Position numbers and translations under genes: made by a program
Notes under the pieces: model-generated
Told to the model about the DNA's origin: nothing
The model's input: only the letters and a program-made list of their open reading frames with translations
Databases searched by the model: none
Shown here: one piece after another, positions 1 to 29,224 of the stretch
How positions within the stretch are numbered: the stretch's first letter is position 1
Layout of the letters: each line of letters begins with the position of its first letter
IMG/VR virus record: IMGVR_UViG_3300034012_001258
Coordinates: 1 to 29,224 of that record
DNA length: 29,224 nucleotides
Strand: one strand, 5' to 3'
Source of the DNA: a virus

Positions 1-38
1 CCGTCTGCTGGTGTCTTTGCGTTTTTGTTTTCGCTCAT
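1..38 (-). CDS. 5' end of an unidentified small phage gene, cut by the window edge
   Basis: Only the first 12 codons are inside the window (protein begins MSENKNAKTPAD). The ATG overlaps the TGA of the upstream gene (ATGA) and is preceded by a good AAGGAG ribosome site eight bases before it. This continues the coupled minus-strand operon off the left edge. Too little is visible to name a function. Confidence 0.6.
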   Translation of the reverse strand, partial: MSENKNAKTPAD

Positions 39-334
39 GCTAAGAACTCCTTGATGGCCTCGTACACATCCGTGCGTCCGTGCTGGTCGTTTAAGCGTAT
101 GTCCCACCCGGCGTAGCGCATCTCTTTCTCAACCCATCGCAGAAGCGCATGGGCTTTATCTGAATCCCTTATGATCGCATCTCGCTCATCGCATACGGCT
201 TCGTAAGTCTTTTCCCATACATGCAATCGGCGCAGTTCGTCGGCAGCTTCTCCGCATAGACCCGTGTGGCTGAATTGCACGTCAAGTTCTTCTAGCGCAT
301 CAGCCAGCACTAAGGCTTTGGGTTGTGGATTCAT
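35..334 (-). CDS. small hypothetical phage protein (99 aa)
   Basis: Function unknown. The start at 334 is chosen because GGGAGAA lies just before that ATG and the ATG overlaps the preceding gene's TGA; a longer reading from 367 would overlap that gene needlessly. The protein is acidic and helical. Its N-terminal ALVLADALEEL stretch followed by AADELRRLH resembles short early proteins seen repeatedly in proteobacterial phages. The middle is charged and probably a coiled helix (YEAVCDERDAIIRD). It sits in a run of similar small overlapping genes, so a host-takeover or accessory role is possible but is only inferred from position. Confidence 0.7.
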   Translation of the reverse strand: MNPQPKALVLADALEELDVQFSHTGLCGEAADELRRLHVWEKTYEAVCDERDAIIRDSDKAHALLRWVEKEMRYAGWDIRLNDQHGRTDVYEAIKEFLA

Positions 335-612
335 GTGTTCTTCTCCCGCAGCTTGGCTTTCCAGCACTCGGGTGCAGGTCCGTCATGCCAGATGATTTCC
401 GTGCCGTATTCAGGATGCCCGTGGATATTCAAGCAGTCCTCAATATTGGCCCAAATGGAATGGGATGTGCAGGCCGTCAACCATCGCAATGTAACCGTGC
501 CATCAGTCCATATGACACCTTCAAACTGAGGCTCATCATCAGCGTTCTTTTGATAGTGGTTGTGCGTGTCACGTTCACTCATGGACCTTCTATAAGCAGT
601 AAATCTTTTCAT
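331..612 (-). CDS. small hypothetical phage protein (93 aa)
   Basis: Function unknown. An AAAGGAG site seven bases before the ATG at 612 supports the full-length start; an internal Met at residue 11 is the alternative. The core (FEGVIWTDGTVTLRWLT, then HGHPEYGTEIIWHDG) reads as a compact beta-rich domain and resembles a widespread family of small phage proteins of the same length. The last codons are formed by the ribosome site of the next gene, giving the C-terminal tail REKNT. It overlaps both neighbours by ATGA and is part of the coupled left operon. Confidence 0.72.
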   Translation of the reverse strand: MKRFTAYRRSMSERDTHNHYQKNADDEPQFEGVIWTDGTVTLRWLTACTSHSIWANIEDCLNIHGHPEYGTEIIWHDGPAPECWKAKLREKNT

Positions 613-1070
613 GTGTTCTTCTCCTTTAAGGCTTGCTCAATAAGCTCTGCCATATACGCCGTGTCTAGCTCATCACAGAAAGTTGCTGCATACCGACAAT
701 AACTAACCTCTTCATCCGTCAGCCCAACCCATTCACGTGTCTCTGCTTGCTCGATGGCTTGGCGTAGTTCGTCAATCTCTTCTTGCATCCTGTTACGAAT
801 CATCCGCTCAGTCACAATGCCCTCGTGGTCTGGGTGTTCTTCGCAGCGCTCTTGCCATGTTTTGATCATCGTTGTGCTGGCTCGCGCTTGCGCTTCGTCC
901 CAAGACTCTGCAAGCCATTCCTTCCATTCATCTCTTGTCATTGGTTTGTTTTTCGGCGGTTCCCAACTCTCGCACTCACAGACATAACGACCTGCGCTAT
1001 GAGATGCGTTACGCATGAATCCGTGCGGTGCGTCGGGATGTTCTTTGCAAGGAACTTCTTTGTTATCCAT
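609..1070 (-). CDS. hypothetical phage protein with N-terminal Cys/His-rich segment (153 aa)
   Basis: Function unknown. The N-terminus has CKEHPDAPHGFMRNASHSAG followed by YVCECESWEP, a Cys/His-rich pattern (C8, H11, H16, C31, C33) that could bind a metal and that resembles a short module common in phage early proteins. The middle (RMQEEIDELRQAIEQAE) is a predicted coiled coil. The C-terminal part opens with WVGLTDEEV, another frequent phage motif. The ATG at 1070 overlaps the upstream TAA (TAATG) and has AAGGAC before it. The tail LKEKNT is encoded by the ribosome site of the downstream gene, as in the neighbouring gene. Confidence 0.72.
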   Translation of the reverse strand: MDNKEVPCKEHPDAPHGFMRNASHSAGRYVCECESWEPPKNKPMTRDEWKEWLAESWDEAQARASTTMIKTWQERCEEHPDHEGIVTERMIRNRMQEEIDELRQAIEQAETREWVGLTDEEVSYCRYAATFCDELDTAYMAELIEQALKEKNT

Positions 1071-1276
1071 TAATTTTTGTCCTTAAAGGTTTTTTCTAAG
1101 TGCCGAGCGAACGCTTTGCACCAAGCTTCAGGATCGTCTTGCCAATTACTATTAGTCTCGTATTCGGCATGACAAAAAGCCATATGGATTTCTTCATCCG
1201 TAAGGTCTTTCCACTTACGGTTGCATCGCTCTATCCATTCTTTTTGACCCATGTTGACGTAACCCTTAAACGCCAT
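1070..1276 (-). CDS. small hypothetical phage protein (68 aa)
   Basis: Function unknown. The start at 1276 is preferred over an upstream one at 1336 because GGTGGAG lies seven bases before it and the overlap with the preceding gene falls from about 70 to 11 bases. The protein has tryptophan-rich helical segments (QKEWIERCNRKWKDLTDEEI, then DPEAWCKAFARHLE), and the LTDEEI motif recurs in the next gene as LTDEEV. The last residues FKDKN are read through the ribosome site of the downstream gene (TAATG overlap). Confidence 0.65.
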   Translation of the reverse strand: MAFKGYVNMGQKEWIERCNRKWKDLTDEEIHMAFCHAEYETNSNWQDDPEAWCKAFARHLEKTFKDKN

Positions 1277-1523
1277 AATCAATCTCCACCATCTCAGCAA
1301 ACCCCTTGTTGTTGCCGTGTTTAGCTTCCTCGGCATCGATCTCTAATGCGAGGTCATGTAATACGTGGTAGCCATGTGTTTTGTGAATGAACTTGGCTAA
1401 GTGAGTGAATCCAAAGATCCAGGAATCAGAAGCGCGATCAGCCTTTTCTCGCAGTTCGTTTCGTTCTTGATTCAAGGATTCAATAAACAGTTCGTATGCT
1501 TCTATTTTGAGTTGGTCGTCCAT
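1266..1523 (-). CDS. small hypothetical phage protein, coiled-coil N-terminus (85 aa)
   Basis: Function unknown. The ATG at 1523 follows a GAGGAC site. Residues 1-35 are strongly helical and charged (YELFIESLNQERNELREKAD), suggesting a coiled coil. The rest (FGFTHLAKFIHKTHGYHVLH, then acidic) shows no motif I can name. It lies seven bases after the upstream gene and overlaps the downstream one by 11 bases, so it is part of the same transcript. Confidence 0.65.
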   Translation of the reverse strand: MDDQLKIEAYELFIESLNQERNELREKADRASDSWIFGFTHLAKFIHKTHGYHVLHDLALEIDAEEAKHGNNKGFAEMVEIDYGV

Positions 1524-1530
1524 ATTGTCC

Positions 1531-1716
1531 TCATGCTTGATCGTTATTGATTTTCCACTGCTCGTTTGCCTTCATCTTTTCCTCATACACTTCATTCAAA
1601 AGCGCAGCGGCTTCTTTGGTCATAGCCTTCTCTGCTTCGCAGTAATCAGGGAGTCCTTGGCTATAACCCTCAAGTTTGCTAGCCAGCATGGCGTACTTCC
1701 ATAGAGGGCTACTCAT
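1531..1716 (-). CDS. small hypothetical phage protein (61 aa)
   Basis: Function unknown. The first in-frame ATG is at 1716, overlapping the end of the preceding gene by eight bases; a TTG five codons earlier (1731) is possible but has no better ribosome site. The protein is helical with a charged C-terminal half (EAAALLNEVYEEKMKANEQW). The ribosome site is weak, so translation may depend on coupling to the upstream gene. Confidence 0.6.
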   Translation of the reverse strand: MSSPLWKYAMLASKLEGYSQGLPDYCEAEKAMTKEAAALLNEVYEEKMKANEQWKINNDQA

Positions 1717-2242
1717 TTCCAAACACCGCAAAGTTGATTTTGGTTTGATTCAAATTCTGAATCGCTTGCAACGCTACGGCTAGACGTTCAGCATTCTCGA
1801 TAGCCTGGACAAACTGAGGGCTAGTCAGAAGGTCGGCGGCCTGTTTGTATTCCTTACTCATCTTTAGTGTCTCGGTTTGAACACGATCAGATGTAGCTTT
1901 GAGAGACGCAAGATCGTTCTTGATGTTCTCTCGAAACGCCATGATGTTTTCTTTTGTCCGCTTGAGTTCTTGCTCGACTCGCGTAGCGGACTCCTTTGCT
2001 ACCAGTTCTAGTTCCATAGTTGCCTTCCAAAAGAAAAATTCAAAAGTTCGGATTTGAATATTGGGGTGGTTGATGACATCAAACTTCCAGCCGATACCTT
2101 CCTTGAACTGTCCTGTTTTTTGCGTAGCGTTTTGCAACGCCGCCGAAATGTTTAAAACAGGGGGACACATCCGTTCAACAGAAGTTTCGAAAGCCTCGAC
2201 TTTTCCAGACCAGTAAAGCTCTGCCGATCTTGAGGTAAACAT
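1709..2242 (-). CDS. coiled-coil phage protein of unknown function (177 aa)
   Basis: No family recognised. The ATG at 2242 overlaps the previous TGA (TGATG), with a purine-rich GGGGCGGTG just before it. Residues 1-70 look globular (KFDVINHPNIQIRTFEFFFW). Residues from about 75 to 140 form a long charged helix with heptad character (LVAKESATRVEQELKRTKEN, FRENIKNDLASLKATSDRVQ), and the last 35 are also helical. It could be a scaffold-like or inhibitor-type oligomer; nothing in the sequence decides. It is the largest gene of the left operon. Confidence 0.65.
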   Translation of the reverse strand: MFTSRSAELYWSGKVEAFETSVERMCPPVLNISAALQNATQKTGQFKEGIGWKFDVINHPNIQIRTFEFFFWKATMELELVAKESATRVEQELKRTKENIMAFRENIKNDLASLKATSDRVQTETLKMSKEYKQAADLLTSPQFVQAIENAERLAVALQAIQNLNQTKINFAVFGNE

Positions 2243-2526
2243 CACCGCCCCGCGGTACTCAGGACATCACAGTTTTCTGGGCTGACATAACCACACACCA
2301 AAGTTCTTTGTTCAGAAACACCATCGGCTTTGTAGCCGCTTAGTTTGTACGCAATAGGCATGGCGACCTTCATGATCTGAAGAGCAGTCAGCCCGTCATC
2401 AGAGGCTTTGATGATGGCGTGGTGCATCGCCTCGGCTAACTCTGCCAAGAACTGTTCAGTGTCCGTAGCGGTGGTCTGGACAACCACATCACCACTACCT
2501 TTTTTGTCGGTATAAATTCTAATCAT
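2242..2526 (-). CDS. small hypothetical phage protein (94 aa)
   Basis: Function unknown. The ATG at 2526 overlaps the end of the DUF3310 gene by eight bases and has AGGAAA before it. The N-terminal third reads as beta strands (IRIYTDKKGSGDVVVQTTAT), the middle as two helices (FLAELAEAMHHAIIKASDDG, LQIMKVAMPIAYKL). No catalytic motif is evident. It is translationally coupled on both sides. Confidence 0.65.
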   Translation of the reverse strand: MIRIYTDKKGSGDVVVQTTATDTEQFLAELAEAMHHAIIKASDDGLTALQIMKVAMPIAYKLSGYKADGVSEQRTLVCGYVSPENCDVLSTAGR

Positions 2527-2749
2527 CTGCTTTCCTCATAAATGTCGGCTCTTGAACCCGAGCAATTTCACGGTCGATGTACCACCTTGCCTTCTTTAAA
2601 TCTTCAATGCGTTCACCCTTCAGGCCAGCTCTCCAAAGATATTTAATTGCGTTGCCGATACAAAAGTTAAAATGTTCTGTTACTTCAATACACTCCACGC
2701 CGCTAGGGTGTGAGGTGTAATGTTTAGGATGATTGACGGGATCATTCAT
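2519..2749 (-). CDS. DUF3310 family phage protein (76 aa)
   Basis: Recognised as a DUF3310 (PF11753) protein, a short phage and mobile-element family also called SaV-like or nucleotide-kinase-like in annotations; its biochemical role is not established. The family pattern is complete: VNHPKHYTSHPSGVECIEV, then HFNFCIGNAIKYLWRAGLKG, then IEDLKKARWYIDREI. The ATG at 2749 overlaps the preceding small gene by eight bases; a GTG at 2758 would add three residues. Length matches the usual single-domain form. It lies in the middle of the coupled left operon. Confidence 0.9.
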   Translation of the reverse strand: MNDPVNHPKHYTSHPSGVECIEVTEHFNFCIGNAIKYLWRAGLKGERIEDLKKARWYIDREIARVQEPTFMRKADD

Positions 2750-2912
2750 CTTTGTCACCCACGATTTCTCTTACAGAAAGTGTAGCCATCCTTGCCTGGG
2801 CGATAGCCTCGAGTCCGTACTCAATAGCTTCTTTGTGTTGATTTTCTTGGCAAAGGTTATACATTTTTTTGAGAGCGTCACTCGCTCTTTGGATGTGATT
2901 CGAGTAGTCCAT
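2742..2912 (-). CDS. very small hypothetical phage protein (56 aa)
   Basis: A short reading frame between the DUF3310 gene and the Cys-rich gene. ATG at 2912 with GAGGAATC directly before it, ending in TGA inside the start region of the DUF3310 gene. The protein is mostly helix (NHIQRASDALKKMYNLCQEN, then KEAIEYGLEAIAQARM) and slightly acidic. It fills an otherwise unoccupied 130-base stretch and keeps the overlap pattern of the operon, which is the main reason to accept it. Function unknown. Confidence 0.65.
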   Translation of the reverse strand: MDYSNHIQRASDALKKMYNLCQENQHKEAIEYGLEAIAQARMATLSVREIVGDKDE

Positions 2913-3081
2913 GATTCCTCACTTTAAATTCAACGGCTCTTGCAAAAGCGTACAAAAAGTTTTCCGCTGTGATACTTTTTGGGATCTCGTCCATGCAATT
3001 ACGGATGTCGTGATCTGTCAAACGTGCCGGACACAAGCGTCCTTGGTTACAGTTTTGATTACAAGGTGGGCAGGTTTTCAT
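2878..3081 (-). CDS. small Cys-rich (zinc-ribbon-like) phage protein, first gene of the left operon (67 aa)
   Basis: Begins with CPPCNQNCNQGRLCPARL: four cysteines in CxxCxxxCxxxxxxC spacing next to GRxCPAR, a pattern found in many short phage proteins and likely to bind zinc. The rest is helical. The ATG at 3081 is taken as start; a GTG at 3096 lies directly on the AGGAG, while the ATG is about 15 bases from it, so the start is uncertain. A two-codon frame (ATG CCA TGA) precedes the ATG. It is the first gene after the divergent promoter and probably an early gene. Function unknown. Confidence 0.65.
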   Translation of the reverse strand: MKTCPPCNQNCNQGRLCPARLTDHDIRNCMDEIPKSITAENFLYAFARAVEFKVRNHGLLESHPKSE

Positions 3082-3105
3082 GGCATTAGTTTTCACTCCT
3101 AGCTG

Positions 3106-3122
3106 ATTAGTAAGACACTAAT
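3106..3122. promoter_or_regulatory. operator-like palindrome in the left divergent promoter region
   Basis: Perfect inverted repeat ATTAGT-aagac-ACTAAT with 6-bp arms. It overlaps the -10 and presumed start of the leftward promoter (3120-3148) and ends just before the rightward -35. The position fits a repressor or activator site; no regulator can be assigned. Confidence 0.45.
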
Positions 3123-3148
3123 ATACCAGTTGACTTGGGTAAGCGCAA
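3120..3148 (-). promoter_or_regulatory. candidate sigma70-type promoter for the left operon
   Basis: On the minus strand TTGCGC (3143-3148), a 17-bp spacer and TATATT (3120-3125). The -35 is weak but the spacing is ideal, and it lies about 40 bases before the first leftward gene. It overlaps the rightward promoter, so the two may exclude each other. Confidence 0.45.
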
Positions 3149-3158
3149 GTGGTATTCT
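3130..3158 (+). promoter_or_regulatory. candidate sigma70-type promoter for the ParB/helicase/primase operon
   Basis: TTGACT (3130-3135), 17-bp spacer, TATTCT (3153-3158). The start of transcription would be near 3165, 25 bases before the first rightward gene, whose TTGGAG ribosome site follows. Both hexamers are close to consensus at ideal spacing. Confidence 0.6.
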
Positions 3159-3188
3159 GCATACTCATTCACACCTTTTGGAGTCAAA

Positions 3189-3338
3189 ATGGATCAAGCA
3201 CGTAAGCTTTTTGAGGCTATGCTGTTAGCCGGAGGGCGGGACATACCGGCCTGGGACGGGAAGAAATACACTACTAAAAACGTACAGACTTACTGGAGAT
3301 GGTTCTGGTTGGGCTACTCAACAAGGGATGTGAAATGA
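3189..3338 (+). CDS. small hypothetical protein, first gene of the replication operon (49 aa)
   Basis: Function unknown. The ATG at 3189 follows a TTGGAG site and is the first good start after the promoter; an upstream in-frame start at 3135 would lie inside the promoter. The C-terminus is aromatic and basic (KNVQTYWRWFWLGYSTRD). It overlaps the ParB-like gene by ATGA, so the two are co-translated. Confidence 0.6.
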   Translation: MDQARKLFEAMLLAGGRDIPAWDGKKYTTKNVQTYWRWFWLGYSTRDVK

Positions 3339-4102
3339 CGCAAATTAATATCGATCTAATCAATATATCCGCAGGGACGCAGTCAAGAGCGGAGATCAAC
3401 GAACAGGCAGTAACGGAGTATGCAGAGGCGTTGGAAAACGGGAGTATCTTCCCCGCGGTCAGGCTTTATCACGATGGCATTCAATACTATTTGGCTGATG
3501 GGTTTCATCGATACCACGCACACAAACGAGTGAAGCGTAAAGCGATTGATGCTGAAGTTATAACAGGGACATTGAGAGATGCGATCCTACATGCCTGCGG
3601 AGCGAACGCACTACATGGTTTGAGACGAACAAACGAAGACAAGCGTAATGCCGTGATGATCATGTTGGAGGATCATGAGTGGGTACAGTGGTCAGACAAT
3701 GAGATAGCCAAAAACTGTCACGTATCTGCACCGCTTGTGGCGAAGTGTCGCAAAGAGTCTGGCGTTCAGCCGACTGTTCGAAAGTTTAAAACATCGACAG
3801 GAAAGACGGCAACGATTGAGACCAAGCCTGTAGAACCAAAACCACCGGAACCCATCGATGAAACGCAGGAAGCGATTGATGATTTGCTGAAGGAAAACGA
3901 ATCGCTCAAAGATCAATTGGCGGTCGCGAAGCTCGGGGACACACCCGAAGGGTGGATGGCACAGGAGACGATAGAATCCTTAAGAGAAGAGATAAGAATA
4001 CTCAAGATAGAAAACGAAGCTTTGAAGATATCAAGAGACACGTTTCAGAATGAGAATGCTCAACTTAAGAAGCAAGTAGCTGCGCTTCAAAGGAAGTCAT
4101 GA
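3335..4102 (+). CDS. ParB-like nuclease-domain/HTH protein with C-terminal coiled coil (255 aa)
   Basis: The N-terminal 90 residues carry a ParB/sulfiredoxin-type domain: the typical YYLADGFHRYHAH at 51-63, preceded by FPAVRLYHDG. The following segment, HACGANALHGLRRTNEDKRN, and an HTH at about 118-141 (WSDNEIAKNCHVSAPLVAK) match the phage and plasmid ParB arrangement. From about 181 the chain is a long coiled coil. In phages such proteins are usually DNA-binding regulators or partition/replication factors; some have nuclease activity. The ATG at 3335 overlaps the previous stop, which decides the start over an in-frame codon at 3299. No ParA partner is in the window, so partition is not implied. 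DNA binding is likely; the exact role is open. Confidence 0.82.
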   Translation: MTQINIDLINISAGTQSRAEINEQAVTEYAEALENGSIFPAVRLYHDGIQYYLADGFHRYHAHKRVKRKAIDAEVITGTLRDAILHACGANALHGLRRTNEDKRNAVMIMLEDHEWVQWSDNEIAKNCHVSAPLVAKCRKESGVQPTVRKFKTSTGKTATIETKPVEPKPPEPIDETQEAIDDLLKENESLKDQLAVAKLGDTPEGWMAQETIESLREEIRILKIENEALKISRDTFQNENAQLKKQVAALQRKS

Positions 4103-4332
4103 AGATCAATCCGACAGTGGCAATGACTCTGGCTATCCAAAGTCTTGAACAGTGGAAGAAGGTTCATTCAATCGACTGGGAACAACACGATGAAGACGCT
4201 CTTCAAGCACTACGGGAGGCTTTACATCTACGTGAGACGCCGATTCCAGAGGACCGTGTACGACTTCTTGCAATGGACTATTCGGGCTGGCGGTTAGTCC
4301 GAGCGACAGAGAAGGAACACGGTATTTATTAA
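4099..4332 (+). CDS. small hypothetical protein between ParB-like and helicase genes (77 aa)
   Basis: Function unknown. ATGA overlap with the ParB-like gene, with AAAGGAAG before the start. Acidic and helical, with a helix-turn feel at LREALHLRETPIPEDRVRLL and a basic end (GWRLVRATEKEHGI). A hairpin and the helicase ribosome site follow directly. Its position suggests a helper of the replication proteins, which is inference only. Confidence 0.65.
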   Translation: MKINPTVAMTLAIQSLEQWKKVHSIDWEQHDEDALQALREALHLRETPIPEDRVRLLAMDYSGWRLVRATEKEHGIY

Positions 4333-4337
4333 CCCAC

Positions 4338-4355
4338 GCCGGGGGGTGTCCCGGC
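4338..4355 (+). promoter_or_regulatory. GC-rich hairpin just before the helicase ribosome site
   Basis: GCCGGG-gggtgt-CCCGGC: perfect 6-bp, all-GC arms with a 6-base loop, ending one base before the AGGAG of the helicase gene. There is no T-run, so it is not a typical terminator; it could modulate helicase translation or mRNA stability. Confidence 0.4.
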
Positions 4356-4363
4356 AGGAGAAC

Positions 4364-5854
4364 ATGATGTCTGAATTAACACTTAGACCATACCAGCTTG
4401 AAGCATTAGAAGCTTTGAGAAATGGATTTGCCGCGGGGAAAAGAACGCAAGTTTTAGTCAGCCCGACAGGGTCTGGAAAAACTGAGATGGCGATTGCACT
4501 TCTCAACGCAACGAGAGAGAAGGGTAACCGCGCAGCCATGATCTTAGACCGGATCATTCTGTGCGACCAGACGAGTCAGAGACTCGACCGATACAACATC
4601 GACCACGGCGTTCTTCAGTCTAAACACTGGCGTTGGAGGCCGTATGAATACATTCAAGTGTGTTCGGCGCAGACGCTCGAGAAGCGAGGTTCATTCCCAG
4701 GATTGAATCTACTTATTGTGGATGAGTGCCATGCCACAAGAAAACAAACGATGGACTTCATCAAGAACAATCCAGAGATTCGGGTCATCGGGCTAACGGC
4801 TACGCCTTTTACGAAAGGTCTAGGTAAGGTCTATGAGAACGTTGTATCCACGGTCACCACGGGGCAGTTAGTCAGCCAAGGTGTGTTGGTTCCTCTCAAA
4901 GTCTTTGTGGCTAAAGAGATCGACATGACCGGGGCTAAGAAGGTCGCGGGGGAGTGGTCACCGGCTGAGACTGAGAAGCGAGGCATGGTTATCACCGGGG
5001 ACATTGTGGCTGAGTGGATCAAAAAGACACACGAAATTTTTGGGAAGCCAGAAAAGACGATTGTGTTTTGTTCGGGCGTGGCACACGGCGCAGATTTAGC
5101 GCGGAAGTTCGCTGAACAGGGATATAACTTTGTGGCTGTGTCGTACCTCGATGATGACGCATTCAAACAAGACGTTATCAAGGAGTTCAGCAAACCAGAT
5201 ACGGAGATTCACGGGCTGATAGCTACGGACATCTTAACGAAGGGATTCGATGTGCCGGATGTAAAGATCGGCGTAAGTGCGAGACCGTTCTCGAAGTCAT
5301 TGTCTTCCCATATCCAACAGATGGGCCGTGTGATGCGCGGATCGCCCGGAAAGGAGTTTGCCCTATGGCTAGATCATTCGGGCAACTACGTTCGTTTTAG
5401 GGACGAATGGGAGGAAGTTTTCGAGTCTGGCGTTCATGAACTAGATGACAGTAAAGAAAAGCCAAAGAAAGAACCCTCCGAGAAGGAGAAGTTAGAGTCT
5501 AAATGCCCGTCGTGTTCAGCACTATGGCCCAAGGGGTCTGATACTTGTGCGAACTGTGGGCATGTGAGGGAGAGGAAGAACAAGGTCGCAAGCGTAGCCG
5601 GTGAGTTGACAGAACTCGGCACGATGAGTCGTGAAAACAAACAGGACTGGTGGTCGCAGCTCTGGTACAAGGTCGAGTTCGAAGGTTGGAGGGAAGGAAG
5701 AGCAGCGCATACGTTTAAAGAGAAGTTCGGTGTCTGGCCTCGAGGTCTTCAGAACGTATCGAAACCACCGTCTCTTGAGGTCGAGAAGTTTATTCAGAAA
5801 AAACTCAGGGCATTTCTTTATAAAAAGCGGATCATTCAGACGGGGAGAGCATGA
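4364..5854 (+). CDS. superfamily 2 DEAD/DEAH-type helicase with C-terminal zinc ribbon (496 aa)
   Basis: An ATP-dependent nucleic-acid helicase or translocase, probably acting in phage replication or recombination. All core motifs are visible: Q-motif-like LRPYQLEAL, Walker A PTGSGKT at 34-40, DECH at 120-123, TAT at 145-147, the second RecA domain with IVFCSGVAHGADLA, ATDILTKGFDVPD at about 287-299, and motif VI QQMGRVMRG at 318-326. A four-cysteine ribbon (CPSC at 381, CANC at 395) follows a Lys/Glu-rich linker. Length and order resemble phage UvsW/RecG-like stand-alone helicases rather than DnaB replicative helicases. The ATG at 4364 (or the adjacent 4367) is chosen for the GCAGGAG before it. 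It overlaps the Toprim gene by ATGA. Confidence 0.9.
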   Translation: MMSELTLRPYQLEALEALRNGFAAGKRTQVLVSPTGSGKTEMAIALLNATREKGNRAAMILDRIILCDQTSQRLDRYNIDHGVLQSKHWRWRPYEYIQVCSAQTLEKRGSFPGLNLLIVDECHATRKQTMDFIKNNPEIRVIGLTATPFTKGLGKVYENVVSTVTTGQLVSQGVLVPLKVFVAKEIDMTGAKKVAGEWSPAETEKRGMVITGDIVAEWIKKTHEIFGKPEKTIVFCSGVAHGADLARKFAEQGYNFVAVSYLDDDAFKQDVIKEFSKPDTEIHGLIATDILTKGFDVPDVKIGVSARPFSKSLSSHIQQMGRVMRGSPGKEFALWLDHSGNYVRFRDEWEEVFESGVHELDDSKEKPKKEPSEKEKLESKCPSCSALWPKGSDTCANCGHVRERKNKVASVAGELTELGTMSRENKQDWWSQLWYKVEFEGWREGRAAHTFKEKFGVWPRGLQNVSKPPSLEVEKFIQKKLRAFLYKKRIIQTGRA

Positions 5855-6657
5855 TGGACTTTATTTCATTCTGCCGGGGACACGGCATCATCATCGACCA
5901 GACTCCACCGATTGGTGTTTGGAAACGATACAGGACAGAAGATCACCCGAATAAAAAGAATGGCGCGGTTAAATGGATGGGGACGTATGGCTTTGTTCAG
6001 AACCACGCACTCGACACCGCGGTCAGTGTATGGCAGTCGGACAAACCGGACGATCATAAGTTCAAACAATTTATTCAGGCAGCGACCGACAAGGTCGAGT
6101 TCATGCAAGAAAAAGCGGCGCGGAAGGCCGGATGGATTCTAAATCAATGCGAGTTATTCACGCATGAATACTTTGTTCGGAAGGGATTCCCAGATGAGAA
6201 GGGTAATGTGTGGTTTAAGGATGATCAGAAGATTTTGGTCATCCCCATGCGCGTTGGTAATCGATTGGTCGGATGTCAGATGATTTCGGAGACGGGCGAG
6301 AAGAAGTTTTTGTTCGGGCAGCGAACCTCGGGAGCGAGTTTTGTTTTCGACAATCATGGCCCGAATTTTTATTGCGAGGGATATGCCACGGCGTTATCGC
6401 TCCGGATGATCCTAAAGTCCATGAAGCGGAGATATACGATCCACGTTTGTTTCTCTGCGCATAACATGCAGAAACTTGCCAAAGACGGGTATGTGATTGC
6501 GGATAACGACGCAAGCCAGACGGGGGAGACGGTAGCGAAGCGAACCGGTTTGAATTATTTCATGCCTCCCGAAGTTGGGGATGACTTCAATGACTATCAC
6601 CGGAAGGTAGGAATACTAAAGGCCGGATTAGCTTTGACGAAGTCACTGAAGCTTTGA
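5851..6657 (+). CDS. Toprim-domain primase-like protein (268 aa)
   Basis: Carries a Toprim catalytic domain in its C-terminal half: FYCEGYATALSLR with the conserved Glu176, then VIADNDASQTGETVA with the DxD pair Asp218/Asp220, and GDDFNDYH at 243-250. Toprim domains of this kind make RNA primers in phage and plasmid primases. No four-cysteine zinc finger is seen at the N-terminus, which instead starts HGIIIDQTPPIGVWKRY, so template recognition may differ or use the zinc ribbon of the adjacent helicase. Start ATGs at 5851 and 5854 are both possible; GGGGAG lies slightly better for the second. It is the last gene of the operon before the terminator. Confidence 0.82.
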   Translation: MMDFISFCRGHGIIIDQTPPIGVWKRYRTEDHPNKKNGAVKWMGTYGFVQNHALDTAVSVWQSDKPDDHKFKQFIQAATDKVEFMQEKAARKAGWILNQCELFTHEYFVRKGFPDEKGNVWFKDDQKILVIPMRVGNRLVGCQMISETGEKKFLFGQRTSGASFVFDNHGPNFYCEGYATALSLRMILKSMKRRYTIHVCFSAHNMQKLAKDGYVIADNDASQTGETVAKRTGLNYFMPPEVGDDFNDYHRKVGILKAGLALTKSLKL

Positions 6658-6837
6658 AGCGTAGAACACGCCCCCAACTTTGAGGTCTTGGGGGTTTTCC
6701 ATTTCGCATGATTTGAGATGCATCAGTAGCTCGACCCCGAGTTCATAACTGTTATGACCGGGGCCATAGTGATCGGCACTGACTCGGACGAACCCGTTAT
6801 CGTCTTCCATGAGATAGATTGCGAACATGGTTTTCAT
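6643..6837 (-). CDS. small hypothetical protein, last gene of the accessory minus operon (64 aa)
   Basis: Function unknown. Convergent with and overlapping the primase gene by 15 bases at the 3' end. It starts nine bases after the DpdA-like gene, with only a weak ribosome site. Compact alpha/beta look (MFAIYLMEDDNGFVRVSADH). The stem of the rightward terminator lies inside its coding sequence, at the codons for ENPQDLK. That is unusual and slightly lowers confidence, but the frame is open and co-directional with the operon. Confidence 0.55.
   Translation of the reverse strand: MKTMFAIYLMEDDNGFVRVSADHYGPGHNSYELGVELLMHLKSCEMENPQDLKVGGVFYASKLQ
6671..6698 (+). terminator. rho-independent terminator of the replication operon
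   Basis: CCCCCAA (6671-6677), 10-base loop, TTGGGGG (6688-6694), then TTTT. It lies 14 bases after the primase stop and within the convergent 64-aa gene. Confidence 0.75.
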
Positions 6838-6845
6838 GTCAAAGC

Positions 6846-7574
6846 CTAGATGAATAGTGGTTTCTGATATTGCATGGTATTGATGCGATCTTCAAACACT
6901 TTCGCTTCGCGCCAGTCATTGCCGTTGCGGCGTTCATATCGAGCGGCAAAAGACCAAGCCATGCTATCAGCGGTATAAAGCAATTCTCGGACTAAACCGG
7001 ATGATAGGGCAGTTGTTTTTACACCGAAACCATGAAGTCTCAAATCCGGACGTTCGGTTTTGATCGCGAGTAAAACATTTTCGATAGCCCCGACGTTTGC
7101 GTTTCGTTTGCAGACAGAGCCTACACCGACCCACATATTTGGCTTTAGCCGGTCGCCATACATTCGAATGTGGTTGACGTAGTCGGATGGGTCATACCCT
7201 TGAAGGACGGGGATGATTGTGATGCCGCCAACGTCGTGTTTGAGCAGCTCATCATAGCGTTCGATGGTCATGGCTTGGTGTTCGGGTATGGTCTTGCCGG
7301 TCATCTCAAGGACGAAGGCCTCGCACATATAATCTTGGGAGACCGCAGCAAGTAGATTTCCGCAAGTTGAAAACCTTTTGATTTGGCTTGCGTATTCTGA
7401 GACGGGGAAACGATAGCCCCCATGTCTGACAACCTCGGTGAATGCGCCGGAGTCCATGATCCAATCATTAACTGGGAAATGGCTTTTGCGGTTTCGAATT
7501 GTATTGACCGAGATAAAGGCCGACTCAAAATGTTTTGCGTCAGCGGGGTGATGTAGTCCAGTGAAGAATCGCAT
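6846..7574 (-). CDS. DpdA-like (TGT-fold) 7-deazaguanine DNA transglycosylase candidate (242 aa)
   Basis: Resembles the phage/actinobacterial queuine tRNA-ribosyltransferase-like family (DUF7221/DpdA type). Known DpdA enzymes swap guanine in DNA for a 7-deazaguanine base, hiding phage DNA from restriction. TGT hallmarks appear in order: MDSGAFTE (Asp41, like TGT DSGGFQ), SQDYMCEAFVLEMTG, IPVLQGYDPSDYV at 121-133, WVGVGSVCKR at 138-147, LHGFGVK at 170-176, and TADSMAWSFAARY at 191-203, where Asp193 is the likely nucleophile. The start at 7574 is set by AGGGGG eight bases before it; the ribosome site lies in a terminator-like hairpin. At 242 residues it is a compact form. No preQ0 synthesis genes are in the window, so the base would come from the host or other phage genes. 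Family assignment is firm in pattern; DNA as substrate is inferred. Confidence 0.75.
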   Translation of the reverse strand: MRFFTGLHHPADAKHFESAFISVNTIRNRKSHFPVNDWIMDSGAFTEVVRHGGYRFPVSEYASQIKRFSTCGNLLAAVSQDYMCEAFVLEMTGKTIPEHQAMTIERYDELLKHDVGGITIIPVLQGYDPSDYVNHIRMYGDRLKPNMWVGVGSVCKRNANVGAIENVLLAIKTERPDLRLHGFGVKTTALSSGLVRELLYTADSMAWSFAARYERRNGNDWREAKVFEDRINTMQYQKPLFI

Positions 7575-7577
7575 AGT

Positions 7578-7596
7578 AAAAACCCCCTTTCGGGGG
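7578..7596 (-). terminator. terminator-like hairpin covering the ribosome site of the DpdA-like gene
   Basis: On the minus strand: CCCCC-GAAA-GGGGG followed by TTTTT and, three bases later, the ATG at 7574. The 3' arm is also the Shine-Dalgarno sequence. It could attenuate transcription into the downstream gene and block its translation when folded. Confidence 0.65.
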
Positions 7597-7680
7597 CTAT
7601 TTGATTTTATTTCGAAGGATTGAAAAGACCGAGACAATGAGAATGACAAGGTCAAGTAGGGCGTTGGTCAGGATCCGCAT
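7597..7680 (-). CDS. very small membrane peptide (27 aa)
   Basis: ATG at 7680 overlaps the previous stop (TGATG). The peptide is one hydrophobic segment (ALLDLVILIVSVFSIL, residues 7-22) followed by a basic tail (RNKIK), which predicts a single membrane helix with the C-terminus in the cytoplasm. It ends at TAG directly before the terminator-like hairpin. Acceptance rests on the tight overlap and the membrane pattern; function is unknown. A second peptide of this type lies at 8264-8332. Confidence 0.5.
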   Translation of the reverse strand: MRILTNALLDLVILIVSVFSILRNKIK

Positions 7681-7877
7681 CAGTACAACGCCTCGCCGTA
7701 ATTTTCCACCGTCTTTTTGGGCGGACGTACAAGGCGAAGCTGAGACCGTCTAAATCTTACCCACTCAGGAAAAGGCCAATCGGATGTATTGATTAGCCGA
7801 ACTAAGTATTCGTCGCCGTCTTGGCGTTCGAAGACGGCTAGACCTCGAGGGGTCTGGACTCTAGCTCCGGAAATCAT
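7680..7877 (-). CDS. small hypothetical phage protein (65 aa)
   Basis: Function unknown. ATG at 7877 with GGAGATATTGCT before it and ATGA overlap with the preceding gene. The sequence begins GARVQTPRGLAVFERQDGDE and continues as beta strands with basic patches (VRFRRSQLRLVRPPKK), the look of a small SH3-like or KOW-like barrel. The acidic/basic split could fit nucleic-acid binding, but no family is named. Confidence 0.65.
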   Translation of the reverse strand: MISGARVQTPRGLAVFERQDGDEYLVRLINTSDWPFPEWVRFRRSQLRLVRPPKKTVENYGEALY

Positions 7878-8062
7878 AGCAATATCTCCTCTGTACTAAC
7901 CCATACCCATGCTTGAACCCATGCGCCGTTGTCGCCGACGGAAATGCGCGGGTTATTTTCAATTTGAATGTCATCGCACTCGTACTCTTGAACGGCTGAT
8001 TGGATGATCGATTTCGCGGCTGAAACCGGCAAGTCATCGTCAGAATAAGCGTAATTTTCCAT
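7874..8062 (-). CDS. small hypothetical phage protein (62 aa)
   Basis: Function unknown. Start at ATG 8062, one base after the stop of the preceding gene, with GGAAAT upstream; an alternative ATG at 8071 would add three residues. A much longer reading from 8239 would run across the whole preceding gene and is rejected. The protein is acidic (ENYAYSDDDLPVSAAKSIIQ) and ends in a beta-rich stretch (AWVQAWVWVSTEEI). Confidence 0.6.
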   Translation of the reverse strand: MENYAYSDDDLPVSAAKSIIQSAVQEYECDDIQIENNPRISVGDNGAWVQAWVWVSTEEILL

Positions 8063-8063
8063 G

Positions 8064-8255
8064 TCAGATTTCCACATTCGGCAAGCACCGCCGGATGAAA
8101 TGATGGGCGGCCTCGACGGTAGCGAAGCGGCGTAGTTCGACGGTATTGTCAGAATCCATGTCGATGATTCGAACGGTCCAAGGATTGTTTCCAGGCTTAT
8201 AAAAGACATGAGCAGCCATGCCGTCGGCACGGTCAACAAATAAGTGTTCGTCCAC
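8064..8255 (-). CDS. small hypothetical phage protein (63 aa)
   Basis: Function unknown. GTG start at 8255 with a strong GGGGGAAAC before it. Short alpha/beta protein: FYKPGNNPWTVRIIDMDSDN, then ELRRFATVEAAHHFIRRC. The layout (strand, strand, helix with ATVEAAHHFI) recalls many small phage proteins that process one modified residue or ligand, but no named family is clear. It sits directly after a membrane peptide gene. Confidence 0.65.
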   Translation of the reverse strand: MDEHLFVDRADGMAAHVFYKPGNNPWTVRIIDMDSDNTVELRRFATVEAAHHFIRRCLPNVEI

Positions 8256-8263
8256 GTTTCCCC

Positions 8264-8332
8264 CTATAAGTAAAAAAAGATGGATGATCCAAGGGCTATG
8301 CCAAAGGCTAGGGCGATGATCCAGTCAGTCAT
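8264..8332 (-). CDS. very small membrane peptide (22 aa)
   Basis: ATG at 8332 overlaps the previous TGA (ATGA). After MTD the peptide is almost entirely hydrophobic (WIIALAFGIALGSSIFFYL), enough for one membrane helix. The TAG is immediately followed by the GGGGG ribosome site of the next gene. Support is the overlap at the start, the short gap to the next gene and the pure membrane pattern. Possible holin-like, leader or lysis-timing peptide; not decidable. Confidence 0.5.
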   Translation of the reverse strand: MTDWIIALAFGIALGSSIFFYL

Positions 8333-8643
8333 TTGATAAACCCCGAAGCGTTCAATGCTTTGCGCCAGTACTTATTTTTAGCCGGATGATTTTCGCGCGC
8401 GTAATGCATGGTTTCGGTGATTTCGTCGCCGGTCCGGTAGTCGGTATCGGGATAGGTCGATAAGTAATCCATGATTGCACCGGATGAAGGCATGGATGAT
8501 ATGAACGTGAAACGTCGCATCAATTCGACCAGCTCTCGAAACCCTACTTCGTCGGTGACTTCGTCATCGATGACAAAGTCAGGGCAATCGTCGTGTTCGT
8601 CGGGTATAGGTTGGCGTTCAATGATTCGGATGATTTTGATCAT
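8329..8643 (-). CDS. hypothetical phage protein, paralogue of the gene at 9508-9804 (104 aa)
   Basis: Function unknown, but clearly related to the 98-aa protein encoded at 9508-9804. Shared landmarks in order: N-terminal MI.I, a DDCPDF / GECEDSGF acidic patch, GFRELVELMRR / TFRDLVRHLRY, DYRTGDE / DYRTGEY, MHYARE / LHFVGP and a tail with KYWRKALN / KYWIKALK. The family is frequent in proteobacterial phages as a stand-alone protein of about 100 residues. TGGAG lies before the ATG at 8643, which overlaps the 40-aa HTH gene. Confidence 0.72.
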   Translation of the reverse strand: MIKIIRIIERQPIPDEHDDCPDFVIDDEVTDEVGFRELVELMRRFTFISSMPSSGAIMDYLSTYPDTDYRTGDEITETMHYARENHPAKNKYWRKALNASGFIK

Positions 8644-8762
8644 GATTGCTCCATGAGGATTTTCTTTAAAGCCGGGATTGATAACCCGGTGATTTGTGAG
8701 AGTTCCCGAAGGGTCATGTTTAACTTGCGCGTATATAGTTCGCGGATTTCGTCATGGGTCAT
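8640..8762 (-). CDS. 40-residue HTH protein
   Basis: ATG at 8762 with AAAGGA before it, stop overlapping the start of the next gene (ATGA). The chain MTHDEIRELYTRKLNMTLRE followed by LSQITGLSIPALKKILMEQS has a classic helix-turn-helix at residues 17-36 (TLRELSQITGLSIPALKKIL) and nothing else. It could be a small DNA-binding regulator of this block, or a domain that binds another protein. It is short but well supported by ribosome site and overlap. Confidence 0.6.
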   Translation of the reverse strand: MTHDEIRELYTRKLNMTLRELSQITGLSIPALKKILMEQS

Positions 8763-8783
8763 GGTTTTTCCTTTGGCGTTGAT

Positions 8784-9452
8784 TCAATGTTCAATGAAGG
8801 CTATAGCCTTTGTCGTGGTCCAACATAACCCGCATGTCAGGCATGATTGTGTTTTCCCAATTTGCTCAGGGCATGTTATGCCTTCGCCGTGGACGTTCGC
8901 CGACATGGTGCCGCCTTTATCGGACCATCGGATCCATGCGCGGTCATTCTGCAAATGACGGGCAATTGCATCGGCTATCGGTCCATCGGTCCGATGCGTG
9001 TACCCGAATAGATGAAGGGCAGGATAGGCCCGAAGGGCATTAGCCCAAAAGTTAACGTATTCAGGACTAAAAAAGTCTCCAAGTACATGTAACCGGATTA
9101 CAAACCCGTCCGGATGTACCCTTGAAAGATGCTCGATTTCGTCATGGAGACGCATTTCGAGCAATTCGGGTTCGGATGAACTAATCCGATGCGCGAATCC
9201 CATATTGTTTCCGAAACACCTAGCCCACTGTTGACATGTCCGGGAACATGTCGCGCGTTCTTCAAGGGTTAGCGTATACATGGCCATGCCGGACCACTTG
9301 CCCTTTGTGATTACGTTCGAACCCGCTCCAAGTTTTGCGTTACCGCTAGCGGGTTTAAGTAATCGCGAAGCATAGTCGCTCAAGGGTTTGACCGTCTTCG
9401 GGTGTATCGTTATTGCCCGTTCTAGTGCCGGGTGATTGTCGCGTAGTCTCAT
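8784..9452 (-). CDS. GP88-family (Gene product 88) protein, cysteine-rich (222 aa)
   Basis: Matches the phage Gene product 88 family in pattern: SNVITKGKWSGMAMYTLTLE, CSRTCQQWARCFGNNMGFAH, VIRLHVLGDFFSPEYVNFW, LHLFGYTHRT and the C-terminal CPEQIGKTQSCLTCGLCW. Cys69, Cys73 and Cys79 form CX3CX5C, and Cys194, Cys204, Cys207 and Cys210 form a second cluster. The layout, with a Cys motif before strands such as IRLHVLGDFF, resembles TIM-barrel iron-sulfur enzymes, and radical SAM chemistry is a plausible inference. Family function is not established to my knowledge. GGAGATAAC precedes the ATG at 9452. It shares its operon with the DpdA-like gene, so a joint role in base modification is possible. 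Confidence 0.75.
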   Translation of the reverse strand: MRLRDNHPALERAITIHPKTVKPLSDYASRLLKPASGNAKLGAGSNVITKGKWSGMAMYTLTLEERATCSRTCQQWARCFGNNMGFAHRISSSEPELLEMRLHDEIEHLSRVHPDGFVIRLHVLGDFFSPEYVNFWANALRAYPALHLFGYTHRTDGPIADAIARHLQNDRAWIRWSDKGGTMSANVHGEGITCPEQIGKTQSCLTCGLCWTTTKAIAFIEH

Positions 9453-9478
9453 TGTTATCTCCGTTTAGTAAGCCCACA

Positions 9479-9500
9479 AAAACCCTCCGTGAAGGGTTTT
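9479..9500. terminator. bidirectional terminator-like hairpin upstream of the GP88 gene
   Basis: AAAACCCT-ccgtga-AGGGTTTT: perfect 8-bp arms with A/T ends on both strands, so it can act leftward and rightward. Leftward it separates the 9508-10437 genes from the GP88-to-DpdA genes, so the latter may need read-through or another promoter. Confidence 0.65.
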
Positions 9501-9507
9501 AATTGGA

Positions 9508-9804
9508 TTACTTAAGGGCAAGTTTTAAGGCTTTAATCCAGTACTTTTCCTTGTTAGCGGGACCGACGAAATGCAAGTGTTCGGTCCGGTATTCTCCGGT
9601 CCGATAGTCTTGTTCGGGTTCGCTTGATACCCAAGTGTCCGGACCGATGACTGATGACGAAGGGTGAGGAAAATAACGCAAGTGACGAACTAGATCGCGA
9701 AACGTAAACGGCTCGAATTCGAATTCGAATCCGCTATCTTCGCATTCGCCGTGTTCGGCGGATTCTTGGGTGACTACTTCGTAGGTTTTGCTGATCAGGA
9801 TCAT
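9508..9804 (-). CDS. hypothetical phage protein, paralogue of the gene at 8329-8643 (98 aa)
   Basis: Function unknown; the second copy of the family described at 8329-8643. Visible features: GECEDSGFEFEFEPFTFRDL, HPSSS, EQDYRTGEYRTEHLHF and KYWIKALKLALK. Start ATG 9804 is preceded by GGAG with six bases between; an upstream in-frame reading to 9912 has no ribosome site. A weak stem (GGG-CTAAA-CCC on the minus strand) with nine T residues lies 10-30 bases upstream of the ATG. The two copies flank the GP88 and HTH genes. Confidence 0.7.
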   Translation of the reverse strand: MILISKTYEVVTQESAEHGECEDSGFEFEFEPFTFRDLVRHLRYFPHPSSSVIGPDTWVSSEPEQDYRTGEYRTEHLHFVGPANKEKYWIKALKLALK

Positions 9805-9856
9805 GTCATGCTCCAAAAAAAAAGGGTTTAGCCCAGCTCCAAATCTATAACGATAT

Positions 9857-10021
9857 TTACTCGTCTTCGACGTTGATAATGTCAATTTGATAGTCGGCAT
9901 TGCGAAGATCATCGTCGATTTCGGTTTCGCCGTTAAGGATCAGATCTTCGAGTTCCTGTACTGATTCGGCACTGATCGCGCGGGTGACTGAGACGGTGAC
10001 TGTAACGGTGAAAGTTTTCAT
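9857..10021 (-). CDS. small beta-rich hypothetical protein (54 aa)
   Basis: Function unknown. ATG at 10021, three bases after the stop of the preceding small gene, with AGGGG upstream. Begins MKTFTVTVTVSVTRAISAES, a run of alternating residues typical of a long beta strand, followed by an acidic helix (VQELEDLILNGETEIDDDL) and a short strand (YQIDIINVEDE). The alternation and clean frame make it more likely real than chance. Confidence 0.6.
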   Translation of the reverse strand: MKTFTVTVTVSVTRAISAESVQELEDLILNGETEIDDDLRNADYQIDIINVEDE

Positions 10022-10024
10022 GCT

Positions 10025-10108
10025 CTAACCCCTACAAGTGAAGGTGATTGGTTCGGTTTCGATAATTCGAAAACCCTTCGTTTCGTCGAATCCTGAAGCT
10101 TTCGCCAT
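10025..10108 (-). CDS. very small hypothetical protein (27 aa)
   Basis: ATG at 10108 immediately after the upstream stop, with GGGAAGG (from the end of that gene) about eight bases before it, and a TAG three bases before the next ATG. The peptide reads MAKASGFDETKGFRIIETEP and then ITFTCRG. Spacing suggests a translated gene in the operon; the length allows no function to be called. Confidence 0.4.
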   Translation of the reverse strand: MAKASGFDETKGFRIIETEPITFTCRG

Positions 10109-10110
10109 GT

Positions 10111-10437
10111 CTAAAGCCTTCCCTGATAAGTGATAGTGTTTTCGCTTTCGTCAGACAATGGAGCGGTGAACTTGTTAGGGATTACGGTGAACACGAAACC
10201 GCGATTGTCTAAGGTGTTACCACAACAATGCATTCCTCCGGACCCGAATGACTCGGGAAAGTGTTTCTTTAAAAGTGCAATCGCCGCAAACCTATGCGCG
10301 GCTTCAGTTCCAACGGTCCAGTCAAAATTGACGGTTGCACTGAAGTTGATTCGATTGCCGCGACAAACAATTGCTTTGACTCGGGCTTGGTTTTTGTCCG
10401 TTGGACCGAGATACTTAGTATGGATTGCTAGACTCAT
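10111..10437 (-). CDS. hypothetical phage protein, first gene of the accessory minus operon (108 aa)
   Basis: Function unknown. Start ATG 10437 has AAAGGAGCGATC before it; a longer frame from 10476 lies inside the promoter. Landmarks: HTKYLGPTDKNQARVKAIVC, ATVNFDWTVGTEAAHRFAAI, LLKKHFPESFGSGGMHCCGN and a C-terminal FVFTVIPNKF. The mixture of strands and a central helix suggests one compact domain, and similar short proteins occur in other phages. It is directly downstream of the leftward promoter and operator at 10450-10494, so it is expected to be transcribed most. Confidence 0.68.
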   Translation of the reverse strand: MSLAIHTKYLGPTDKNQARVKAIVCRGNRINFSATVNFDWTVGTEAAHRFAAIALLKKHFPESFGSGGMHCCGNTLDNRGFVFTVIPNKFTAPLSDESENTITYQGRL

Positions 10438-10449
10438 GATCGCTCCTTT

Positions 10450-10477
10450 GGTGTACGAAATCCTAGTGTAGTACACC
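10450..10477. promoter_or_regulatory. operator-like inverted repeat over the leftward -10
   Basis: GGTGTAC (10450-10456) and GTACACC (10471-10477) form perfect 7-bp arms 14 bases apart; inside, GTGTA-G-TACAC (10466-10476) is a second, overlapping dyad. The -10 hexamer (10465-10470) lies between and within these arms, fitting a repressor site. Confidence 0.5.
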
Positions 10478-10494
10478 TAAGTTTACCTCGTCAA
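10465..10494 (-). promoter_or_regulatory. candidate sigma70-type promoter of the accessory minus operon
   Basis: Minus strand TTGACG (10489-10494), 18-bp spacer, TACACT (10465-10470). It would start transcription about 20 bases before the first leftward gene. A clear -35 and a TAnnnT -10. Confidence 0.6.
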
Positions 10495-10508
10495 CCGATA
10501 TTTATCGG
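10495..10508. promoter_or_regulatory. dyad between the two divergent -35 boxes
   Basis: CCGATA-tt-TATCGG, perfect 6-bp arms. It begins directly beside the leftward -35 (10489-10494) and ends five bases before the rightward -35 (10514-10519), a position where one bound protein could control both promoters. A T-rich tract follows, so weak termination is an alternative. Confidence 0.45.
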
Positions 10509-10513
10509 GTTTG

Positions 10514-10542
10514 TTGTTTTCCTTTTTTGTTCCCATTAGAAT
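10514..10542 (+). promoter_or_regulatory. candidate sigma70-type promoter of the packaging/late operon
   Basis: TTGTTT (10514-10519), 17-bp spacer, TAGAAT (10537-10542). Transcription would begin near 10549, 30 bases before the small terminase gene. Confidence 0.5.
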
Positions 10543-10579
10543 CGCGCGATCCGAACCCAAGCCCGAAGGGCAATAGCCT

Positions 10580-11284
10580 ATGAAACTTTCAAGGAAACAA
10601 GCAAAGCAAGCATTGGAGCAAATGCCAATGGTCGAAATACTCGGTAAAGACGTTTCCCGTCAGTTAACGCATAAGCAAAAGGAATTTGCTCGCAATGTGG
10701 CAATGGGCGAAACAAAGGCTAGCGCATACAGAAAAGCATATAAAAGCGATCCTAAGCATTCAACGATTGTCACCGCGCCTTATAAGCTTGCGAGCGATCC
10801 TAGAATTAAACGTGAGATCGAAGCTTACGAGTTAGCGATTGAGTCGGCGAAATATCGCTCCCCTATTGCTTTGCGAGAATTGGTCGTACAAAGCTTGGTG
10901 CAAGTGCTAGTCGATCCAGAGTCTAGCCAATCCGCGAAGATATCAGCGGCTCGAGTACTCGGCACTGTAACCGAAGTATCGGCGTTTACTGAGCGTAAGG
11001 AAATCAAGCATGTTTCGTCATCCAATGACGCGCGAAAAACCATCATGGATCAACTGTCGGCGTTGATCAAGGCTGAAGCAATCGACGTTGACCCCTCCCA
11101 ATTGTTACAGGAATTGGGACAGGCCCACCCCTCCCCCACCCCCCTGGATGCTGAGACGGATCCGGCCTCGCCTGTACATACTATTCCACTCCAACAGTCA
11201 GAAAAAATAAACGATACCCCCTCCCCAAGCAAAATTTCCCCCGATGATAATGATGAAGTTTATAGCACCACCCCCGGGGTGTAA
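10580..11284 (+). CDS. terS: terminase small subunit (234 aa)
   Basis: Recognises phage DNA and guides the large terminase to it for packaging. After a short lead the core is typical of small terminases: LTHKQKEFARNVAMGETKAS, AYRKAYKSDPKHSTIVTAPY, KLASDPRIKREIEAYELAIE, a helix-turn-helix fold with ASAYRKAY as recognition element, then SAARVLGTVTEVSAF. The C-terminal 60 residues are Pro/Ser-rich and low in complexity (HPSPTPLDAETDPASP and on), encoded by C-runs, and probably unstructured. Start ATG 10580 follows GAAGGG. Position in front of the large terminase supports the call. Other HTH phage proteins share this layout, so it is likely but not certain. Confidence 0.75.
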   Translation: MKLSRKQAKQALEQMPMVEILGKDVSRQLTHKQKEFARNVAMGETKASAYRKAYKSDPKHSTIVTAPYKLASDPRIKREIEAYELAIESAKYRSPIALRELVVQSLVQVLVDPESSQSAKISAARVLGTVTEVSAFTERKEIKHVSSSNDARKTIMDQLSALIKAEAIDVDPSQLLQELGQAHPSPTPLDAETDPASPVHTIPLQQSEKINDTPSPSKISPDDNDEVYSTTPGV

Positions 11285-11336
11285 AAAGGTACCATCAAAT
11301 GCGGCGGGGTATAGTTATTTTTACCGTTTCATACCA

Positions 11337-11362
11337 AAACTCTATAAATATTTATAGAGTTT
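11337..11362. promoter_or_regulatory. 26-bp perfect palindrome before the LexA-like gene
   Basis: Arms AAACTCTATAAAT and ATTTATAGAGTTT meet with no spacer. It ends five bases before the ATG at 11368 and has no following T-run, so it reads as an operator rather than a terminator. It is the obvious candidate binding site for the DNA-binding protein encoded directly downstream. Confidence 0.6.
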
Positions 11363-11367
11363 GAGTT

Positions 11368-11646
11368 ATGGGTTCTATAAAATTTACCAAAAAATCAACG
11401 TTAAATGAGATGGTGGAAGTGATGTCGCCGGTACAGAGGGATGTGTTTATATTGATTGATGAGTTTTGGAAGAAGTTTCAATATAGCCCGACGATTAGGG
11501 AGTTGGCGATATTGAGGGGGAAGATGGGGATAGGAAACACGAAGAGGATTGTGGATCAGTTGGAGAGGATAGGGGCGATAAAGAAGGTAGAGAGGAGGGG
11601 TAGGACGATAAGGCCGGTGTATATCAATTTCAGGAATTTAGATTGA
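11368..11646 (+). CDS. LexA-type winged-helix DNA-binding protein without protease domain (92 aa)
   Basis: The middle of the protein follows the LexA N-terminal domain: MSPVQRDVFILIDEFWKKFQ, YSPTIRELAILRGKMGIGNT, KRIVDQLERIGAIKKVERRG, RTIRPVY. In LexA this winged helix binds operators as a dimer. The S24 peptidase half is absent, so self-cleavage cannot be the switch. Likely a repressor or activator of the late genes or of itself, as a 26-bp palindrome lies just before the start. The ribosome site is weak (TAGAGTTTGAGTT) and sits partly in the palindrome. It overlaps the next gene by TTGA. Confidence 0.7.
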   Translation: MGSIKFTKKSTLNEMVEVMSPVQRDVFILIDEFWKKFQYSPTIRELAILRGKMGIGNTKRIVDQLERIGAIKKVERRGRTIRPVYINFRNLD

Positions 11647-12080
11647 GGGTTGAGTTAAGTGATATGGAGTTGATGATGGCGCGTTTTATTGCGGCGTCGA
11701 GGCAGACGTATGGGAGGAGGAATTACGAGGATAAGAAAAAGATGGAGGACGGCTTCCAGGCGGATGTGGATGGGATGATTGGGGAGATGTGTTTTGGGAA
11801 GTTGTTTAACTATTACGTGGATGTAAGTTTGGGAAAGAGGAAGGCTGATTTTGTTTCGAGGAAGGGTGAGAGTATTGATGTGAAGAGTACGAGGTATAGG
11901 AACGGGCGGCTTTTAGCTACACTGGATAAGACCCAAGACCCGTGCGATATTTATGTACTGATGGTGGTGGATGATAGGGGTGGGGAGTATAGGGGTTACG
12001 TGAAAAAAGAGGATTTGTTTAAGGACGAGAATAAAAAGGACTTAGGCCGCGGCGAAGGTTATGTCTATGAATTTAAGTGA
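11643..12080 (+). CDS. PD-(D/E)XK nuclease-like protein (145 aa)
   Basis: A possible metal-dependent nuclease. Three spaced acidic elements fit the PD-(D/E)XK core: Glu48 in DGMIGEMCFGKLF, Asp69 in KRKADFVSRKG, and Asp79-Val-Lys81 in SIDVKSTRYRNGRLL, followed by a strand in CDIYVLMVVDDRGG and a tail with GYVKKEDLF. Similar short phage proteins carry this signature. The start is taken at the TTG at 11643, overlapping the previous TGA, with AGGA seven bases before; ATG 11664 is the alternative. Its place between a regulator and the large terminase suggests a packaging or DNA-degradation role, but the substrate is unknown. Confidence 0.62.
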   Translation: MRVELSDMELMMARFIAASRQTYGRRNYEDKKKMEDGFQADVDGMIGEMCFGKLFNYYVDVSLGKRKADFVSRKGESIDVKSTRYRNGRLLATLDKTQDPCDIYVLMVVDDRGGEYRGYVKKEDLFKDENKKDLGRGEGYVYEFK

Positions 12081-13542
12081 TTTGATAGCGAAGCTACCCG
12101 TGGCGGAACAGGAGAAACTGTTAAGTCAGGTGGTGGAGTATAAAAACGCTTTAGAAAGAGAGAGATGCCAGAAGTCGTTCATGTCTTACGTGAAGAAGAT
12201 GTGGCCGGGGTTTATATTAGGTCGGCATCACGCCTTGATGGGGCAGAAGTTTGAGGAGATCGCAGAGGGTAAAGTAAAGCGATTAATTATTAACATCGCA
12301 CCTCGGCATACAAAGTCTGAGTTTGCTAGTTACTTATTGCCTAGTTGGTACTTAGGGAAATATCCGAATAAGAAGGTGATACAGACTTCGAATACGGCGG
12401 ATTTGGCTGTGAACTTCGGAAGGAAGGTTAGAAATTTAGTGATGAGTGAGCAGTACCGAGAGATCTTTAATGTGTCTCTACGGCAGGATTCGAAGGCGGC
12501 TGGCCGGTGGGCGACTAATTTTGATGGGGAATATTTTGCTATTGGGGTGGGTGGTACGGTAACGGGTAAGGGTGCGGACTTATTGATTATTGACGACCCG
12601 CATTCAGAGCAGGAAGCAACAGGGGATCCCGCGGCGTTTGATCGGGTTTTTGAGTGGTATACATCTGGACCGCGTCAGCGTCTACAGCCTGGAGGAGCCA
12701 TAGTCGTTGTCATGACTAGGTGGTCGGACAGAGACTTAACAGGGAAAATAATTAAGGAAGCGGCAAAGAGGGATAAGCACGAGGAGTGGGAGGTTATTGA
12801 ACTACCGGCGATTATGCCGAGTGGAAATCCTCTATGGCCTGAGTTCTGGTCGTTAAAAGAGTTAGAGGCGTTAAGGGAGGAGCTACCTCCTAGTAAATGG
12901 AATGCTCAGTACCAGCAGACCCCGACAGGCGAAGAAGGCGCGATAGTAAAAAGAGAATGGTGGAAGGTGTGGGAGAAGGACGATCCTCCGGCGTGTGATT
13001 TTATTATTCAGAGCTGGGACACCGCGTTTACGAAAAGTGAGAGGGCTGACTACTCGGCGTGTACGACATGGGGTGTCTTTTATAAGGATGAAGATAAAAG
13101 GGATCCGAACATTATTATGTTGGATGCCTTCCAAAAACGAATGGAATTCCCTGAGTTAAAAGACAAAGCTTTAAGTCAGTATAAGTACTGGGAGCCGGAT
13201 GCTTGTATTATCGAGGCCAAAGCTGCTGGCGCGCCGTTAGTGTTTGAACTTAGGCAGATGGGGGTACTTGTTTCTGAGTACACCCCGGTGAGAGGTAATG
13301 ATAAGTTTGTAAGAATAAATAGTGTTTCTGATCTGTTTAGATCAGGAAAGGTATGGAGGCCGGATACGAGATGGGCAGAGGAAGTTGTCGAACAGATGGC
13401 TGCCTTCCCTAATGCGGAACATGATGACCTCGTAGACTCAAGTGTGCAGGCACTGATACGATTCAGACAAGGCGGATTTTTACGGCTGGCTACCGATGAA
13501 GAGGATGAGCCAGTGTCCTTTCGCAGGAAAGCTTATTACTAA
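12067..13542 (+). CDS. terL: terminase large subunit, ATPase and nuclease (491 aa)
   Basis: Motor that pumps DNA into the prohead and cuts it. Visible motifs: a variant Walker A APRHTKSE at 78-85, Walker B LLIIDDP with Asp166/Asp167, the coupling segment VVVMTRWSDRDLTG, and a nuclease domain with Asp308 (IQSWDTAFTKSE), Glu373 (CIIEAKAAGAP) and Asp443/Asp444/Asp447 (AEHDDLVDSSVQAL). Length and motif order are those of terminase_6-type large subunits. Two start ATGs lie at 12061 and 12067; the second is chosen because GAAGG is better spaced to it. It overlaps the nuclease-like gene by about 14 bases. Confidence 0.93.
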   Translation: MNLSDLIAKLPVAEQEKLLSQVVEYKNALERERCQKSFMSYVKKMWPGFILGRHHALMGQKFEEIAEGKVKRLIINIAPRHTKSEFASYLLPSWYLGKYPNKKVIQTSNTADLAVNFGRKVRNLVMSEQYREIFNVSLRQDSKAAGRWATNFDGEYFAIGVGGTVTGKGADLLIIDDPHSEQEATGDPAAFDRVFEWYTSGPRQRLQPGGAIVVVMTRWSDRDLTGKIIKEAAKRDKHEEWEVIELPAIMPSGNPLWPEFWSLKELEALREELPPSKWNAQYQQTPTGEEGAIVKREWWKVWEKDDPPACDFIIQSWDTAFTKSERADYSACTTWGVFYKDEDKRDPNIIMLDAFQKRMEFPELKDKALSQYKYWEPDACIIEAKAAGAPLVFELRQMGVLVSEYTPVRGNDKFVRINSVSDLFRSGKVWRPDTRWAEEVVEQMAAFPNAEHDDLVDSSVQALIRFRQGGFLRLATDEEDEPVSFRRKAYY

Positions 13543-13551
13543 GGAATGATA

Positions 13552-15900
13552 ATGATAGATCGACCCCTTGAGCCTATTGAGTCAGAAGGTATTGAAATTG
13601 AAATCGTTAATCCTGAGTCTGTATCCATAGGGATGGACGGGCTAGAAATAGAAATAGAACCCGGACAGGAATCAGCAGAAGACTTTGATGCGAACCTTGC
13701 TGACTATATGTCAGAGTCAGAACTATCGACTTTGGCGACCGATTTAATCGGTGAGGTCGATGCAGATATCGGCTCGAGAAAAGACTGGGTCGATATGTAC
13801 GTTAAAGGGTTAGAAGTTTTAGGGATGAAATATGAGGAGAGGACAGAACCCTGGAACGGAGCCTGCGGTGTGTTCTCGACCTTATTAACAGAAGCGGCGG
13901 TACGGTTTCAGTCTGAAATGATTATCGAAACCTTCCCTGCTCAGGGTCCAGTGAAGACCGAGATTATCGGTCAGATTACTAAAGAAAAAGAAGACGCAGC
14001 CGAAAGGGTAAAAGACGATATGAACTATCGTTTAACTGAGACCATCCCTGAATATAGACCTGAACATGAAAGGATGTTATTTAATTTAGGTCTTAGCGGC
14101 GCCGCTTTTAAAAAGGTTTACTACGACCCGAATTTAGGGCGAGAGACGGCGGTGTTTATTCCCGCTGAAGATGTGATTATTCCTTACGGAGCGTCTGGAG
14201 CGAGGACCGCGGAACGCGTCACACACATGATGCGTAAGACTAAAAACGATATCCACCGGCTTCAGGTTAAAGGATTTTATCGGGATGTTGAGTTAGGTGA
14301 CCCGATAAAAATTCATAATGACGTTGAAGAAAAGAAAGCCGAAGAGACGGGGTTTTCGATTAACGACGATGACAGATATTTAATCTGTGAAATACAGGTG
14401 GATTTAAATCTACCTGGGTTTGAAGAGGAAGACGACGTAGCCGTTCCTTATATTATTACCATCGATAAAGGAACGAATAAAGTTCTATCGATATACAGGA
14501 ACTGGCGTGAAGGCGATCACTTATATAGAAAGCGTCAGCACTTAGTTCAGTATGACTACGTCCCAGGATTTGGTGCTTATGGCTTTGGGTATATCCATTT
14601 AATCGGCGGATATGCTCGAGCAGGTACGATGTTGATTAGACAATTAGTCGATGCGGGTACGTTATCTAATTTACCAGGAGGTCTTAAGTCTCGAGGTCTT
14701 AGGGTAAAAGGTGATGACACCCCGATAGCGCCGGGAGAATTCAGAGACGTAGATGTTCCTAGTGGCGCGATTAAAGATAATATTATGACGCTTCCTTATA
14801 AGGAGCCGTCACAAGTCTTAGCCGCTTTATTAGATAAGATAAGTGAAGAAGGCAGAAGATTAGGGTCGATTGCTGACATGAAAGTCAGTGATATGTCGTC
14901 TCAAGCGCCGGTAGGAACGACCTTAGCTCTCTTAGAGAGACAGTTAAAAACCATGAGTGCGGTGCAAGCCCGTGTTCATGCGGCGATGAAGCAGGAATTT
15001 AAGCTACTAAAAGACATTATTAAGGACTATAGCCCTGAAGAATATAGCTATATCCCTGAAGGCGGCGACCGAAAAGCCAAACAAGAGGACTACGAACACG
15101 TAGAAATCATCCCAGTGAGTGATCCCAACGCCGCAACGATGGCTCAAAGGATCATGCAATACCAAGCGGTCATCCAATTAGCGGCTCAAGCCCCACAAAT
15201 TTACGATTTACCCCAGTTACATCGGCAAATGATTGAAGTTTTAGGGGTGAAAAACGCCGATAAGTTGGTTCCGTTACCTGAAGATCAGCATCCTAAAGAC
15301 CCTGTTTCTGAAAACATGGCGTTTTTAAGGATGGAACCCACGAAAGCGTTCATATATCAGGACCACGACGCTCATATTGCGACTCACATGACCTTTATTC
15401 AGGATCCAATGATCCAACAAATGATTGGTCAGAACCCGATGGCGCAGCAAATTGGTTCCGCGGTACAGGCACACGTAGCAGAACACCTATCTTTCCTTTA
15501 TAGAAGAAAAATTGAGGAGCAAATCGGCGTTCCTCTGCCGCCTCCTAACGAAAAACTTCCAGATGATGTGGAGGTTGAGATATCAAGACTGACAGCACAG
15601 GCTGGCGCGCAGCTCTTACAGATGAACATGGCTCAAGCCCAACAGCAACAAGCCATGCAACAAGCCCAAGATCCGATTGTTCAGATGCAACAGGCTGAAC
15701 TACAGATCAAAGCCGAAGAAGTTAAGAGAAAAGCCGCTAAAGATCAGGCTGATATTGCTTTAGCCCAAGCAAGATTAAAAGTCGAGCAAGAGCGTATAGC
15801 TATCGAGGCTCAAAAAGAACAGCAACGCTTACAGGCTAAGTCTGTTGAGAACGATAAAAAACTCAAGGCTGATGTTCTTACGAAAATGACGAGGGGCTAA
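13552..15900 (+). CDS. portal protein (782 aa)
   Basis: Forms the dodecameric ring through which DNA enters the head. Recognised from size, position directly after TerL and landmarks common in portal proteins of uncultured aquatic phages: WNGACGVFSTLLTEAAVRFQ near the N-terminus, LSGAAFKKVYYDPNLGRE, VPYIITIDKGTNKVLSIYRN, FGFGYIHLIGGYARAGTMLI-type core, SSQAPVGTTLALLERQLKTM. The last 120 residues are Gln- and Ala-rich and strongly coiled coil (QAQQQQAMQQAQD, then VKRKAAKDQADIALAQARLK), probably a barrel or crown. Start at ATG 13552 is favoured because AAGGA is six bases away; an ATG at 13546 abuts it. TAATG overlap with the next gene. Confidence 0.85.
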   Translation: MIDRPLEPIESEGIEIEIVNPESVSIGMDGLEIEIEPGQESAEDFDANLADYMSESELSTLATDLIGEVDADIGSRKDWVDMYVKGLEVLGMKYEERTEPWNGACGVFSTLLTEAAVRFQSEMIIETFPAQGPVKTEIIGQITKEKEDAAERVKDDMNYRLTETIPEYRPEHERMLFNLGLSGAAFKKVYYDPNLGRETAVFIPAEDVIIPYGASGARTAERVTHMMRKTKNDIHRLQVKGFYRDVELGDPIKIHNDVEEKKAEETGFSINDDDRYLICEIQVDLNLPGFEEEDDVAVPYIITIDKGTNKVLSIYRNWREGDHLYRKRQHLVQYDYVPGFGAYGFGYIHLIGGYARAGTMLIRQLVDAGTLSNLPGGLKSRGLRVKGDDTPIAPGEFRDVDVPSGAIKDNIMTLPYKEPSQVLAALLDKISEEGRRLGSIADMKVSDMSSQAPVGTTLALLERQLKTMSAVQARVHAAMKQEFKLLKDIIKDYSPEEYSYIPEGGDRKAKQEDYEHVEIIPVSDPNAATMAQRIMQYQAVIQLAAQAPQIYDLPQLHRQMIEVLGVKNADKLVPLPEDQHPKDPVSENMAFLRMEPTKAFIYQDHDAHIATHMTFIQDPMIQQMIGQNPMAQQIGSAVQAHVAEHLSFLYRRKIEEQIGVPLPPPNEKLPDDVEVEISRLTAQAGAQLLQMNMAQAQQQQAMQQAQDPIVQMQQAELQIKAEEVKRKAAKDQADIALAQARLKVEQERIAIEAQKEQQRLQAKSVENDKKLKADVLTKMTRG

Positions 15901-17039
15901 TGATCTGGAACAGTGACTTAAAGGTCTTTAATGACCAGGAATGCAAAGAACTCGTGGAAGAGTTTTGTTCGGGAGAACATACCGATGAAAACAAGATGCC
16001 GGAGTACTATAAAAATAGCTATGGTTACTTTAACCTCCCTAAGTCACTGCAATACGTAGATCGTCTCACTTCATTAATTAAAGATCGATACCCGTCAGCG
16101 GTTTTTGCTAATACATATACCCGTTCATATCATCGTCATAGCGTCTTAAATTTACATACAGACCGGAAAGGTTTAGACCTGACGCTAAGTGTGTGTCTCG
16201 AGGATAAAAACAACCTTGACTGGCCGCTTAATATAAGCGCTAAGACCTATGACGGTGACGAGTGGGATTTAAAAGCTGATAGTAATCACTATAAAGACAA
16301 ATACTTAGAAGCGCATTTCGGCGTAGGACATGGCGCAGTGATGGAGGGCAGGCGATTCCCTCACTGGCGCGATGAATTGCTATGCGGCGAAAAGCAGCGA
16401 GCCGTTTATATTTTTTACCATTGGACGCTGCCCAAGGTAAAAGAAACAAGTCGAGTTTTATTTAGGTCAACAAAACCTATAGAGACGGCGCTATACGGAA
16501 ACTTTTTAACAAAAGAAGAATGTAAAGAACTTATCGATCAAGCTTCGACCAAGTTATTTAAATCAACGGTTGTCCATCATGAGACCGGTCAGCCAACCGA
16601 TCACCCTCATCGAACAAGTTACGGCACGTTTTTACAGCGAGGGAGTTCGCCATTGGTCAGCCAGTTAGAGCAGCGTATTGCTCAAATAACAGGGGTTCCA
16701 GTAGAACATGGCGAGGGATTGCAAATCCTTCGTTATGAAGAAGGACAAGAGTACAAACCTCATCATGATTACTTTGATCCTTCTAGACCTCCAACTACAC
16801 AAGACCTTGATAAATCCGGCCAAAGAATCGCGACGTTTCTTATTTATTTAAATACGCCAGAAGAAGGTGGCGGAACGTACTTCCCAGAAGCGAATTTAGA
16901 GTTCGAAGCTTTAGAAGGAAACGCGTTGTTATTTAAGTACCCTAATATGGAAAGAGCCTCTTTACACGCAGGCGTGCCTGTAAAAAAAGGGGTGAAATGG
17001 GTAGCGACTAAGTGGCTTAGGCAGAGGCCATTCCGATGA
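15900..17039 (+). CDS. tandem-domain 2-oxoglutarate/Fe(II) oxygenase, prolyl-4-hydroxylase-like (379 aa)
   Basis: A hydroxylase using Fe(II), O2 and 2-oxoglutarate. The C-terminal domain (about 190-379) is a clear prolyl-4-hydroxylase type: ILRYEEGQEYKPHHDYFDP with His288-x-Asp290, QRIATFLIYLNTPEEGGGTY, FPEANLEFEALEGNALLF, LHAGVPVKKGVKWVATKW with His356 and Lys366. The N-terminal half shows a second, diverged set: LHTD (His86, Asp88), FPHWRDELL (His155), with Lys165 or Arg167 as oxoglutarate anchor. The two domains are joined at VKETSRVLFRSTKPIETALY. The substrate is probably prolyl residues in protein; a glycosyltransferase-like gene follows with an ATGA overlap. Start by TAATG overlap, with GAGGGG before it. 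Confidence 0.85.
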   Translation: MIWNSDLKVFNDQECKELVEEFCSGEHTDENKMPEYYKNSYGYFNLPKSLQYVDRLTSLIKDRYPSAVFANTYTRSYHRHSVLNLHTDRKGLDLTLSVCLEDKNNLDWPLNISAKTYDGDEWDLKADSNHYKDKYLEAHFGVGHGAVMEGRRFPHWRDELLCGEKQRAVYIFYHWTLPKVKETSRVLFRSTKPIETALYGNFLTKEECKELIDQASTKLFKSTVVHHETGQPTDHPHRTSYGTFLQRGSSPLVSQLEQRIAQITGVPVEHGEGLQILRYEEGQEYKPHHDYFDPSRPPTTQDLDKSGQRIATFLIYLNTPEEGGGTYFPEANLEFEALEGNALLFKYPNMERASLHAGVPVKKGVKWVATKWLRQRPFR

Positions 17040-17884
17040 TAAGCATACCTATTGCGGTATGCGCGGGAAATTTTGGGCTTCAGTTAGATTTGTTTTGGTA
17101 TCAGCACAAAAAAATCTATGGCGTTCAGGCATGGAGAAAAGCACTTGCTTTGGTAGTTAATAAGAATGAACCGCACGAAGAAGCGCATAAGATCTTGCCG
17201 TGGGATATCAATCTTCCGCATAGCCTTGTTGTAAGTTGTTTTGAGTTTTTAAACTTAGAACAAATTTATGACCGGCTTATAGTACCGATAAATATTCAAG
17301 TAGCTTTAATACAAGCATTAAAAGACTTTGATGATGAGGAAGTTATTGAGTTATTAGATTGCGATATGTTTCATTTAAAACGCCATCCAAAGATAGACGT
17401 TAAAGATGAAGTAATCGTTTCAAATATCTACGAAGGCTGGCACTTAAAAAGTTTAACAGAGCATAAACACCTTGTAGAGCCTTTGTTAATCAAAGAACAT
17501 GGACCTTACAACGGTGGGTTTGTGCCTATTATTGCAAAGGCCAAGACGTTTAAAAAAATAGCTATTACGTGGCTTCAGGCTCATAAACAAATATTTCAGA
17601 GTACGGAGTCAAAAGACTTTCGTTGGTGGGCTGGTATGTACGCCTTACAAGTAGCTTGTGCCAACCATCGAGTCCACATGCGGCATGAAGATCTTGTTTA
17701 TGTCCCTGGGTTTAACAATTACAAGCCATCTCATTACATCAGTCATTATTCATGCGATACAAGATTTAACAAGAAAATTATTAAATCGATTGAAGATATA
17801 AAGACTGATAATTTTTTAGAGAATGATTTTTATTGGGCGGTGAAAGATTGGCTTGAATCAAGGAAAAGACATGGATGTGTTTGA
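17036..17884 (+). CDS. glycosyltransferase-like protein resembling hydroxyproline/serine O-glycosyltransferases (282 aa)
   Basis: Landmarks recall plant/algal hydroxyproline O-arabinosyltransferases and peptidyl-serine galactosyltransferases (GT95/GT96 type): the DxD-type metal site ELLDCDMFHLKRHP (Asp108, Asp110), EHGPYNGGFVPIIAKA with YNGG at 158-161, RWWAGMYALQVACANHRV at 196-213 (compare their W..EMYAYA..A) and a late PSHYISHYSCD (compare I.HYTY). In those enzymes sugar is added to hydroxyproline or serine in secreted proteins. Here it overlaps by ATGA a prolyl-hydroxylase-like gene, so a two-step modification is suggested. No signal peptide or membrane segment is visible, so it acts in the host cytoplasm. 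Family by pattern, not by a search. Confidence 0.6.
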   Translation: MISIPIAVCAGNFGLQLDLFWYQHKKIYGVQAWRKALALVVNKNEPHEEAHKILPWDINLPHSLVVSCFEFLNLEQIYDRLIVPINIQVALIQALKDFDDEEVIELLDCDMFHLKRHPKIDVKDEVIVSNIYEGWHLKSLTEHKHLVEPLLIKEHGPYNGGFVPIIAKAKTFKKIAITWLQAHKQIFQSTESKDFRWWAGMYALQVACANHRVHMRHEDLVYVPGFNNYKPSHYISHYSCDTRFNKKIIKSIEDIKTDNFLENDFYWAVKDWLESRKRHGCV

Positions 17885-18062
17885 GTTATTACACGGGAAA
17901 TTACAAGACAGAATCCGAGATATGGAGATGTCTTTGAGCAACGGCTCGGCAAAAGATTATGCCGAGTATCGAGAGCTGTGCGGCGTTATCCGGGGTCTAC
18001 GATCCGCACAGATGGAAGTACAAGACCTTGCGAGTCGTTTAAAGGAAAGTGAAGATGAGTGA
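17871..18062 (+). CDS. small helical phage protein (63 aa)
   Basis: Function unknown. The ATG at 17871 is chosen for CAAGGAAAAGAC before it; an in-frame TTG at 17853 has none. It is almost entirely helix: MDVFELLHGKLQDRIRDMEM, then KDYAEYRELCGVIRGLRSAQ, ending in an acidic tail. The same pattern (LQDRIRDM, GAKDYAEYRE, CGVIRGL) recurs in tailed phages near head genes. It overlaps the glycosyltransferase by 14 bases and the next gene by eight. Confidence 0.7.
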   Translation: MDVFELLHGKLQDRIRDMEMSLSNGSAKDYAEYRELCGVIRGLRSAQMEVQDLASRLKESEDE

Positions 18063-18456
18063 GTTATTAATCTCCCAAGATGGAGAAACGGCAACGACGT
18101 TGCCTGAGTCGGCAGAGGAAAAGGCCAAGCAGTTGCCTGATCCTTCTACCTATCATTTGTTGTGTGTACTTCCAGAAGTGGAAGAGGAGTATGACAGCGG
18201 TCTTGTTAAAGCCGGGTCTACTGTTTACTACGAAGAAGTGCTTTCACCGGTTTTATTTGTAGTCAAGATGGGGCCGGATGCATATGGCGATAAATCAAGG
18301 TTTCCTTCAGGTCCATCCTGCAAGGTAGGGGACTTTGTTTTAGTCCGTCCAAACACAGGTACGAGGATCAAAATCCACGGCAAAGAGTTTCGAATCATTA
18401 ATGATGATTCAGTCGAAGCGGTGGTTCAAGATCCACGCGGCATTTCTCGAGCATAG
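18055..18456 (+). CDS. GroES-like co-chaperonin (133 aa)
   Basis: Probably folds into a 10-kDa chaperonin-like ring subunit that could pair with host GroEL to fold phage capsid protein, as T4 gp31 does. The family pattern is visible after a 30-residue lead: YHLLCVLPEVEEEYDSGLVK (start of the beta barrel and mobile loop), LFVVKMGPDAYGDKSRFPSG, PSCKVGDFVLVRPNTGTRIK, GKEFRIINDDSVEAVVQDPR. In GroES the same order is K.LP..DE......G....GP.......VK.GD.V......GT.....G.E...I...D..A. Its place before the scaffold and capsid genes fits. Start ATG 18055 (AAAGGA upstream) is better than GTG 18049. Confidence 0.78.
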   Translation: MSELLISQDGETATTLPESAEEKAKQLPDPSTYHLLCVLPEVEEEYDSGLVKAGSTVYYEEVLSPVLFVVKMGPDAYGDKSRFPSGPSCKVGDFVLVRPNTGTRIKIHGKEFRIINDDSVEAVVQDPRGISRA

Positions 18457-18464
18457 GAGGCGAT

Positions 18465-19364
18465 ATGAGTGAAGAATTTAAGTTCCCAGATGAAAAGGAA
18501 CAGCCTGTAGAAATTGAGGTCGAGGGCGAGGAAAAAGTAGAGATTGAAGTGGTTGAGGAAGAAAAGCCAAAACACTCCAAGCTTCGTGAAGAACCTAAGC
18601 CACTTGATGATTCAGAAATTAAAGAGTACAGCGACCGAGTAAAGAGTCGGATTGACCATTTATATAAGGGATATCAGACTGAGAAGCGTCGGGCTGAAGA
18701 AGCTGAACGTGCAAAAGAGGAAGCATTTCGTATTGCACAGTCAGTAGCGGAAGAGAATAAAAAACTCAAAGGTTCTTTATCTGAAGGTCAGGCTGCTTTA
18801 CTTGAGCAAGCCAAAAAAGCCGTAGCAAAAGAGTTAGAAGAAGCAAAGAAAGAGTATGTTCAGGCTTATGAATCGGGAGATTCACAGCGGCTTGTTGTTG
18901 CTAATGAGGAATTAACGGCAGCAAAAATCAAACTAGAACGGGTGAATAATTTCAAACCGACTAGACAAGAGCCTGAAAAAGAAGTACAAATTGAGCCACC
19001 GCGAGTTGATCCGAAAGCAGAAGCTTGGAAAAGGAAAAACGAGTGGTTTGGCTCAGACGATGAAATGACCGGTTTTGTCTTGGCGTATCACTCCAAGTTA
19101 ATAAAACAAGGTGTCGATGCATCGTCTGATGAATACTACGAGAAATTAGATTCTCGTATGCGGCAAGTGTTCCCGGAGTACTTTGACGCCGAGGAACCAC
19201 CTGAGAGAACTCAGCGTACAGTAAGGTCAAATGTGGCACCTGCGACACGAAGCGTTGCTCCTAAAAAGATCAAGCTTACTCCCAAGCAGGTGGAATACGC
19301 CAATAGGTACAAGATACCTCTAGAGAGGTATGCCCTTGAGGTCGCGAAATTACAAAGGAATTGA
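18465..19364 (+). CDS. scaffold-like protein (299 aa)
   Basis: Probably the internal scaffold for capsid assembly. Acidic N-terminus (VEIEVEGEEKVEIEVVEEEK), then a long coiled coil from about 65 to 165 (KRRAEEAERAKEEAFRIAQS, LEQAKKAVAKELEEAKKEYV), a Pro-rich linker, and a C-terminal helical domain (NEWFGSDDEMTGFVLAYHSK, MRQVFPEYFDAEEPPE) ending in a basic tail. Composition, length and position two genes before the major capsid are typical of scaffolds. AGGAGGCGAT before ATG is one of the best ribosome sites in the window. No protease gene is seen nearby. Confidence 0.75.
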   Translation: MSEEFKFPDEKEQPVEIEVEGEEKVEIEVVEEEKPKHSKLREEPKPLDDSEIKEYSDRVKSRIDHLYKGYQTEKRRAEEAERAKEEAFRIAQSVAEENKKLKGSLSEGQAALLEQAKKAVAKELEEAKKEYVQAYESGDSQRLVVANEELTAAKIKLERVNNFKPTRQEPEKEVQIEPPRVDPKAEAWKRKNEWFGSDDEMTGFVLAYHSKLIKQGVDASSDEYYEKLDSRMRQVFPEYFDAEEPPERTQRTVRSNVAPATRSVAPKKIKLTPKQVEYANRYKIPLERYALEVAKLQRN

Positions 19365-19365
19365 T

Positions 19366-19815
19366 ATGGAAAAGCAAGAACGAGGTCAACGCGAATCAAG
19401 AGAAACAGCGGAGCGTCCGAAGCGATGGATGCCGCCGCAATTGTTACCCGACCCCACACCGGAGCCTGGGTATCAGTTTCGTTGGATTCGTATTAGTACG
19501 TTGGGCGAAGCTGATCCGCGTCATATTTCTTCGAAATTACGTGAAGGCTGGGAGCCTGTAAAAGCGTCGATGCATCCTGAAGTTCAGATGATGTCTGGTT
19601 CACCCTCGCGGTTCCCAGATAGCATTGAGATCGGTGGTCTGTTGCTTTGCAAAACACCCGTTGAAATGGTTCAGCAGCGCAATGAGTTTTTCCAAAAACA
19701 AACGGATGCTCAGATGCAGTCTGTAGACAATAACTTCATGCGTCAAAACGATGCCAGAATGCCGCTCTTCCATGACCGGCAGAGTAAGGTAACGTTTGGC
19801 CGTGGATCTTCTTAA
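19366..19815 (+). CDS. hypothetical virion-module protein (149 aa)
   Basis: Function unknown. Seen between scaffold and decoration genes in related aquatic phages, judging by pattern: GYQFRWIRISTLGEADPRHI, SSKLREGWEPVKASMHPEVQ, IEIGGLLLCKTPVEMVQQRN, MPLFHDRQSKVTFGRG. The first third is Pro-rich, the middle beta-rich, the end Gln-rich. AAAGGAATTGAT precedes the ATG at 19366, two bases after the scaffold stop. A head-related role is inferred from position. Confidence 0.7.
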   Translation: MEKQERGQRESRETAERPKRWMPPQLLPDPTPEPGYQFRWIRISTLGEADPRHISSKLREGWEPVKASMHPEVQMMSGSPSRFPDSIEIGGLLLCKTPVEMVQQRNEFFQKQTDAQMQSVDNNFMRQNDARMPLFHDRQSKVTFGRGSS

Positions 19816-19829
19816 TCTAGGAGTTAGAG

Positions 19830-20699
19830 ATGGCTTATCCCACTGTCAGCTCCGCATTTGGCTTTCTTGCCGTCAATGAACTGAACGGCTTGCCATATGC
19901 TGGCGCTACTCGGCAGATTCCCATCCCTTACGCTTATTCCACGAGCATCTTTTACGGTGATCTGGTTGAGCTAGCGGGTGGTGCAATCAATATCACGGGC
20001 ATGTCTACTTCCACCACTTCGACGGCTCGTGCCGGTCAAATTGGTGTGTTTGTAGGTTGTTCGTACACTAGTCCATCCACTGGACAAAAGTTGTTTGCAC
20101 AGTATTGGCCTGCTTCGACAGCAGCCAATGATGCAGTGGCTTATGTTGTGGATGACCCTTCTGCACTGTTTAAAGTGGCTATGGTTGGTCAGTCTGCTTC
20201 TGTGTCTAACACAGCGACTACGATTGGTTATGCTTCTCAAGGCCTTGTTGGAACAAACGTGTACGCTGTTACTGGTACTGCTGGTAGCACGGTCACGGGA
20301 AATTCTGCAATGGCTGTATCGGCAGACAACCCAACTAACGGTACTGGTAACAAGCGCGTAACTACGGCGCTTCCTTTCCGTATCGTTTCTTTAGTCCCTG
20401 AAACGGCTGTTACCCTTACGGGTACGGGCAGTACGTCTGGTTCGTCAACGACACTTACGCTCGCAGCGGCAGTTACTGGTTTGCAAGCAGGTATGCAGAT
20501 CATTGCTCCGTCAGCATCAGCAGGTGCGTTCCGTAGTGGTTCATACAACTACGTGACGAACGTTAACAGCACGACTGTTACCTTGGCCTCGGCTATCACT
20601 TTGGCATCTGGATCGACGGTAACCTTTGTTGGTTTCCCTGAAGTTCTTGTTAAGTGGAACCAGGGTTACCACAGCTACCAGTTCGCAACTGGCGTTTAA
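19830..20699 (+). CDS. virion structural protein, likely decoration or head protein (289 aa)
   Basis: Function inferred from position directly before the major capsid gene and from sequence look: start MAYPTVSSAFGFLAVNELNG, then small, polar, Thr/Ser/Gly/Ala-rich beta-strand repeats (AVTLTGTGSTSGSSTTLTLA, NVNSTTVTLASAITLASGST) and the end GFPEVLVKWNQGYHSYQFAT. The low Lys/Arg content and many Thr/Ser suggest an exposed virion protein. TAGGAG lies before the ATG. The codon choice becomes more C/T-ending here, as in the capsid gene, in line with strong expression. Confidence 0.68.
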   Translation: MAYPTVSSAFGFLAVNELNGLPYAGATRQIPIPYAYSTSIFYGDLVELAGGAINITGMSTSTTSTARAGQIGVFVGCSYTSPSTGQKLFAQYWPASTAANDAVAYVVDDPSALFKVAMVGQSASVSNTATTIGYASQGLVGTNVYAVTGTAGSTVTGNSAMAVSADNPTNGTGNKRVTTALPFRIVSLVPETAVTLTGTGSTSGSSTTLTLAAAVTGLQAGMQIIAPSASAGAFRSGSYNYVTNVNSTTVTLASAITLASGSTVTFVGFPEVLVKWNQGYHSYQFATGV

Positions 20700-20709
20700 G
20701 GAGTAAGAA

Positions 20710-21618
20710 ATGGCTATTTCACGCGCACAACTGTTGAAAGAGCTGCTTCCTGGCCTGAACGCTTTGTTCGGTCTTGAGTACGCTCGTTATGGCGAAGAAC
20801 ACAAAGAGATCTACGAAACCGAGACCTCTGAGCGTTCGTTTGAAGAGGAAACCAAGCTGTCTGGCTTTAGCGCCGCTCCGGTCAAACCGGAAGGCAGTGC
20901 GATTAGTTATGACAACGCACAAGAAGCGTGGACCGCTCGGTACAACCACGAAACCATTGCTATGGGCTTTTCGATTACCGAAGAGGCCGTGGAAGATAAC
21001 TTGTACGACAGCTTGTCGTCTCGTTACACCAAAGCACTGGCTCGTGCGATGGCATACACCAAGCAGGTTAAGGCAGCATCGGTACTTAACAATGGCTTTA
21101 ATTCCGCAGTCACCTATGGCGACGGACAAGCTTTGTTCTCTACCGCTCACCCCCTAATCTCTGGCGGCACCAACAGCAACACACCTTCGACCGCTGCTGA
21201 CTTGAATGAGACTTCTCTTGAGAACGCCGTCATTCAAATCGCAGGGTGGACGGATGAACGTGGTCTGTTGATCGCAGCCAAACCCCGTAAGTTGGTTGTT
21301 CCTCCGAACCTCATGTTTACAGCAACCCGCTTGCTGCAAACCGAGCTTCGCGTGGCAACAGCAGATAACGATGTGAACGCACTGAAGATGATGGGTTCAA
21401 TCCCAGAAGGCTTCACTGTCAATCACTTCTTGACTGACACCAACGCATGGTTCCTCACCACTGATGTTCCCAATGGCCTTAAGCACTTCGTAAGGACACC
21501 GTTGAGTACGTCAATGGATGGAGACTTCGATACCGGAAACGTTCGCTACAAGAGCCGTGAAAGGTACTCATTCGGAGTGAGCGATCCGCTAGGTATCTTC
21601 GGTTCGCCCGGAGCATAA
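20710..21618 (+). CDS. major capsid protein, HK97-fold Mu gpT-like (302 aa)
   Basis: Main shell protein. Landmarks match the Mu gpT/major-head-subunit type HK97-fold family: MAISRAQLLKELLPGLNALF, the E-loop-like TETSERSFEEETKLSGFSAA, AMGFSITEEAVEDNLYDSLS, ASVLNNGFNSAVTYGDGQAL, FSTAHPLISGGTNSN, AAKPRKLVVPPNLMFTATRL and PLSTSMDGDFDTGNVRYKSR, ending with FGVSDPLGIFGS. Length of about 300 residues is normal. It has a strong ribosome site (AAGGAGTAAGAA) and is followed by a clear terminator, so it is likely among the most expressed genes. Confidence 0.9.
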   Translation: MAISRAQLLKELLPGLNALFGLEYARYGEEHKEIYETETSERSFEEETKLSGFSAAPVKPEGSAISYDNAQEAWTARYNHETIAMGFSITEEAVEDNLYDSLSSRYTKALARAMAYTKQVKAASVLNNGFNSAVTYGDGQALFSTAHPLISGGTNSNTPSTAADLNETSLENAVIQIAGWTDERGLLIAAKPRKLVVPPNLMFTATRLLQTELRVATADNDVNALKMMGSIPEGFTVNHFLTDTNAWFLTTDVPNGLKHFVRTPLSTSMDGDFDTGNVRYKSRERYSFGVSDPLGIFGSPGA

Positions 21619-21651
21619 GCCTTATAAATCAATCACTTAGATTGGTTGAAG

Positions 21652-21673
21652 CCCCGCTTAGGCGGGGTTTTTT
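21652..21673 (+). terminator. rho-independent terminator after the major capsid gene
   Basis: CCCCGC-ttag-GCGGGG followed by six T. It ends the capsid transcript 35 bases after the stop codon, just before the homing endonuclease promoter. Confidence 0.85.
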
Positions 21674-21682
21674 ATTTGTTCG

Positions 21683-21711
21683 TTGACATTGTTGGTTCCG
21701 TGCGGTACATT
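21683..21711 (+). promoter_or_regulatory. strong sigma70-type promoter for the GIY-YIG gene and following genes
   Basis: TTGACA (21683-21688), 17-bp spacer, TACATT (21706-21711): perfect -35 and ideal spacing, immediately after the terminator. The GIY-YIG gene starts 29 bases later with CGGAGGAAAT. Confidence 0.75.
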
Positions 21712-21739
21712 ACGATAATGGCTTTGTAACGGAGGAAAT

Positions 21740-22660
21740 ATGGAACAAGTCATTTATAAGATCATCAACGTCGTCAACAGCAAATTTTATGTAGGAAGTA
21801 CAACAAACAAAAAGGTGCGTTTTAGGCAGCATCGTAAATTGCTTCGAGGTAACAGGCATCACTGCAAACATTTGCAAGCATCGTGGAACAAGTACGGTGA
21901 AGATAAGTTTGAGTTTGTTGTTGTTGAAGTTGTTCCAAGTGCTATGTCTCTTCAACAAATAGAAGATATATATTTGTTTCAACACGTTGGGCAGCCTATG
22001 TGCTACAACTCTGGGTATTCAGCGGACGCTCCTTGGCGTAATGCCCCGCCAGAGTCTACGCCAAACTTTGGCAAAGTTATGGCGCAGCAACAAAAAGAAC
22101 AGATCTCTAAAACGCTAAAAGATTTTTACGCAGCTGATTACTTTAACCACCCTCGAGTCGGTAAGAAGCATTCTGAGGAGACACGGTTAAAGATTCGACA
22201 GAACAGAACGCCTACAAGCGGTGAAAATCATTACCGTTACGGCCAAAAGATTTCTGAAGGCGTAAGAAAAAAAATTGGCGACACTCAACGAGGCAAACCA
22301 AAAGCACCGGGAAGAAAGGTTTCGGAGGAAGGTCTCAAAAAAATCAGGAAAAATATAGAAGAAGGCCGAAGCCATAAAACGTTCTTAGGAAAAAAACATA
22401 CGGAAGAAAGCAAAATGAAAATGAGTAAAACTGTATTTGTTATGCCAGACGGCATTCTGTTTCCAAGTCTTACTTCGGTTCTTTCCTACTATGGGATCAA
22501 GATGCCAACGCTTCGTAGAGCGTTGATATCTGGTAAACCCTTGTCGAAAGGTCGGCTAGCCGGTTACGGGTTTAAGTATGGAGGCGTAGACTCAAAACCG
22601 ACTGAAAATGATATGGCATTGATACGTGCAAAGCTTGTTGACACCATCCCAACAAACTGA
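21740..22660 (+). CDS. GIY-YIG homing endonuclease with NUMOD3 motifs (306 aa)
   Basis: A selfish DNA-cutting enzyme that copies its gene into uninvaded alleles. The N-terminal 90 residues are a GIY-YIG domain: VIYKIINVVNSKFYVGST (the GIY and YIG tyrosines are Tyr6 and Tyr17), VRFRQHRKLLRGNRHHCKHL with Arg27 and His31, LQASWNKYGEDKFEFV, and Glu75 in LQQIEDIYLF as metal ligand. The C-terminal half holds NUMOD3-type DNA-binding repeats: GKKHSEETRLKIRQN, GKPKAPGRKVSEEGLKKIRK and GKKHTEESKMKMSK. It is free-standing, on the coding strand, with its own promoter between the capsid gene and the next virion gene. Confidence 0.88.
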   Translation: MEQVIYKIINVVNSKFYVGSTTNKKVRFRQHRKLLRGNRHHCKHLQASWNKYGEDKFEFVVVEVVPSAMSLQQIEDIYLFQHVGQPMCYNSGYSADAPWRNAPPESTPNFGKVMAQQQKEQISKTLKDFYAADYFNHPRVGKKHSEETRLKIRQNRTPTSGENHYRYGQKISEGVRKKIGDTQRGKPKAPGRKVSEEGLKKIRKNIEEGRSHKTFLGKKHTEESKMKMSKTVFVMPDGILFPSLTSVLSYYGIKMPTLRRALISGKPLSKGRLAGYGFKYGGVDSKPTENDMALIRAKLVDTIPTN

Positions 22661-22686
22661 TAAAACACATATATTCCGGGGTTATC

Positions 22687-22733
22687 CGGCATATTAGACA
22701 GTCCCGGCTGACGACATGCAGACTAATATGCCG
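22687..22733. repeat. 11-bp inverted repeat with 25-base loop before the next virion gene
   Basis: CGGCATATTAG (22687-22697) and CTAATATGCCG (22723-22733) are exact reverse complements. The loop is GC-rich with a small internal GTC/GAC pairing option. It lies 20 bases before the ATG at 22753 and has no T-run, so it is a structured leader, operator or invasion-related site rather than a normal terminator. Confidence 0.6.
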
Positions 22734-22752
22734 TATCGCATGTGAGGATCAA

Positions 22753-23103
22753 ATGTCTAACACGACATTCTCTGGCCCAGTAAGGTCGCAAAACGGTTTC
22801 CAAACCATCTCAGTTAACTCGACGACCGGTGCTGTTTCCACCACCGCTACGTTTGGTTCGACTGCTAGTACTCCTGGTTCAGTAACAGCACTAAACGCTA
22901 GCGCTGTAACGGCTGGTGGCGCTGCTGCTTTGTTGGCTACCACTACTGCTGACCTTGGTGTTTATTTTGGATCAGGCGCGCCTACTGTATCGGCTGCTCA
23001 GGGTTCGTTATATCTCCGTACTGATGGGTCTTCGACCAGTACCCGCGCTTATGTTAATTCGGATGGCGGAACGACTTGGGTCTCGATAACGACCGCGTCC
23101 TAA
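22753..23103 (+). CDS. small virion structural protein (116 aa)
   Basis: Probably a decoration or fibre-like virion protein. Thr/Ser/Ala/Gly-rich beta sequence: TTFSGPVRSQNGFQTISVNS, then low-complexity AVTAGGAAALLATTTADLGV, and a C-terminal unit that recurs across aquatic phages (GAPTVSAAQGSLYLRTDGSS, AYVNSDGGTTWVSITTAS). GTGAGGATCAA precedes the ATG. Exact place in the virion is unknown. Confidence 0.7.
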   Translation: MSNTTFSGPVRSQNGFQTISVNSTTGAVSTTATFGSTASTPGSVTALNASAVTAGGAAALLATTTADLGVYFGSGAPTVSAAQGSLYLRTDGSSTSTRAYVNSDGGTTWVSITTAS

Positions 23104-23115
23104 TAGGAGTGCATC

Positions 23116-23697
23116 ATGGGGATGCAATATGATGTATGGTCGGTAAAGATTAGATCGAGTGCTGCGTTTTATGTATCCTCGGTCACTCCTTCCGGCGCGG
23201 GGGCATTAACGCTCCTTAAGACTCAGCCAGGAATAAACGGTTATGGATATAAAGTATCTATTACCGGCGTTTCTGATGAGTCAGGAGTAACATTTACGAT
23301 AGTCGGCAGAACAGTAGCTGGTGCAAATGTTACTGAAACGGTGACGGGTCCGAACGCTACGACGGTCTATAGTACGAATTATTTCTCGAAAATAACGTCT
23401 ATTTCCGTTAGCGCTGGGACGACAGGCGCTATAACCGTAGGGTATGGTGGCGCGTTAGCATTACCGGCCACAAGGATCAAAGGTTTGTACTATCTTGCCG
23501 GAGCATCTGCCGGAACGGTTGTGGTAACTCGCAACAGTGACTCCCAGATTCTTCTTGAGATTGATACGCCTGCTTCTGCGACCCAAGTAAATAGTCTTTA
23601 TATGGCGGCAGAAGGGATTAGGACGGCTTATAGCAATGATGATTTTGCTACCGTAACGCCAACCAACGTAACGGCTGTTACTTTAATCTGCGGCTAG
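23116..23697 (+). CDS. virion structural protein (193 aa)
   Basis: Probable virion protein; function not known. AGGAGTGCATC before the ATG at 23116. The chain is beta-rich with SSAAFYVSSVTPSGAGALTL, GVSDESGVTFTIVGRTVAGA, NVTETVTGPNATTVYSTNYF, SVSAGTTGAITVGYGGAL, ending in VTPTNVTAVTLICG. Such Ig-like or jelly-roll-like proteins after the capsid gene are often decoration or head-fibre proteins. No catalytic motif. Confidence 0.65.
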   Translation: MGMQYDVWSVKIRSSAAFYVSSVTPSGAGALTLLKTQPGINGYGYKVSITGVSDESGVTFTIVGRTVAGANVTETVTGPNATTVYSTNYFSKITSISVSAGTTGAITVGYGGALALPATRIKGLYYLAGASAGTVVVTRNSDSQILLEIDTPASATQVNSLYMAAEGIRTAYSNDDFATVTPTNVTAVTLICG

Positions 23698-23699
23698 TC

Positions 23700-23954
23700 A
23701 TGGCTAAGACACCGGCTTGGCAAAGGAAAGAAGGTAAGAATCCTAAAGGTGGTTTGAATGCCAAGGGTAGAGCTTCTTATAACGCTGCCAATCCTGGAAA
23801 GCCTGGGCTTAAGCCTCCTCAGCCTGAAGGTGGATCTCGTAAGAAATCATTCTGCGCCAGGATGGAAGGGATGAAGAAGAAGCTTACGTCATCCAAAACA
23901 GCGAGTGATCCAAACAGCCGGATCAATAAAAGCCTTCGCGCATGGAAGTGTTAA
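23700..23954 (+). CDS. basic DUF6321-like phage protein (84 aa)
   Basis: Matches in pattern a family of small basic proteins common in marine and freshwater phages (DUF6321-like): TPAWQRKEGKNPKGGLNAKG, RASYNAANPGKPGLKPPQPE, RKKSFCARMEGMKKKLTSSK, DPNSRINKSLRAWKC. Very rich in Lys, Gly and Pro, with two cysteines. Function unknown; a nucleic-acid-binding or virion-internal role is suggested by charge and position. Starts two bases after the previous stop with no clear ribosome site, so it is probably coupled. Confidence 0.75.
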   Translation: MAKTPAWQRKEGKNPKGGLNAKGRASYNAANPGKPGLKPPQPEGGSRKKSFCARMEGMKKKLTSSKTASDPNSRINKSLRAWKC

Positions 23955-24203
23955 ATGGACCCGATGCTGATTTGGAATCTAATCACTTCAATCTTAGTGG
24001 GACTGGTGATGTTTATGCTGAAGACCTCGCATGACGAGCAACAGCGGATTCAAATCCTACTAAATAGAACGAGGGAGGAAATCGCTCGTGACCACATCAC
24101 TCGTGCAGAAGTTCGTGCGGATCTTGAGAAAATTATGGAACGATTTGACTCAGGCTTTGAAAGGCTTGAAGCAAAGATTGATGCCCTCGCAAAGAAAGGA
24201 TAA
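23955..24203 (+). CDS. small membrane-anchored coiled-coil protein (82 aa)
   Basis: One N-terminal membrane segment (LIWNLITSILVGLVMFML, residues 5-22), then a charged coiled coil (QQRIQILLNRTREEIARDHI, VRADLEKIMERFDSGFERLE). The same layout recurs in aquatic phages in this neighbourhood. It could serve in lysis (a holin- or spanin-like protein) or as a virion/membrane tether; the sequence does not decide. ATG directly after the previous TAA. Confidence 0.68.
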   Translation: MDPMLIWNLITSILVGLVMFMLKTSHDEQQRIQILLNRTREEIARDHITRAEVRADLEKIMERFDSGFERLEAKIDALAKKG

Positions 24204-24205
24204 TC

Positions 24206-24427
24206 ATGGCAGTGATCAATAACATCCCCAGTCCGCCCGACATGGCTTCTTCGAAATACGACAAGAAGCTTGCTCCAAAACCAAAGCCCAAGAAAGAGCC
24301 AATCAAAAAGGCTGAGGTAGAAGAATACGGTATGGAAGTCATGACCGCTAAGAATGGTGGTTATGTCAAAGCCGCCGATGGATGCGTCAAAAAAGGACGC
24401 ACTCGCGGAACGATGGTGAAGATGTAA
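24206..24427 (+). CDS. small Lys-rich protein with ADG-KKGRTRG motif (73 aa)
   Basis: Function unknown. N-terminal Pro/Lys-rich linker (KLAPKPKPKKEPIKKAEVEE), then a C-terminal motif AADGCVKKGRTRGTMV that returns in the next gene as AADGIAKKGKTRGMEV. Proteins with this motif occur in many aquatic phages near the head genes. High positive charge suggests packaging or DNA contact. The TAA overlaps the next ATG (TAATG). Confidence 0.7.
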   Translation: MAVINNIPSPPDMASSKYDKKLAPKPKPKKEPIKKAEVEEYGMEVMTAKNGGYVKAADGCVKKGRTRGTMVKM

Positions 24428-24822
24428 TGCCAACTGTTTCTGACAAACAAGAAAGGTTCATGCAAGCGGTAGCGCATAACCCTAAGTTTGCAAAGAAGGT
24501 AGGCGTCCCCCAATCAGTTGGCAAGGAATTTACCAAAGGTGATCAAATGAAAGAATCTAAAGCAATGATGAAAAAAGAGGTGGGCTTTATGAAGGCGAAA
24601 GGCGCGCCAAAGTCCATGATCAAGCACGAAGAAGCCGAGATGAAAGCCATGAAGCGTGGCGGCAAGGCTTACGCTGCTGGCGGATTGGCTGCTGGTCACA
24701 AGGCTGCTGACGGCATCGCTAAGAAAGGTAAAACCCGTGGGATGGAAGTAACCATGAAGGGTTCTACCGGCATGAAAGCTGGTGGCAAGGTCAAGAAAAT
24801 GAACTACGGCGGTAAGTGCTAA
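24427..24822 (+). CDS. Lys-rich protein with ADG-KKGKTRG motif (131 aa)
   Basis: Function unknown. The N-terminal 40 residues (MPTVSDKQERFMQAVAHNPK, FAKKVGVPQSVGKEFTKGD) form a module seen in other phage proteins; the middle is Lys/Met-rich helix, and the C-terminus carries AADGIAKKGKTRGMEV and KAGGKVKKMNYGGKC. It starts at ATG 24427, overlapping the previous stop; the in-frame region upstream of that belongs to the preceding gene. One of a set of very basic proteins between 23.7 and 25.3 kb. Confidence 0.72.
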   Translation: MPTVSDKQERFMQAVAHNPKFAKKVGVPQSVGKEFTKGDQMKESKAMMKKEVGFMKAKGAPKSMIKHEEAEMKAMKRGGKAYAAGGLAAGHKAADGIAKKGKTRGMEVTMKGSTGMKAGGKVKKMNYGGKC

Positions 24823-25100
24823 TGATGGCTTCAAGGGGCATGGGGGCAATCATGCCCTCAAAGATGCCTACGGCTCGGCGTAAAAAACGTCGAGACGATA
24901 CGGACTTTATGGCTTTTGCTGAAGGCGGCGAGTCTCGTGTCAATGAAGCAGGTAATTACACCAAACCGGGAATGCGTAAAGAGTTATTCAATCAGATCAA
25001 AGCCGGTGGCAAAGGTGGCTCGCCAGGGCAGTGGTCAGCTCGCAAAGCACAAATGCTTGCCATGAAGTACAAGCAAAAAGGTGGGGGTTATCGTGACTGA
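24822..25100 (+). CDS. DUF5872-like basic phage protein (92 aa)
   Basis: Pattern of the DUF5872-type family: RVNEAGNYTKPGMRKELFNQ, IKAGGKGGSPGQWSARKAQM, LAMKYKQKGGGYRD. In phages and giant viruses this short domain is found alone or attached to DNA-associated proteins; its function is unknown. The N-terminal 30 residues are basic (TARRKKRRDDTDFMAFAEGG). The TAATG overlap at 24822 gives the start. Confidence 0.78.
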   Translation: MMASRGMGAIMPSKMPTARRKKRRDDTDFMAFAEGGESRVNEAGNYTKPGMRKELFNQIKAGGKGGSPGQWSARKAQMLAMKYKQKGGGYRD

Positions 25101-25266
25101 GAAATGGATTCAGAAGGCGATTAAAAAGCCCGGAGCTTTACATAAATCTCTTGGCGTTCCTGAAGGCAAAAAGATCCCCGCGGGTAAGTTAGCTAAAGCA
25201 GCAAAAGCTCCTGGTAAGTTAGGGCAGCGTGCAAGGCTGGCGCAGACGTTGAAGAAGATGAAGTGA
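25093..25266 (+). CDS. small basic phage protein (57 aa)
   Basis: GTG start at 25093 overlapping the previous gene by eight bases, with GGTGGGGG before it. The chain WIQKAIKKPGALHKSLGVPE, GKKIPAGKLAKAAKAPGKLG, QRARLAQTLKKMK is a short helical basic protein recurring in phages. Function unknown. Its TGA overlaps a GTG that opens the broken gene copy at 25263. Confidence 0.72.
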   Translation: MTEKWIQKAIKKPGALHKSLGVPEGKKIPAGKLAKAAKAPGKLGQRARLAQTLKKMK

Positions 25267-25346
25267 AAGCCCCGCAAAAAAGTCTAAAAGATTGGACGTT
25301 ATGTTTTTATTGCTGCGCTAACCGAGGAATGAGATGTCCCAAATAG
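25263..25346 (+). pseudogene. 5' remnant of the gene now at 25839, cut by the HNH insertion
   Basis: A GTG overlapping the previous stop (GTGA) opens a frame that reads MKAPQKSLKDWT before running into the HNH insert and ending at TAG 25344-25346. The six residues QKSLKD and the Trp after them are repeated exactly in the intact gene starting at 25839. The likely original gene began here; the endonuclease cassette separated this start from the rest. Confidence 0.7.
25275..25295 (+). repeat. left copy of the 21-bp repeat flanking the HNH cassette
   Basis: Codons for QKSLKDW. Compared with 25857-25877, 18 of 21 bases match, and all three differences are synonymous (AGT/TCT, AAA/AAG). Confidence 0.75.
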
Positions 25347-25811
25347 TTTGGCAATTTGGCGTAGACTATAACCTTGGTTTAGTAAGGCGAGATATTCTTG
25401 CTTACGCGCTTCGTGAATACGGCGTTTTGCGCTTGCAATTTTTTGAGATTCCCAATTATGCCTTTCGCTGCCGTATCCAGAGTTTTGTTTGGCGGTTACC
25501 CATCGCAAATTGGAAACATGGTTATTTTGGCGGTTGCCGTCTATGTGATCAACTTGAGGCAAATGTTCCGGGTTTTGCAAAAACATCTGCGCTACAAGCC
25601 GATGAACGTACCGATAACTACCGCGACCAAGCGCTACACGCATGTAACCAGTTGAATGCTTCCAAGGCTGTAATTGCTTTATTTTGTCAACTTTTATACG
25701 ATGTTTTAACCCGCGTTGCGGGATATCTGACCAATTTGCTTGTACGTTTCCAAAATTACTTACCGAATAACGTCCGCCAGAGTCGGCAATTTCTATCCAG
25801 ATTTCGTTCAT
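25299..25811 (-). CDS. HNH homing endonuclease (NUMOD4/HNH_3) with C-terminal HTH, antisense to the late operon (170 aa)
   Basis: A selfish site-specific nuclease. The start MNEIWIEIADSGGRYSVSNF followed by GNVQ is a NUMOD4 module; YRYVHRLVAQMFLQNPEHLP with QVDHIDGNRQNNHVSNLRWV is the HNH_3 core (His in VHRLVA, the Asp-His of VDHIDG, the Asn of NNHVSNLRW). The C-terminal QGYSLRQIAKLFGTSHSSVS is a helix-turn-helix for target recognition. Ribosome site AAAAGGAG before ATG 25811. It runs against all neighbouring genes with its own promoter at 25831-25859. Its stop lies three bases from the broken gene remnant. Confidence 0.9.
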   Translation of the reverse strand: MNEIWIEIADSGGRYSVSNFGNVQANWSDIPQRGLKHRIKVDKIKQLQPWKHSTGYMRVALGRGSYRYVHRLVAQMFLQNPEHLPQVDHIDGNRQNNHVSNLRWVTAKQNSGYGSERHNWESQKIASAKRRIHEARKQEYLALLNQGYSLRQIAKLFGTSHSSVSAAIKT

Positions 25812-25830
25812 TTCGTTCTCCTTTTAGTGG

Positions 25831-25859
25831 ATTATGACATGGCACTACGAGAAAGTCAA
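25831..25859 (-). promoter_or_regulatory. promoter of the HNH gene, inside the rebuilt 5' end of the next gene
   Basis: Minus strand TTGACT (25854-25859), 17-bp spacer, CATAAT (25831-25836). On the other strand the same bases include the ATG at 25839 and the codons for ALRES. Confidence 0.65.
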
Positions 25860-26090
25860 AAATCTCTAAAGGATTGGGGCAAGCAACTTTGGAGGACTAA
25901 AAGTGGCAAACCTAGCACACAGGGTTCAAAAGCAACTGGCGAGCGGTATCTCCCATCGGCGGCAATTAATGCTCTTACATCTTCAGAATACGCTGCGACA
26001 TCAAGAGCAAAACGCGCTGGCAAACGCGCAGGAAAACAGTTTGTCAAACAACCGGCAAAAATTGCCGCAAAGACTGCGAGATTTAGATGA
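25839..26090 (+). CDS. small basic phage protein, rebuilt N-terminus (83 aa)
   Basis: Function unknown. Reads MALRESQKSLKDWGKQLWRT, KSGKPSTQGSKATGERYLPS, AAINALTSSEYAATSRAKRA, ending in GKQFVKQPAKIAAKTARFR. The family recurs in aquatic phages, usually beginning with a short lead before QKSLKDW and T. The ATG at 25839 has only a weak ribosome site, and the first five codons after it lie over the HNH promoter, so the present 5' end looks newly made. It overlaps the next gene by ATGA. Confidence 0.7.
   Translation: MALRESQKSLKDWGKQLWRTKSGKPSTQGSKATGERYLPSAAINALTSSEYAATSRAKRAGKRAGKQFVKQPAKIAAKTARFR
25857..25877 (+). repeat. right copy of the 21-bp repeat flanking the HNH cassette
   Basis: Codons for QKSLKDW in the intact gene, differing from 25275-25295 at three synonymous positions. 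This is the copy now read as part of the working gene. Confidence 0.75.
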
Positions 26091-27025
26091 CCACTAGCGG
26101 TTCAACAGATTTCTCACCAGAGTTCACAGAGATCGCTGAAGAGGCGTGGGAGAGGGCTGGCCGTGAGATGCGGACTGGTTATGATCTTCGTACAGCTCGT
26201 AGGTCTATGAATCTGATGACTATCGAGTGGCAGAACCGCGGCATCAACATGTGGACCATTGATCAGGGAACTATCACCCTGACGGCAGGCGTCAATACGT
26301 ATGCATTACCTATCGATACGATTGACCTGCTCGAGCATGTCATACGTACAGGACAGAATGTTTCATCGACACAAGCGGATCTTACGATCACGCGTATTAG
26401 CGTTTCAACCTACGCAACAATTCCAAACAAACTTCAGCAAGCCAGACCCATACAGGTTTGGATTCAGCGCTTATCGGGGCAGGTGTCACCGGCTAATGCA
26501 ACATTATCTTCGACGATTAATTCATCGACTACAACGATCACACTGAGTTCGACAGTTAGCCTTCCGAGTGCAGGATTTATCAGGATTGATAGCGAAGACA
26601 TTCTGTATCAATGGCTTGATGGCAATAGTCTTGGTGGTGTAGTCCGCGGACAAAACGGGACAACAGCAGCAAGTCATACATCAGGCGCGACAATCTACAA
26701 TCCAAACCTTCCCGCGGTAACAGTCTGGCCTACGCCAGACAACAGTACGACGTACCAATTTGTCTACTGGAGAATGAGAAGAGTTCAGAACGCAGGATCA
26801 GGTATTCAAACAGCCGATATGAACTTTCGTTTCTTGCCGTGTCTTGTGGCAGGTCTTGCCTACTATATAGCCATGAAAGTACCGGAACTTGTGACTCGAG
26901 TTCCTATGTTGAAAGAAGCCTACGAAGAGCAATTCAACTTAGCCGCTGGCGAAGATAGAGAGAAGGCAGCTATACGATTTGTACCACGCCAACAGTTCAT
27001 AGGATCTGGAGGCGGCTATGGGTAA
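26087..27025 (+). CDS. head-tail adaptor-like (P22 gp4-type) protein with inserted beta domain (312 aa)
   Basis: Probably binds under the portal to seal packaged DNA and attach the tail. Landmarks shared with a common aquatic-phage adaptor family: DFSPEFTEIAEEAWERAGRE, MRTGYDLRTARRSMNLMTIE, WQNRGINMWTIDQGTITLTA, TYALPIDTIDLLEHVIRTGQ, NKLQQARPIQVWIQR, and a late FRFLPCLVAGLAYYIAMKVP with LKEAYEEQFNLAAGEDREKA. Between about 136 and 208 a Thr/Ser-rich beta segment (TLSSTINSSTTTITLSSTVS, GVVRGQNGTTAASHTSGATI) interrupts the core. ATGA overlap at the start, eight-base overlap at the end. Confidence 0.75.
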   Translation: MTTSGSTDFSPEFTEIAEEAWERAGREMRTGYDLRTARRSMNLMTIEWQNRGINMWTIDQGTITLTAGVNTYALPIDTIDLLEHVIRTGQNVSSTQADLTITRISVSTYATIPNKLQQARPIQVWIQRLSGQVSPANATLSSTINSSTTTITLSSTVSLPSAGFIRIDSEDILYQWLDGNSLGGVVRGQNGTTAASHTSGATIYNPNLPAVTVWPTPDNSTTYQFVYWRMRRVQNAGSGIQTADMNFRFLPCLVAGLAYYIAMKVPELVTRVPMLKEAYEEQFNLAAGEDREKAAIRFVPRQQFIGSGGGYG

Positions 27026-27431
27026 TAGATTTGCCTCTGGTAAATATTCTATCGCGATGTGCGATAGGTGTGGACAGCAATTTAAGTTAAAGCGTCTTCG
27101 TACTGAAGTTATTAAAACCAAGCGGTATAACCTATTAGTATGTAATGAGTGCTGGGATCCCGACCAGCCTCAATTGCTTCTTGGCATGTTTCCGGTTGAT
27201 GATCCACAGGCTGTTAGAAACCCAAGAAAAGACACCACTTATGTCACCGCAGGGGTAAATGGTTTACAACTATTACCTAATTCAACTGGCGGATTCCCAA
27301 CGGGCGGTTCTCGAGATATTCAATGGGGATGGAGTCCTGTAGGTGGGGCAGCAGCGTATGACGACCCTCTAACACCAAACTACTTGGTGGCAACGACGGC
27401 TGTTGGTACAGTATCGATATCCACGACTTAG
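27018..27431 (+). CDS. zinc-ribbon phage protein (137 aa)
   Basis: Two CxxC pairs (CDRC at 15-18, CNEC at 42-45) frame QQFKLKRLRTEVIKTKRYNL, a treble-clef/zinc-ribbon-like unit. It continues DPDQPQLLLGMFPVDDPQAV, RNPRKDTT and ends in a low-charge beta-rich segment. The family is frequent next to adaptor genes in aquatic phages. Function unknown; metal binding is likely from the cysteines. GGAGGC lies before ATG 27018. Confidence 0.75.
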   Translation: MGNRFASGKYSIAMCDRCGQQFKLKRLRTEVIKTKRYNLLVCNECWDPDQPQLLLGMFPVDDPQAVRNPRKDTTYVTAGVNGLQLLPNSTGGFPTGGSRDIQWGWSPVGGAAAYDDPLTPNYLVATTAVGTVSISTT

Positions 27432-27440
27432 GAGTTTAAA

Positions 27441-27623
27441 ATGGATGCAAAGACAGCAGTACATAAACACGAGAAAGCCATGCACCCTGGCAAGCCTATG
27501 ACAAAGTTAGCAAAAGGTGGAAAGACCAACGCTGATATGTTAAAGATGGGTAGGAACTTAGCTAAGGTTGCAAACCAAAAGAAGTCTTCATTTACTTACA
27601 AGTCTTCTGGACGGGGGAAGTAA
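27441..27623 (+). CDS. small Lys-rich phage protein (60 aa)
   Basis: Function unknown. Opens MDAKTAVHKHEKAMHPGKPM, then TKLAKGGKTNADMLKMGRNL and AKVANQKKSSFTYKSSGRGK. Very basic with His; the KHEKAMHPGKPMTKL piece recurs in aquatic phages. AGGAGTTTAAA lies before the ATG. TAATG overlap with the next gene. Confidence 0.68.
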   Translation: MDAKTAVHKHEKAMHPGKPMTKLAKGGKTNADMLKMGRNLAKVANQKKSSFTYKSSGRGK

Positions 27624-27775
27624 TGAAAGAGCAGAAGAACCCCAATCAACCCAAGCCTGCGCCAAATCCGACGACGGCTGGGTACCCTGAGAAAAACGTT
27701 AAAACGACTGGTATAAAGATACGTGGTACTGGCGCTGCGACTAAAGGTGTAATGGCTAGGGGGCCGATGGCGTGA
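27623..27775 (+). CDS. very small basic RGTGAATKG protein (50 aa)
   Basis: ATG at 27623 overlaps the previous stop (TAATG); TGA overlaps the GTG of the next gene. After a Pro/Lys-rich start (KEQKNPNQPKPAPNPTTAGY) comes TTGIKIRGTGAATKGVMARG and PMA at the C-terminus. The RGTGAATKG..ARGPMA end is a recurrent short motif in aquatic phage virion regions. Function unknown. Confidence 0.65.
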   Translation: MKEQKNPNQPKPAPNPTTAGYPEKNVKTTGIKIRGTGAATKGVMARGPMA

Positions 27776-28683
27776 ATTACCAAGAGATTGTTACGGCGGT
27801 ACAAGACTACCTCGAAACAACTTTTAGTACGGTGGACATGAATACCATGATCCGCCAAGCAGAGCAACGTATTTACAATACGGTGCAGATTGCTAATCTT
27901 CGTAAAAACGTTACCGGTTCTTTAACAGCAAATAATAAATATTTGCAATGCCCTCCGGACATGCTTTCAGTTTATTCGCTGGCTGTTGTTAAAACAAACG
28001 GCGAATATTTATATTTATTAAATAAAGATGTAAATTTTATTAGAGAAGCATACCCCGACCCATCTACCACCGGGCTTCCAAAGCATTACGCAATTTTTGG
28101 CCCAGATTATCCAACGACTCCTAATGAGCTTGTGTTTATTGTTGGCCCCACCCCTGATACGGGGTATAGTGCAGAACTTCATTATTATTTTTACCCAACG
28201 TCAATAGTTCAACGTGCCATTAATAGTCTTGGGGCGATATCAGGCGGTTCTGGATATGTAAACGGCACTTACTTTAATGTGCCGCTTTCAGGGGGTAGTG
28301 GTGAAGCTGCTTATGCAACCATCACTGTATCCGGCGGAGTTGTTACAGCGGTAAATATTACAAATTCAGGATGTTTGTACGTAGCCAACGATTCTTTAAC
28401 TTGTTCTAATTCAAGCATAGGCGGCACAGGTTCTGGATTTTCGGTAATAGTATCAACTGTTGATAATGCTCTTGGGACAACTTGGCTTGGGGATAATTTT
28501 GATTCAGCCTTATTAAACGCAACAATTTTGGAAGGAGCGGCGTTTCTAAAATTAGAGCCTGATCTCCTGAAGCTTGCAAGCGACCGCTATGTTCAGTCAA
28601 TTGCATTACTTAAGAACCTTGGTGATGGCAAGCAGCGTATGGATGCTTACAGAGATGGTCAGGTTCGGGTACAAGTGTCATGA
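27772..28683 (+). CDS. SU10-adaptor-like/tail-connector protein with inserted beta domain (303 aa)
   Basis: Probably a connector below the portal. The outer parts match a frequent aquatic-phage adaptor family (SU10 adaptor type): MNYQEIVTAVQDYLETTFST, MIRQAEQRIYNTVQIANLRK, NVTGSLTANNKYLQCPPDML, DVNFIREAYPDPSTTGLPKH, IVGPTPDTGYSAELHYYFYP, then after the insert TWLGDNFDSALLNATILEGA and ALLKNLGDGKQRMDAYRDGQ. An insertion at about 152-234 (SGGSGYVNGTYFNVPLSGGS, VSGGVVTAVNITNSGCLY, GGTGSGFSVIV) has a beta-repeat look. GTG start with AGGGGG upstream. Confidence 0.75.
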   Translation: MNYQEIVTAVQDYLETTFSTVDMNTMIRQAEQRIYNTVQIANLRKNVTGSLTANNKYLQCPPDMLSVYSLAVVKTNGEYLYLLNKDVNFIREAYPDPSTTGLPKHYAIFGPDYPTTPNELVFIVGPTPDTGYSAELHYYFYPTSIVQRAINSLGAISGGSGYVNGTYFNVPLSGGSGEAAYATITVSGGVVTAVNITNSGCLYVANDSLTCSNSSIGGTGSGFSVIVSTVDNALGTTWLGDNFDSALLNATILEGAAFLKLEPDLLKLASDRYVQSIALLKNLGDGKQRMDAYRDGQVRVQVS

Positions 28684-29096
28684 GTATTGTTCAAAGTCAG
28701 ACTACAAGCTTTAAATACGAGCTTTACTTGGGCGTTCATAATTTACAAACGGATGTGTTGAAGATCGCTCTCTACACGGCAAATGCAGATTTAAATCAAA
28801 ACACAACTGTGTACACGGCGACGAATGAAATATCGGGTACAGGATACACAGCAGGCGGGAAGATATTGACGGGTGCAACAGTAAGTTCATCGGGAACAAC
28901 AGCATACGTTGATTTTGATAATGTTGTATGGAACCCCGCGTCTTTTACGGCAAGATGTGCATTGATATACAACAGTAGCAAAGCAGACCGTTCGGTAGCG
29001 ATTCTTGATTTTGGGTCTGACAAAACGACCACGACTCAATTTATAATTACGATGCCGACTAATTCCGCAACGAATGCATTAATACGGATGGATTAG
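28680..29096 (+). CDS. virion structural protein, likely tail-associated (138 aa)
   Basis: Probable virion component. ATGA overlap with the previous gene. Beta-rich: TTSFKYELYLGVHNLQTDVL, KIALYTANADLNQNTTVYTA, NEISGTGYTAGGKILTGATV, TAYVDFDNVVWNPASFTARC, ALIYNSSKADRSVAILDFGS and TTTTQFIITMPTN. The pattern (KIALY..., TGYTAGGK.L...., A.Y..SKA.R.V..LDFG) is a widespread phage structural family. Exact place unknown. Confidence 0.75.
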   Translation: MSIVQSQTTSFKYELYLGVHNLQTDVLKIALYTANADLNQNTTVYTATNEISGTGYTAGGKILTGATVSSSGTTAYVDFDNVVWNPASFTARCALIYNSSKADRSVAILDFGSDKTTTTQFIITMPTNSATNALIRMD

Positions 29097-29098
29097 AG

Positions 29099-29224
29099 AT
29101 GGAAAAAGCACGAACAAACGACCAATTTTCAAGCGGTTTAACCGCCCGGACAGGTTCAGGCGAGAAAGCTTTGGCGTGTGGCAGATATTACGCAGAGTGC
29201 CGAGACAAAGATGGCAACCTGAAA
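29099..29224 (+). CDS. 5' end of a virion structural protein, cut by the window edge
   Basis: First 42 codons only. Begins MEKARTNDQFSSGLTARTGS, then GEKALACGRYYAECRDKDGN and LK at the edge. The G.Y..ECRDKDGNLK stretch is the usual start of a phage structural family of virion proteins that continues with a W-rich segment. No stop is visible before 29224. Confidence 0.6.
   Translation, partial: MEKARTNDQFSSGLTARTGSGEKALACGRYYAECRDKDGNLK

Follow-up and report, generated by a model that had tools for sequence, protein, structure and literature searches.

The DpdA-like gene and the GP88-family gene on the minus strand of the window (the whole 29,224-nt stretch of viral DNA analysed here) are gained and lost independently, and they are neighbours by chance rather than parts of one system. 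Our favoured reading, to which we give a probability of roughly 0.6, is that dpdA is an optional single-gene cassette inserting a host-made base, and that GP88 is an independent cassette for a probable DNA-associated Fe-S protein. The minus-strand stretch from 10476 to 6643 would then be a variable accessory region filled with single-gene cassettes, borne by a phage lineage whose terminase is related to those of Pelagibacter phages. DpdA would most likely replace guanine in the DNA of the phage by a 7-deazaguanine base, preQ0 or preQ1, supplied by the queuosine pathway of the host; its activity on DNA, the base used and any anti-restriction role are putative.

Table 1. Features in and around the minus-strand block, in window coordinates.
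Feature	Position	Strand	Description
'm64'	6643..6837	-	Conserved small ORF; 3' flank marker of the site of the dpdA cassette
dpdA	6846..7574	-	Candidate DNA-guanine transglycosylase with a TGT fold; short, 242 aa from the ATG at 7574
Terminator-like hairpin	7581..7598	-	Directly upstream of the dpdA ATG
Small ORFs between dpdA and GP88	7680-7877, 7874-8062, 8064-8255, 8329-8643	-	No family over cut-off
GP88-family seven-cysteine protein	8784..9452	-	222 aa; PF17338, phrog_2554
Terminator-like hairpin	9483..9495	-	Upstream of GP88
Promoter-like site	10465..10494	-	Precedes the entire minus-strand block; weak, based on consensus only

An earlier note on this DNA had described dpdA and GP88 as sharing a minus-strand block. 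The two genes do lie on the same strand, but they are not adjacent, being separated by some 1.2 kb that holds several small ORFs (Table 1). The content of these small ORFs differs among relatives, and m64 is kept in relatives both with and without dpdA. The hairpin ahead of the dpdA ATG is also seen at the dpdA-less junction of one relative (L017), and the scan returned six terminator-like sites where chance alone predicts 5.2, which makes any single site weak evidence. No Rfam element, the preQ1 riboswitch included, was found between 6500 and 10700, and no tRNA gene in the window.

Natural variation among the relatives separates the two genes. In L010 the GP88 protein is identical and no dpdA lies between its gene and the conserved gene that follows, while in L017 both dpdA flanks and GP88 are present and the dpdA site is cleanly empty. 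Relative L328 carries GP88 without dpdA, L329 and L330 carry neither, and L014 was left out of the count of GP88 without dpdA since its contig ends before the dpdA site. For contig L022, DpdA was 100% identical over 242 aa and GP88 77% identical, which at the sequence level is mosaicism. Co-occurrence of DpdA and GP88 was limited to one close lineage of 7 contigs; outside it, DpdA was found in none of 46 GP88 contigs and in none of the five complete isolate phages with GP88. GP88-family genes were present in 3 of 74 DpdA contigs versus 1 of 31 terminase-matched controls (Fisher P = 1), most records being fragments without a completeness estimate, and the two nearby independent DpdA/GP88-family cases were oppositely oriented. 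A below-cut-off GP88 match in the DpdA-bearing Microcystis phage Mwe-JY07 was not counted, as it overlapped a match to DUF5131 within one ORF. The association across phages on which the earlier note had beforehand staked its proposal is thus absent from these counts.

The identity, strand and cysteine clusters of GP88 proved to be as that note described them. The ORF matched GP88 (PF17338) at E 6.5e-7 (29.9 bits, cut-off 24.4) and phrog_2554 at E 9.8e-23. Its seven cysteines, namely C69/C73/C79 (CX3CX5C), C194, and C204/C207/C210 (CxxCxxC), were invariant in 85 of 85 homologues, all of which matched the GP88 profile at E ≤ 1. The three-Cys motif, a GD motif and the C-terminal CxxCxxC are shared with GP88 (PF17338), DUF7227 (PF23872) and phrog_2554, but the window protein is of an alphaproteobacterial-type subfamily in which N-terminal extensions with helix-turn-helix (HTH) segments are frequent. 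GP88 is probably an Fe-S protein, with a metal that we infer, acting at DNA by a mechanism unrelated to that of DpdA. No functional study of GP88 was found in a literature search, and a PDB profile search gave no meaningful match.

One possible, if tentative, alternative is that GP88 is a divergent radical-SAM-like enzyme, kin to phage Gp37/Gp68 (DUF5131), which would by itself modify DNA or a target bound to DNA. Among the best 12 VIA rows for its AlphaFold2 model (pLDDT 91.8), eight were radical-SAM enzymes (two LIAS rows, three NifB-type entries, and one row each for QueE, lysine aminomutase and RlmN) with Z of 4.4-4.9, but Z values below 8 could reflect merely a common arrangement, and nothing in the PDB matched the fold significantly (best Foldseek E 0.13). 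Among the weak viral fold rows were one for a putative radical SAM protein and another for a Gp37/Gp68 protein. These weak rows hint at a radical-SAM-like fold, which would have a partial TIM barrel with a cysteine triad after strand 1. In the region of the three-Cys and GD motifs, the GP88 profile cross-matched DUF5131 proteins (E 3.8e-4 and 3.3e-3, below cut-off), and at one phage locus the same ORF was matched by both profiles; however, hhalign of GP88 against DUF5131 was not significant (probability 0.9%), and CX3CX5C differs from the canonical CX3CX2C. Fusions of GP88 homologues to HTH and GcrA-like segments also fit such an enzyme. More broadly, and rather doubtfully, the entire GP88/DUF7227 superfamily might be an unrecognised radical-SAM-like three-Cys branch, kin to Gp37/Gp68 (DUF5131) and acting on DNA independently of DpdA; several members have N-terminal helix-turn-helix repeats, and in some the C-terminal part is GcrA-like or weakly DUF6551-like.

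For the transglycosylase, the gene identity and strand proposed earlier were right, with PF23859, phrog_1279 and the TGT fold in agreement. In a profile search, ORF 6846-7655 matched Pfam DpdA (PF23859) at E 2.5e-35 (122.3 bits, cut-off 27), and it matched phrog_1279, 'queuine tRNA-ribosyltransferase', at E 1.1e-60. The upstream TTG at 7655 was rejected as the start, as it adds 27 non-conserved residues and homologues begin at the position matching the ATG. The closest proteins, at 55% identity, are those of Sinorhizobium phage phiLM21 and of RHph_TM3_3_3, a Rhizobium phage, whereas identity to mycobacteriophage proteins is only about 35-38%; a nucleotide search of GenBank phages with the block returned a single 113-nt match, inside dpdA only. 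The AlphaFold2 model (pLDDT 94.6) had the DpdA structure 7ui4 as its top Foldseek match (E 1.9e-6). VIA-align gave Z 19.2 against archaeosine TGT and 18.1 against the crystal structure of the DpdA DNA preQ0 insertase 7ui4 (rmsd 3.4 over 226 residues), and the matches at Z 18-19 span the full length of the protein, about 228 residues, although the 7ui4 chain has 413 residues and is only 16% identical.

The TGT motifs occur in order and are invariant in 38 DpdA homologues: D41 (DSGAF), D81 (QDYMCE), Q125-G126, G150/G152 and D203. The spacing of 44 residues between D81 and Q125 is that between D143 and Q187 of E. coli TGT, the residue mapping following motif order and spacing rather than superposed coordinates. 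With hhalign there was no sequence-level signal between DpdA and E. coli TGT, and reliance was placed on fold and motifs; a PDB profile search with DpdA also gave no meaningful match. Judged by profiles and the predicted structure, a TGT-fold DpdA is present in the window, its family and fold being well established and its catalytic aspartates and base-recognition motifs conserved and intact. The invariance of the motifs across the 38 homologues argues for selection on activity. With tRNA-guanine transglycosylases (bacterial, and archaeal ArcTGT) the protein shares the fold (Z up to 19.2) and a series of D, D, Q-G, G and D motifs that agree in order and spacing, but it lacks their CxCxxC plus His zinc motif (its only cysteines are C71, C84 and C155), and its profile is that of DpdA.

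No QueC, PTPS/QueD or FolE gene was found in the window, in its near-complete relatives of 58 and 61 kb or in other DpdA records, in a search that was limited to these three genes and that matched control genomes including Caulobacter. A full set of preQ0 synthesis genes alongside DpdA was thus not found in the window or these relatives, and the earlier statement that no such gene is visible is borne out for QueC, QueD and FolE. Any 7-deazaguanine base would therefore come from the host, one of the two options that had been suggested and a sensible reading for which there is published precedent. Phages with dpdA only, proposed to rely on a host base, have already been described as the third group of Hutinet 2019 (PMC6884629); two of them, Salmonella phage 7-11 and Mycobacterium phage Orion, share with the window phage a DpdA, the lack of preQ0 synthesis genes and the proposed dependence on a host base. 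These were the two such phages tested there: the DNA of Orion is unmodified, as would be expected since neither Orion nor its host makes preQ0, and phage 7-11 has dADG at only about 0.02% of Gs (PMC6884629). The presence of DpdA is therefore no proof of modified DNA.

These precedents also favour a second alternative, in which the short DpdA acts on another substrate (e.g. host tRNA) or is barely active for want of base, and persists as a mobile cassette. TGT folds are common to tRNA and DNA enzymes, the highest structural Z is that for archaeosine TGT, close to that for the DNA enzyme, and the missing CxCxxC motif may point the same way. Nevertheless, both the profile and the top Foldseek match are DpdA rather than tRNA TGT and the catalytic motifs are invariant, and we consider this alternative unlikely. 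Finally, the earlier proposal of a small anti-restriction module made up of both DpdA and GP88, with GP88 as an Fe-S enzyme that provides the 7-deazaguanine base or alters it further, is very improbable: the shared strand and block in seven related contigs, the Fe-S-like cysteine clusters and the HTH fusions compatible with DNA targeting speak for it, but the empty sites, the relatives with neither gene and the co-occurrence counts led us to reject GP88 as a partner of DpdA.

A plausible two-gene defence-evasion system can thus be rejected from natural empty sites and co-occurrence counts. Our favoured reading places a compact DpdA without synthesis genes as a mobile single-gene cassette, and close relatives with and without dpdA therefore occur in nature. 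If isolated, such pairs would be ready-made controls for modification by a lone DpdA with a host base and for protection from restriction.

The minus-strand block of this 29,224-base virus record carries, as the earlier note held in essentials, a dpdA-like gene and a GP88-family gene, both with Pfam matches over cut-off. The dpdA ORF also matched phrog_1279 'queuine tRNA-ribosyltransferase' (E 1.1e-60) and the GP88 ORF phrog_2554 (E 9.8e-23), with a gap of ~1.2 kb containing several small ORFs between them. Because homologues of the window DpdA begin at the ATG at 7574, giving 242 AA, the TTG start at 7655 is, judged by sequence, probably wrong. The terminator-like hairpins ahead of the two genes are suggestive only, since the scan found six sites in total against 5.2 by chance.

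Main features of the window
Feature	Position	Strand	Evidence or context
dpdA ORF	6846-7655	minus	Pfam DpdA PF23859, E 2.5e-35, 122 bits, cut-off 27
Terminator-like hairpin	7598-7581	minus	ahead of dpdA
GP88 ORF	8784-9452	minus	GP88 PF17338, E 6.5e-7, 29.9 bits, cut-off 24.4
Terminator-like hairpin	9495-9483	minus	ahead of GP88
2OG-Fe(II) oxygenase, prolyl-hydroxylase-like	15900-17039	plus	PF13640, E 1.4e-16
Hydroxyproline O-arabinosyltransferase family match	17036-17884	plus	PF23452, E 5.3e-8, over cut-off

An AlphaFold2 model of DpdA built from 38 homologues was confident (pLDDT 94.6, pTM 0.91), and its top Foldseek PDB match was the DNA preQ0 insertase DpdA (7ui4; E 1.9e-6), with VIA-align Z scores of 19.2 against an archaeosine tRNA-guanine transglycosylase (TGT) and 18.1 against 7ui4 over ~226-228 of 242 residues. 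The TGT motifs D41-S-x-A-F, Q-D81-x-M-C-E, Q125-G126, G150-V-G152, and D203 were ordered and invariant in the DpdA alignment, and the D81-Q125 spacing (44) equals that of D143-Q187 in the E. coli TGT. The residue mapping rests on these motifs, and hhalign gave no sequence-level signal between DpdA and the E. coli enzyme. Unlike tRNA TGTs, the window DpdA was found to have no CxCxxC zinc motif. Its closest isolate matches were Sinorhizobium phage phiLM21 and Rhizobium phage RHph_TM3_3_3 (55% identity), followed by Microcystis phages, and mycobacteriophages made up 390 of the 399 matching records (~35-38% identity).

DpdA and GP88 occurred together in seven contigs, all from one close lineage, whose variable slot runs from the small terminase gene to a conserved small ORF (6643-6837, minus). 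Among related contigs, L010 encodes a GP88 protein 100% identical to that of the window, with other small ORFs and no dpdA. L017 aligns with both dpdA flanks of the window (5' flank at L017 2375-2498, 3' flank at L017 2510-2572), has 12 nt where the window carries the whole gene, and keeps GP88 (78%); L328 likewise has GP88 (75%) without dpdA, and L329 and L330 have neither. In L022, DpdA is 100% identical to that of the window over 242 AA, whereas GP88 is 77% identical. From these patterns we conclude that dpdA and GP88 are gained and lost separately.

DpdA was found in none of 46 GP88 contigs >10 kb from outside the lineage (upper 95% bound ~6%), and it was absent from five complete isolate phages bearing this GP88 subfamily. 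Among DpdA records from other lineages, a GP88-family gene was present in 3 of 74, versus 1 of 31 terminase-matched control contigs (Fisher P = 1), where absolute rates are lower bounds because many records are fragments, a limit that the controls share. In both cases outside the lineage with the two genes near each other, they lay on opposite strands. The earlier proposal that DpdA and GP88 form one small anti-restriction system is therefore not supported: the genes come and go separately, and outside the lineage DpdA contigs carry GP88-family genes at a rate like that of controls.

The earlier remark that no preQ0-synthesis gene is visible held for the three families searched: QueC (PF06508) and PTPS/QueD (PF01242) were found in none of 34 records and FolE (PF01227) in none of 39, sets that include the window and relatives of 58.4 and 60.9 kb. 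The searches were positive in control genomes, among them that of the alphaproteobacterium Caulobacter vibrioides. Neither a preQ1 riboswitch nor another Rfam element was found in the minus-strand block. Since near relatives of DpdA and GP88 come mostly from alphaproteobacterial phages and prophages, and preQ0 is produced by many bacteria for the queuosine of their tRNA, it is plausible that the base would be scavenged from the host. DpdA-only phages are an already described group; in one study just ~0.02% of Gs were dADG in Salmonella phage 7-11, no Gs were modified in Mycobacterium phage Orion, and modification in phage CAjan required DpdA, shown to be essential (Hutinet et al. 2019, PMC6884629).

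The cysteine clusters reported earlier for GP88 were borne out, with C69, C73, C79, C194, C204, C207, and C210 invariant in 85 of 85 homologues; the GP88 profile matched all 85 and DUF7227 matched 84 (E up to 1). Several homologues have N-terminal helix-turn-helix segments, some in tandem, one has a C-terminal GcrA-like segment, and one a C-terminal part weakly like DUF6551, which points to a job for GP88 at DNA. By eye, the C-terminal parts of two GP88-domain proteins (L227:7827-9677 and L222:3881-5530) look ParB-like; for L222, Pfam yields just a weak DUF6551 match (E 0.0019). The GP88 model was confident (pLDDT 91.8), and a PDB search with it gave no significant match (best E 0.13). Radical-SAM enzymes formed 8 of the 12 best structural rows at Z scores of just 4.4-4.9, and a radical-SAM-like fold may serve as a lead only. 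The GP88 profile cross-matched DUF5131 (Gp37/Gp68) proteins (E 3.8e-4 and 3.3e-3), and one ORF of Microcystis phage Mwe-JY07 (L335), matched by DUF5131 and, below cut-off, GP88 profiles, hints at distant homology with Gp37/Gp68; hhalign of the GP88 and DUF5131 alignments was not significant.

Elsewhere in the window, the oxygenase and arabinosyltransferase-family genes overlap by 4 nt directly after the portal-position gene and, from their sequences, could possibly form a hydroxylation plus glycosylation pair targeting a phage or host protein. Homing-type endonucleases (GIY-YIG/NUMOD3, HNH/NUMOD4) are inserted among structural genes at 21740-22660 (plus) and 25299-25811 (minus), respectively. 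The large terminase (12061-13542, plus) is related to those of Pelagibacter phages HTVC027P and HTVC023P (52-53% identity) and phage 023Pt_psg01 (56%). In Ruegeria phage 45A6 (L002), an annotated adenylosuccinate synthetase (8116-8802) near GP88 could be a sign of a 2-aminoadenine (Z) DNA pathway.

The best reading of these data is an optional, host-dependent dpdA cassette beside an independent GP88 cassette. The former would encode a compact DNA-guanine transglycosylase depending on 7-deazaguanine made by the host, and the latter probably has a DNA-directed Fe-S function.

What the first reader, a model, noticed from the sequence alone, without database searches (positions are those of the whole stretch)
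15900..17884. Candidate viral hydroxyproline O-glycosylation cassette (prolyl hydroxylase + glycosyltransferase) inside the head operon
A prolyl-4-hydroxylase-like gene overlaps by ATGA a gene with landmarks of plant and algal hydroxyproline arabinosyltransferases and peptidyl-serine galactosyltransferases (DCD metal site, YNGG, W..GMYA..., ISHY). Together they would hydroxylate proline and then add sugar. Position between portal and capsid, transcribed with virion genes, suggests that a virion or infected-cell protein is modified. Sequence motifs and overlap are seen directly; the joint function is inferred.
Basis: partly seen in the sequence, partly recalled or inferred. Interest (0 to 1): 0.85.

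Follow-up and report, generated by a model that had tools for sequence, protein, structure and literature searches.

The report
Phage hydroxyproline-type glycosylation gene pair
A bacteria-infecting virus carries two overlapping genes resembling the plant and algal enzymes that hydroxylate proline and then add a sugar, and some related viruses also encode plant-like proline-rich repeat proteins that could be what gets modified.

Summary
The 379-aa gene (15900-17039) is a tandem 2OG/Fe(II) oxygenase whose C-terminal half is a prolyl-4-hydroxylase (P4H) close to Chlamydomonas P4H-1, catalytic residues intact. The overlapping 282-aa gene is a GT-A glycosyltransferase passing Pfam's cut-off for the hydroxyproline O-arabinosyltransferase (HPAT) family. 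The pairing is real: of 35 distinct loci with this glycosyltransferase, 4 have it fused to a 2OG hydroxylase (P4H or JmjC), 13 within 100 bp of one, 6 more nearby; only 2 of 80 random viral loci hold such an oxygenase. Plant-HRGP-like (SP/TP/AP)n proteins occur in 5 of the 35 clusters and in none of 160 control loci; the nearest near-complete relative encodes a ~2,190-aa tail-region protein full of TP/VP/AP repeats. In related phages the portal-GroES slot holds P4H+GT, P4H alone, a GT2 enzyme, or nothing. Best reading: a phage-encoded hydroxylate-then-glycosylate system, probably acting on proline-rich virion proteins. Residue, sugar and acceptor are unproven ("arabinose" is only the family name), and the window ends before its own tail genes. 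No published phage precedent was found in the library searched.

The parts
13546..15900 (+). Portal protein gene; its stop overlaps the P4H start by one base
   Evidence: phrog_1216 portal E 8e-23; sequence
15900..17039 (+). Tandem 2OG/Fe(II) oxygenase, 379 aa: N-domain (about 1-180) and C-terminal prolyl-4-hydroxylase domain (about 196-377)
   Evidence: PF13640 1.4e-16; PDB 2jig Chlamydomonas P4H 1.3e-40; Foldseek 3gze 5.9e-19; invariant triads
15918..16439 (+). N-terminal second oxygenase-like domain with invariant H86-D88...H155 and R/K167; no confident solved relative by sequence
   Evidence: phrog_2954 7e-13; no PDB sequence match
17036..17884 (+). 282-aa GT-A glycosyltransferase of the HPAT (hydroxyproline O-arabinosyltransferase) Pfam family
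   Evidence: PF23452 5.3e-8, 33 bits vs cut-off 23.9; 31/41 family members match; model pLDDT 94.5, GT-A/GT6-like
17865..18062 (+). Small conserved gene (o69) bordering the variable slot; the listed ORF starts at 17853
   Evidence: Conserved across relatives with and without the cassette
18055..18456 (+). GroES-like co-chaperonin gene, next fixed head-operon gene
   Evidence: Cpn10 3e-4, phrog_3188 1e-8
20710..21618 (+). Major capsid protein gene, downstream end of the head module
   Evidence: PF25209 1e-15, phrog_371 5e-24

Best explanation
The two genes form a hydroxylate-then-glycosylate protein modification module. The P4H domain hydroxylates a peptidyl residue, most likely proline in S/T/A/V-P rich stretches. 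The HPAT-like GT-A enzyme then transfers a sugar from a nucleotide-sugar to that hydroxyl. The most likely acceptors are long proline-rich stalks of the phage's own virion (tail or ejection) proteins, giving a stiff glycosylated rod like plant and algal hydroxyproline-rich glycoproteins. Shown: families, folds, catalytic residues, selection, recurrent physical linkage and fusion with two kinds of 2OG hydroxylase, and proline-rich repeat proteins in some of the contigs. Inferred: proline as the residue, the sugar on the hydroxyl, the acceptor, and the biological role.
For: P4H-C is closest to Chlamydomonas P4H-1, crystallised with (Ser-Pro)5. GT matches HPAT above the cut-off, 31/41 members match. 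Of 35 GT clusters, 4 fused, 13 within 100 bp and 6 within the locus of a 2OG/JmjC hydroxylase; random loci 2/80. Fusions: GT+P4H in L035; GT+JmjC/Cupin_8 in L055, L057, L058; PF11397+GT in L047, L054, L056. XP-repeat proteins in 5 GT clusters and 0 of 160 control loci, including a 210-aa (SP/TP)n protein ending 68 bp before P4H and GT in L047 and an (AP)n protein beside split oxygenases and GT in L014. Nearest near-complete relative G002 encodes a ~2,190-aa TP/VP/AP-repeat protein in the tail region.
Against: 12 of 35 GT clusters have no hydroxylase in the sequence held. P4H occurs alone in L089 and L137. The window ends before the tail genes, so the proline-rich protein is unseen in this phage. 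Proline-rich stretches also occur, more weakly, in relatives without the cassette (G047, G052, DSL-LC04). The XP thresholds were set after seeing examples. The HPAT match covers profile positions 81-250 of 307, so donor and acceptor cannot be read from it.
Confidence: 0.62

Rival explanations
1. The module hydroxylates and glycosylates a host protein (for example EF-Tu or another translation factor) to control the infected cell, not a virion protein.
For: P4H-C is also close to bacterial P4Hs; PDB titles describe a P4H modifying EF-Tu (5v7y) and Pseudomonas putida P4H in complex with EF-Tu (4iw3). In eukaryotes cytosolic Skp1 is hydroxylated and glycosylated this way (PMC6939170).
Against: Genes sit among late head genes; XP-repeat phage proteins neighbour several homologous modules; the slot also takes unrelated glycosyltransferases, as expected for surface diversification.
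Confidence: 0.15
2. The two genes share a cargo slot but work separately: P4H hydroxylates one protein, while the GT modifies another target such as a virion serine/threonine or a cell-surface glycan.
For: P4H alone occurs in L089 and L137, and the slot takes other GT2 enzymes without P4H. 12 of 35 GT clusters lack a hydroxylase in the sequence held. From memory, plant peptidyl-serine galactosyltransferases resemble HPATs.
Against: Direct fusion to P4H and, independently, to JmjC hydroxylase; 17 of 35 clusters fused or within 100 bp.
Confidence: 0.17
3. DNA hypermodification: the oxygenase hydroxymethylates a base and the GT glycosylates it, as in TET/JBP-type phage systems.
For: 2OG oxygenase plus glycosyltransferase is the logic of such systems; the L035 oxygenase has a sub-threshold Tet_JBP match; the window carries a DpdA-like DNA-modification gene.
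Against: The oxygenase is a P4H by sequence and fold, other partners are JmjC hydroxylases, no base-methyltransferase partner was seen near the cassette, and DpdA is a different chemistry.
Confidence: 0.03

Closest known systems
Plant/algal P4H plus HPAT pathway (hydroxyproline O-arabinosylation of extensins; PMC8158104)
   Same: P4H family, HPAT Pfam family, and proline-rich XP-repeat candidate acceptors
   Different: Phage-encoded, adjacent or fused genes without a signal or membrane anchor apparent; sugar, linkage and acceptor unknown; HPAT match partial, 21% identity to a bacterial HPAT over the aligned part
Skp1 prolyl hydroxylation/glycosylation (PhyA plus Gnt1, GT60; PMC6939170)
   Same: Cytosolic proline hydroxylation followed by sugar transfer to hydroxyproline; some phage homologues are fused to PF11397 (from memory the family of Gnt1)
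   Different: Different glycosyltransferase family in the window; single-site regulatory target versus likely repeats
Mimivirus L230 and R699 collagen lysyl hydroxylation/glucosylation (PMC9546862)
   Same: Virus-encoded 2OG hydroxylase plus glycosyltransferase acting on a repetitive viral protein
   Different: Lysine not proline, giant virus of amoebae, different glycosyltransferases, collagen acceptors
Phage TET plus glycosyltransferase DNA modification (own knowledge)
   Same: 2OG oxygenase with glycosyltransferase in phages
   Different: Acts on DNA bases; the window oxygenase is P4H-type, not TET/JBP

Membership tests
Prolyl 4-hydroxylase (2OG-Fe(II) oxygenase) | Profile match over curated cut-off | tested here: met
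   PF13640 61.6 bits vs 27
Prolyl 4-hydroxylase (2OG-Fe(II) oxygenase) | HxD...H iron triad and 2OG-binding Lys | tested here: met
   H288, D290, H356, K366 invariant in 13
Prolyl 4-hydroxylase (2OG-Fe(II) oxygenase) | P4H fold | tested here: met
   3gze TMt 0.77, E 5.9e-19, 37% identity
Prolyl 4-hydroxylase (2OG-Fe(II) oxygenase) | Hydroxylates peptidyl proline at C4 | not testable with these tools
   Needs an enzyme assay
HPAT family (PF23452) | Profile match over curated cut-off | tested here: met
   33.0 bits vs 23.9; 31/41 members match at E<=1, best 6.5e-11
HPAT family (PF23452) | Match over the whole domain | tested here: inconclusive
   Profile positions 81-250 of 307 only
HPAT family (PF23452) | GT-A fold with DxD metal site | tested here: met
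   pLDDT 94.5; GT6 GT-A hits 4.6e-8, TM about 0.5; D108 and D110 invariant
HPAT family (PF23452) | UDP-L-arabinofuranose transfer to hydroxyproline (CAZy GT95 activity) | not testable with these tools
   No solved HPAT relative in PDB by sequence; sugar donor unknown
TET/JBP DNA-base oxygenase | Tet_JBP profile match | tested here: not met
   No match for the window oxygenase in Pfam at E<=1

The most novel reading that the evidence does not exclude
Tailed phages make their own hydroxyproline-rich glycoproteins: virion rods of SP/TP/AP/VP repeats hydroxylated by phage P4H and glycosylated by HPAT-like or Skp1-Gnt1-like enzymes, with the modifying enzyme swapped in a dedicated slot of the head operon as a surface-diversity device.
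Probability: 0.4. Interest if true: 0.92.

Novelty: new variant of a known kind. Interest (0 to 1): 0.8.

Why it matters
Prolyl 4-hydroxylase genes are common in aquatic viromes, and a 2022 survey states that how viruses use them "remains cryptic" (PMC9301287). A glycosyltransferase partner and repeat-rich candidate acceptors make a specific, testable answer. It would extend hydroxyproline glycosylation, known from plants, algae and protists, to bacterial viruses, and could supply compact enzymes for making glycosylated proline-rich polymers. It also suggests an extra layer of virion surface modification.

Tried and rejected
Tblastn of the GT in 50,697 phage records gave no match, so isolate phages offer no precedent. 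PDB sequence search with the GT profile found no HPAT structure, so fold comparison can only say GT-A. The N-terminal oxygenase domain has no solved relative by sequence. Weak Pfam hits of the GT to ASFV_360, Pathogen_betaC1 and others were rejected as sub-threshold, each matching few family members. Proline-rich stretches on terminase control loci vanished under a gene-call filter, so they were taken as non-genic or antisense frames. The L037 and L043 signals were likewise antisense or collagen-like, not XP repeats. A claim that repeat composition switches with the slot enzyme (G002 versus G047) rests on one pair and is not used. Literature searches for phage P4H plus glycosylation returned nothing specific.

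Full report
Observation. The 379-aa gene starts on the last base of the portal stop codon, and the 282-aa gene overlaps it by ATGA. The neighbourhood is a head module: terminase large subunit, portal, the pair, a small conserved gene, a GroES-like gene, and the major capsid protein. The record is a 29,224-base virus contig.

The oxygenase. Residues 196-377 match prolyl 4-hydroxylases: PF13640 at 1.4e-16, Chlamydomonas P4H-1 at 1.3e-40, and by fold 3gze at 5.9e-19 with 37% identity. 3gze is the algal enzyme with a (Ser-Pro)5 peptide. H288, D290, H356 and K366 are invariant in 13 homologues. The N-terminal half is a second oxygenase-like domain with invariant H86, D88, H155 and a conserved R/K167. 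It matches phrog_2954 but no solved structure by sequence. Model confidence for the whole protein is moderate (pLDDT 80). In L014 and L036 the two domains are separate genes.

The glycosyltransferase. It scores 33.0 bits against the HPAT Pfam model (cut-off 23.9), and 31 of 41 homologues match at E<=1, best 6.5e-11. The predicted structure is confident (pLDDT 94.5, pTM 0.91) and is GT-A, nearest to GT6 enzymes at TM about 0.5. No HPAT structure was found in PDB by sequence. HPAT is rare in the bacterial genomes sampled: 1 of 391 and 2 of 298, and 0 of 14 control genomes. A bacterial HPAT (L276) aligns to the phage profile over the metal site, the W..GMY region and the HY.CD end. The match covers only part of the HPAT model, so the sugar cannot be inferred.

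Selection. Between relatives pN is 0.09-0.20 and pS 0.67-0.90 for both genes, so both are maintained as proteins. They diverge faster (77-84% identity) than portal, terminase, GroES or capsid (93-99%) in the same two genomes, L090 and L091.

Linkage. 57 loci with the glycosyltransferase (50 viral, 7 in bacterial MAG contigs) fall into 35 clusters. In 4 it is fused to a 2OG hydroxylase, in 13 it lies within 100 bp of one, in 6 one is elsewhere in the locus, and in 12 none is in the sequence held. In 80 random viral loci, 2 hold such an oxygenase. The hydroxylase is of two kinds, P4H-type and JmjC/Cupin_8. Fusions are GT+P4H (L035), GT+JmjC (L055, L057, L058, bacterial contigs), and PF11397+GT (L047, L054, L056). 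From memory PF11397 contains the Skp1 hydroxyproline GlcNAc-transferase Gnt1, placed in GT60 by PMC6939170; I did not test that link here. JmjC partners usually hydroxylate residues other than proline (own knowledge), so the general logic may be "hydroxylate a side chain, then glycosylate it".

The slot. In relatives with 65-99% identical terminase, the gap between portal and the small gene holds P4H+GT (window, L090, L091, L098, L102, L106), P4H alone (L089, L137), a GT2-family enzyme (L101, L135), or nothing (L105, with about 26 bp). The pair therefore behaves as exchangeable cargo in an otherwise fixed head operon, and the slot repeatedly receives sugar-adding enzymes.

Candidate acceptors. 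The nearest near-complete relative (G002, 60,858 bases; GT 77%, P4H 79%) has an ORF that runs off both contig ends across a 65-base terminal repeat; read around the circle it is about 2,190 aa with long TP/VP/AP tracts, including APASDPPP, PTEPV and TETPTVTPTETP runs. The terminal repeat lies inside the coding repeat, so the closure could be an assembly effect. L047 has a 210-aa (SP/TP)n protein ending 68 bp before the P4H gene and its PF11397+HPAT fusion; L014 has an (AP)n protein near split oxygenases and the GT; the contig of L030 has a 1,409-aa protein with about 500 residues of PSxPSTPSPS repeats; the contig of L009 has a (TP)n tail-like protein; L035 has VVPPVVP repeats just upstream; L054 has (TP)n. 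Under one rule (at least 7 consecutive XP or 16 P in 40), 5 of 35 GT clusters pass versus 0 of 80 random and 0 of 80 terminase loci (Fisher computed on 5/36 versus 0/160, p=1.6e-4). The rule was chosen after seeing examples, the terminase loci sit in head modules, and cassette-free relatives also have weaker proline-rich segments. The window ends before its tail genes, so its own acceptor is unseen.

Mechanism. Most likely the P4H makes hydroxyproline in XP stretches and the GT-A enzyme transfers a sugar from a nucleotide sugar to it, on a virion protein. Family, fold, active sites, selection and linkage are shown; every later step is inferred.

Known context. HPATs add the first arabinose to hydroxyproline in plant extensins (PMC8158104). 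Virus-encoded hydroxylysine glycosylation is known in mimivirus (PMC9546862). Viral P4H genes have been noted with use "cryptic" (PMC9301287). No paper found joins a P4H and a hydroxyproline glycosyltransferase in phages; the library is partial, so absence is not proof.

Noticed in passing
window 6846-7655 (-): DpdA-like gene (PF23859, 2.5e-35), suggesting 7-deazaguanine-type DNA modification in this phage
   Followed up: no
L135 13855-14706; L101 3809-4525: In close relatives the same portal-GroES slot holds GT2-family glycosyltransferases instead of P4H+GT
   Followed up: partly
L055, L057, L058: Bacterial MAG contigs encode a fused HPAT-like GT + JmjC/Cupin_8 hydroxylase, about 650 aa, one on a 1.28 Mb contig: a cellular version of the same idea
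   Followed up: partly
L047, L048, L054, L056, L033: PF11397 GlcNAc-transferase fused to or near the HPAT-like GT
   Followed up: partly
G002 59584-5366 (around the circle) versus G047 2-2326: Orthologues share an 88% identical C-terminus but the repeat region is TP/VP-rich in G002 and TT/AP-rich (mucin-like) in G047, whose slot enzyme differs
   Followed up: partly
L013 5566-7652 (-): Radical SAM/SPASM gene and a sub-threshold O-FucT-like gene beside the GT, another possible protein-modification neighbourhood
   Followed up: no
L043 1815-6208 (-): Two collagen-like (GxT)n tail proteins near a GT without a detected hydroxylase
   Followed up: no
window 21740-22660 and 25299-25811: GIY-YIG/NUMOD3 homing endonuclease gene and an HNH-like ORF among the late genes
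   Followed up: no
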